In this document: one piece after another, positions 1-46,255 of the stretch | Layout: the number at the start of each line of letters is the position of its first letter | How positions within the stretch are numbered: the first letter of the stretch is position 1 | Source: Syntrophales bacterium | GTDB lineage: Bacteria; Desulfobacterota; Syntrophia; Syntrophales; UBA8958 | Length of the DNA: 46,255 bases | Direction of reading: 5' to 3' | NCBI GenBank assembly: GCA_026417625.1 | Contig: JAOACW010000012.1 | Coordinates: 1-46,255 of the forward strand | Made by a program: the position numbers and the translations under genes | The notes under the pieces: generated by a model | The model's database searches: none | The model's input: the letters and a program-made list of their open reading frames with translations, nothing else | What the model was told of the DNA's origin: nothing

Positions 1-694
1 AGCTAACACCATAAGGCTCGCTACCCCCTACGGTCTTTTTTTTATGGATAAGCCGGAAATCTCTACTGTATAGCCTTATATAGCCATCAAGAGAGCTTAC
101 GGCAAGCCTCCCTGAGCCATCAAAGTCCGCCCAGCAGCTACTATCCCCGTATGCCTTATCCTCAAAGACAGGGGTATATTTACCTGATGGATGGGTGGCA
201 TAGACCCTGATGCCGTTATTTCTCCATAAGCATGCCACCAGGTATCGGCCATCTCGGGAATAGCTAAGATGAAATATCACATTGGGTAAGCCTTCTAACC
301 TTGAGATGAGCCTGCCTGTAGAGGTAGCAAAGATATAGATGGAATATGATTTATCCCACTCAAAACCTGTCCAGCCCCCGGCAGCGATGTGTCTGCCATC
401 GGGGGAGATGGCAACGCTATGGATTTTTCCTTCATTGCCTTCTCCAATGGGGGGTCTTATGGTCTTAATGAGCCTGCCGGTTTTTAGTTCCCAGAGCTTT
501 ATGGTTTTGTCATGAGAGCCTGTTACTATAAACTTTTCCTTTGCATCTACGGCAATCCTTCTAATGGGTGCGGTGTGCATACCGGTGTCAATCTTTAGGA
601 TTGGCTCAGTAGGGGGCTCTCCTGCAAAAACAGGGCTTATGAGGAGAATATAAAAGAGAAGGGATAAAGGTTTAAATTTTCTGAATGTTTTCAT
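1..694 (-). CDS. Exported WD40-repeat protein, N-terminal part (runs off left edge)
   Basis: The minus strand is open from an ATG at 694 to the window edge, giving 231 codons with no stop. The start has an AGGAG about 7 bases upstream. The first 25 residues form a signal peptide (basic MKTFRKFK, a hydrophobic stretch, then VFAGE). WD40-type blades follow: a GSHDKTIKLWELKTGRLI motif near residues 58-75, then SPDGRHIAAGG and YSRDGRYLVA motifs. This fits an exported beta-propeller. From memory, proteins with this N-terminus in Deltaproteobacteria often carry a caspase-like (peptidase C14) domain further on; that part would lie outside the window, so the link is inference. The propeller assignment is firm and the function is unknown. 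Confidence 0.85.
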   Translation of the reverse strand, partial: MKTFRKFKPLSLLFYILLISPVFAGEPPTEPILKIDTGMHTAPIRRIAVDAKEKFIVTGSHDKTIKLWELKTGRLIKTIRPPIGEGNEGKIHSVAISPDGRHIAAGGWTGFEWDKSYSIYIFATSTGRLISRLEGLPNVIFHLSYSRDGRYLVACLWRNNGIRVYATHPSGKYTPVFEDKAYGDSSCWADFDGSGRLAVSSLDGYIRLYSRDFRLIHKKKTVGGSEPYGVS

Positions 695-779
695 CCTGTC
701 TCTCCTACTTTAAAAATCTCACCTGGCTTTTTTTATTCAATAGCTTAACCACTTCTCAATCATCTCTAATATCTTCTCA

Positions 780-1561
780 ACATTGCTTATATGTTTTACT
801 GTTTGGTATCCCTTCTTGTATAGGATTAGTTTGTCCTTTGTTTTTCCCACCAGTTATCTTCTGGCTTTTATAACTATCGTGTTTCATGACAACTTTATAT
901 CCTCCATATACTACATTTCTCAAATGATCCCTAACTTCTACTTCTCCCTCAGTTACATTTAGTTCATAAGTATCTTTGCTTTTTCCTTCAAGAGGAAATC
1001 TTGTCTTTTCATCTCTGGATTTACCTTGTTTTTGGGATGCATTTATTGAAGGCCATAGGCAATTATAAAGGGGGAAGAAGTCTATGATTGTAAGAAGATA
1101 CCACCTTATAAGATTAGTCTTGACCAGTCACACCCCCACAGGGGTTTTTTTTGGATCTGTCTGTGTTTTTTTCTCTTCTATGAGGTGTTTTTCTTAGGGG
1201 GTTATCCTTTTGTTTAAGCTAGGAGTAATAGGTTGAACGTTTGATGCCGAGGTTATGTAGAATGGCTGTTATTTATCTATCATGATATGTTCTGGTCCTA
1301 ATCCAAGTTCATCTCTTTTTTAAGGTTGTTATCATAAGGGTTGGATTAATTGTAATCTCATAAAGGTGTGAAAACCCTTCTTGGTTTTTTGTTAGTCTGC
1401 TCGTTCATGTTACATTGTCTCCAAGTATGACTGATAAGGCATATGTAGAATCATATTTGAGTTGGACTCTTGTGCCAACAGGGATTAGGTTATAAAAAAG
1501 TAGATTTGACCTCAACTTCTTTTTCTTGCTTTTTCGGGTTATTTGTTACATTATTTTTCAT
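780..1561 (-). pseudogene. Decayed IS3/IS481-like transposase remnant
   Basis: No intact gene lies in the roughly 1 kb between 695 and 1716. On the minus strand, an ATG at 1561 behind AGGAGG starts a short lysine-rich peptide that stops after about 23 codons. Around 1269-1140 the translation contains ILHNLGIKRSTYYS, then a stop where transposases usually have Trp, then LKQKDNP. This resembles the helix-turn-helix segment of IS3-type transposases. At 1127-780 there is a 116-codon open stretch without a usable start, beginning with RWYLLTIIDFF, which resembles the first strand of an integrase core. The pieces lie in order but are broken by stops and frame changes, so this is read as a dead transposase. 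No terminal repeats or target duplication were found. Confidence 0.45.
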
Positions 1562-1716
1562 AAGACATATCCTCCTTTTTGCCTCTTTAATATGAGAGAC
1601 TAATGATCTTGTTTTTGATGATAAACACAACATCTGATTATAGCTCTGTGTTGCTTTAACCCGCACCTCATGCTAAAAGAAATCGCATATCTTATCGAGG
1701 GACAAGGTGGGAAGGA

Positions 1717-2190
1717 ATGAAAACCATAATGGCGCCGTGGCGTATGGAGTATATAAAAGGGGAAAAGCCTGAATCATGTATCTTTTGCCTAAGAGAAGAT
1801 AGTCCAGGCGATTTCATTCTTAAGCGTTCGAGTAAATGTTTTGTGATGATGAACCGTTATCCTTACACAAGCGGTCATGTGATGATCATACCTTACAGGC
1901 ATGTGAGTCGTCTTGAGGATCTGGACGAGGAGGAGCGCCTAGATCTGGCAAACATGACTATTCTTGCGATCTCTGTTCTCCGGGAAGCTATGAAACCTGA
2001 TGGGTTTAATGTGGGATTGAATCTAGGTAAAGCAGCGGGCGCTGGTGTAGATGATCATCTACACGTCCATGTGGTGCCGCGGTGGATGGGGGATACGAAT
2101 TTTGTGAGTGTTATCGGTGAGGTGCGAGTGATACCCGAAGCAGTTTCCGAGACATGGGAAAAGCTTCTTACCTATTTTGAAAAAAAGTGA
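1717..2190 (+). CDS. HIT-family nucleotide hydrolase/transferase
   Basis: This is a 157-residue histidine-triad protein. The HIT motif HLHVHVV spans residues 114-120, with His116 the expected catalytic nucleophile. A CIFC pair (Cys21/Cys24) near the N-terminus is a likely zinc site, as in the Ap4A phosphorylase-like branch. The N-terminal APWRMEYI segment is typical of that branch. The substrate is probably a dinucleoside polyphosphate or nucleoside phosphoramidate, by family only. The start at 1717 sits behind GGGAAGGA; Met5 is a less likely alternative. It is followed 29 bases later by lapA on the same strand and may be co-transcribed. Confidence 0.9.
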   Translation: MKTIMAPWRMEYIKGEKPESCIFCLREDSPGDFILKRSSKCFVMMNRYPYTSGHVMIIPYRHVSRLEDLDEEERLDLANMTILAISVLREAMKPDGFNVGLNLGKAAGAGVDDHLHVHVVPRWMGDTNFVSVIGEVRVIPEAVSETWEKLLTYFEKK

Positions 2191-2219
2191 TATGTCCAGT
2201 CTGAGATGAGAGGGACGAA

Positions 2220-2570
2220 ATGAAAATAATTTACACCATCGTCGTAATTCTTCTTCTGATTTTCGTTGTTGATTTCTCCATGAACAATTCCACCCCCATT
2301 CAGTTTAAGTACAGAGACCTCATAGACTTTACCCTTCCTGCCTACATGCTCATATTTGTGAGTTTTCTTGCAGGGGTAATATTCGCTGGTATCATGGGCA
2401 TAGTGGAGCGTTTCCGTCTGAGCAGAACGATCAATGAGTTGAATAGAGCCGTGAGGGATTTAAAAAGGGAGCTAAGGTCACATGTGCAGCCCACCGTGAC
2501 GGACGATAATCAAAAGACGCAGACCACTGGTACATCCGTATCGGGAGATATAACCGACAAAGTTTTTTAG
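2220..2570 (+). CDS. lapA: LapA-domain inner-membrane protein
   Basis: This 116-residue protein has two hydrophobic segments, about residues 3-19 and 42-62, separated by a short polar loop containing NNSTPIQFKY. A charged coiled-coil-like helix (about 65-90) and a polar tail follow. This is the layout of LapA (DUF1049) proteins, which in enterobacteria work with LapB to tune lipopolysaccharide synthesis. No lapB lies nearby, so that role is inferred. The start follows GAGAGGGA. The 3' end overlaps the convergent molybdenum-cofactor gene by 4 bases. Confidence 0.8.
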   Translation: MKIIYTIVVILLLIFVVDFSMNNSTPIQFKYRDLIDFTLPAYMLIFVSFLAGVIFAGIMGIVERFRLSRTINELNRAVRDLKRELRSHVQPTVTDDNQKTQTTGTSVSGDITDKVF

Positions 2571-3064
2571 ACAACACAGTCCCGTTCGTCCCCTTTTATC
2601 TTTTCCAAAGCATGGGGAAGTGCGGGGAGGATAACCTCGAGGTTTTCCCGGGCCCCTTGGGGACTACCGGGGAGATTCACGATTAGTGTTTCGCCTCTAA
2701 TTCCTACAACCGCTCTGGAAATCATGGCGTAAGGGGTTTTCTTAAGACTTTCGATCCTCATGGCCTCCGCCATTCCGGGTATTTCCTTGTCAATGATATC
2801 TCTTGTGGCCTCTGGCGTTACATCCCTGGGGCTGACACCGGTGCCTCCTGTTGTCACAATGAGATCTATCTTCAGTTTATCGGCGCATTCTTTGAGGACA
2901 GAGGCGATTGCAGATCTCTCATCGGGGACAGCCTTTGTGTAAAGCACCTGGAATCCCGCATTTTCGAGGAGTCGCTGAACTTCTGAACCACTTAAGTCCG
3001 TGCGCTCACCGCGGAATGTGCGATCACTCACGGTTATTACAGCAGCCTTTATGGGTTTCTCCAT
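2567..3064 (-). CDS. mogA: Molybdopterin adenylyltransferase, MogA/MoaB family
   Basis: This 165-residue protein matches the MogA/MoaB fold. It has TVSDRTFRGERTDLSG near the N-terminus, the nucleotide-binding TTGGTGVSPRDVTPEA loop at about 71-86, and NLPGSPQGA near the C-terminus. The family adenylates molybdopterin before metal insertion. Some tungsten-using organisms use a MoaB-type enzyme for the same step, and the two cannot be separated here. The start lies 3 bases beyond the stop of the upstream EF-G-like gene, so the two are probably one transcript. A working Mo/W cofactor pathway would fit an organism with formate-dehydrogenase-type enzymes. Confidence 0.88.
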   Translation of the reverse strand: MEKPIKAAVITVSDRTFRGERTDLSGSEVQRLLENAGFQVLYTKAVPDERSAIASVLKECADKLKIDLIVTTGGTGVSPRDVTPEATRDIIDKEIPGMAEAMRIESLKKTPYAMISRAVVGIRGETLIVNLPGSPQGARENLEVILPALPHALEKIKGDERDCVV

Positions 3065-3067
3065 AGA

Positions 3068-5158
3068 CTATCTGCTGCTTTCCTCTTTAGCTTTTTTCGC
3101 TTCGGCGATAATTTTCTCCGCGATGTGTGCCGGTACTTCCTCGTAATGTGAGAATTCATATGTGAAGGAGCCCCGTCCACTAGTTATTGATGTCAGGTCG
3201 GGGGCGTATCTGAGAATCTCCGCCAGGGGAACAAGGCCCTTTATGATCTGGGTTGAGCCTTTTGCCTCCATCCCCACAATTTTGCCACGGCGGCTGTTCA
3301 AATCACCTATAACATCGCCCATGTACTCCTCAGGGACCTCTATGTTGATCTGCACTATAGGTTCCAGGAGCGTGGGCTGGCAGGCCATCATGCCCTTTTT
3401 AAAGGCGAGGGACCCAGCTATCTTGAAGGCCAGTTCCGAGGAGTCGACCACGTGGTAAGAACCATCGACCAGCGAAACTTTCACGTCAACAACGGGGTAA
3501 CCTGCAAGGACGCCTTCCTCCATAGCTTCCAGTACACCCTTTTCAACCGCGGGACGGAACTGTTGTGGTATAACACCTCCGACGATACGGTCCACGAACT
3601 CAAAGCCTGCACCCCTGGGCAACGGTTCGAGCTCCAGCCAGCAGTCGCCGTATTGACCACGCCCTCCGGACTGTTTTTTGTACTTACCCTGAACGTTTGT
3701 CTTGCCTTTTATCGTTTCCTTGTAAGGCACCTTCGGGGTTCTTAAATTCACCTCAACACCGAATTTCCGCCTCATCTTCTCCACGGTCACCTCGATGTGG
3801 ACCTGACCGAGGCCTGCTAGGATCATCTCTTTGGTCTGGTCATCCCTGTAAAATCGGAGAGTGGGATCCTCCTCAACAAGTCGATGAAGGGATCCTATGA
3901 TCTTCTCTTCGTCTCCCCTGCTTTTCGGCTCGATGGCGTAGAGGACAACAGCTGGTGGTGCCATTGGTTTTTCAAAAAGGAGGGGGGCTTTATCACTGCA
4001 TAAAGTGTCTCCCGTTGCTGTTTCCTTGAGTTTGGCTACTGCAGCGATGTCTCCGGGAATAAGTGTTTCTGCCTGTTTCTGAGCTTTGCCCTCAAGATGA
4101 AACAGACCCCCGAATTTTTCGTTTATTTTTTTATTGGCGTTGTAGATGCTTGAATCCGGAGGAAGGGTGCCCGAGAATACACGGAAGATATTCAACCGAC
4201 CTGCATACGGATCAGCTATGGTTTTGAACACCCACGCTGAAAAAGGTGCCTGCGGATCGGGAGCCCTTTCTTCTTCACTGTCGCCACTTAACGATTTGCC
4301 CTTTACTGGACCTCTCTCAATGGGCGATGGAAGGCAAGAAACGATCAGGTCTGCGAGGAGATGGATTCCCACTGTTTTTATCGCTGAACCACAGATGGCG
4401 GGAATGATATTACGCGAAATAACAGCCTTACGCAGGCCCGCCAGGAGTTCCGAAGGTGAAAGTTCACCTGTTTCCAAGTATTTGTCCATGAGGGCTTCTT
4501 CGGTCTCTGCGATATCCTCCATCATAGATTCTCGAAATTTGTTCACATCCTCCATCATATCATCGGGAATGTTCCCCTCTTTCACTCCTCCCTTATGATC
4601 GGATGGATACAGGGCCTTCATGTTCACAAGATCTACAACACCCTGAAAAGTATCTTCTTTTCCGATGGGTAGGGCAATGGGTGTAACCTTTGCTTTTATC
4701 ATCTGGGAAATACTATCGATGGCTTTGTAAAAATCGGCCCTTTCTCTGTCCATACGGTTTACAAACACGAGGCGAGGAATATTGTTGTTATCGGCAAAAT
4801 CCCACAGTTTCTGCGTCTGAAACTCCACACCGCTTACCGCATCAATTACCACAACCGCTCCATCAGCCACCCTTATGCAGCATTGAGTATCGAAGATGAA
4901 GTTCGGATCACCGGGGGTATCGATGATATTCACCTTATGTTTGTTCCATTCTATGTAGTTCATCGCAGATGATATAGTAATATGTCGCTTTTGCTCCTCT
5001 GGCTCGTAGTCCATTGTGGAGGTACCATCATCCACTCGGCCGAGTCTATCTGTCTTTCCTGAAACGTAGAGTAAGGCCTCACTTAGAGAAGTTTTGCCTG
5101 TTCCTCCCTGCCCTATTATGACTACATTTCTTATGGATTTTGTTTCGTACTTCGCCAT
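3068..5158 (-). CDS. EF-G paralogue (FusA2-like translational GTPase)
   Basis: At 696 residues it has the full EF-G length and domain order. The G domain has a P-loop at 16-24 (GQGGTGKTS), DTPG at 80-83 and NRMD at 134-137. Later domains include a domain-IV-like GRGQYGDCWLELEPL segment and a C-terminal EF-G fold. It differs from housekeeping EF-G: the usual AHIDAGKTT P-loop is absent, NKxD is NRMD, and the residue after DTPG, normally the catalytic His, is Asp84. It therefore belongs with EF-G-like paralogues whose GTPase may be weak and whose role is unclear. The start follows AAGGAG, which could pair with CTCCT just upstream (5165-5180). It is divergent from the carboxylase operon. Confidence 0.85.
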   Translation of the reverse strand: MAKYETKSIRNVVIIGQGGTGKTSLSEALLYVSGKTDRLGRVDDGTSTMDYEPEEQKRHITISSAMNYIEWNKHKVNIIDTPGDPNFIFDTQCCIRVADGAVVVIDAVSGVEFQTQKLWDFADNNNIPRLVFVNRMDRERADFYKAIDSISQMIKAKVTPIALPIGKEDTFQGVVDLVNMKALYPSDHKGGVKEGNIPDDMMEDVNKFRESMMEDIAETEEALMDKYLETGELSPSELLAGLRKAVISRNIIPAICGSAIKTVGIHLLADLIVSCLPSPIERGPVKGKSLSGDSEEERAPDPQAPFSAWVFKTIADPYAGRLNIFRVFSGTLPPDSSIYNANKKINEKFGGLFHLEGKAQKQAETLIPGDIAAVAKLKETATGDTLCSDKAPLLFEKPMAPPAVVLYAIEPKSRGDEEKIIGSLHRLVEEDPTLRFYRDDQTKEMILAGLGQVHIEVTVEKMRRKFGVEVNLRTPKVPYKETIKGKTNVQGKYKKQSGGRGQYGDCWLELEPLPRGAGFEFVDRIVGGVIPQQFRPAVEKGVLEAMEEGVLAGYPVVDVKVSLVDGSYHVVDSSELAFKIAGSLAFKKGMMACQPTLLEPIVQINIEVPEEYMGDVIGDLNSRRGKIVGMEAKGSTQIIKGLVPLAEILRYAPDLTSITSGRGSFTYEFSHYEEVPAHIAEKIIAEAKKAKEESSR

Positions 5159-5253
5159 AGAGAGCTCCTTAAAAGAGGAGTTTTATGATTGAATGCTGTG
5201 CTTAGCGTAATCGGCGTTTCTTAGTCAAGGATATTTTTTGATCGTTAAAGATA

Positions 5254-5282
5254 TTGACACGGAGCATTGATACAGGTATAAG
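5254..5282 (+). promoter_or_regulatory. Sigma-70-type promoter for the carboxylase operon
   Basis: TTGACA at 5254-5259 is separated by exactly 17 bases from TATAAG at 5277-5282, predicting a transcript start near 5289. It lies between the EF-G-like gene and the biotin carboxylase gene and points toward the latter. Confidence 0.7.
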
Positions 5283-5325
5283 CCCAATTTCACAGCTAAA
5301 TGAAGTTTAGTAAGGAGTGTGTAAT

Positions 5326-6786
5326 GTGGCTTCAGGGTTAAAGAGAATTAAGAAATTATTAATTGCCAATAGGGGTGAAATTGCTCTAAGAATTATGCGT
5401 ACCGCCCAGGAACTTTCCCTGGATGTAGCGGTGATTTACGAGAAGCCCGATGAGGATGCCTACTACGTCCGTTTGGCCGATGAGGCCATTCTCATTGGGG
5501 ATGGTCCTCTTAAGGACTACCTCAATATAGACAAAATCATCTGGGCAGCGAAGAAATGTGGTGCAGACGCTATTCATCCAGGGTATGGTTTCCTATCCGA
5601 AAATCCTGATTTTGCTGCTGCTTGTGAAAGAGAAGGGATTATATTTGTTGGACCCCCGTCTGACGTTATTAGAAAACTGGGTAACAAGGTAGTGGCTAGA
5701 AACATTGTGGAAAAGGCGGGTGTTCCCTCTATTCCAGGAACTTCTGATCTAGCCCCTGGCAGCGAGGGTTTGCGGCAGGCGTACGAATTTGCTTCCCGCT
5801 GGGGGTATCCGTTAATGCTCAAAGCTTCAGCAGGTGGTGGTGGCCGCGGTATAAGAAAGATTGTTAACGAAACGGATCTTATGATCCAGTTACCCCTAGC
5901 GCGAGCTGAGGCGCTTGCAGCCTTCAATGATGAAAACGTCTATGTGGAGTTGTGTATAGAACGTCCCCGCCATGTGGAGATTCAGATACTAGCCGATCAG
6001 TATGGCAATGTAATACATCTGGGGTCCCGCGATTGTTCTATTCAGAGGAGGCACCAGAAGCTTTTAGAAATTGCACCGGCAGAGCTGCCAGAGGATGTAC
6101 TAGAGGCCATGTACGATTGTGCCATAAGGGCCGCGAAGGAGGCAGGTTATGTGAATGCAGGAACGGTAGAGTTTCTCGTTGATTCGGAGACCAACGAGTT
6201 CTGGTTCATGGAGGTGAACACCAGGCTCCAGGTAGAGCACACGGTCACGGAGGAACTAACCGGTGTGGATCTGGTACGCGAGCAAATTCGCATCGCAGAC
6301 GGTGCTCTTCTAGATATACCTGCGGAGCGTATACGCTTCTTTGGTAAAGCGATTCAGGTGAGAATCAACGCAGAAGATCCAAAGAACAACTTTATGCCCG
6401 AGGGAGGGAAAAGGGTGGAGGTGTACCAGTCTCCCGGGGGTCCTGGTGTGAGGCTCGATGGAGCTGTTTATCAAGGATACAAGATTCCCACTGAGTATGA
6501 TTCCCTTCTCGTTAAGATGACAGTCAGAGGGTACAACTGGGAGCAGGCCATTCAGCGACTGAAGCGCGCCCTTAAAGGATTTGTTATCGTTGGACCGAAG
6601 ACGACCATTCCCTTCTACTTGGCAATTTGCGATGAACCGGATTTCAGGGCGGGTAAGTTTGATACTACTTACATTGACACACATCCGCAGATCTTCGATT
6701 ATCCCGAACCGGAAAGGGAGATCGCGAAGCTGGCCAAGTTGATTGCGGAGATCCATGTACACAAGATCAATAGATACGCTTACTAA
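5326..6786 (+). CDS. pycA: Biotin carboxylase subunit (pyruvate carboxylase subunit A type)
   Basis: This ATP-grasp protein carboxylates biotin with bicarbonate and ATP. It shows the KKLLIANRGEIALRI start, the glycine-rich KASAGGGGRGI loop, the biotin carboxylase signature EVNTRLQVEHTVTE and the usual C-terminal domain; about 486 residues is normal for AccC/PycA. The start is set at GTG 5326, 8 bases after AAGGAG (5312-5317). An in-frame GTG at 5317 overlaps that ribosome site, and the ATG at 5324 is in another frame and stops after five codons. The next gene encodes a carboxyltransferase fused to a biotin carrier and follows by 24 bases. This arrangement favours a two-subunit pyruvate carboxylase over acetyl-CoA carboxylase. 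Confidence 0.88.
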   Translation: MASGLKRIKKLLIANRGEIALRIMRTAQELSLDVAVIYEKPDEDAYYVRLADEAILIGDGPLKDYLNIDKIIWAAKKCGADAIHPGYGFLSENPDFAAACEREGIIFVGPPSDVIRKLGNKVVARNIVEKAGVPSIPGTSDLAPGSEGLRQAYEFASRWGYPLMLKASAGGGGRGIRKIVNETDLMIQLPLARAEALAAFNDENVYVELCIERPRHVEIQILADQYGNVIHLGSRDCSIQRRHQKLLEIAPAELPEDVLEAMYDCAIRAAKEAGYVNAGTVEFLVDSETNEFWFMEVNTRLQVEHTVTEELTGVDLVREQIRIADGALLDIPAERIRFFGKAIQVRINAEDPKNNFMPEGGKRVEVYQSPGGPGVRLDGAVYQGYKIPTEYDSLLVKMTVRGYNWEQAIQRLKRALKGFVIVGPKTTIPFYLAICDEPDFRAGKFDTTYIDTHPQIFDYPEPEREIAKLAKLIAEIHVHKINRYAY

Positions 6787-6810
6787 AATTTTTCTCCGAG
6801 GTGATTTCTG

Positions 6811-8745
6811 ATGAGTTTTGATGAGAGAAGGATAACACCAAGGGAGTTAAAAGAGAAAGGCGTTCGTTATGTTCTCGACAAGATACGCCGTCAAAGAGGT
6901 TTTTACATAACCAATACGGAGAGGGACCTTTCACAGTCTGATTTCAAGAATCGGGTTATGCCCCATACACAACTTCTCGTGGCTAAAGAGAGAAACGATG
7001 CTGGTTATTTCTCCATTGAGATTTCTGGAGGTGCCTCTGTTCATGTGGATCTTCTGAGAAAGCAGATCAACCCTCTTGAAAAGCTGAGGGTGTTGAGTGA
7101 GAAGATGCCCGATACACTTTTCCAGACCCTTTGCCGGGGGATAAACTTGTTTGGCTACCGACCTTATCCTGAAAACGTTATCAGGTTGACGGTTCGGACT
7201 TTCGCCCGTTATGTACACGTATGGAGGGTTTTTGATTTTTTGAACTATGTTCCCAATATGATACCCGTTTTCGAAGAGGTGAAGGCAGCTGGTTGCATTC
7301 TGGAGCCAGCCATATGTTTCTCCACGGGACCGGAACACACCGATGAGTTTTACCTCCGCAAAGTGGCAGAAATACTGGAAGTAACCGGACCAGACATCAT
7401 CCTCTGTATCAAAAACCACGGGGGTCTTGGGACGCCGAGGAGGATAGGACAGCTTGTGAGATCCATCCATGAGAGGTATCCTGAGTTGATCATTCATTAT
7501 CACGGGCACAATACGGATGGGGCAGACTTAGGGCGCATCGTTGAAGCGGTGAAGAATGGTGCCAAGATTGTCGATGCCAGCGATCATGCCTTTACAGGGT
7601 TTTACGGACCACCACCCTTGCTGACCGTAGTGGATGTATTGGAGGATTACGGTTATCCCGCAGTTGGTATAAATCGTCAGGCTGTAATCGATACGTCCAG
7701 CAAATTACGTCCCGAGAGGATACATTATCGGGATTTCGAATCTCAGTTCCTTGGTTTCGATCCCACAGTCCAGATCCACAAACTCCCCGGGGGTGCAACA
7801 GGTTCCAGTTTTGAACAGGCACAGAAAGGCGGATTTCTCCACAGGATGCCCGAAATACTAGAACACGAACTTCCCCGTGTGCAGGTGGAACTGGGTAACT
7901 GGTGGAGTGTGACCCCGGGTTCGCAGATACTGTGGACGACCGCTGCGAACAATGTACTCAAAGGTGTACGTTATAAAGATGCAAGTGATGATCTCAAGAA
8001 CCTCATGCTTGGTCGTTACGGGGAATTTCCGTTTTATAGGCCTGCCGATGAGATATACAAAGCTGTTTTTGGATCGGACTGGAAGAGCATTGTGGAAAAA
8101 GAGTACGGTTATCAGAAGATCGAGGATGTGGATTTAGAAGTGGAAAAGAGGGTACTTGAACATAGGATCGGCAAGCAGGCTACAGAGGAAGAGCTAGTCC
8201 TTTATCTCCAACATCCCAACGATGCGGTTGAGTTCTTCAAATTCGAGGCTAAATTCGGTAAAACTTGGGTATTGCCTCCCAATGTATGGTTCCGGAGAGG
8301 TGGTTTCAGCATGGGAGAGAAACTGGAGATTCCAGATACTAGCGGTCGTTTGCATTCCATTGAGATCGGTCCGCAGCGAAAGACTAAAGAAGGGGATACC
8401 ATAACTTATATGATTATCGACCATCATTCTGAGCCTATAATAACAGAGGCCGAGGAGGAAGAAGGGGAAGAAAAAACGAAGAAGAAAAAACCCATGACCC
8501 CTCAGGAGATCGAACTGGCATGGAAAGCAGGGGATATTAGAGCTCATGTGCCAGGTTCGGTGAGCAGCATCCCAGTTGAAGTTGGTGAAGAGGTTTCGGT
8601 TGGTGATGTGCTAATCGTGTTGGAAGCAATGAAAATGTTACACAATATAACGAGCGTTGTAAGTGGAAAGGTATTGGAGATAAACGTTTCAACGGGTGAC
8701 AAGGTCGCCATTGGTGATCGTCTTATGTTCGTATCTAGAGAGTAG
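6811..8745 (+). CDS. pycB: Divergent carboxyltransferase with biotin carrier domain (pyruvate carboxylase subunit B-like)
   Basis: At 644 residues this has an N-terminal carboxyltransferase TIM barrel, a PYC/OadA-type middle region, a charged linker rich in Glu and Lys (about 545-565), and a C-terminal biotinyl domain with EAMKM. Lys608 is the expected biotin site. Compared with pyruvate carboxylase, the metal and substrate residues are kept: Arg38-Asp39, Gln42, Arg109, Lys201 (the carbamylated Lys position) and His231/His233. The surrounding motifs are unusual: RDAHQS is RDLSQS, the WGGATFD region is SGGASVH, and HTHDTSG is HGHNTDG. The substrate is probably pyruvate, giving oxaloacetate with the upstream subunit. 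Another keto acid or acyl-CoA acceptor cannot be excluded. Confidence 0.78.
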
Positions 8746-8747
8746 GG

Positions 8748-11267
8748 ATGTTAGCATCTTTACTGAAACGGATAGTAGGAACGAGAAACGACCGTATTTT
8801 GAGAGAGATTTCTCTGATCCTCAGGGAAATCAACGCCCTGGAGCCTAAGATGATGCGTATGAGTGATGCTGAGCTCCGGGCTATGACTGATAAGTTTAAG
8901 GAGCGTCTGAAAGACGGAGAAACACTGGATGATATATTGCCTGAGGCCTTTGCTGTAGTTCGGGAAGCGGCAAGGAGAACGGTAATGATGCGGCCTTTTG
9001 ATGTGCAGATAATCGGGGGTGTTGTTCTCCACCAGGGCAAGATAGCCGAGATGGCAACAGGTGAAGGGAAAACGCTGGCAGCTACAATGCCCCTCTATCT
9101 AAATGCCCTTTTGGGTAGGGGATGCCATTTGGTTACGGTTAACGATTACCTTGCAAGACGGGATGCGAAGTGGATGGGCCCCATATACGAATTTCTTGGG
9201 CTTACTGTGGGGGTTATTGTGCACGGGATGGATGATGACGAGAGGAGAGAGGCATATAATGCAGACATCACCTACGGCACAAATAACGAGTTCGGGTTTG
9301 ATTATCTCAGAGATAATATGAAATACGCCCTGGAAGATTACGTGCAGAGGGACTTCTACTACGCCATCGTTGATGAAGTGGATAGCATACTCATTGATGA
9401 AGCACGAACACCCCTCATAATTTCCGGACCCTCGGAGGAATCGACGGAAAAGTACTATCGGATCAATCAGATCATCCCTCGCCTAAGGAGAGATAAAGAT
9501 TATACCGTAGACGAGAAGACGAGAACAGTGGTGCTAACCGAGGAGGGCATTGCGAGGGTCGAGCAGATGTTGAAAGTTCCCAATCTTTACGATCCCCGCA
9601 ATATGGATCTTCTCCATCACGTGAACCAAGCACTCAGAGCCCACACTCTGTTCAAGAGGGATGTGGATTACGTCGTTAAAGACGGTAAGGTTATAATTGT
9701 AGATGAATTTACCGGTCGACTCATGCCTGGAAGAAGGTACAGTGATGGCCTTCATCAGGCCTTGGAGGCCAAGGAACATGTTAGAATCGAAGCTGAAAAC
9801 CAGACTCTGGCCTCTATCACCTTCCAAAATTTCTTCCGCATGTACGAAAAACTGGCGGGTATGACGGGTACCGCAGACACGGAGGCTGAGGAGTTCAAGA
9901 AAATATACAACTTAGAGGTTGTGGTCATACCGACGAATATGCCCATGATAAGGGTGGATTATCCCGATGTAATCTACCGTACTCAGGCGGAGAAGATAAA
10001 CGCCATAATCCGCGAAGTTAGAGAGCTTCATGCAAAAGGGAGGCCTGTCCTCATAGGCACCACCTCAATTGAGAAGTCTGAGCTTTTAAGTAAGCACCTA
10101 TCTCGATACGGGATTAAACATGAGGTTCTGAATGCCAAAAACCATGAAAGGGAAGCGGAGATTGTAGCCCAAGCCGGTCAGCGCGGGGCGGTCACCATCT
10201 CTACAAATATGGCGGGAAGGGGAACTGATATCAAACTGGGACCGGGTGTAGCTGAAATGGGAGGACTTCACATCATTGGTACTGAGCGTCACGAAAGTCG
10301 CAGGATAGATAACCAGTTGAGAGGAAGGGCTGGTCGACAGGGTGATCAGGGATCGTCCCGTTTCTACCTCTCACTTGAGGATGATTTGTTGCGTGTTTTC
10401 GGTGCTGATAGGATCGCCTCTATCATCGATAAAATAGGAGGTATGGGGGAGGAAGAACCTATTGAGCATTCCCTTGTTACGAAAGCTATAGAGAATGCTC
10501 AGAAGCGTGTGGAAGCCCAGAATTTCGAGATTCGCAAGCATCTCCTCGAGTACGACGATGTGATGAACAAACAGCGTCAGGTGATTTATGAACAGCGCCG
10601 ACGGGTACTTAAGGGTGATAACCTCTGGGAAGATCTCGAGGGCATGGTGGAAGAGGTGGTGGAGAGCATCGTTCCGGAATATGTGGATGCGAAGGCGCAT
10701 CCAGAGGATTGGAATCTGAAGGGTCTCGATGATCGGGTCTTTAAGCTCTTCTCCCTGCACCTTGATTTTGCCAAGAGAAAAAACGGAATCGGGCCTTTAG
10801 AGATTACAGAAAAAATCATAAATGCCGTTAAAGACCACCTCCGGAGAAAGGAAGAGCAGTACGGCAGGGATCTGATGTCGTACTTGATAAGGTTCATCAT
10901 GCTTCAGTCTATTGACAACCACTGGAAGGACCATCTTCTGGCGATGGACCATCTGAGGGAGGGTATTGGCCTTCGGGGCTACGGTCAGAAGGACCCGATA
11001 AGGGAGTACCAGAAAGAAGGTTACGAAATGTTCATGGACATGACGGCCCGCATAAAGGAAGATGTTGTAGAGCGTTTATGCAAAGTTCAAGTAAGAGCTG
11101 AGGAAGAGCTGGAGAGGACTTGGGGAAGAACGGAACGGGTTTATATCATGAACAGGGAGGATGATGCTCAGTCGTCACAGCCTGTTCGAAAGCAGAAGAA
11201 GGTCGGCCGTAATGAGCCCTGCCCGTGTGGGAGTGGTAAAAAGTACAAGAAATGCTGCGGTAGATGA
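8748..11267 (+). CDS. secA: Protein translocase ATPase SecA
   Basis: The 839-residue product is the motor that drives preproteins through SecYEG. It has the Walker A loop MATGEGKT at 102-109, the VTVNDYLA and DYLRDNM motifs, Walker B with [19 protein letters not shown] near 206-224, [11 protein letters not shown] and the GRAGRQGD motif. It ends in the zinc-binding tail [13 protein letters not shown], used for SecB and phospholipid binding. The start lies 2 bases after the carboxyltransferase stop, so translation is probably coupled. Confidence 0.98.
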
Positions 11268-11277
11268 GTGTTGAAGG

Positions 11278-12477
11278 ATGGCATGTGGAGGTGACGTTTA
11301 CGCTGTTCCTGGATTCATGGCTGCGGGTGTCGAAGCGGGCATAAAGTCATCTGGACAACGCGATCTAGCCCTTATTTTTGCGGAAATTCCAGCGAGAACA
11401 GTGGGGGTTTTCACAACAAACGACTTTAAGGCGGCACCGGTTTTATTGTCCCAGGAACGGATAAAGAAGGGTACAGTCAGAGCGATACTCGTTAACAGTG
11501 GCAACGCGAACGCTGCTACAGGGGACGAGGGTTATCATGACGCCTGTCTAATAACAGATAAACTCGCTGAGCTTTTAAAAGTCCCTGCCGATGAAGTTCT
11601 CATGGCTTCTACTGGCGTTATTGGACAGAGAATGCCAGTCGGCAAGGTGGAAGCTGCTTTACCTTACCTTGTTCGATCCTTAAGTGTGGATGGAATAGGT
11701 GAGGCAGCAGAAGCAATTATGACCACTGACCGTTTTCCAAAGATTTCTTTTCGTAGGGTCTTAGTTGGCGGAAATGAGGTTTCCATCTGTGGCATTGCCA
11801 AAGGAGCAGGTATGATTGAACCCTCAATGGCTACCATGCTTTCTTTTACTCTGACCGATGCTGTAATTGATCGTTCCACAATGGAACGGATCTTCAAACA
11901 TGCAGTGGATAAAACGTTCAATGCGGTATCCGTCGATGGATGTATGAGCACGAATGACACAGCTGTTTTTATGGCGAGCGGCGCAGCAGGGAACAGGAGT
12001 ATCAAGATAAATTCCAGTGATTGTCAGCGTTTCCGGGAGGTTCTTACGGATGTCCTTGGAGATCTTGCCCGGCTCATGGTGAAGGATGGGGAGGGTGCTA
12101 CGAAAGTAATAGAGATTACTGTGGAAGAGGCAGCTAGTTTGAGAGATGCAAAACGGGTAGCGAAGGCTGTGGCTAATGCCAATCTGGTAAAAGCAGCGTT
12201 TTTCGGAGAGGATCCCAACTGGGGACGTATAGTTTCTGCTGCTGGTTCTCTGGGTATTGGTATTCCTGTGCAAAGATTCGAGCTTTCCATAGGAGAGAAA
12301 GTTGTTTTTAAGAACGGAAGAGGTGTGGAGGTTGATAGGAAGCTCCTGGAAGAGGTAGTGAAGACTCCCGAGATAAAAGTGAGACTCAAACTGGGAATGG
12401 GGAAATCTTCCTGGCGAGTCTGGGCTTCCGATCTTACTTACGAGTACGTGAGGATAAATGCTCATTATACAACGTAG
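11278..12477 (+). CDS. argJ: Arginine biosynthesis protein ArgJ (ornithine acetyltransferase)
   Basis: This 399-residue proenzyme moves the acetyl group from N-acetylornithine to glutamate; many members also make N-acetylglutamate from acetyl-CoA. The self-cleavage site is in KGAGMIEPSMATML, with Thr186 as the new N-terminal nucleophile. The STGVIG (111-116) and NSGNANA (73-79) motifs are also present. An in-frame stop just upstream leaves ATG 11278 as the first possible start; its GAAGG lies almost against the start codon, so initiation may rely on coupling with secA, 10 bases upstream. No other arginine genes are adjacent. Confidence 0.95.
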   Translation: MACGGDVYAVPGFMAAGVEAGIKSSGQRDLALIFAEIPARTVGVFTTNDFKAAPVLLSQERIKKGTVRAILVNSGNANAATGDEGYHDACLITDKLAELLKVPADEVLMASTGVIGQRMPVGKVEAALPYLVRSLSVDGIGEAAEAIMTTDRFPKISFRRVLVGGNEVSICGIAKGAGMIEPSMATMLSFTLTDAVIDRSTMERIFKHAVDKTFNAVSVDGCMSTNDTAVFMASGAAGNRSIKINSSDCQRFREVLTDVLGDLARLMVKDGEGATKVIEITVEEAASLRDAKRVAKAVANANLVKAAFFGEDPNWGRIVSAAGSLGIGIPVQRFELSIGEKVVFKNGRGVEVDRKLLEEVVKTPEIKVRLKLGMGKSSWRVWASDLTYEYVRINAHYTT

Positions 12478-12521
12478 ACGCGCATACATTCCGTCTTTCT
12501 GGTTCTAAAGGTTTTTTATTC

Positions 12522-12550
12522 TTGATGAATATGGACGTTTTGTGTTAAAG
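12522..12550 (+). promoter_or_regulatory. Probable promoter of the rpsB operon
   Basis: TTGATG at 12522-12527 and TTAAAG at 12545-12550 are 17 bases apart, predicting a start near 12557, about 10 bases before the structured leader. The match to consensus is moderate. Confidence 0.4.
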
Positions 12551-12566
12551 GCACCCGCACTTCACA

Positions 12567-12630
12567 CACAGCTCGACGGTTCGTTGGTTGCCTCGCCATA
12601 CTGAGGTTGCGTAACCGAAGGAGGGCTGTG
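12567..12630 (+). promoter_or_regulatory. Structured rpsB leader RNA, likely autoregulatory
   Basis: Three nested stems can form in the rpsB 5' leader. The outer stem pairs CACAGCTC (12567-12574) with GGGCTGTG (12623-12630). The middle stem pairs CGGTT (12577-12581) with AACCG (12613-12617). The inner hairpin pairs CCTC (12591-12594) with GAGG (12603-12606) over an 8-base loop. The outer stem ends 32 bases before the rpsB start; GAGGAG lies after it and is not sequestered. Ribosomal protein S2 is known to repress its own operon in some bacteria, so an S2-binding leader is the natural reading. That binding is inferred. Confidence 0.6.
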
Positions 12631-12662
12631 GAGGCATAAAAACCATTTAGAGGAGTTTTTTT

Positions 12663-13487
12663 ATGACCGCAGTTTCCATGAAATTACTGTTAGAGGCAGG
12701 GGTCCACTTCGGTCATCAGACCAACAAGTGGAATCCCAAGATGAAACCTTACATTTTTGGAGCCCGCAACGGCATATATATCATCGATCTCCAGCAAACG
12801 GTTGTGCTCTTCCAAAGGGCTTACGAGTTTGTGATAGAACTTGTGGCTCAAGGCGGAGAGCTGTTGTTTGTGGGTACCAAAAAACAGGCACAGGATGCCA
12901 TAAAAGAAGAGGCAGAGCGTTGTGGTATGCCTTATGTTAACCAGCGGTGGCTTGGTGGAATGTTGACGAATTTCGCCACTATTAAAAGAAGCATAGACCG
13001 ATTGAATCAACTGGATGCAATGTTTGCTGATGATTCCGTTCGAGCTTTGCCCAAAAAAGAAGTGGCGGCTTTACAGAAGAAGAGAGAGAAACTCGAAAAG
13101 GTTCTTGGTGGGATAAGGAACATCAAGGGATTACCGGCGGGTGTTTTTATTGTGGATCCTAAGAGGGAAGAGATCGCCGTTAAAGAGGCGCGTAAACTTA
13201 GTATACCTATCGTGGCGATAGTGGATACTAATTGTGACCCCGATCTTATAGATTACGTGGTGCCTGGAAATGACGATGCCATAAGGGCTATAAGATTGTT
13301 CGCCTCCCGCATTGCGGATGCGGTTCTTGAGGGCAAGAAGCTGTATGAGGAGAGGGTCCAAGCAGAAACGGACAAAGAAGTAGGACCTGTTGGTGTTGCT
13401 GCTTCAGAAGTCTGGGAAGAAGCAGATGTACCTGAGAGTGTGGAATTTTCAGACTTGGAGTATGAAGAGGGTTTTGAAGAGGAATAA
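12663..13487 (+). CDS. rpsB: 30S ribosomal protein S2
   Basis: This is a 274-residue S2 with typical motifs: [12 protein letters not shown] at the start, [12 protein letters not shown] and [17 protein letters not shown] in the middle, and [13 protein letters not shown] later. It has an acidic C-terminal tail (about 245-274) beyond the core. It opens the conserved rpsB-tsf-pyrH-frr operon and follows a good GAGGAG site. Confidence 0.98.
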
Positions 13488-13508
13488 TTTTTTAGGAGGA
13501 ACTAGAAG

Positions 13509-14108
13509 GTGAACATAACAGCTGATATGGTGAAGAAACTCAGGGATAAAACCGGTGCTGGGATGATGGATTGCAAAGAGGCATTGACAGCTTCAAATGG
13601 GGATTTCGATAAGGCCATTGAGTATCTGAGGAAAAAGGGAATGTCTGCGGCCACAAAGCGATCCTCAAAAGCTGCCAAGGAAGGAACCATAGCGTCTTAC
13701 ATACATATGGGTGGGAAGATAGGTGTGCTCGTGGAGCTCAATTGTGAAACGGATTTTGTGGCAAAGACAGACGATTTCAAGGAGCTGGCGAGAGACATCG
13801 CCATGCATGTGGCTGCTTTGAACCCTCAGTATGTCAAACCAGAGGATATTCCTGAAGAGGTTCTGGAAAGGGAGAAGAACATCTACCGGGAACAGCTTAT
13901 TAAGGAGAATAAACCGGAGAAGGTCTGGGACCGCATTATTGAGGGAAAGTTGAAGAAGTTCTACGAAGAGGTTTGTCTTTTGAATCAGAAGTTTATTAAG
14001 GATCCTGAGATAACTGTGGAAACACTAATAAATAATCTCATTGCCAAGACGGGAGAGAATATTGTCTTGCGCCGTTTCGTGCGTTTCCAGCTCGGAGAGG
14101 AGCTGTAA
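13509..14108 (+). CDS. tsf: Elongation factor Ts, short form
   Basis: EF-Ts exchanges GDP for GTP on EF-Tu. The 199-residue product has the N-terminal UBA-like domain (KLRDKTGAGMMDCKEAL) and the core motif ETDFVAKTDDF near residues 78-88. It is much shorter than the roughly 283-residue enterobacterial protein and resembles the short EF-Ts of Thermus, with one core subdomain. The GTG start at 13509 is supported by AGGAGG 9 bases upstream. Confidence 0.96.
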   Translation: MNITADMVKKLRDKTGAGMMDCKEALTASNGDFDKAIEYLRKKGMSAATKRSSKAAKEGTIASYIHMGGKIGVLVELNCETDFVAKTDDFKELARDIAMHVAALNPQYVKPEDIPEEVLEREKNIYREQLIKENKPEKVWDRIIEGKLKKFYEEVCLLNQKFIKDPEITVETLINNLIAKTGENIVLRRFVRFQLGEEL

Positions 14109-14118
14109 ATAAAAGGTT

Positions 14119-14835
14119 ATGAAAGGGAAGCAGTTTAAAAGGGTTTTACTTAAGCTTAGCGGTGAAGCTTTTCTGGGTGAATCAAAATCTGGTGTAGACT
14201 TTACTGTAATGAGAGAAATTGCTTCCGAGGTTCGGGAGGTAGTGGAAAGGGGTGTTCAAATAGGCATTGTTGTAGGAGCTGGAAACTTCTGGCGCGGTAG
14301 AGATGCAGAACTCTCGGGTATGGATAGAACGATGGCTGATTACGCCGGGATGCTGGCCACGCTTATAAACGCACTGGCCTTTCAGAGCATTTTGGAAAGA
14401 ATGGGTTTAGAAACAAGAGTTCAGTCTGCTATTGAAGTAAGAGAAGTTGCAGAAGGATTTATACCTCGGCGGGCTTTGAATCACCTAGATAAGGGGAGGG
14501 TGGTCATTTTTGCTGGAGGAACGGGAAACCCTTTTTTCTCCACGGATACGGCAGCGGCATTGAGAGCAGTAGAGATGAAGGCAGACGTGCTTCTCAAGGC
14601 CACAAAAGTGGATGGCGTGTTTGACAGCGACCCCATAAACAATCCGCACGCTGTGAAGTTTGACCGCATTACGTTTACCGATGTGCTTATGAGGGATCTT
14701 AAGGTTATGGACGCTACTGCAATTGCGATCTGCAGGGAGAACCATCTACCCATTTTGGTGTTTAATCTTTTGCAAAAGGGGAATATCATAAAAGCTGTAT
14801 CGGGACATTCCATTGGAACCCTTGTGGAGGAATGA
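14119..14835 (+). CDS. pyrH: UMP kinase
   Basis: This 238-residue amino-acid-kinase-family enzyme phosphorylates UMP to UDP. It has [13 protein letters not shown] at the N-terminus, the glycine-rich [11 protein letters not shown] loop, and [18 protein letters not shown] near the nucleotide site. It sits between tsf and frr in the usual order, 10 bases after tsf. Confidence 0.97.
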
Positions 14836-14838
14836 ATC

Positions 14839-15396
14839 ATGAAAGACGAAATATTTGATGAATTAAAGGAGAATTTTGAAAAGGCCATTCAGAGTTTAGA
14901 GAAGTCTTTCGGTAAAGTTCGCACAGGAAGGGCCTCCCTCACTCTTCTCGACGGGATCAAGGTAGATTACTATGGAGTGCCCACTCCGCTCAATCAGGTG
15001 GCAAATTTATCCATTCCGGAGAGCAGAATGATCGTTATTGCCCCCTGGGACACGAGTTTGATCGGTGCTATCGAGAAGTCCATACAGAAGTCTGAGTTGG
15101 GTTTAATGCCGTCCAACGATGGTAAAGTGGTACGTATTGTTATGCCACCGTTGACCGAGGAGAGACGAAAAGAGCTGGTAAAGATGGTAAGGAAAATGGC
15201 GGAGGATTGTCGGGTAAAGTTAAGGAACGCCAGGCGGGAGGCAAATGAAAAGTTTAAAAACTTAAAAAAGGAAAACAAGATTTCAGAAGATGATATGTTT
15301 ACGTGTCAGGAAGAAGTGCAGAAGCGCATGGATAAGTACATGGATAAGGTGGAGGAGATATTGAAGGCTAAAGAAAAGGAAATAATGGAGATATGA
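14839..15396 (+). CDS. frr: Ribosome recycling factor
   Basis: The 185-residue product splits post-termination ribosomes together with EF-G. It has the helical FGKVRTGRASLTLLDGIKVDYYG segment, PLNQVANLSIPE, and the C-terminal helix with MPPLTEERRKELVK. It starts 3 bases after pyrH and is followed by a clear intrinsic terminator. Confidence 0.97.
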   Translation: MKDEIFDELKENFEKAIQSLEKSFGKVRTGRASLTLLDGIKVDYYGVPTPLNQVANLSIPESRMIVIAPWDTSLIGAIEKSIQKSELGLMPSNDGKVVRIVMPPLTEERRKELVKMVRKMAEDCRVKLRNARREANEKFKNLKKENKISEDDMFTCQEEVQKRMDKYMDKVEEILKAKEKEIMEI

Positions 15397-15423
15397 TGTT
15401 CTGCCTGTAAAGGTGGATGCGTG

Positions 15424-15458
15424 AACCCTGCTTCTTTTTTGGAAGGCAGGGTTTTTTG
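15424..15458 (+). terminator. Intrinsic terminator after frr
   Basis: AACCCTGC (15424-15431) pairs with GCAGGGTT (15446-15453) across a T-rich loop, followed by a run of T. It closes the rpsB-tsf-pyrH-frr transcript before uppS. Confidence 0.85.
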
Positions 15459-15464
15459 TGTTGC

Positions 15465-15494
15465 TTGATAAAGGATTTTTATGTGTGCTAAATA
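15465..15494 (+). promoter_or_regulatory. Possible promoter for uppS
   Basis: TTGATA at 15465-15470 and TAAATA at 15489-15494 are 18 bases apart, just after the frr terminator. The predicted start falls on or next to the uppS ATG at 15501, which would make the message leaderless. The -10 match is weak. Confidence 0.35.
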
Positions 15495-15500
15495 GCTTCT

Positions 15501-16229
15501 ATGCAAGATGTATCGGAGAAAAGACTGCCCCAGCATATCGCCATTATCATGGATGGAAACGGCCGTTGGGCGAAAAAGCATAAGAAGAAGAGGATCGAGG
15601 GTCACCGTAGAGGTGCAGAAGCTGTCAGAATCGTTGTCCGTGCCTGTCGGGAGTTGGGCATACCGTATCTAACACTTTTCGCTTTTTCCACGGAGAACTG
15701 GTTACGTCCCTATGAGGAAGTAAGTGGTTTGATGAGATTGCTAAAACAGTACATCCAGAGTGAAATCGATGAACTTTCAAAGAACGATATACGACTAAAT
15801 GTCATAGGTGATTTATCTTCATTAAAGAAATCCGTGCGCCGGGCCCTTGAGGATGCTATGAAGAAGACGGAGAATAATAGAAGTATGGTCCTCAATCTTG
15901 CTCTCAGTTATGGCGGACGTGATGAGATAGTTATGGCTGCAAGGAGATTGATTCAAGATGCCAAAGAGGGCCTCATCAGTCCCGATGAAGTGGACGATGA
16001 GACCTTTTCACGTTACCTTTACACTGCTGGTATTCCGGACCCGGATTTACTGATAAGGACGAGTGGTGAGTTCAGAATAAGCAACTTTTTGCTGTGGCAG
16101 TGTGCTTATACGGAATTTTACTTTACGGATGTTTTTTGGCCTGATTTTACAAAAGAAGATCTGCTTGCGGCTATTTCTGAATACCAGAGAAGGGAGCGTC
16201 GTTTTGGGAGAACAAGCGACCAACTATAA
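15501..16229 (+). CDS. uppS: Undecaprenyl diphosphate synthase (cis-prenyltransferase)
   Basis: This 242-residue enzyme extends farnesyl diphosphate with isopentenyl units to make the lipid carrier for peptidoglycan and O-antigen. It has the catalytic IIMDGNGRWAKK motif near residue 15, FAFSTENW, and the C-terminal DPDLLIRTSGEFRISNFLLWQ and EFYFTDVFWPDF motifs. No Shine-Dalgarno sequence precedes the ATG. It leads the uppS-cdsA-dxr-rseP-tsaB envelope cluster. Confidence 0.97.
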   Translation: MQDVSEKRLPQHIAIIMDGNGRWAKKHKKKRIEGHRRGAEAVRIVVRACRELGIPYLTLFAFSTENWLRPYEEVSGLMRLLKQYIQSEIDELSKNDIRLNVIGDLSSLKKSVRRALEDAMKKTENNRSMVLNLALSYGGRDEIVMAARRLIQDAKEGLISPDEVDDETFSRYLYTAGIPDPDLLIRTSGEFRISNFLLWQCAYTEFYFTDVFWPDFTKEDLLAAISEYQRRERRFGRTSDQL

Positions 16230-16230
16230 C

Positions 16231-17043
16231 ATGCGAGATACATCCCATCTAAAACGATGGCTAACGGCAATTGTGGTTTTACCTCTTGTGGTGTCTGTGA
16301 TAATCTTTGGATCCCATCTGGGTTTTACCCTTCTCATCACAGTTTTAGTTCTCCTTGGGTTGCACGAGTATCAAACACTAGTTTTTGGAACACATTGGTC
16401 GATATATAAAGTTTACGTATTATTCGCTGGTCTCCTTATTCCTTTAGCCTTTTATGCAGGAAACGGGGACATTGTACTTGCCGTAATCAGCATGACTGTT
16501 ATTGTTTTTTTCATTATTCAGCTAACAAACGTCAGGGAGGATGGTCTGGATATTACCAGACTTATGAAGAGTGTACTGGGTTTTCTATACGTACCTCTTC
16601 TTTTTTCCCACTTCATATGGATAAGGCGTTTCGATGACGGGGTGGTGTGGGTTTTTTTTGTGCTTGTTCTTGCTTTTTCAGGGGATGTTGCAGCATTTTA
16701 TGGGGGAAGAATGTTTGGAAAAAATAGACTTGCCCCTTTTATTAGCGCCGGTAAAAGCATAGAGGGGACAGTTGCGCTGTGCATAGGTAGTGTCATAGCC
16801 TGCGTAATATATTCATATTTTTTACTTCCCAAACTATACCCTTTCCACGCGGTCGCAATAGGTTTTGTTGGTAGTGTTATAGGTCAGCTTGGAGATCTCT
16901 GTGAATCCCTTATAAAGCGCGGGGCAGGAGTTAAAGACTCAGGGCGCATGCTGCCCGGTCATGGGGGCGTGCTGGACAGGCTGGACTGCCTTTTGTTTAT
17001 AGTGCCGTTTGTATATTATTACAAACAGTTTGTTGTCGGATGA
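16231..17043 (+). CDS. cdsA: Phosphatidate cytidylyltransferase
   Basis: This makes CDP-diacylglycerol, the precursor for the PssA step further along. The 270-residue membrane protein has about seven or eight hydrophobic segments and ends with the CdsA signature GQLGDLCESLIKR, then KDSGRMLPGHGGVLDRLD. The reading frame extends upstream to 16102 inside uppS, but homologues begin near LKRWLTAIVVLP, so ATG 16231, 2 bases after the uppS stop, is chosen. It overlaps dxr by 4 bases (ATGA). Confidence 0.95.
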   Translation: MRDTSHLKRWLTAIVVLPLVVSVIIFGSHLGFTLLITVLVLLGLHEYQTLVFGTHWSIYKVYVLFAGLLIPLAFYAGNGDIVLAVISMTVIVFFIIQLTNVREDGLDITRLMKSVLGFLYVPLLFSHFIWIRRFDDGVVWVFFVLVLAFSGDVAAFYGGRMFGKNRLAPFISAGKSIEGTVALCIGSVIACVIYSYFLLPKLYPFHAVAIGFVGSVIGQLGDLCESLIKRGAGVKDSGRMLPGHGGVLDRLDCLLFIVPFVYYYKQFVVG

Positions 17044-18206
17044 AGAAGATCGCCATACTAGGTTCTACAGGTTCAATAGGGGTAAACACACTGAACGTGA
17101 TCAAGGCTCACCCTGACAGGTTCAAAGTGGTAGCCCTTGCAGCGGGACGGAACGTTGAGGTACTTCGTGAACAGATCGCAGTATTTAAACCGCAGGTGGT
17201 CGCCGTGGCAGACGAGAGGGTAGCAAGACTACTGAGTTCTATGGTGGACGATGTCTCACCGGCAGAGATCCTCTGGGGTCAGGATGGATATGTCCAGGTT
17301 GGAACACTTCCAGAAGTGGACATGGTGGTTTCTGCTCTTGTGGGTGCCATTGGTCTTGTTCCCACAATTTCAGCCGTGGAGGCGGGTAAAGATGTTGCAT
17401 TAGCTAACAAAGAATCGCTGGTTATCGGTGGTTCGTTTATTATGGAAGCGGCAAAGCGACGTGGTTGCAAGATTATACCAGTGGATAGTGAGCATAGCGC
17501 AGTGTTTCAGTGTCTGGAAGGTCAGCGCCGGGAGAATCTTCGAAAAATTATTCTCACCGCTTCCGGAGGACCATTTAGGGAGTTGGGCATTGATGATCTA
17601 AAGAGAGTTACACCACAGGATGCGTTGCGACATCCCAACTGGCAAATGGGGAAAAAGGTAACGGTTGATTCGGCAACACTTATGAATAAAGGTCTGGAAG
17701 TAATTGAGGCGAGCTGGATTTTCGCCATACCAGTGGAAAAAATCGATGTGGTAATACATCCACAGAGTATTGTCCATTCAATGGTGGAATTCGAGGATGG
17801 ATCCGTGATGGCACAACTCTCGGTGCCCGACATGCGAATACCCATTGCTTATGCACTTTCATATCCCGAGAGGATTGTAACGGGGGTGCCGTATCTGGAC
17901 TTCCGCACGTTATCTCCTTTGACATTTATGGAACTGGATTTTGCACGTTTTCCTTGTATAAAAATTGCGTATGAAGCAGCCAGGGCTGGTGGGGATAGAC
18001 CTGTAGTTATGAACGCCGCCAACGAAGTGGCCGTGGAAGCCTTCCTCGAGGGGAGGATCGGATTTACCGTGATGCCCGAAATTATAAGTGGTGCTCTCGA
18101 CAGTTTAGTGTTCACAAAACCTCAAACAGTGGAGGATGTGCTGGAGATTGATAGAGTTGCTCGGGATGTTGCGAGGGGATTACTGAAAGAAATGGAGAAA
18201 AAATGA
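17040..18206 (+). CDS. dxr: 1-deoxy-D-xylulose 5-phosphate reductoisomerase
   Basis: The second enzyme of the MEP isoprenoid pathway, 388 residues. It has the NADPH-binding LGSTGSIGVNTL motif at the N-terminus, ALANKESLVIGG, the metal-binding PVDSEHSAVFQCL region, and ASGGPFRE. With ispG downstream and uppS upstream it shows that the MEP route feeds undecaprenyl carrier synthesis. ATGA overlaps couple it to both cdsA and rseP. Confidence 0.98.
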   Translation: MKKIAILGSTGSIGVNTLNVIKAHPDRFKVVALAAGRNVEVLREQIAVFKPQVVAVADERVARLLSSMVDDVSPAEILWGQDGYVQVGTLPEVDMVVSALVGAIGLVPTISAVEAGKDVALANKESLVIGGSFIMEAAKRRGCKIIPVDSEHSAVFQCLEGQRRENLRKIILTASGGPFRELGIDDLKRVTPQDALRHPNWQMGKKVTVDSATLMNKGLEVIEASWIFAIPVEKIDVVIHPQSIVHSMVEFEDGSVMAQLSVPDMRIPIAYALSYPERIVTGVPYLDFRTLSPLTFMELDFARFPCIKIAYEAARAGGDRPVVMNAANEVAVEAFLEGRIGFTVMPEIISGALDSLVFTKPQTVEDVLEIDRVARDVARGLLKEMEKK

Positions 18207-19297
18207 CAAGTTTAGTTTCTGTGATTGTGCTACTAGGTGTTCTCATTTTTGTTCATGAGTTGGGTCATTTTCTCATGGCGAAGCGCTTTGGTGTAGGAGT
18301 TCTTAAGTTTTCCCTCGGATTTGGGCCAAAGCTTGTGGGCAAACGCATTGGTGAGACGGAATATATGATATCTCTCATACCTCTGGGAGGATATGTGAGG
18401 TTGTTGGGGGAATCTGAGACAGAGGCCCTTTCGCCTGAGGATTTGAAGAGATCCTTTATTCATCAGTCCGTGTGGAGAAGGATAGCTATAGTCAGCGCGG
18501 GTCCACTTTTTAATTTTTTACTCGCTATCTTCGTTTTTGCTGCTGTGAACGTTTCAGGTGTACCTGTACTGACGAGCGAAATAGGGGAGGTGCTCGAGGA
18601 TTCTGCTGCCCATGCGGCAGGGATAAAAGCGGGTGATCGAGTTTTATCTATAAATGGTAAACCAGTTGAAAGATGGGATAAAATGGCAGAGATCATTGGT
18701 AAGAGCGATGGTCAGCCGCTTAAGCTTTCTGTGGACAGAAATGGAAGTGTGTTAAACTTTGATGTGACTCCCCGACCTGTAAAGGTAGTAAATATTTTTG
18801 GCGAAGAGGTTACAGCCTATAAAATAGGTGTGGCACCTGCGAAGCGCACGGTTATTATGAGACAGAATCCCATCGAGGCTCTCTGGACAGGGGTGAAGCA
18901 GACATGGATAATCTCCAAACTGACCATTTTGAGTATTGTGAAAATTATCGGAGGTACCCTATCACCCCGTAGCATTGGTGGACCTATCCTCATAGCTCAG
19001 ATGGCAGGGAGCCAGGTTCAAGAAGGTATAGTCCACTTTATTCTTTTTATGGGTTTGCTCAGTGTAAATTTAGGCATTTTGAATCTACTTCCTATTCCTG
19101 TGCTTGATGGAGGACATCTCATGTTCTACGCCATTGAAGTGGTTCGAGGCAAAGCTCTCAGTTTAAAATGGAGAGAGAAGGCCCAGCAGGTGGGATTCAT
19201 CATTCTCATCATGATCATGATTTTTGTTATGGCAATGGATATAGACCGTTTGGAGATAAAACCTATCCAGGACTTCACCAGATTCTTTATGAGGTGA
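18203..19297 (+). CDS. rseP: Site-2 intramembrane metalloprotease RseP
   Basis: This 364-residue zinc protease cleaves anti-sigma factors and signal-peptide remnants within the membrane. The zinc site HELGH is at residues 18-22 in the first membrane helix, one PDZ domain lies at about 115-185 (IKAGDRVLSINGKPV), and the second zinc motif is PVLDGGH. It has one PDZ domain, not the two of E. coli RseP, as in many shorter homologues. No anti-sigma factor gene is nearby, so its target is unknown. Confidence 0.95.
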   Translation: MTSLVSVIVLLGVLIFVHELGHFLMAKRFGVGVLKFSLGFGPKLVGKRIGETEYMISLIPLGGYVRLLGESETEALSPEDLKRSFIHQSVWRRIAIVSAGPLFNFLLAIFVFAAVNVSGVPVLTSEIGEVLEDSAAHAAGIKAGDRVLSINGKPVERWDKMAEIIGKSDGQPLKLSVDRNGSVLNFDVTPRPVKVVNIFGEEVTAYKIGVAPAKRTVIMRQNPIEALWTGVKQTWIISKLTILSIVKIIGGTLSPRSIGGPILIAQMAGSQVQEGIVHFILFMGLLSVNLGILNLLPIPVLDGGHLMFYAIEVVRGKALSLKWREKAQQVGFIILIMIMIFVMAMDIDRLEIKPIQDFTRFFMR

Positions 19298-19300
19298 CCT

Positions 19301-19981
19301 ATGCGTGTTCTTGCTGTGGACACATCAGGCAGTTCTCTCTCGGTGGCTCTGAGAGAGGACAACAAACTTTTAGGGGAGATCCTGCTGAATACCGGAAGAC
19401 ATCATTCAGAAACGTTTTTACCTGTGATTGATATCATTCTCAAAAAGGGTGATTTAACTATTCACGATGTGGATCTTTTCGCTTGCACAACAGGTCCCGG
19501 ATCCTTCACTGGATTGCGCATCGGTGTGAGCACGATGAAAGCTCTGGCCCTTGCCTCGGGTAAACCCATAGTGGGTGTTTCTACTCTGGCTGCGCTGGCG
19601 ATGAACGCTCATATCAGTGGGCTGCCCGTGTGCTCGATTCTAGATGCAAAGAGGGGTCAGATCTTTTGGGGAGTATACGTCGCGAGCGCCTCAGGAGAGA
19701 TAGAGTCCAGAGTGCCGGATCGTTTGTCCTCAATCGATGATATGCTTGGGACAGTAGGTGAACGTACCGTGTTTGTCGGTGATGGTGCACTCGCGTTCCG
19801 AGCAGTAATCGAGGAAAGGTTAAAAGGTAGTTGTGTTTTTGCGCCTGTTGATGGACATCAGGTGAGGGCTTCTAATGTGGGTACTCTAGGTTTGTGGAAG
19901 TTTCGGAGAGACGGTGGTGAGGATCCTCTTACTTTTGTGCCTCGGTACTTGCGTGTTTCGGCAGCTGAAGAAAAGGTGTGA
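19301..19981 (+). CDS. tsaB: tRNA threonylcarbamoyladenosine protein TsaB
   Basis: This 226-residue ASKHA-fold protein partners TsaD to make the t6A modification at position 37 of ANN-decoding tRNAs. It has MRVLAVDTSGSSLSVAL at the start and the characteristic TTGPGSFTGLRIGVSTMKALA segment near 63-83. TsaB lacks catalytic residues of its own and serves as a scaffold. It begins 3 bases after rseP. No tsaD is visible in the window. Confidence 0.93.
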   Translation: MRVLAVDTSGSSLSVALREDNKLLGEILLNTGRHHSETFLPVIDIILKKGDLTIHDVDLFACTTGPGSFTGLRIGVSTMKALALASGKPIVGVSTLAALAMNAHISGLPVCSILDAKRGQIFWGVYVASASGEIESRVPDRLSSIDDMLGTVGERTVFVGDGALAFRAVIEERLKGSCVFAPVDGHQVRASNVGTLGLWKFRRDGGEDPLTFVPRYLRVSAAEEKV

Positions 19982-20010
19982 ACATGCAAGCCAGGGAATT
20001 TCATAATGGT

Positions 20011-20039
20011 TTGACAATATACCCTAATTTGTATAGCAT
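20011..20039 (+). promoter_or_regulatory. Probable promoter of psd-pssA
   Basis: A perfect TTGACA at 20011-20016 is followed 17 bases later by TAGCAT (20034-20039), within the overlapping sequence TATAGCAT. The predicted start near 20046 leaves only about 15 bases before psd. Confidence 0.5.
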
Positions 20040-20060
20040 AGACAGTGCTAGTCGGATTTT

Positions 20061-20708
20061 ATGGAGACAAAACATACAGAACCCATCTTAAAGGAGGGAA
20101 TGCCCTTTATAATCCCTCTTATTTTTCTAACACTGATTGCTGCGATATGCCGTTTTCCTTTTTTGGCAGTTCTCTTGGGCGTATCTACGCTTTTCGTATC
20201 ATGGTTTTTCCGTAACCCTGAGCGAAACATTCCATCCAATCCTGCATTGATTCTCGCGCCGGCGGATGGGAGGATTATCAAGGTGGAGAATGGTGTAACA
20301 CATGAGATGTTGGGTGAGCCCTGCAGGAAGGTTAGCATATTTATGAATGTGTTTAATGTGCATGTGAACAGGGCTCCCTGTGGGGGTCTTGTGGAGGATA
20401 TAAGTTACCGAAAGGGACAATTTTTTGCCGCGAATTTGGACCGGGCTGTATTTGAAAATGAACAGAACGCCCTTTTGTTGAGGAGGGAGGATGGGAAAAA
20501 ACTAGTTGTTGTTCAAATCGCAGGTCTCGTGGCAAGAAGGATTGTTTGCTGGGTTACAAGGGGCACAGAGGTGTTGAGGGGACAGAGGTTTGGGATGATT
20601 AAATTTGGTTCCCGGCTTGATGTTTATCTTCCTGTGGAGACACGTATTCTGGTAAAAGTTGGAGATCGTGTCCTTGCCGGGGAGTCACCTATAGGAGAAT
20701 TGCCATGA
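20061..20708 (+). CDS. psd: Phosphatidylserine decarboxylase proenzyme
   Basis: This 215-residue short-type enzyme makes phosphatidylethanolamine from phosphatidylserine. It has an N-terminal membrane segment (about 14-48), the RNPERNIP and APADGRI motifs, NVFNVHVNRAP, and the self-cleavage site Gly183-Ser184 in MIKFGSRLDVY; the Ser becomes the pyruvoyl group. No clear ribosome site precedes ATG 20061. An internal ATG at 20100 has AAGGAGG too close to use, and homologues include residues before it. The 3' end overlaps pssA by 4 bases, pairing the two steps. Confidence 0.95.
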   Translation: METKHTEPILKEGMPFIIPLIFLTLIAAICRFPFLAVLLGVSTLFVSWFFRNPERNIPSNPALILAPADGRIIKVENGVTHEMLGEPCRKVSIFMNVFNVHVNRAPCGGLVEDISYRKGQFFAANLDRAVFENEQNALLLRREDGKKLVVVQIAGLVARRIVCWVTRGTEVLRGQRFGMIKFGSRLDVYLPVETRILVKVGDRVLAGESPIGELP

Positions 20709-21490
20709 AATCAATGAAAAGACCAGCGAGGAAAGAAAGGGTAAAGAAGGGGATTTATGTACTTCCCAATCTCTTCACGACGGCAAGCCTCTTCTGCGGT
20801 TTTTATGCCATCTTGGCTGCTATGAAAGGATTATTCGATCTGGCCGCGGTAGCCATACTGATTTCAGCGGTTTTGGACGGCCTCGATGGTCGTATTGCCA
20901 GGATGACTAATACTACGAGCAAATTTGGTGTGGAATACGATTCGTTAGCAGATTTAGTGGCTTTTGGTGTGGCGCCGGCAGTACTGCTTTACAAGTGGTC
21001 CTTGTTCGATTTGGGAAAATGGGGTTTCTCCGTTGCCTTCCTGTTTATGGTGTGTGGGGCTTTGAGACTTGCCCGTTTTAACGTTCAGGTAGGGGTGGTC
21101 GACAGCAAGGTCTTTAATGGTCTTCCCATTCCGGGTGCAGCTGCCGTAGTGGCATCTTCTGTTCTTCTCTTTTATAAACTTGGAGGTAAAGGTGAATTTC
21201 ATCATCCCGTTGTTCCTCTAGCTGCGGTTTTACTCTCCTTCTTTATGGTTAGCAGTATTAAGTATTACAGCTTTAAAGATCTTAACCTCTTTGCCCGGAA
21301 ACCGTTTGTTTTCTTAGTATTACTTGTTGTTATTCTGATCCTCATAATTACAGAACCGCAGATCATAATTTTTACATTGGTCACTGGTTACAGTATATCG
21401 GGGCCTTTTTTGTTTTTCACCCGTGAATTTCAGAAGTATTTCCGTAAGATAAAGGAGCATCGGCTCAAGAAGAAATACATCACAATTTGA
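20705..21490 (+). CDS. pssA: CDP-diacylglycerol-serine O-phosphatidyltransferase
   Basis: This 261-residue multi-pass protein joins serine to CDP-diacylglycerol, the product of CdsA. The CDP-alcohol phosphotransferase motif is complete: Asp61-Gly62, Ala65-Arg66, Gly75, Asp79 and Asp83. Several hydrophobic helices follow up to about residue 225, then a basic tail. It is the integral-membrane form, unlike the soluble E. coli PssA. Confidence 0.96.
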   Translation: MKSMKRPARKERVKKGIYVLPNLFTTASLFCGFYAILAAMKGLFDLAAVAILISAVLDGLDGRIARMTNTTSKFGVEYDSLADLVAFGVAPAVLLYKWSLFDLGKWGFSVAFLFMVCGALRLARFNVQVGVVDSKVFNGLPIPGAAAVVASSVLLFYKLGGKGEFHHPVVPLAAVLLSFFMVSSIKYYSFKDLNLFARKPFVFLVLLVVILILIITEPQIIIFTLVTGYSISGPFLFFTREFQKYFRKIKEHRLKKKYITI

Positions 21491-21510
21491 ATGTTGCGGA
21501 GGAGGATTGT

Positions 21511-22527
21511 ATGAAAGCACGATCAGTGGCTGTTGTCGGCGCTACAGGGGCTGTCGGCAACGAGATGGTTAAAATTCTGGAAGAAAGGGATTTCCCTGTA
21601 AGAGAGCTGAAGCTGTTGGCCTCGGAGAGATCGATTGGTAAGTACATTGATTTTAAAGGAGAGAGTATTCCTGTGGACGTGCTTCGGGACGATTCCTTCA
21701 AGGGTGTGGAAATAGCATTGTTCTCCGCAGGGGCCTCCATTAGTAGGCAGTTTGCACCGGTAGCAGCTGCAGAGGGTTGTGTGGTAGTTGATAACTCGAG
21801 TGCCTTCCGCATGGAGCCCGATATTCCCCTTGTGGTGCCGGAGGTGAACCCTGAAACAATTGTCTTATATAAGAATCGGGGCATCATCTCTAATCCTAAC
21901 TGTTCCACTATTCAGATGGTGGTGGCTTTGAAACCCATTTACGATGCAGTTGGTATAAAGAGGATTGTGGTATCAACATACCAGTCTGTTTCGGGAACAG
22001 GCCGAAGAGCGATAGAAGAACTGGAGAAACAGACAAAAGCACTCCTCATGTTTCAGGAACCGGAAGTGGAAGTTTATCCTCATCAGATTGCATTTAACTG
22101 TATTCCCCATATAGATGTTTTTTTGGAAAATGGATATACGCGGGAAGAGATGAAGATGGTCCATGAAACTAAAAAGATTATGAATGATCAGAACATTGCC
22201 ATAACAGCCACGACGGTCAGAGTTCCTGTGTTCTATTCCCACTCTGAGTCTGTGAATGTGGAAACTTACAAGAAAATAACCCCTCAAGAAGTGCGGAGGT
22301 TACTCTCAGAAGCACCAGGGGTTGTGGTGTTGGACGATCCTGCCAATAATGTTTACCCAATGGCGATTGGGGCAGCTGGTTGTGATGAGGTATTTGTGGG
22401 GAGGATACGGGAGGATGAGTCTATTCCTAATGGTATCAATATGTGGATCGTTTCGGATAATCTGCGAAAGGGAGCGGCATTGAATGCTGTTCAGATTGCG
22501 GAGATTCTCATAAGGGATTATCTCTGA
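21511..22527 (+). CDS. asd: Aspartate-semialdehyde dehydrogenase
   Basis: This reduces aspartyl phosphate to the semialdehyde, the branch point to lysine/diaminopimelate, threonine and methionine. The 338-residue product has the VVGATGAVG nucleotide loop, VDNSSAFRM, the catalytic Cys131 in SNPNCSTIQM, and TYQSVSGTG. The frame opens at 21487, but ATG 21511 has GGAGGAGG just upstream and gives the usual N-terminus. It likely continues the psd-pssA transcript. Confidence 0.96.
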   Translation: MKARSVAVVGATGAVGNEMVKILEERDFPVRELKLLASERSIGKYIDFKGESIPVDVLRDDSFKGVEIALFSAGASISRQFAPVAAAEGCVVVDNSSAFRMEPDIPLVVPEVNPETIVLYKNRGIISNPNCSTIQMVVALKPIYDAVGIKRIVVSTYQSVSGTGRRAIEELEKQTKALLMFQEPEVEVYPHQIAFNCIPHIDVFLENGYTREEMKMVHETKKIMNDQNIAITATTVRVPVFYSHSESVNVETYKKITPQEVRRLLSEAPGVVVLDDPANNVYPMAIGAAGCDEVFVGRIREDESIPNGINMWIVSDNLRKGAALNAVQIAEILIRDYL

Positions 22528-22557
22528 TCCCCTAGGGCGGCTGTTACTGTTTGGGGT

Positions 22558-23130
22558 ATGAGGATTACGGGTGGTTTAGCGAAGGGGAAGAGATTGATCC
22601 CACCAAGGAGTACTTCACTTCGGCCTACGACCGCAGGTGTGCGGGAGGCCATTTTTAACATACTTGCAAGTGTTGAAGGATTGACTTTTCTTGATCTTTA
22701 CGCGGGTTCGGGGGGGGTGGGACTGGAAGCGTTAAGCCGTGGAGCTCGGAAGGTAGTGTTTGTGGAGAAGAACGCGAAAATGGCGGCGTTCATAAGGGAT
22801 ATGACAAGAAGTATGGAGTGGGGTGATAGGGTGGAAGTGCTGTGTGTCGAGGTGAAAAAGGCTATAAACATTCTTAGCAATAAGAAGGAAACTTACGATG
22901 TTATATTTGCCGATCCACCCTACAATAAAGGTTTGGTGAACTGGATCTTAAGGACCGTTCTGACAGAGAGGTTGTTAAAGGATCAGGGAGTTTTTATTAT
23001 ACAGCATTCCACCCGGGAACCTATTAGCTGTGGGGAGCTTCATTCTAAAATGCTGGAAGTTAGGGAGAGGCAATACGGAGAAACTGCGTTGTCACTTATA
23101 AGACTAAGGAAAGGAGAAGAGGGTCCATGA
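22558..23130 (+). CDS. rsmD: 16S rRNA (guanine966-N2)-methyltransferase RsmD
   Basis: This 190-residue SAM enzyme methylates G966 of 16S rRNA. It shows MRITGGLAKGKRL, the SAM loop FLDLYAGSGGVGLEALSRGA, and the catalytic DPPY at 119-122. It overlaps coaD by 4 bases, the common rsmD-coaD pairing. Confidence 0.96.
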   Translation: MRITGGLAKGKRLIPPRSTSLRPTTAGVREAIFNILASVEGLTFLDLYAGSGGVGLEALSRGARKVVFVEKNAKMAAFIRDMTRSMEWGDRVEVLCVEVKKAINILSNKKETYDVIFADPPYNKGLVNWILRTVLTERLLKDQGVFIIQHSTREPISCGELHSKMLEVRERQYGETALSLIRLRKGEEGP

Positions 23131-23630
23131 AAAAGATAGCTGTGTATCCCGGGTCATTCGATCCCATCACCAATGGTCATTTAGACATCATAAATCGTGC
23201 CCTTCGTGTATTTGATGAACTTATAGTTCTTGTGGCTTATAACCCTAACAAAAAGTACCTCTTCACCGTTGAGGAAAGAATGGAACTTATAAAAGCGTCA
23301 CTGAAGGGGAAGAACGATCGAATAAGGGTGGATTGTCATTCTGGTTTGCTTGTGGATTATGCAAGGAGTAAGGGTGCAAACGTGATTCTCAGGGGACTCC
23401 GGGCGGTTTCGGATTTTGAATACGAATTCCAGATGGCGCTGATAAACAGGAGGCTTTATCGTGATTTAGAGACGGTGTTCCTCATGACTGGTTATCAGTG
23501 GTTTTTTACGAGTTCAAATCTTATAAAAGAGGCGGCGAGTCTCGGTGGTTCTGTAGAAGGGCTAGTTCCCGATGTAGTGTTGCAGAAACTTGAGGAAAAG
23601 TTTAGTAAAATGAAAAAACCAGCAGGGTGA
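23127..23630 (+). CDS. coaD: Phosphopantetheine adenylyltransferase
   Basis: The penultimate enzyme of coenzyme A synthesis, 167 residues. The nucleotidyltransferase motif TNGH is at 15-18 following PGSFDPI, and RGLRAVSDFEYE and FTSSNLIKEAA match the family. The stop overlaps the upstream edge of the aminotransferase frame. Confidence 0.98.
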   Translation: MKKIAVYPGSFDPITNGHLDIINRALRVFDELIVLVAYNPNKKYLFTVEERMELIKASLKGKNDRIRVDCHSGLLVDYARSKGANVILRGLRAVSDFEYEFQMALINRRLYRDLETVFLMTGYQWFFTSSNLIKEAASLGGSVEGLVPDVVLQKLEEKFSKMKKPAG

Positions 23631-23644
23631 AGAAGGAGAGTGAC

Positions 23645-24844
23645 ATGCCTGTGAATCTTTCGAAACGTATTCAGTCAATTAAACCATCACCTACACTAGC
23701 GATAACCATGAAGGCTAATGCTTTGAGGGCTAAGGGGAGGGATGTTGTCGGTTTCGGTGCTGGAGAACCTGATTTTGACACACCTGCCCATATCAAAGAG
23801 GCGGCCAAAAAGGCCATTGATGAGGGATTCACCAGATATACACCTGTTGGGGGGATTGACGAGCTCAAAGACGCCATAATTGAGCGTTTACAAATAGATT
23901 ACGGTCTTACGTATGAGCGTTCGGAAATATGTGTGTCATGCGGAGCAAAACATACACTTTACAATCTCGCCCAGGTACTCTTTGATGAGGGCGATGAAGT
24001 AATTATCCCTGCTCCTTATTGGGTTTCGTATATCGATATAGTGAACCTTGCGGGAGCTGTCCCTGTGATTTTAGAGACCTCTGAGGAGACAGGATTCAAA
24101 GTAACCACTGAAGCGTTGCGGGAGGCTATTACTGAAAAAACGAAGGCGTTCATTTTGAACAGCCCTTCCAACCCGACGGGTGCGGCGTATGAGCCGGAAG
24201 AAGTTGAAGCGCTCTCTGAGGTTTTCCTAGAAAACGATATCTTGATCATTTCCGATGATATCTACGAGAAGATTGTGTATGATGGTTTTAAGTTTAAAAG
24301 TATAGCTTCCGTTGATGAAGAACTTAAGAAACGCACAGTTATCGTGAATGGTGTATCCAAGGCTTATGCTATGACCGGCTGGAGGATAGGTTACGCTGCT
24401 GGACCGAAGGATATTATAGATGCGGTGACGAAACTTCAAAGCCAGAACACCTCTAACCCAAATTCCATTGCTCAGAAAGCTTCGCTTGCTGCCCTGAAAG
24501 GGGATCAGACGTCTGTAACGGAGATGGTAAGTCAATTTGAGAAAAGGAGAAATTATATTGTGGATGCACTTAACGCTATCTCCGGTTTTAGCTGTACAGT
24601 GCCCCGAGGAGCGTTTTATGTATTTCCCGATATATCCCGTTTGTTCGGCAAGAGTTGCGGGGATATACGAATCAATACCTCTTCGGACTTTGCTGCCTAT
24701 TTGCTCGATACGGTGGATGTTGCAGTCGTTCCAGGGATTGATTTTGGGAGTGACCGTCATATTCGCCTCTCCTATGCAACGTCTTTAGAGCAGATCAGGG
24801 AAGGGATCAGGCGCATACACGAAGCGGTCCTCAGGCTTCAATAG
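23645..24844 (+). CDS. aspC: Aspartate aminotransferase (class I, Ib-type)
   Basis: This 399-residue PLP enzyme interconverts aspartate and oxaloacetate with glutamate/2-oxoglutarate. It has FGAGEPDFDTP, LNSPSNPTGA and the PLP lysine Lys239 in NGVSKAYAMTGWRIGY. The sequence resembles Ib-type enzymes, some of which also use prephenate. ATG 23645 is chosen because AAGGAG lies 6 bases upstream; a GTG at 23627 overlaps the coaD stop. Oxaloacetate from the carboxylase operon would feed this step and Asd. Confidence 0.9.
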   Translation: MPVNLSKRIQSIKPSPTLAITMKANALRAKGRDVVGFGAGEPDFDTPAHIKEAAKKAIDEGFTRYTPVGGIDELKDAIIERLQIDYGLTYERSEICVSCGAKHTLYNLAQVLFDEGDEVIIPAPYWVSYIDIVNLAGAVPVILETSEETGFKVTTEALREAITEKTKAFILNSPSNPTGAAYEPEEVEALSEVFLENDILIISDDIYEKIVYDGFKFKSIASVDEELKKRTVIVNGVSKAYAMTGWRIGYAAGPKDIIDAVTKLQSQNTSNPNSIAQKASLAALKGDQTSVTEMVSQFEKRRNYIVDALNAISGFSCTVPRGAFYVFPDISRLFGKSCGDIRINTSSDFAAYLLDTVDVAVVPGIDFGSDRHIRLSYATSLEQIREGIRRIHEAVLRLQ

Positions 24845-24854
24845 AAGATCCTTT

Positions 24855-25934
24855 ATGGTAGGTATCATAAAAAGGAAGAAAACCCGTGCCTTGCAAGTTG
24901 GTACGGTGCAGGTGGGTGGTGATGCACCTGTTGTGGTGCAGTCCATGACCAATACAGATACAAGGGATGTAAAAAGTACCGTCCGGCAGATTAAGAGATT
25001 GGAGAAGGCTGGCTGTGAAATCGTAAGGGTGGCAGTTCCTGATGAAAAAGCCGCAAAAGCTATTGGTGCTATCAAGAGCAAGATAGCTGTACCCCTTGTT
25101 GCAGATATCCATTTTGACCACCGTTTGGCCCTGATTGCTTTAGAGCAGGGGGCTGATGGGGTGCGCATAAATCCCGGTAATATGAAAAAGGGAGGGATAC
25201 GGGAGGTGGTAAACCTAGCCAAAGATACAGGCGCTGTTATTCGAATAGGTGTTAACGCCGGCTCTTTGGAGAAGGATATTCTAAAAAAGTATGGTCAACC
25301 TGGTGCGGAAGCCCTTGTGGAGAGTGCGATCAGGCATGTGCGCTTGATGGAGGATATGGGTTTCCACGCAATGAAACTCTCCGTAAAATCTTCCGATGTT
25401 CTTACGATGATTGAAGCTTACCGAAGGCTGAGCGCAGAGGTGGATTACCCTTTACATCTAGGCGTTACTGAAGCAGGAACTCTGGTGAATGCTGCGGTGA
25501 AGTCAGCTATCGGTATAGGTACGCTCCTCATGGAAGGTATAGGTGACACGATCCGTGTTTCTGTTACAGGAGACCCCGTCCGAGAAATTTCACTTGCATA
25601 CGCTATTCTTCGTGCCTTAAATATACGTAGAATTGGTGTGGATGTTATTGCGTGTCCCACATGTGGTCGTTGTCAGATCAATCTGGAAAAACTAGTTAGG
25701 GAAGTGGAGAGGAGAATTGCTAACGTGAAGGAGCCGATAAAAGTGGCCCTGATGGGTTGTGTGGTTAACGGTCCGGGTGAAGCGGCCCATGCTGATATTG
25801 GTATTGCAGGGGGGAAGGGTTACGGGATGCTCTTTAAGAAAGGTGAAATCATACGCAGTGTAAGAGAGGAAGATTTTGTGTGTGTTCTCATGACAGAAAT
25901 TGGAGAGTTACTTACAATAAAGAAGGAGGATTAA
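24855..25934 (+). CDS. ispG: 4-hydroxy-3-methylbut-2-enyl diphosphate synthase
   Basis: This Fe-S enzyme reductively opens the cyclic diphosphate of the MEP pathway. The 359-residue product has a TIM-barrel part and a C-terminal cluster domain with Cys267, Cys270, Cys302 and Glu309, the expected 4Fe-4S ligands, in CPTCGRC and MGCVVNGPGEA. It is the compact bacterial form and starts 10 bases after the aminotransferase. Confidence 0.97.
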   Translation: MVGIIKRKKTRALQVGTVQVGGDAPVVVQSMTNTDTRDVKSTVRQIKRLEKAGCEIVRVAVPDEKAAKAIGAIKSKIAVPLVADIHFDHRLALIALEQGADGVRINPGNMKKGGIREVVNLAKDTGAVIRIGVNAGSLEKDILKKYGQPGAEALVESAIRHVRLMEDMGFHAMKLSVKSSDVLTMIEAYRRLSAEVDYPLHLGVTEAGTLVNAAVKSAIGIGTLLMEGIGDTIRVSVTGDPVREISLAYAILRALNIRRIGVDVIACPTCGRCQINLEKLVREVERRIANVKEPIKVALMGCVVNGPGEAAHADIGIAGGKGYGMLFKKGEIIRSVREEDFVCVLMTEIGELLTIKKED

Positions 25935-25941
25935 AGGTTAG

Positions 25942-27660
25942 ATGCGTTACTCCCAGTTTTTTTTGCCTACTTTGAGGGAGATTCCCTCGGATGCAGAGGT
26001 TATCAGTCATCAGCTGATGGTAAGGGCGGGTATGATTCGGAAGCTGGCAAGTGGTATTTACAATTACCTTCCTCTCGGTTATCGGGTAGTTAAAAAGGTG
26101 GAGCGGATTATAAGAGAGGAGATGGACAAGGCCGGTGCTCAGGAATTGTTGATGCCGATGGTTCAACCAGCGGATTTATGGCGGGAGTCCGGTCGGTGGT
26201 TTCTCTATGGTAAGGAACTCCTTAGAATCAGGGATCGCCGCGATAATGAGTACTGTCTAGGGCCTACTCACGAAGAGGTTATAACGGATATTGTCCGTAA
26301 TGAGGTAAAATCTTACAGGCAGTTGCCACTGAATCTCTACCAGATTCAGGTGAAGTTTCGGGATGAGATTAGACCCAGATTCGGCGTTATGCGGTGCAGG
26401 GAGTTCTACATGAAAGATGCGTATAGTTTTGATGTGGACGAAGCAGGAGCCGATGTGAGTTATCAGAAGATGTTCGATGCTTATACCAGGATATTTACCC
26501 GGTGTGGGTTAAAATTCAGGGCTGTTGAGGCTGATACCGGCAGTATCGGTGGTAGCTTTTCTCATGAATTTATGGTCTTAGCTGAGACCGGTGAAGACTC
26601 AATGGTGTACTGTGAACGTTGCGGTTATGGGGCAAACCTCGAGAAGGCGGAAATCGCTAAACCAGAAGAGAAGTTTATAAATGAAGAGGAATTTTTGCCG
26701 CTTGAAGAGGTGTACACCCCCAATGTCCGCACTATTGAGGAAGTCAGTGGATTTCTTAAGGTTAAACCTGATGATATTGTAAAAACATTGATATACAGTG
26801 CCGATGGCAAACCGGTCGCGATACTCATCCGGGGAGATATGGAAGTTAACGAAGTAAAGGTCAGGAATTTCCTCAATTGTGATGTTCTGGAAATGGCTGA
26901 TGAGGAGATGATTCAGGAAGTTGCAGGATCACCGAGAGGTTTTGTGGGTCCCATAAATATCCGATGCCCAGTTTATGCTGATTATTCGCTGATGAACAGA
27001 ATAAACATGGTTATCGGAGCGAATAGAGAGGATTATCATATGCGAAATGCTAATTTCGGTAGGGACTTTCGGAAACCTCTCTTTGGAGATTTTCGAGTGG
27101 TGAAACCTGGTGATCTTTGTCCCCGTTGCGGAATGGAGCTAAAGTTTGCAAAAGGTATTGAGGTTGGGCATATATTCAAATTGGGAATCAAGTACAGCAA
27201 GGCAATGAGGGCAGTTTTCCTCGATAAGGATGGACAGGAACGCTACATGGTTATGGGATGCTATGGTATTGGTGTAGGAAGAACGGTGGCAGCGTGTATA
27301 GAACAGAATCACGATGATAAGGGTATCATATGGCCTATGGGTATAGCGCCTTTCCATGTTATAATAATATCTACTAATGTGAATGAACCACCGCTTCGGG
27401 AGATGGCGGAACATCTCTACAATGAACTGACTGGCCGAGGTATCGAAGTGCTTCTCGATGACAGGGATGAACGAGCGGGAGTGAAGTTCATGGATGCAGA
27501 TCTCATAGGCATTCCTCTGCGGGTGACAATAGGTCCCAAACGCTTAAATGAAGGATTGGTGGAACTAAAATTCCGCAGGACAGGAGAGGTAAAGGTTTTT
27601 TCCCCCGAAGAACTTGTTAATGAGGTGGAAAAGATCGTAAAAGAGGCATTGAGTGATTAA
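25942..27660 (+). CDS. proS: Prolyl-tRNA synthetase, bacterial type
   Basis: This 572-residue class II synthetase charges tRNA-Pro. It has the class II core (REEMDKAGAQELLMPMVQP, RFGVMRCREFYMKDAYSFD), the roughly 180-residue editing insertion typical of the bacterial form (about 225-405), and the C-terminal anticodon-binding domain. Its stop shares a base with the rel start (TAATG), so the two are translationally coupled. Confidence 0.97.
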   Translation: MRYSQFFLPTLREIPSDAEVISHQLMVRAGMIRKLASGIYNYLPLGYRVVKKVERIIREEMDKAGAQELLMPMVQPADLWRESGRWFLYGKELLRIRDRRDNEYCLGPTHEEVITDIVRNEVKSYRQLPLNLYQIQVKFRDEIRPRFGVMRCREFYMKDAYSFDVDEAGADVSYQKMFDAYTRIFTRCGLKFRAVEADTGSIGGSFSHEFMVLAETGEDSMVYCERCGYGANLEKAEIAKPEEKFINEEEFLPLEEVYTPNVRTIEEVSGFLKVKPDDIVKTLIYSADGKPVAILIRGDMEVNEVKVRNFLNCDVLEMADEEMIQEVAGSPRGFVGPINIRCPVYADYSLMNRINMVIGANREDYHMRNANFGRDFRKPLFGDFRVVKPGDLCPRCGMELKFAKGIEVGHIFKLGIKYSKAMRAVFLDKDGQERYMVMGCYGIGVGRTVAACIEQNHDDKGIIWPMGIAPFHVIIISTNVNEPPLREMAEHLYNELTGRGIEVLLDDRDERAGVKFMDADLIGIPLRVTIGPKRLNEGLVELKFRRTGEVKVFSPEELVNEVEKIVKEALSD

Positions 27661-29804
27661 TGCTTCGCATAACAGACATTCTAGACAAGGCACAAACTTT
27701 TCTTCCTCCGGATGATCTGGAGAAAATCGAAAAAGCCTATGTTTTTTCTGCGAGGGCACACCAGGGGCAACTGAGACTTTCCGGAGAGCCCTATCTTGCC
27801 CATCCAATGGAAGTGGCCGGAATACTAACTGATATGAGGATGGATGCGGCCACTATTGTTACAGGTCTCCTGCACGATACTGTGGAGGATACTTTCGCTA
27901 CGCTGGAGCAGATAGAGGAGGAATTCGGTCCAGAGGTTGCCCAGCTTGTGGATGGTGTTACGAAGATCAGTCGGATACCTTACGGAAGTAGGGTGGAACA
28001 GCAAGCGGAGAATTTTCGTAAGATGTTGCTGGCTATGTCCTCGGATATCCGGGTGCTTCTGGTTAGGCTTGCGGACCGTGTACACAACATGCGGACACTT
28101 GAGTTTCATCCACCGGACAAAAGAGAATTTATTGCTAGGGAAACAATGGATATTTATGCCCCTCTAGCCAACCGTTTGGGTATAAACTGGATGAGAACAG
28201 AACTCGAGGATTTGGCCTTTTCTTTTCTCGAACCTGAGGCATACGAGGAAATAAAGAGACGTGTGGCTAAAAAAAAGGGGGAGAGGGACGCCTATGTGGA
28301 GGAAGTTAAAGGGATAATTGCGAGAGAGATCGAGAAGTTCGGTCTCAAGGGGGAAGTGGAAGGGCGGGCGAAGCACTTTTACAGTATTTATTCTAAGATG
28401 ATCCGTCAGGGTATAGACTTCGACGAGGTTTATGATCTTATTGCTTTCCGGATTATCCTCGATAGCGATCAGGATAAGACGTGCTATGAGGCGTTGAGTG
28501 TGATCCATGCTCTGTGGAAACCTGTGCCAGGTAGGTTTAAGGATAGAATAGCTATGCCGAAGGCCAACGGCTACCGTTCCTTACACACCACGGTAATTGG
28601 CCCTTATGGTGAGAGAGTAGAGGTTCAGATACGTACTAGAGAAATGCATGAATGGGCAGAGCACGGTATAGCTGCTCACTGGCGCTACAAGGAGAAGAGA
28701 TCCAAATTCAGTGTGGAAGATGAGCAGATCATGAGGCTCCGGGAGCTCCTCGAGGTACAGCAAGAATCCGACTCTCCCCGAGAGTTCATATCCAATCTTA
28801 AAATGGCTCTTTTCCCTGATGAAGTTTACGTCTTCACACCCACGGGTGAAGTGAAGGTATTTCCCAAGGGAGCAACCCCAATTGATTTTGCATACAGTAT
28901 CCATACGGAGGTGGGACATACCTGCGTTGGTGCTCGGGTCAACCGTAAGATTGTTCCTTTGAAGTACGAACTTCAGAATGGGGATGTAGTGGAGATAATA
29001 ACTCAGGCTGGTTCCCATCCGGGGAAGGATTGGTTAAAATGGGCAGTTACGTCACGGGCAAGGTCGAAGATTAAGAGTTGGTTGAAGGCAGAGGAGAGGC
29101 GGAGAAACACTGAGCTGGGAAGAGAAATACTAGAGAGGGAGTTCAAAAAAAACAACCTCAAGTTATCATCAGCTCTTAAATCAGAAGAAATGACTAAAGT
29201 TATGTCAGAACACGGTGTGGAAACTGTGGAAGACCTCATGGCCCTTGTGGCTTATGGTCGAGCTTCTCCAAAACACATAGTCCGTCATTTTCTTCCTGAG
29301 AAGGTTTCGGAGCCCGAAGAAAAGGAAGATAAAGCGAAACCGAAGACTATACCCCCTTCAACTTTAGGAATATCGTTGTCAGGCGTTGACGATGTCCTTG
29401 TGCGCTTTGCCAAATGTTGCAACCCAATACCAGGTGATGAGATTCTGGGATACGTGTCCAGAGGTAGAGGAGTGACGATTCACACTGCCCAGTGTCCCAA
29501 TATTCAAGAGCTAGATCCGGAAAGGATTGTTGATGTTAGGTGGAATGTTAAGGGAAACCAGACCTATTCTGTAGGTGTCCGTGTTATTTGTCATGATAAG
29601 AAGGGTGTACTCGCCGAGGTGAGCGCTGCTATTTCCGCTATGGATATCAATATAAGTCATGCGGAGGTAGAAACCACTCCTGATTTAAAGGCAATTTGTG
29701 ATTTTCAGCTAGATGTCAATGATCTGAACCAATTTAATCATCTCGTAGCCTCTATAAAGAGGTTGAAGTCAGTTATTTCCGTTGAGCGGTTGCGCCGGGC
29801 ATAA
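27660..29804 (+). CDS. rel: Bifunctional (p)ppGpp synthetase/hydrolase, Rel/SpoT type
   Basis: At 714 residues it has the full long-RSH layout: an HD hydrolase domain with His72-Asp73 in LLHDTVED, a synthetase domain with RFKDRIAMPKANGYRSLHT at 292-310, a TGS domain (about 390-450), a conserved Cys-containing region with AKCCNPIPGDEI, and a C-terminal ACT domain (about 640-714). The RFKD motif and intact HD pair point to both making and breaking (p)ppGpp. It is the only RSH gene in the window, and coupling to proS puts amino-acid charging next to the stringent response. Confidence 0.96.
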   Translation: MLRITDILDKAQTFLPPDDLEKIEKAYVFSARAHQGQLRLSGEPYLAHPMEVAGILTDMRMDAATIVTGLLHDTVEDTFATLEQIEEEFGPEVAQLVDGVTKISRIPYGSRVEQQAENFRKMLLAMSSDIRVLLVRLADRVHNMRTLEFHPPDKREFIARETMDIYAPLANRLGINWMRTELEDLAFSFLEPEAYEEIKRRVAKKKGERDAYVEEVKGIIAREIEKFGLKGEVEGRAKHFYSIYSKMIRQGIDFDEVYDLIAFRIILDSDQDKTCYEALSVIHALWKPVPGRFKDRIAMPKANGYRSLHTTVIGPYGERVEVQIRTREMHEWAEHGIAAHWRYKEKRSKFSVEDEQIMRLRELLEVQQESDSPREFISNLKMALFPDEVYVFTPTGEVKVFPKGATPIDFAYSIHTEVGHTCVGARVNRKIVPLKYELQNGDVVEIITQAGSHPGKDWLKWAVTSRARSKIKSWLKAEERRRNTELGREILEREFKKNNLKLSSALKSEEMTKVMSEHGVETVEDLMALVAYGRASPKHIVRHFLPEKVSEPEEKEDKAKPKTIPPSTLGISLSGVDDVLVRFAKCCNPIPGDEILGYVSRGRGVTIHTAQCPNIQELDPERIVDVRWNVKGNQTYSVGVRVICHDKKGVLAEVSAAISAMDINISHAEVETTPDLKAICDFQLDVNDLNQFNHLVASIKRLKSVISVERLRRA

Positions 29805-29816
29805 TAAGCATTACAA

Positions 29817-29845
29817 TTGACAGGACCATTTATTTGAGTTATGTC
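29817..29845 (+). promoter_or_regulatory. Probable promoter of the amidase gene
   Basis: A perfect TTGACA at 29817-29822 lies 17 bases before TATGTC (29840-29845). The -10 match is partial. Confidence 0.45.
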
Positions 29846-29872
29846 ACCACAGTTTTTGCTTTTAGTGTGGTG
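29845..29872 (+). repeat. Inverted repeat before the amidase gene
   Basis: CACCACA (29845-29851) and TGTGGTG (29866-29872) are perfect complements around a 14-base T-rich loop, about 18 bases before the amidase GTG. No T run follows, so it is not a standard terminator. It could be an operator or an RNA hairpin. Confidence 0.5.
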
Positions 29873-29890
29873 TAAAAGCGGGAGATTTCT

Positions 29891-30580
29891 GTGATACCTT
29901 TTCCTATCCTGAAGTTGATTATTTCATCTGTTATTTTGTGCTTTTCCCTAACCCAGTATACCCATGCAGAGGTAAGAGCTGTTGTGGTTATTGATGCAGC
30001 TCATGGGGGAAAGGATTTAGGGGTTAGAATTACTGAGAAGATATACGAGAAGGACATAACTTTGAACTTAGCCCTAATGCTCCAGAGGGAGTTGCAGAAG
30101 GTTCCTGGTATTAATGTTATACTGACGAGACATTCGGATATAGACGTGGGATTGGAGGATAGGTTGAAGATTATTAATAACTCCTCCGCTAGTGCGATGA
30201 TCAGTCTACACATCAATGCCGGTTTCTATCGCGATGCCAAAGGGTTTGAAGTTTACTTTCCCGGGTTCAGACATGTAAAGGGTGGAAGTGGTGAATCCGC
30301 GGACATAATAAGTGATATGACGCGTACGAAGTACCTCAATGAATCGGTTAGGCTTGCCCAGAAAGTGCTCAGGAGTCTAGATACGGTATTCCCCAAGGAA
30401 GGTCGGGGGTTAAGGGAGGCACCGATCCCTCTGCTGGAAAGAGTAACGTTGCCTGCAGTACTCGTTGAAGTTGGATTTGCCACGAATGAAGGGAATAGGA
30501 AGAAAATTCTTGATCCGAAATATCAACATGAAATTGCCAGATGCCTGGCAAAAGGGTTTGTAGAGTATCTTAAACGTTGA
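29891..30580 (+). CDS. Exported N-acetylmuramoyl-L-alanine amidase (amidase 3)
   Basis: This zinc enzyme cleaves the bond between muramic acid and the stem peptide. The 229-residue product has a signal peptide (about 1-26, ending THAEV) followed directly by the catalytic domain with zinc ligands His38, Glu53 and His107 and the catalytic Glu193 in LVEVGFATNEG. There is no AMIN targeting domain and no cell-wall-binding repeat, so it is a minimal periplasmic amidase. The start is GTG 29891, behind GGGAGA. Confidence 0.93.
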   Translation: MIPFPILKLIISSVILCFSLTQYTHAEVRAVVVIDAAHGGKDLGVRITEKIYEKDITLNLALMLQRELQKVPGINVILTRHSDIDVGLEDRLKIINNSSASAMISLHINAGFYRDAKGFEVYFPGFRHVKGGSGESADIISDMTRTKYLNESVRLAQKVLRSLDTVFPKEGRGLREAPIPLLERVTLPAVLVEVGFATNEGNRKKILDPKYQHEIARCLAKGFVEYLKR

Positions 30581-30593
30581 CAGAGAATTATGA

Positions 30594-30661
30594 TTCTCAC
30601 TAGTGAGAAGTAAGGTGTCATTTGTCGCTGGGTGTTTGAGGTTTGAAAATATTTAAACCTC
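30594..30661 (+). repeat. Two inverted repeats in the rdgB upstream region
   Basis: The 226-base gap between the amidase and rdgB has no gene. It holds a perfect 16-base palindrome, TTCTCACTAGTGAGAA (30594-30609), and a second inverted repeat, GAGGTTT (30638-30644) with AAACCTC (30655-30661), around an AT-rich centre. Neither is followed by a T run. They may be operators or transcript ends; no partner regulator gene is adjacent. Confidence 0.55.
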
Positions 30662-30806
30662 CAGTGGTTAGGTGATTATCAAAATGGGAAGCGTATGGTT
30701 TGGATCTTTGAGGTAGCGAGAGTGTCAATTAACGCGCTTCATCTGGCGAGGGGCCTGGAGATTTATGTATAGGTAGAAGAAAATTTTTGGGTTACTTAAA
30801 TTAATT

Positions 30807-31409
30807 ATGACGATAGTATTGGCATCCCGTAATGAGGGTAAAATAAAAGAAATAGGTTTCATGTTAGCCGATCTTCAGGTGACGGTTAAATCCCTAAGGG
30901 ATTATCCTGACTGTCCGGAGATTCAAGAAGATGGATGTACGTTCTACGAAAACGCGCTCAAAAAAGGTTTAACAGTTGCCCGCTATACCAGGGAGTGGGT
31001 ACTTGCAGATGATTCAGGACTGGAGGTAGATGCCCTTGGAGGAGCACCGGGTGTACTTTCTGCCCGATTCGCAGGTGAGGGTGCAAAGGATGAGGATAAT
31101 AATAGAAAGCTTCTTGAGGCACTGAGGGGAGTTCCGTTTGATAAAAGGGGAGCAACTTTCCGTTGTATTTTGGTTTTTATTCATCCCAATGGTGAGCACA
31201 AAACATTCGAAGGTCGTTGGAGAGGTGTGATTGCGGAGGAACCACGGGGAAATGGAGGGTTTGGATACGATCCATTGTTTTACATCCCCGAGCTGGGTTT
31301 AACCGCAGCGGAGTTGCCTTTAGAGAAAAAAAACAGATTAAGTCACAGGGCTCAGGCGGTAAAACAATTCAAAAAATACTTGCAATCTTTTTTAAAGACT
31401 AATAGTTAA
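30807..31409 (+). CDS. rdgB: XTP/dITP diphosphatase (non-canonical purine NTP hydrolase)
   Basis: This 200-residue housecleaning enzyme removes dITP, XTP and related triphosphates. It has ASRNEGKIKEI at the start, the LADDSGLEVDALGGAPGVLSARFAG signature near 70-90, and GNGGFGYDPLFYIPE. tRNA-Pro begins 9 bases after the stop, so the two may share a transcript. Confidence 0.95.
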   Translation: MTIVLASRNEGKIKEIGFMLADLQVTVKSLRDYPDCPEIQEDGCTFYENALKKGLTVARYTREWVLADDSGLEVDALGGAPGVLSARFAGEGAKDEDNNRKLLEALRGVPFDKRGATFRCILVFIHPNGEHKTFEGRWRGVIAEEPRGNGGFGYDPLFYIPELGLTAAELPLEKKNRLSHRAQAVKQFKKYLQSFLKTNS

Positions 31410-31417
31410 GGGTTAAT

Positions 31418-31491
31418 CGGGGCGTGGCGCAGCCTGGTAGCGCGCTTGCTTTGGGAGCAAGATGTCGGGGGTTCAAATCCCTCCGCCCCGA
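31418..31491 (+). tRNA. tRNA-Pro (TGG)
   Basis: A complete cloverleaf: acceptor stem CGGGGCG/CGCCCCG, anticodon stem CTTGC/GCAAG with loop TTTGGGA (anticodon TGG), and T arm GGGGG-TTCAAAT-CCCTC. The CCA end is not encoded. Confidence 0.97.
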
Positions 31492-31599
31492 TCATTTCCG
31501 TTCATAGGTTACGTTCTTTGAGTTTTGGCTTTGTTCTGGTTTTGTGTATTTTACTTTCCTTTTGTCTAGTTTGTCTTTGGCTTAAAGGCTAATACTAAC

Positions 31600-31629
31600 T
31601 TGACATGTCTTCTTTTTTAGATTCATTAT
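31600..31629 (+). promoter_or_regulatory. Possible promoter inside the annotated start of the barrel protein gene
   Basis: TTGACA (31600-31605) is followed 18 bases later by CATTAT (31624-31629). It overlaps the first ATG of the next gene, so if real, translation must begin at a later codon such as GTG 31659. Confidence 0.35.
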
Positions 31630-32315
31630 GCATTCAAAAAGTGTCTTATAGTGAAAGTGTGAAAACATTTTTCCGTCTGTTTGCTATAATTTTTTTCCTT
31701 TCGTTACCGGGATACACTTTTGCAGGTGATAAGTTGTGTCTACAGGTATTTGGCGGTACTGCGTACAATTTCAAAACGAGACATGTGATTCGCCAGGATG
31801 GTGCTGATACCGTGCGATTCAACGCCAAGTATGACACAAAGGCCTTTGAAACGCCTGTGTACTGGTCATTACGTGCCGGCCTATGGGACAAAAAAAATTC
31901 GTGGGAATTGGAGCTTGTTCATCATAAGCTGTATTTAAAAAATAACCCTCCTGGAGTTGAACATTTCAGCATAACCCATGGTTTCAACCTACTTACGGTT
32001 AACCGCGCATGGTTATTCCCCTGGTTCATCGGCCGGCTCGGTGGAGGTGTCGTTGTCACTCACCCTGAGAGCACAATCCACGGTAAAACCTTTGAACAGA
32101 GTGGGGGCATCATAGATGGGTATTACATTTCTGGTCCAACAGCTCAGGTAGCTCTGGAGAAGAGGCTCTATATCGGTAAGAATCTTTTCCTCAGTGCGGA
32201 GGGTAAGTTCACCCTATCATGGGTTCGGGTTCCTGTGAAGGATGGTCACTCAGAGCTGTGGAACAGTGCTGTTCACGCACTTCTTGGGATCGGTTACGAT
32301 TTCAACTCTCGCTGA
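31605..32315 (+). CDS. Exported protein, probable small outer-membrane beta-barrel
   Basis: I do not recognise this 236-residue protein. It has a signal peptide (hydrophobic segment, then GYTFAGDK). The mature part alternates polar and aromatic residues in short strands (VYWSLRAGLW, WELELVHHKLYL, LFLSAEGKFTLSW, HALLGIGYDF), as in small OmpA-like barrels. The start is uncertain: ATG 31605 has no ribosome site and overlaps a TTGACA element, while GTG 31659 begins just before a compact signal peptide (VKTFFRLFAIIFFLSL). It stands alone between tRNA-Pro and a convergent gene. Confidence 0.6.
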   Translation: MSSFLDSLCIQKVSYSESVKTFFRLFAIIFFLSLPGYTFAGDKLCLQVFGGTAYNFKTRHVIRQDGADTVRFNAKYDTKAFETPVYWSLRAGLWDKKNSWELELVHHKLYLKNNPPGVEHFSITHGFNLLTVNRAWLFPWFIGRLGGGVVVTHPESTIHGKTFEQSGGIIDGYYISGPTAQVALEKRLYIGKNLFLSAEGKFTLSWVRVPVKDGHSELWNSAVHALLGIGYDFNSR

Positions 32316-32352
32316 GATACACATCGCAAAGAGCTTTATGGGTATGGGCATT

Positions 32353-32487
32353 TTATTCTACTCTGTGATGTGATCTTGGTGGAGTACAGCGAAGTCCGGG
32401 CATAATGTTTCTGCCCTTTGGGAAGACTACCTTTTTTGTTAGAACTAATCGTCTTCCGTGTCAGCCGAAAGGTATTTTTGATATCAT
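32353..32487 (-). pseudogene. Short broken frame, possibly an oxidoreductase N-terminus
   Basis: The 214-base gap 32316-32529 has no intact gene. On the minus strand, AGGAGG precedes an ATG at 32487 encoding MISKIPFG, then TGA, and the same frame continues for 35 codons to a TAA. The opening resembles the N-terminus of aldo/keto reductases (KIPFGRTG), and the rest does not. It may be a fragment of a lost gene or chance. Nearby GGGCA/TGCCC and GGAAGAC/GTCTTCC inverted repeats lie at about 32398-32460. Confidence 0.2.
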
Positions 32488-32529
32488 AGCTGCTACCTCC
32501 TGACGGAACTGGTGAAGAAGGTGTGTCCG

Positions 32530-33993
32530 TTACACTTCAGTCTCTATACCCGCCATTACTCGGGCGTCTCTTTTCAGTTGATCGAGGACTTTAGAGAGGG
32601 CACTTTGTATTGCAATTCTTTGGGCTTGGGGAGATCCTGCACCGTGGGTTGATTCAATGGGGATCACTGATGCTTGGCCACTCAGATATTCAATCAGTCT
32701 CATCATTCTTATACGGTGTTCTGTGGGAACGTCATTTTTCGCCTTTAGATACTTTTTCAAAATAGGACCGATTTTTTCATGCTTAAAATCTCGAGCGGTA
32801 GGTGCCGTGCACACTAAACCGCCTGCAATGTCTGCAATCTTGAATGTTCCATCCCAAATGGCCTTTACACCTTGCAATTTTGCGACGTTTATGTAGAGGG
32901 AGTCGGGGAAATAGACGCCCGATGGGCTTTTAAAGGCTTTATATACAGAGGCGAGTGCGCATCCTGCTGAAAGCTCACTATGGAAGTAGAGTTCGTTAAG
33001 TTTTTCCTGTATATGTCTAGCTTTACCAACCCCGTTGTACTCAGCGATTACGGCTGATGCCCCAATGAGTAAATCTCTGTGACCCGTTTTGCATCCCGAA
33101 GTGGCTAGCCTTTGAAGAAGAGCGAAATAGTTGACAAGAGAACCGGCGAATTTCCACTCTCCACACATAAAAACTCTATCTTTTGGCACGAAGACATTGT
33201 CGAAAATTACGTGTGTTGATCCGTGTACCCCGTAGTGAGCGTTCCCGAAATCCATTTCCTCTCCCACGAGACGTCTCATATTGGGTGCTGGTGCCTCGGC
33301 TATGTGGATGACACCTGGTGTATCGGTCGGTATGGCAAAACTCACCGCGTAGCTTTCCTCGCCGGGTCCGAGGGCAGTACAGGGTACTACGACTATTTCG
33401 TTGGCAATTGCAGCTCCTGATATACTTGCTTTTGCTCCCTTTACTACAATACCTTTCTCCGTATTCTCTACGATGTGCACGTATGAATCGGGATCGGATT
33501 GACTGCCTGGGTTAAGGCTCCGGTCTCCTTTTACATCCATCATCGCTCCGCATACGGCTAGATCTTCTTTCTGCACGTATTTTAGGAATTCCAGAAATCT
33601 GCCGTGGTATGGAGTACCCAATTCACGGTCCATTTCAAACGTGACTGCGTAAAGACTGTTTAATGCGGCGGTACTGACACAGCGAGCACCAATGCAGGCA
33701 CCGTGTTTGCGCACGAAATATCGCGCCATGTTAAACCTTTTTGCTAAGTCATCCCTGTCCAGCATAATGTGTAAGAAACGGTTTACCGTGTCTTTAATAA
33801 ATGGGGACCAGACCGTCAGATAATTTTTGTATTCCTCCTTAAGGGAGAGTTCATAGACAAGGCCGATGGCGTTTAGCGCCGGCTTTATCAGTGGATGAGA
33901 GGTTAGGTCGTAGATCTGTTCCCCTAAGGCGTAGAGTTCCACTTTTTGTTTTTTTATGCTGTCGAAGTACGCTTCTTTAGTTCTAAGAGCCAT
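32530..33993 (-). CDS. 4-hydroxybutyryl-CoA dehydratase/HpaB-family flavoenzyme
   Basis: The 487-residue product has the acyl-CoA-dehydrogenase-like fold of the HpaB/AbfD family, with MMDVKGDRSLNPGSQSDPDSYVHIVE, YGVHGSTHVIFDNVFVPKDRVF and SGCKTGHRDLLIGA. AbfD is an FAD and 4Fe-4S enzyme that dehydrates 4-hydroxybutyryl-CoA; its ligands, from memory, are Cys99, Cys103, His292 and Cys299. Here the matching region has Cys100 and Cys105 (four residues between them) and Cys301, but Gln294 where the His should be. The cluster may thus be altered and the reaction different. A monooxygenase role like HpaB is unlikely if the host is anaerobic. The start follows GGAGGG. It is divergent from an Fe-S/cytochrome b pair. 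Confidence 0.75.
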   Translation of the reverse strand: MALRTKEAYFDSIKKQKVELYALGEQIYDLTSHPLIKPALNAIGLVYELSLKEEYKNYLTVWSPFIKDTVNRFLHIMLDRDDLAKRFNMARYFVRKHGACIGARCVSTAALNSLYAVTFEMDRELGTPYHGRFLEFLKYVQKEDLAVCGAMMDVKGDRSLNPGSQSDPDSYVHIVENTEKGIVVKGAKASISGAAIANEIVVVPCTALGPGEESYAVSFAIPTDTPGVIHIAEAPAPNMRRLVGEEMDFGNAHYGVHGSTHVIFDNVFVPKDRVFMCGEWKFAGSLVNYFALLQRLATSGCKTGHRDLLIGASAVIAEYNGVGKARHIQEKLNELYFHSELSAGCALASVYKAFKSPSGVYFPDSLYINVAKLQGVKAIWDGTFKIADIAGGLVCTAPTARDFKHEKIGPILKKYLKAKNDVPTEHRIRMMRLIEYLSGQASVIPIESTHGAGSPQAQRIAIQSALSKVLDQLKRDARVMAGIETEV

Positions 33994-34240
33994 CTTACCC
34001 TCCTTCTTTCTTTTGTTTGTTTTTATACTGATTGCTGAAGTTAATCAACATGAGATGTCTTTCAAGATGTGTCAGAGGGTGAGATGTGTTGTATCGAAGT
34101 CTGTTAAATGTTTTTCGGTTTTTTCTTTTCGATGTGGTATATGAAATCGGCTATTAAGTTTAAAACATTTGTGGTCTTTAATTGTCGGGTTGGTAAAACG
34201 TAGAAATGCGTGGATATTAATAGTTAGCGGAGGAAAAGAC

Positions 34241-35221
34241 ATGCTACTCTCAAGAAGGAGTTTTATGACTTTGTCATCATCTATTTTTCTTTCCTTTGTT
34301 CTTGGCGGTGGGAGGGTGAATGCCGTTGGAGGGCAGTTCGCAACGATAATTGACATTACCAGATGTGATGGTTGTAAGAACGAACCAGTACATTGGTGTG
34401 TGAAGGCATGTAGAGACTATAATAAAAATAGATTTCCCGAACCAAAGAAACCGATCCCACCTTACTGGCCTAGAGATTTTTATGAGGACTGGTCAGATAA
34501 AAGGGATAAAGTTGACACTTTAACTCCTTACAATTGGCTGTTCGTTCAAAGAGTCAGTATAGATTCTCATGAGATATACATTCCAAGAAGGTGCATGCAC
34601 TGCGATAATCCTCCATGCGTGAGGGGATGTCCTTTTGGTGCTTTGACAAAACAGCCGGAAGGCAATTCTGTGATAAACGACAAACTGTGTTTTGGGGGTG
34701 CAAAGTGCAGGGATGTATGCCCTTGGCATATACCGCAGAGACAGGCTGGTGTAGGGATCTATTTAGAGATTCTGCCAAAATATGCGGGCGGCGGGGTAAT
34801 GTACAAATGTGACCTTTGCAAAGATAGAATAAAGGAAGGTCAGGAACCCGCTTGTGTCATAGCTTGTCGGGAAAGACTTGGTGAAAAAGCTGTGTTTATT
34901 TTTGGTGAAAGGAAGCATGTGTTCGAGCTTGCCCAGAGAAGAGTTAAAGAAGAGGGGTTGTGTGTATATGGAAAGAGAGAAAATGGTGGAACATCCACAC
35001 TGTATCTTTCACAAGTCCCCTTTGAGGCTATAAATGAAGGTTTGAAAGCAAAAAAGGAGAGGTTTATGTTGCCTGTTGGGGTTGAAAACAGAGTTGAAAA
35101 ATCCTTTAATCCCATTGGCAAAGTGGTTTTAGCTTCAGGATTAATCTCAACTGTGGGGGCAGTGGTTGCAGCAGTTTTGTTTAAGAAAAGTCCTCAGGAG
35201 GCAAAGCACGATGAAGGCTAA
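34241..35221 (+). CDS. Tat-exported four-cluster Fe-S protein (formate dehydrogenase/hydrogenase beta-subunit type)
   Basis: This 326-residue electron-transfer subunit starts with a twin-arginine signal (SRRSFM at 4-9, hydrophobic segment to about 24). Four ferredoxin-like motifs follow: Cys42/45/53/57, Cys118/121/126/130, Cys150/156/160 and Cys190/193/205/209. The third motif (CFGGAKCRDVCP) lacks one Cys, leaving 15, so one cluster may be 3Fe-4S or use another ligand. A C-terminal membrane helix (about 297-316) anchors it. ATG 34241 follows GGAGG; the frame opens earlier at 34169 but would bury the Tat motif. It overlaps the cytochrome b gene by 11 bases. No catalytic subunit lies beside it. 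Confidence 0.85.
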   Translation: MLLSRRSFMTLSSSIFLSFVLGGGRVNAVGGQFATIIDITRCDGCKNEPVHWCVKACRDYNKNRFPEPKKPIPPYWPRDFYEDWSDKRDKVDTLTPYNWLFVQRVSIDSHEIYIPRRCMHCDNPPCVRGCPFGALTKQPEGNSVINDKLCFGGAKCRDVCPWHIPQRQAGVGIYLEILPKYAGGGVMYKCDLCKDRIKEGQEPACVIACRERLGEKAVFIFGERKHVFELAQRRVKEEGLCVYGKRENGGTSTLYLSQVPFEAINEGLKAKKERFMLPVGVENRVEKSFNPIGKVVLASGLISTVGAVVAAVLFKKSPQEAKHDEG

Positions 35222-35879
35222 GATCAAAAGGCACTCTCTTATTGAGCTTTTAGAACACTGGAGCGTTGCTATTTCAGGTATAGTTCTTCTGTTTACCGGT
35301 CTTGGGTGTTTGCCTCTCTACAAGAGGTATTTTATTTCCGAAATTCCTGGGCTGGGATGGACAGCGGATTTTAACAATGTAACAATGGTTCACTATGTAG
35401 CTTCAATTGTTTTTGTATCTGCTGTGTTGTTTCATATAGTGTTTCATGGTTTGAGGAAAGAATTCGGTCTTCTACCGAAGAGGGGTGATGTTTCAAGAGG
35501 TCTTAAAGTTATTAAAGCAATGTTTGGTTTTGGTGAAGAACCACCTTCAGAAAAGTACCTTCCTGAACAAAGAATTGCCTATGTGGGAATGGGTTTTGTC
35601 ATATTGGTTTTAACAGGAACGGGGATTATAAAGGTTTTAAAAAACCTGGAATGGGTCATTCTCCCACCAATGGTCGAAACAGTGAATACCCTTATACATA
35701 CCTTGTTCGGTTTGCTTTTTATGTTAGCTTTTGTTGTTCATGTGGGTGTGGTTTTGCTTTTTAAGGCAAATTGGCCTCTTCTTAGGAGTATGTTTACAGG
35801 ATACGTTGACGAAGAGTATGTGAAGCACAGACATACTTTGTGGTATGAAGAATTGAAAAAAACCACTGCTAAACAGTGA
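35211..35879 (+). CDS. Membrane cytochrome b, formate dehydrogenase gamma-subunit type
   Basis: This 222-residue protein has four membrane helices with histidines placed as in FdnI: His16 in helix 1, His61 in helix 2, and His163 and His177, 14 residues apart, in helix 4. It would hold two b hemes and pass electrons from the upstream Fe-S protein to quinone, or back. The start ATG 35211 has AGGAGG about 10 bases upstream, inside the previous gene. The pair lacks the molybdopterin subunit that usually completes a formate dehydrogenase. Confidence 0.85.
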   Translation: MKAKIKRHSLIELLEHWSVAISGIVLLFTGLGCLPLYKRYFISEIPGLGWTADFNNVTMVHYVASIVFVSAVLFHIVFHGLRKEFGLLPKRGDVSRGLKVIKAMFGFGEEPPSEKYLPEQRIAYVGMGFVILVLTGTGIIKVLKNLEWVILPPMVETVNTLIHTLFGLLFMLAFVVHVGVVLLFKANWPLLRSMFTGYVDEEYVKHRHTLWYEELKKTTAKQ

Positions 35880-35970
35880 TTGTTAAAGAGTTTTTTAGCT
35901 TTTTTGTCTTACTTTTGTAAGTCTTTCTGCGGTTGAATTCGGTGAGGTAATCCGGGTTTTCTGCAAAAAA

Positions 35971-36798
35971 TCATATGTTCTTTTTTGCGAGTACCGCGAA
36001 ACTGTGGCCTGAGAATAATCTTGCTATAGGTCTCGCATAGATGAAGCCCAGGGGCAAACGCATGAGTCTTTCTTTCCATTCTTCGGAAAGATAATTTTTT
36101 GTTTTTAAAGGCACGAATCCTTCCTGTCTGAGAAGCTCGAGAATAGAGCCGGGGGTGAAATGATACAGGTGGAAGGGAAGTTGCCAACCCTTCCATTTTT
36201 CTTTTGCGATTTTAGCATCCGTTCCCTCGTAGTTCGGTACATCTATTACAATAATCCCGTCATCTTTTAGCAATTTATGTGCTTTTTTTAAGTATCCTCT
36301 GGGGTCGTGGGTGTGTTCGAGGGTGTGCCACATTGTGATCACGTCAAACTGCTTATCTGGAAGGTCTATTTTTGTTATGTTGCCAACTAAAACGGTTATT
36401 TTTAACTTATTCTGACAGAATCTTGCCGCATCTTCAGAAACGTCCAAACCCGTTACCTCATATCCGGCATTGCGGCAAGCAAGAAGAAAATATCCCATGC
36501 CACATCCAATATCGAGGATATGGCCTCTCCTTTTGAAACTTCTGAAGAAACGTAAACGGTGCTGCTCTTGTCGGAGTCGTTTTTTCATTTCTTGCGAATC
36601 AGGCTCGATCTGTTTACCGTATTGTTCTTCGAAGTATTCCTCGGCGTATATTTTTTTTAGTTCGTCTTCTGTAGGTTGGGGATAAAGAATGCCGAGACCG
36701 CACTTTGTGCATGCGTAAACGGTCCAAGGTGGCTTTTCCACAAGTATCTTTCTCTCTTGTGAACTGCAAAGGGCACATTTTTCAGGGTTATGCCCCAC
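35971..36798 (-). CDS. Zinc-ribbon SAM-dependent methyltransferase
   Basis: The 275-residue product has an N-terminal zinc ribbon (Cys8/Cys11 and Cys30/Cys33, the latter in ACTKCGLGILYPQP) and a class I methyltransferase domain with ILDIGCGMGYFLLACRNAGYEVTG-type SAM motif I near 93-106, then VITMWHTLEHTHDP. This layout is common among sugar or small-molecule methyltransferases in surface-polysaccharide clusters. No such cluster is here and the substrate is unknown. Translation begins at a GTG behind AAGGAAAG. It converges on the cytochrome b gene across 91 bases that hold only a weak CTTAC/GTAAG hairpin. Confidence 0.82.
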   Translation of the reverse strand: MGHNPEKCALCSSQERKILVEKPPWTVYACTKCGLGILYPQPTEDELKKIYAEEYFEEQYGKQIEPDSQEMKKRLRQEQHRLRFFRSFKRRGHILDIGCGMGYFLLACRNAGYEVTGLDVSEDAARFCQNKLKITVLVGNITKIDLPDKQFDVITMWHTLEHTHDPRGYLKKAHKLLKDDGIIVIDVPNYEGTDAKIAKEKWKGWQLPFHLYHFTPGSILELLRQEGFVPLKTKNYLSEEWKERLMRLPLGFIYARPIARLFSGHSFAVLAKKNI

Positions 36799-36952
36799 TT
36801 GTTTTCCTTTCCTTTTGGATTATTTTTTTTACAAATAGCATTTAGTTTTGACATTTGCCAATGTTCTTTGAGTGATAAGGAAAGATAGGAACTCCCCTAA
36901 TGGGAGGGAATTAAAATATTGTAGTTGCGTTTATAAGTCACTGTGGTAACAA

Positions 36953-36978
36953 TCTAAAAGTAGGATCAGGCTTTTAGA
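36953..36978 (+). promoter_or_regulatory. Hairpin just before the PLAT protein gene
   Basis: TCTAAAAG (36953-36960) pairs perfectly with CTTTTAGA (36971-36978) around a 10-base loop, ending 7 bases before AAGGAGG. It could be an operator or a 5'-UTR hairpin affecting translation. A TTGACA at 36848-36853 lies further upstream, with no convincing -10 partner. Confidence 0.45.
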
Positions 36979-36997
36979 CTTATTCAAGGAGGTTTTT

Positions 36998-38233
36998 ATG
37001 AGAAGATTTGTGTGCTTTTTCATGATTATGCTGGTCGTTTTTATAACGATGACACCATCTTTTGCAACCGTTACGGACAAAAGGGAGAAAAAGAGGCCGT
37101 CAACTCCTGGTGACTCTGTGCAATCTGATCAGTCAAAAGGACAGGATAAAAGGGTGCCTTCTGTAACGACCCCGTCTGAATGGAGAAAAAAGGAAGGATC
37201 AGGATCTGCACCACCTCAGTCTATGCATGTGTATGAAATCACTTTTGTTACTGGAGATGTAGAGGGTGCGGGTACTGATGCGAACGTTTACATTACCCTT
37301 CATGGCGATTTGGGCATTTCGCCTGAAATAAAGGCACCATCGGGTAACATTGACTTATTTGAACGCAATTCATGGAATAAAATATATTTCAGTCTCGATA
37401 GGAACTACGGATCAATTCATACGATAAGGCTAAGGCATGATAACACCGGGAAAAAACCAGGATGGTACGTCACACTTATCAGGGTTAGGAATCTAGAACA
37501 GGGAGGGGAAGACGTCTTTTTGATTGACCGGTGGCTAGCGCGAGATGAAGGTGACGGAAAAATCGATATTACTGTCCAACGTTCAAATGCAAAAACTATG
37601 GTGATAACTCCTCCCTTCAGCAGGGAGTTCAAATGGACTAAGGAACCGGGTGTTGCGTATGCATGGGCTCGTGCTTACAGAACAAATGGATGGTTCAATT
37701 TCTATGCAGATGCATTTGTTGGAGGTTCTGCGGCAGAAGCCGGACAATGTGCTGATTTTTACACAAATACAAGCGTTCCAGTAGCCATAAGAACAGATCT
37801 CACCTATGTTGGAGGCCCAATTAATTTTGGTATTGCGAGTTTCTCAGAACTTCAGTCAAGGATCTATTTTAACGGATCTGTGAATAGCTCTGATATTAAA
37901 GCAGCTTTTTCAGGAAGCACTGTAAAGGACAAGATAAAGAAAGTTATCGCTCTTGTAAATGATTCCCCCGATTTCTCGCCTCCATTTGAAGAGTTCGTAA
38001 ATAGGATGAACGAGTCTAGATCTTATGCGAAACTAGCAAGTTCTTTCCAGCAACTTAGGAATTCCAAAGAGGCAATAGGACTCGTCCTTTACAAGACTGG
38101 AAAAACAAAGGTTGGGAATAACTCCGTGTGTGCCACGATGCGCTCGAATACGGGTGCTGTTCTAACAGGTTCAAGTGTAATAATTGCGGCCGGTATAGTG
38201 GAGAGCTTTGAAATCATCGGGGTACCAAAGTGA
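36998..38233 (+). CDS. Secreted PLAT/LH2-domain protein
   Basis: The 411-residue product has a signal peptide (about 1-23, ending PSFA), a charged Pro/Lys/Ser linker to about 76, then a PLAT/LH2 beta-sandwich at about 77-193. Diagnostic segments are YEITFVTGDVEGAGTDANVYITLHG, FERNSWNKIYFSL, IRLRHDNTGKKPGWYV and the closing DRWLA. PLAT domains bind lipids or partner proteins, often with calcium. The C-terminal 215 residues contain an Ala-rich, aromatic segment (AYAWARAYRTNGWFNFYADAF) and are not recognised. A strong AAGGAGG precedes the ATG. No lipase or lipoxygenase catalytic domain is visible. Confidence 0.8.
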   Translation: MRRFVCFFMIMLVVFITMTPSFATVTDKREKKRPSTPGDSVQSDQSKGQDKRVPSVTTPSEWRKKEGSGSAPPQSMHVYEITFVTGDVEGAGTDANVYITLHGDLGISPEIKAPSGNIDLFERNSWNKIYFSLDRNYGSIHTIRLRHDNTGKKPGWYVTLIRVRNLEQGGEDVFLIDRWLARDEGDGKIDITVQRSNAKTMVITPPFSREFKWTKEPGVAYAWARAYRTNGWFNFYADAFVGGSAAEAGQCADFYTNTSVPVAIRTDLTYVGGPINFGIASFSELQSRIYFNGSVNSSDIKAAFSGSTVKDKIKKVIALVNDSPDFSPPFEEFVNRMNESRSYAKLASSFQQLRNSKEAIGLVLYKTGKTKVGNNSVCATMRSNTGAVLTGSSVIIAAGIVESFEIIGVPK

Positions 38234-38251
38234 ATTTCCATAACCAACATT

Positions 38252-39574
38252 TCACGGTCTTATCTCGGTGAGCCACTCTTGCCAGTCTTTAAGGGCGCGG
38301 TCACTGTAAAATTTGCCCCTTGAATGGTGACTAATTTTCCTAGGTAAGGGGGGGAAGAGGCCGAAGTTGACATTCATGGGTTGAAAGTTCTTGGGATTTG
38401 CTGTGGTTAAGTAATGTATGAGTGCCCCGTGAGCTGTGGTTCTGGGTGGAGTAGGCAGTTCGAACCCTTCAATTTCAGCAGCTACAAAAATACCTGCCAG
38501 TCCACCCATTGCCGCTGATTCCACATAACCCTCAACGCCTGAAATCTGACCGGCAAAATAGATGCGTTTTTGTTTTTTCAGCTGTAGATGATCTGTAAGC
38601 AGGGCTGGCGAATTGATAAAAGTATTGCGGTGAATGCTACCTAACCTGGCAAATTCAGCATTTTCAAGTCCAGGAATCATTCGGAAAATTCTTTTTTGTT
38701 CTGGCCAGGTAAGTCGCGTCTGAAAACCAACCATGTTGTACATGGTGCCTTCCCTGTTTTCCTTTCTTAGCTGAACGACAGCAAAAGGTTGCTTTCCTGT
38801 TCTTGGATCAATAAGACCCACTGGTTTCATAGGACCGTGTGCCAGTGTAAGTACCCCCCTTTCGGCAAGTACTTCGATCGGCAGGCAGCTCTCAAGATAA
38901 ATGGGAAGCTCGAATTCACGAAGGGGCATCTTATCTGCTCTTAGCACCTCTTCGCGAAAGCGGAGGTACTCCTCCTCGCTGAGAGGGCAGTTAATATAGT
39001 CACCATCTTCTTCAGTCCCTTCACCGTATCGGGAGGCTTTGAATACTCTGCGCATATTAATTGAATGGGCTTCCACTATTGGCGATATCGCATCGTAGAA
39101 ATACAGGTAACTGCTTCCCGTGAGTTGTTCTATAGCTCTGGCAAGGGCATCCAATGGTAAGGGTCCAGGGGCAAGAATTACAATTCCCTCGGATGGGATT
39201 TCTGTCACTTCCTCTCTAATTATCGTTATTAGTGATAGTTCCATCAGGCGATTTTCGATGTATTTAGAGAAAGCATCTCTATCAACAGCAAGCGCCTTTC
39301 CGGCAGGAACAGCGGTAGCATCTGCGGCTTCCATAAAAAGAGAACCAAGTCTGCGCATCTCTTCTTTTAAAAGACCCACAGCGTTTTCTATCGAAGCCGC
39401 CCTTAGGGAGTTACTGCAGACCAGTTCTGCAAGGTGAGGAGATTTATGCGCAGGTGAATAACTCAGGGGCTTCCTTTCATAAAGTAGAACTTTATGTCCT
39501 CTTTTGGCAAGCTGCCATGCAGCTTCGCATCCAGCGAGACCACCACCAATGATGTGAACTTTCTGTGTGAACAT
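38252..39574 (-). CDS. trmFO: Folate-dependent tRNA m5U54 methyltransferase TrmFO
   Basis: This FAD enzyme methylates U54 in the tRNA T loop using methylenetetrahydrofolate. The product of about 440 residues begins with [21 protein letters not shown], the dinucleotide-binding loop, and has CSNSLRA and [21 protein letters not shown] typical of TrmFO rather than GidA. ATG 39574, 2 bases after the topA stop, gives the usual N-terminus; a GTG at 39604 inside topA is possible. No ribosome site is seen, so coupling with topA is likely. Confidence 0.94.
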
Positions 39575-39576
39575 GG

Positions 39577-41730
39577 TTAGGTTATCTTTTTTATGTTCTT
39601 GCACTCAGGATAGCCGCTGCATCCAAGAAAAGTCCCGAAACGGCTTCTCCTCAATACAAAGGGACGGCCACACAGCTCACACGTTTCGCTTTGCTCAGCT
39701 TGGACATTTTGCTTCTGTTTTAGGCTGACCACGTTTTTGCAATCTGGATAACCACTGCATCCCAGAAAGGTTCCAAAGCGACTTTTCTTTAGTATAATCG
39801 GTTTTCCACATTTATCGCATTTGTGTTCCGTTTCTATGTTCTCCGTTTTTTCCGGCACAATATTTCCCTGACTGTCACGTGTGAAATTCATAGTGTTACG
39901 ACACTTTGGGAAATTAGAACACGCAAGAAATTCCCCGTTTTTACCCCATTTTATTGTCATTTTGTGAGCACATTTGTCGCACGTTATTTCAACCGGTGTT
40001 CCTTTAAGCTTTATCTTTTGGATTGTTTCCTCAGCTTTTTTCAGTTCTTGTTCAAAGGTGTTGTAGAAACGTGTGAGTGTTTCGATACGCGAAAGTTTTC
40101 CTTCCTCTATCTGGTCAAGTTCGTTTTCCATCTGGGCTGTGAAAGATACATCTATAATACGGGGAAAGTGTTCCACTAAAATCTTAGTCACGAGCATCCC
40201 TAGCTCTGTTGGTACAAACCTGCCATTTTCCAGACGCACATAATGGCGCTCTTGGATTGTACTTAAAATGGTAGCATAAGTGCTTGGCCGACCTATGCCC
40301 TTTTCTTCAAGCTCCTTAACAAGAGTAGCTTCTGAGTAGCGTGGAGGCGGCTGGGTGAATTTCTGTTCCGTTCTGATTTGAAGAAGCTTCAGTGTTTCAC
40401 CAGGGCTGCACTCGGGAAGGAGATCCTCGTATTCTTCTTTTTCATCTTTCTCATTTTCATCCTTGCTTTCCCGATAAATGACTGTGTATCCCGGAAACTT
40501 CATGATGGATCCCTGAGCTCTGAAAATGTAAGGTCCACCTATACAATCGATCGTTGTCTGGTCAAACAGAGCCGGGGTCATCTGGCTGGCGATGAATCTG
40601 TTCCATATGAGGAGGTAGAGGCGGTAGAGATCCGTGGAGAGGTACTTTTTTATGTCCTGGGGTTTATATTTCAAAGACGCTGGTCTTATCGCCTCATGTG
40701 CATCCTGTGCTGTTGATGGGTTCTTGTAAATGACGGGTTTTGGCGGTAAGAACTCTGAGTTGTAGTTTGCCTTTATGTATTCTCGAACCTCTTCCAACGC
40801 TTCATCGGCAGTTCGCACCGAATCCGTTCTCATGTAAGTTATGAGCCCCACTGAACCTTCCGGTCCCAATTCCACACCTTCATATAAACGTTGTGCGAGG
40901 TTCATGGTTTTTTTTGCCGAAAATCCAAGAGCTCTTGCCGCTTCCTGCTGCAGTTTGCTTGTTGTGAATGGCGGTTGCGGAGAGCGTTTTGTTTCTCTGC
41001 GGTCAACTTTAAGAACTGTAAATGTGAGGTTTTTTACCTCTTCTGTGATGCGTTGTGCTTCTTCGGCGTTTTGAACTCTGGCTTTCTTTCTGTCTATTCT
41101 GATGAGTTTTGCTTCGAGGGGTGGTGGGTTTTGAGCTTCCAGCTTGGCAAATATATTCCAGTACTCCTCAGGTTTGAAAGCACGTATCTCTTCCTCTCGT
41201 TCGCAGATCAAGCGAACCGCTACAGATTGGACTCTGCCTGCAGAGAGACCCATCTTTATTTTTTCCCACAGAAGAGGGCTTATCTTGTAACCCACCAACC
41301 GGTCGAGTATCCTTCTTGTCTGTTGCGCTTCATATTTATTCACATCTAGGGAACGGGGGTTTTTAAGTGCTTCTAGTACTGTTTTCTTTGTTAGATCGTT
41401 GAACAGCACACGATGGATGACTTTGCCATTGCCGCCCACTTCATGAGCTACGTGCCAGGCTATGGCTTCCCCCTCCCTGTCGGGATCCGGTGCCAGGTAA
41501 ATGTGATCCACACCGCGTGCTGCCTTTCTTAGTTCTTCTACAACTTTTCTTCTACCCTCGATGGTTGTGTATTTTGGTTCAAATCCGTTGTTGATATCTA
41601 TGCCCAAGCTTTTCTTTGGCAGATCCTTTATGTGCCCCATCGTTGCCCGGACATCGAAATCATTTCCGACAATTTTTCTTATAGTTTTAACTTTTGTTGG
41701 GGATTCAACAATAATAAGAGAGTTGGGCAT
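39577..41730 (-). CDS. topA: DNA topoisomerase I
   Basis: This type IA topoisomerase relaxes negative supercoils. The 717-residue product has the TOPRIM domain ([13 protein letters not shown], then [14 protein letters not shown]), [10 protein letters not shown], the active-site tyrosine in [10 protein letters not shown], and three C-terminal four-cysteine zinc ribbons at about 585-717; the last two are near-duplicates with [13 protein letters not shown]. It sits in a dprA-topA-trmFO operon, a common order. Confidence 0.97.
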
Positions 41731-41732
41731 AA

Positions 41733-42848
41733 TTAATGATCTCTCACGTAGCGTTTTCCTGGCAGTTGTTTTACTAGTCCTTTGAGTTCAAGTATAAGTA
41801 GGGCATTTAATATTTCATTAGCCCTGAATCCACTTTTCTGAATGACTGTATCCACTGGAAGTGGGTGTTCATTACTGAGTAGTAACATAACCATCTTTTC
41901 CACTTCACTGAGATCGGCAGGTAACTCTTTTAGCTCTCCTTTTTGATCAACATCCGTTTTCTTTCTGAGTGCAGGGTGTTCTTTTATCATAGGTGATATC
42001 TCATCGATAATATCATCGATATTTTGCACCAGTTTGGCTCCCTGCTTGATGAGTTTGTTTGTTCCTCGGGATCCCGGATGATCTATGGCTCCGGGTACGG
42101 CGAAAACCTCGCGTCCCTGTTCAAGTGCAAAACGGGCTGTTATAAGTGAGCCACTTTTGTCTGAAGCCTCAACCACAACCACCCCATATGAGAGGCCACT
42201 TATAATTCTATTTCTCGCTGGAAAATGAGCAGCAATCGGAGGTGTGCCAGGAGGATATTCGGAGATCACTGCGCCAAATTCTGTAATTTTGTTGTAGAGG
42301 TCTTTGTTTTCGGGTGGGTATATGACATCAATACCCGAACCAAGAACAGCAATTGTTCTGCAATTAACAGATAGTGCACCGTAATGCGCGGCGGAGTCAA
42401 TCCCTCGGGCCATGCCGCTGACGATAGTTATACCCTGGAGTGCAAGCTCTCTGGCAATTTTTTCAGTGGTAAATTTTCCGTAGGCAGATGCCTGTCGTGA
42501 ACCAACTATAGCAATGCATATGTCTTCTTTCATAAGTTGACCCTTCACGTAAAGGAAGGCAGGATAGTCGTATATATTTTTAAGGAGCTCCGGATAGTTC
42601 TCGTCCCAGTAAGGGATTACATTCACACCGAGTTTTTCTAATAAACTCAACTCTTTATCAATTGAATTCCATCCCTGGAAAGACAAGATTTTGGAAGCGA
42701 TTTTTTCACCTATGTCAGGCACCTGAATGAGCTCCTCAAAATGGGCATTAAATATTCGTTCGGGATCATGGAAATTATCTATAAGGGTCCTTATGCTTAG
42801 GTTCCCAAGACCTTCTATTTTCTTTAAGGCCAAGAGGTATTTTAACAT
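41733..42848 (-). CDS. dprA: DNA-processing protein DprA
   Basis: This 371-residue protein loads RecA onto incoming single-stranded DNA. It has an N-terminal helix-hairpin-helix-like segment, the Rossmann-fold core (IAIVGSRQASAYG, VSGMARGIDSAAHYGAL, FPARNRIISGLSYGVVVVEA, GREVFAVPG) and a C-terminal winged-helix domain (about 305-371). It starts the minus-strand dprA-topA-trmFO operon; topA begins 2 bases after its stop. No other competence genes are in the window. Confidence 0.95.
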   Translation of the reverse strand: MLKYLLALKKIEGLGNLSIRTLIDNFHDPERIFNAHFEELIQVPDIGEKIASKILSFQGWNSIDKELSLLEKLGVNVIPYWDENYPELLKNIYDYPAFLYVKGQLMKEDICIAIVGSRQASAYGKFTTEKIARELALQGITIVSGMARGIDSAAHYGALSVNCRTIAVLGSGIDVIYPPENKDLYNKITEFGAVISEYPPGTPPIAAHFPARNRIISGLSYGVVVVEASDKSGSLITARFALEQGREVFAVPGAIDHPGSRGTNKLIKQGAKLVQNIDDIIDEISPMIKEHPALRKKTDVDQKGELKELPADLSEVEKMVMLLLSNEHPLPVDTVIQKSGFRANEILNALLILELKGLVKQLPGKRYVRDH

Positions 42849-42953
42849 TCCTTTTTTCTCTGTCTTATTGTAACATTCGTTATGCGTTTAATTAAGGTGA
42901 GCTTTGTTATAGTGGGAGTTTATTGACTGTCAAGTATATATTTTTAAATCTGG

Positions 42954-44240
42954 ATGATGATCAGATTGTTTCTTTATAAGAGCCAGAAGGTTATTCTTTG
43001 TGTTTTTTTGCTGATTTTCATCGCCCTTTTTCCCAGGGACGGGCGATGTGGAGAAGCACCTTCGGTTACTTTACCAAAAGTAAATTCCATGTCAGAAGCA
43101 GAGCCAGAGATAGGGGTTGAGCCTCGTGTCCTTGACTTCGGATTGATTCCTAACGATGCCCAAGTCTCAAGAAGGTTTGAGATTACCAATAGGGGCGGAG
43201 GAATACTTAAATGGCATGGGAGAGTGCTGAAGGACAAATCTGTTGCCATGCCCGATTCGAGGATTATCAGTCTGTACAACAGTGAAGTTAAGGGTAGTGG
43301 AAGTTATAGAGTTTCGTCGAGTTTGGCGGATCATATCACGTTGTTGGGTGGTTGGGGTGAGGTTGGAGGTTATCCAGTAGGTGTTAAGGGATGTGTTATG
43401 AAACTCAACATTTCAGGGAATGGGGCAAAACTGTTGTTTTGGAAAGACAGTGAAGGCGGTAAGTTTGCAGTTTCTCTAAATGGTCATTTTGTGGGGGAGA
43501 TAAATACAATCTCGGAGGTTAAGGAAAGAGGTGAAGTGGTAATATGTGATAACGTCCAATATGGTCCTCTGATTATCGAAATTATTCCAAAAGAGGGCAA
43601 GAACATTCTGGAGGGAGTGGTTGTTAAGGGTGTTCATGTTCAATCTGTTCATTCTGGTTCGATGTTTATCTTACCTGATGAGGGAGTTACTACCAGAGAA
43701 GTTGATTTTGTGACAGTTACTTTGGACGCAAGAAAGATGAAGCCGGGTATTTTCAGGGGAGAAATTCTTTTTGAGTCGAATGGTGGAGATTTTTTAATGG
43801 AAGTCTACGGTGAGGTTGTTGATAAAAGAGCGCAGCTCGTTGCAGTTTACCGATACTTCAACGGCAGTGATTATCTGTATACCATCGGAACTCATGAGGA
43901 GGAGAAATTGATTCGAGCGGGGAACTTTGCCAAAGAGGGAGTGGCATTTTTCCTTTTCCCAGCAGAGATTCCCGGAACAAAAACTTTGTACCGTTTTGCG
44001 ACCGAATGGGGGGGGTACTGTTATTCAGCGGATTTAACAGGAAGTGAACGTATCAGAGTTAATCTTCGTTCAGCCTATCCTATGGGGAACATTGGGGTTA
44101 CAAAATTGCCACATACGAAGCCTCTTTACAGATGGTTGCACGCAAAAACGGGAAGTTGTTTTTTGACCACAGCACCGCACGGTGAGAATATTCAGAAAAA
44201 AGGCTACCGTTTTGACAGAATTGTGGGCTATGTTCGTTGA
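42954..44240 (+). CDS. Secreted protein with ASH-like domain and three C-terminal YR repeats
   Basis: This 428-residue protein has a signal peptide (about 1-33). An immunoglobulin-like start follows, VEPRVLDFGLIPNDAQ then ITNRGGGILKW (about 56-88), as in ASH/HYDIN or BACON-type domains. The middle part (100-290) is beta-rich and unrecognised. The C-terminal part contains three repeats beginning at about residues 298, 345 and 391 (VYRYFNGSDYLYT, LYRFATEWGGYCYS, LYRWLHAKTGSCFLT), similar to DUF5648-type repeats. A surface or periplasmic binding role is likely; the ligand is unknown. It is divergent from dprA and has no clear ribosome site. Confidence 0.7.
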   Translation: MMIRLFLYKSQKVILCVFLLIFIALFPRDGRCGEAPSVTLPKVNSMSEAEPEIGVEPRVLDFGLIPNDAQVSRRFEITNRGGGILKWHGRVLKDKSVAMPDSRIISLYNSEVKGSGSYRVSSSLADHITLLGGWGEVGGYPVGVKGCVMKLNISGNGAKLLFWKDSEGGKFAVSLNGHFVGEINTISEVKERGEVVICDNVQYGPLIIEIIPKEGKNILEGVVVKGVHVQSVHSGSMFILPDEGVTTREVDFVTVTLDARKMKPGIFRGEILFESNGGDFLMEVYGEVVDKRAQLVAVYRYFNGSDYLYTIGTHEEEKLIRAGNFAKEGVAFFLFPAEIPGTKTLYRFATEWGGYCYSADLTGSERIRVNLRSAYPMGNIGVTKLPHTKPLYRWLHAKTGSCFLTTAPHGENIQKKGYRFDRIVGYVR

Positions 44241-44250
44241 TAATTTAAAC

Positions 44251-44280
44251 TTGACAAACAGTACAATATCAAGTTATTAG
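44251..44280 (+). promoter_or_regulatory. Promoter of the tRNA cluster
   Basis: TTGACA (44251-44256) lies 18 bases before TATTAG (44275-44280), predicting a start near 44287, about 16 bases before the first tRNA. Confidence 0.6.
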
Positions 44281-44302
44281 CTGCGTTTCTAGAATAGTGA
44301 GT

Positions 44303-44379
<77 letters not shown>

Positions 44380-44393
44380 GAAAAAGATAATAC

Positions 44394-44468
44394 GGTGGGT
44401 GTAGCTCAAATGGTCAGAGTGCCGGGTTGTGGCCCCGGAGGTTGAGGGTTCGAGTCCCTTCACTCACC
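44394..44468 (+). tRNA. tRNA-His (GTG)
   Basis: Acceptor GTGGGTG/CACTCAC with the extra 5' G (44394) facing C73 (44468), the histidine identity pair. The anticodon loop is TTGTGGC (anticodon GTG). CCA is not encoded. Confidence 0.96.
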
Positions 44469-44488
44469 TTCTATGTATAGAATATTGG

Positions 44489-44565
44489 GCGCCCGTAGCT
44501 CAGTTGGATAGAGTCACAGACTTCGAATCTGTTGGTCGTACGTTCGAGTCGTACCGGGCGCGCCA
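44489..44565 (+). tRNA. tRNA-Arg (TCG)
   Basis: Acceptor GCGCCCG/CGGGCGC, anticodon stem ACAGA/TCTGT with loop CTTCGAA (anticodon TCG), and encoded CCA (44563-44565). One D-stem pair is G-T. Confidence 0.95.
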
Positions 44566-44582
44566 AAAAAAGGATAATATGT

Positions 44583-44658
<76 letters not shown>

Positions 44659-44661
44659 CGG

Positions 44662-44702
44662 AAAAAAAGGCGTTTCTGAAACATGAAACGCCTTTTTTTT
44701 GT
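44662..44702 (+). terminator. Strong bidirectional terminator
   Basis: AAAAAAAGGCGTTTC (44662-44676) pairs with GAAACGCCTTTTTTTT (44685-44700) across an 8-base loop. The A run before and T run after let it stop both the tRNA transcript and the opposing phage-like gene. Confidence 0.93.
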
Positions 44703-44722
44703 CTACTTTTTGAAAAATGATC

Positions 44723-46099
44723 TCAGAGGGGATAAAGGTCATTGTGGGCGAGGAATTTATCTATATACGCATAGCCGGCCTGTACCCACTCACCTATGGA
44801 ACGGCCGGCATTTTCAATATCAGAGATGATCTTCCCCAACTGCCAGCCTGCAAATGCGGCGCCTATTAAACCGGCTGCTGCGCCTAATACCGTTAATGTG
44901 CCAGATAGCGTTGTAAAAGCTCCGGATGCGATACCTGCCTCAATGGTGATGGATTTTAGCGTCGCAATGAGACCACCGAAGAGTGACACAATGAATGCGA
45001 GATTCGCTAACGCTGTTGCTTTGAGCCAGATGAAAAGTCCAGCAAAGCTGCGCAACACAACCGTTGCGCCACCGATAATCGCGATGAGGGCTGCGAATTT
45101 GAGAGCAATTTCTGTGATTATGGGATGCTCCTGCGTGAACTCCCATATGGTCTTAGACAAGGCCTTGATACTGTCGATCACCAAAAAAATCACTTCATCA
45201 AGTTTTTTAATTGCCGACACAATATTTTCATTCCATTTGATTTCCCCGGTCTCTTTATTGAATTTGACGAGCCAATTCGTTGCTTCCTGGATGAGCGATT
45301 TCGTTTTTTCAAAACCGGTATTGAGCGCCCTGCCCAATATCTGGCTCATCGCATCCCTCAGGTTGGAAAGACGAACACTGAAGTTATTCGCCGCGACAGA
45401 AGCACCTAAAGATGCACCTTTCAGAGCATCCATGACCGCTATGTACAGTTTCCCGGAAGCGGCAAGTGCCTGAATCTTTTCATTCGTAAGACCAGCAGCA
45501 TCCATGAGCGGCTTGAGTAAAGTCGTGCGCGCCTGCATGGTACCGGTCAAAATTGAGCGCACCTCTTCGCCGAGCATATCGAGAGGGATGCGCATGGCCG
45601 TCGCGGCCTGCACAACAGCCACGGTGAAATCGACGATCTGTTTTTCGTCAAATCCGGCCTGGATTGCGGGAACGTACGCCTGACTGAATGCCTTTGTTAA
45701 CTGCTCATATGTAGCGGCCGTCTCGAGGCCGGCAAGACGCAGTCGAATCTGCACTTCTTCGCTTGCTTTTAAGGCGGCATTAAATGCCTCGTGTCCTGTA
45801 ACGATTCGTCCTTGCGCATCGCGAAATTCATTCATGGCGTAGATGAGAGATGCAAGTCCCACACGAGTATCTTCAATCGTTGCGTTGAATTGATAGCCCG
45901 ACCGGATCGCCGCGGCGAAGATGCCACCTCCAACTACGCTTGCGATCAAATTGCGGAGAGTATTGGCTGTCTGCGCCGCTGTACCGTTGATCTCTGCCAG
46001 CGTCTGCCTATATTGATTCAATGCGGCGCGGGCGGATTCGATCGCCGCATTCGCCATATTCACCGCACTTATTATAATTTGTACCTTGTTTTCCGCCAT
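44723..46099 (-). CDS. Phage tail tape-measure-like protein
   Basis: The 458-residue product begins with a helical segment (MANAAIESARAALNQYRQTL), then a tape-measure N-terminal-type region (ATYEQLTKAFSQAY, RIPLDMLGEEVRSILTGTMQA, FSVRLSNLRDAMSQILGRAL). Two hydrophobic stretches follow at about 333-390 and 405-430. These are typical of proteins that set tail length and enter the host membrane. It is short for the family, which often exceeds 600 residues, and ends 20 bases from the tRNA terminator, so it may be truncated. Its base composition looks richer in GC than the host genes. The ATG has GGAAGG 12 bases upstream. Confidence 0.75.
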   Translation of the reverse strand: MAENKVQIIISAVNMANAAIESARAALNQYRQTLAEINGTAAQTANTLRNLIASVVGGGIFAAAIRSGYQFNATIEDTRVGLASLIYAMNEFRDAQGRIVTGHEAFNAALKASEEVQIRLRLAGLETAATYEQLTKAFSQAYVPAIQAGFDEKQIVDFTVAVVQAATAMRIPLDMLGEEVRSILTGTMQARTTLLKPLMDAAGLTNEKIQALAASGKLYIAVMDALKGASLGASVAANNFSVRLSNLRDAMSQILGRALNTGFEKTKSLIQEATNWLVKFNKETGEIKWNENIVSAIKKLDEVIFLVIDSIKALSKTIWEFTQEHPIITEIALKFAALIAIIGGATVVLRSFAGLFIWLKATALANLAFIVSLFGGLIATLKSITIEAGIASGAFTTLSGTLTVLGAAAGLIGAAFAGWQLGKIISDIENAGRSIGEWVQAGYAYIDKFLAHNDLYPL

Positions 46100-46165
46100 T
46101 GCCTGTGTTAACCTTCCGTAGGAGCAAATGCGATGATGTATCTATTGACCTTTCCCCTATATGTC

Positions 46166-46255
46166 CTAATCTTCCTTTTTACTCTTGGTGCCATCATCTC
46201 TTTTTGGCCCCTGTTTTGCTTTCTCGTCTTCATGGGGCTTATGGCTATGCTTTTT
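46166..46255 (-). CDS. C-terminal end of a charged protein, probably phage
   Basis: The minus strand is open from the window edge to a TAG at 46168-46166, giving 29 codons rich in Lys, Asp and His. Its place just upstream of the tape-measure gene is where tail-assembly chaperones usually lie. Only the tail end is visible, so the identity is a guess. An opposite-strand hydrophobic frame overlaps it. Confidence 0.35.
   Translation of the reverse strand, partial: KKHSHKPHEDEKAKQGPKRDDGTKSKKED

Follow-up and report, generated by a model that had tools for sequence, protein, structure and literature searches.

A Syntrophales AbfD-like protein with glutamine in place of the cluster histidine is probably an uncharacterised acyl-CoA enzyme

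A 46,255-nucleotide stretch of DNA from an anaerobic Syntrophales bacterium, here called the window, encodes a member of the AbfD/HpaB superfamily that has kept the three cluster cysteines of 4-hydroxybutyryl-CoA dehydratase (AbfD), has glutamine at the position of the cluster histidine and has gained one residue between the first two cysteines. Comparison with related sequences indicates that these ligand changes define a conserved class of the family and are not the peculiarity of one protein. Rather than a normal dehydratase, the window protein is probably an acyl-CoA enzyme yet to be characterised, whose cluster is ligated in another way. The gene and the residues on which the argument turns are listed here; His-type and Gln-type denote family members with histidine or glutamine at the AbfD His292 position.

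32530..33993 (-): AbfD-like gene for a putative acyl-CoA enzyme, 487 aa, ATG start; a single gene with no close same-strand neighbour
33694..33696 (-): Cys100, predicted cluster ligand (AbfD C99), kept in all 20 Gln-type members
33688..33690 (-): Gly102, insert between the two cysteines (CIGARC); Gly in 20 of 20 Gln-type members, a gap in 78 of 78 His-type members of the same alignment
33679..33681 (-): Cys105, predicted to bind the cluster (AbfD C103), placed by alignment
33223..33225 (-): His257, a candidate for a substitute ligand or acid/base group; the same in every Gln-type member, variable among His-type members
33217..33219 (-): Ser259, aligned with AbfD E257
33112..33114 (-): Gln294, counterpart of the AbfD cluster ligand His292 in a gap-free alignment
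33100..33102 (-): Thr298, aligned with AbfD Y296
33091..33093 (-): Cys301, predicted cluster ligand (AbfD C299), placed by alignment
32653..32655 (-): Glu447, counterpart of the AbfD base E455, retained in the alignment

The closest solved structures found by sequence search were 6vjr (E 1e-106) and 1u8v (E 3e-106); 1u8v is AbfD of C. aminobutyricum and 6vjr its archaeal counterpart from Nitrosopumilus maritimus. The alignment with AbfD covers residues 3-485 of the window protein at 39% identity. The Pfam domains PF11794 (HpaB_N, 269.9 bits) and PF03241 (HpaB, 172.5 bits) both score above the gathering score, while the NCBIfam models HpaB-1 (TIGR02309; 152.6 bits against a cut-off of 480.2) and HpaB-2 (TIGR02310; 68.9 bits against 885.2) are not reached. 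An AlphaFold2 model built from 48 family sequences (mean pLDDT 93.5, pTM 0.91) has the AbfD fold, with a TM score of 0.95-0.96 and an rmsd of 1.4-1.5 to 1u8v. A fold search with this predicted model gave Z scores of 54.8 for 6vjr and 53.7 for 1u8v, compared to ~42 for HpaB and ~25 for acyl-CoA dehydrogenases. The preliminary description, made from the letters of the window, had proposed that the AbfD-family scaffold is kept, and both the full-length alignment and the near-identical predicted fold bear this out. By contrast, HpaB (2yyg, the oxygenase component of 4-hydroxyphenylacetate 3-monooxygenase) shares the Pfam domains and overall fold of the window protein but is only 22-23% identical to it, superimposes with an rmsd of ~3 and has no cysteines at the cluster positions.

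The same description had singled out the spacing of Cys100 and Cys105 and the glutamine at position 294, and both observations hold. Four residues separate the cysteines, CIGARC compared to CFQRC in AbfD, which is exactly one extra residue, and AbfD H292 and C299 align with Q294 and C301. Because the stretch between these last two positions is ungapped (HRQSYGGCK in AbfD, QRLATSGCK in the window protein), the Q294 assignment is secure. An alignment with AbfD and the nearest homologues places no His and no CxxxC pair at the ligand positions of the window protein; 6vjr, which resembles it in full-length homology and fold, differs in having CFQRC and the His ligand. Further substitutions emerged beyond those first described: Y296 is T298, T190 is S192, Q101 is A103, and the E257 segment, GGQEALV in AbfD, reads VHGSTHV and contains no acidic residue, the exact partner of E257 depending on gap placement. 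AbfD K300 and E455 are retained as K302 and E447, the E455 stretch being likewise ungapped. His257 lies in a one-residue insert adjoining the former E257, an active-site position in AbfD. Together with Gly102, Asn238, Ser259, Gln294 and Gly439 it makes up a set of six residues that every Gln-class member has and few His-class members show. In the model, residues 98-102 form a loop ahead of helix 103-125 and the extra residue falls in this loop, where, as predicted, it is accommodated without disturbing the fold. The longer CxGAxC loop would probably re-position the cluster.

In AbfD, His292 and three cysteines reportedly hold the cluster, and Y296, E455, E257 and T190 are said to help form the flavin radical, their variants showing no or <1% activity. 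The H292C, H292E and Cys-to-Ala variants reportedly lose dehydratase activity and partly break into smaller oligomers. The window protein shares with AbfD the full-length homology, the fold, the three ligand cysteines and the equivalents of K300 and E455, whereas it lacks those of His292, E257, Y296 and Q101, has Ser for T190, spaces its first cysteines by four residues and contains the new invariant His257. Since His292, E257 and Y296 are gone, the mechanism described for AbfD cannot operate here. The name 4-hydroxybutyryl-CoA dehydratase is also unsuitable, because three defining AbfD features are missing, namely the CxxxC spacing, the His292 ligand and the combination of E257 and Y296.

The window gene has close company. 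Among 155 genomes of the same order, ten other copies were found in nine other genomes, with identities from 76% (L042) to 52%. Residues C100 (the fragment L040 included), C105, Q294, C301, S259 and E447 are common to the window protein and all ten copies, and C100, C105, Q294 and C301 are kept in 11 of 11 copies of the subclade and in all nine sequences of a sister subclade. Across 395 genomes sampled evenly from the phylum, only two further sequences matched beyond E 1e-130, one with CTGARC and Phe (L138) and the other an ordinary CFQRC/His protein (L139). Between the window gene and four orthologues, third codon positions are 67% different compared to 12-17% for second positions, which indicates that the gene is constrained by purifying selection; dN is 0.16-0.25, and dS is saturated in all pairs with the window gene, hence no dN/dS ratio is given. 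AbfD-like genes as a whole are strongly expanded in this order, with 13 matches in the richest genome (G012) and one or more in 40 of 60 sampled relatives. The window genome (1.79 Mb, 32 contigs) has five family members including paralogues. One of these, a CNYRC/His-type gene (in L045, 8882-12561 of G000:C1), lies immediately 3′ of what looks like a FAD/NAD-dependent oxidoreductase and of a C_GCAxxG_C_C-like protein, a distinct family context as annotated by eye.

Across the wider family, the spacing of the first two cysteines co-varies with the residue at the fourth ligand position. We tabulated, by alignment column, the 197 family members in which none of the three cysteines is lost. His occupies the fourth position in 163 of 164 sequences with CxxxC spacing, the sole exception being L057 with Ala; CxxxxC spacing goes with Gln (20), Tyr (5) or Phe (1) and never with His; and CxxC spacing goes with Val in 7 of 7, these wider tallies coming from sequences picked by similarity to the window protein, with remote types under-sampled. 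The Fisher p-value of 4e-31 is not used as evidence as the sequences are related. A tree built without the trait columns unites the Gln and Phe types in one clade (100/97 support) and places the Tyr type apart; on this tree two changes are required for the insert and three for the loss of His, and the AU test does not reject that the insert arose just once (p-AU 0.34). With so few evolutionary events, the table does not amount to 197 independent tests. The CxxxxC/Tyr type comprises L102, L108, L111, L112 and L118, and the CxxC/Val type comprises L090, L093, L094, L101, L105, L115 and a second paralogue from the window genome (L046, 2189-3565 of G000:C16). A literature search that took in few subscription papers found no account of AbfD-family members with altered ligands.

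Phe and Val are unable to ligate iron. Thus, a three-Cys cluster without His would be the common denominator of these types. The relatives that seemingly have no cluster site (L038, L098, L106, L114, L116 and L117) lose cysteines, whereas in the Gln class the cysteines are retained while the His is lost together with a change in loop length, which suggests that a cluster is present in this class but lacks the histidine. Hence, of the possibilities first raised, an absent cluster is the less supported, all 20 Gln-type members having three cysteines, while a differently ligated one can be given a more definite form: the cluster is probably held without His.

The surroundings of the gene say little about its substrate. 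It stands alone, with a divergent upstream and a convergent downstream neighbour, and a promoter and terminator scan found nothing above shuffles. The divergent genes (34241-35876, plus strand) encode a ferredoxin-type subunit, seemingly with a Tat-like N terminus, whose best NCBIfam match, HmcB, is below cut-off, and a membrane subunit resembling formate dehydrogenase gamma or cytochrome b561, with no adjoining catalytic subunit. A functional link to this Fe-S/cytochrome b pair was rejected, as it lies on the opposite strand and is not seen beside the orthologue L042. Orthologue L039 is accompanied by a short regulator, an acyl-CoA dehydrogenase and a glycyl radical enzyme with its activase, L129 by a CoA-transferase III and an enoyl-CoA hydratase, L041 by a thiolase, and the Phe-type relative L140 by a hydroxyacyl-CoA dehydrogenase, an enoyl-CoA hydratase and an acyl-CoA ligase. 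Thioesterase-like or acetamidase-like genes are shared near L042, L126 and L128 and do not clearly form one operon with the AbfD-like gene. Judged from these predicted gene products, acyl-CoA breakdown is the shared theme of the relatives' neighbourhoods, with no single partner conserved. Because the orthologue neighbourhoods differ and the window gene is alone, context does not fix the substrate. The glycyl radical enzyme and activase genes at L039 (1936-5334 of G026:C32) lie just upstream of the orthologue; the enzyme has the catalytic motif SGCVYMEIPGKN and, reaching none of the cut-offs of the NCBIfam glycyl radical models, possibly has an undescribed activity. A general tie to glycyl radical enzymes was rejected, the window genome having no PF02901 match.

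The sister subclade consists of nine sequences with CFGGRC and Gln, among them the window-genome paralogue L043, and has lost the E455 base. In L144, L145 and L147 the CFGGRC-type AbfD-like gene sits between the genes for an acyl-CoA dehydrogenase and a beta-keto acid cleavage enzyme, the latter recognised by Pfam in L144 and by near-identical N termini in L145 and L147. The acyl-CoA dehydrogenases at these loci share 80-83% identity with their counterpart next to L043, and a large regulator of the sigma-54 type lies upstream in L144, with a gene of similar size in L147. This gene order probably represents an undescribed acyl-CoA pathway. As the sister subclade lacks the E455 base and has its own gene order, the Gln class holds at least two enzymes.

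What best accommodates these data, with a probability we place somewhat above even, is a soluble enzyme with FAD and a three-Cys [4Fe-4S] cluster that acts on an acyl-CoA other than 4-hydroxybutyryl-CoA, its fourth iron being open or filled by His257. The cluster would be held by C100, C105 and C301, with Gln294 instead of the His ligand. If the fourth iron is open, the substrate, through its hydroxyl or thioester carbonyl, or water may bind there as in cluster B of 2-hydroxyacyl-CoA dehydratase; alternatively, the invariant His257 may take this site. Glu447 would be the base that removes a proton from the acyl chain, and since this base is kept, the likeliest type of reaction is an elimination from, or a double-bond shift in, an acyl-CoA intermediate. 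That the reaction is other than 4-hydroxybutyryl-CoA dehydration, as first suggested, is likely, because Y296 and E257 are also lost and the same genome has a paralogue (L044) with the complete set of AbfD residues. Conversely, the loss of His might simply abolish cluster function, given that AbfD ligand variants lose activity.

Two known systems offer partial comparisons. Cluster B of 2-hydroxyacyl-CoA dehydratase is a [4Fe-4S] cluster with one position occupied by water or substrate that serves the ketyl-radical dehydration of an acyl-CoA (PMC8473912). The likeness proposed here is a hypothesis of working principle, as that protein is unrelated and needs an ATP-driven activator. The gamma-butyrobetainyl-CoA TMA-lyase BbuA is a flavin enzyme that carries out a redox-neutral C4 elimination from an acyl-CoA (PMC8364193) but is acyl-CoA dehydrogenase-like, ~10% identical to 4HBD and no close relative. 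A more far-reaching proposal, that the AbfD fold here includes a class whose open-iron three-Cys [4Fe-4S] cluster faces FAD and binds the substrate directly to iron, is tentative, and we regard it as conceivable but doubtful.

Among the alternatives, His257 could replace His292 outright, giving a [4Fe-4S] cluster bound by three Cys and one His, where the E257 strand and not the C-terminal helix supplies the His, and AbfD-like chemistry on another acyl-CoA. The invariance of His257 in 20 of 20 Gln-type members, its insert beside an AbfD active-site position, its lack of conservation in the His type and the Tyr found at this position in the Phe-type relative L138 are in keeping with such a role, but the Tyr and Val types lose His292 without gaining His257, and we consider this unlikely. 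So, too, do we consider a cluster with a purely structural or electron-transfer role in an ordinary flavin oxidoreductase or isomerase of the acyl-CoA dehydrogenase kind. The loss of E257 and Y296, which act in AbfD radical formation, the relatedness of the fold to acyl-CoA dehydrogenases and the retention of E447 in the window subclade with its loss in the sister subclade would fit, yet true acyl-CoA dehydrogenases already lie beside L039, L144, L145 and L147.

That the substitutions are tolerated in a working 4-hydroxybutyryl-CoA dehydratase or vinylacetyl-CoA isomerase is improbable: the nearest characterised relatives have that activity and the E455 and K300 equivalents are kept, but the His ligand, E257 and Y296 are all replaced in a genome where L044 has the full AbfD set. 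Still harder to credit is a cluster-free flavin monooxygenase of the HpaB kind, since the shared HpaB_N and HpaB domains are offset by the strict retention of three cysteines in the class, scores below both HpaB cut-offs, a modelled fold far closer to AbfD (rmsd 1.4) than to HpaB (3.0) and, in one relative, an adjoining glycyl radical enzyme, an anaerobic type. A decaying paralogue or a sequencing error, for which five paralogues in a 1.79 Mb genome might speak, has a negligible probability and is refuted for practical purposes by purifying selection and by ten other copies, 52-76% identical, that share all the substitutions.

AbfD is known for pairing a flavin with a His-ligated [4Fe-4S] cluster, whose function is a long-standing question. 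The natural, conserved series described here, in which His gives way to Gln, Tyr, Phe or Val along with altered cysteine spacing, provides ready variants for probing it. In NCBIfam the class scores only to HpaB oxygenase models, far below their cut-offs, and its members are therefore at risk of being annotated as O2-dependent hydroxylases in anaerobes; the distinction between CxxxC, CxxxxC and CxxC would help annotators to separate likely 4-hydroxybutyryl-CoA dehydratases from the rest. If the open-iron proposal is true, the flavin-radical chemistry of AbfD would be joined with the iron-bound-substrate chemistry of 2-hydroxyacyl-CoA dehydratases, for an undescribed acyl-CoA reaction.
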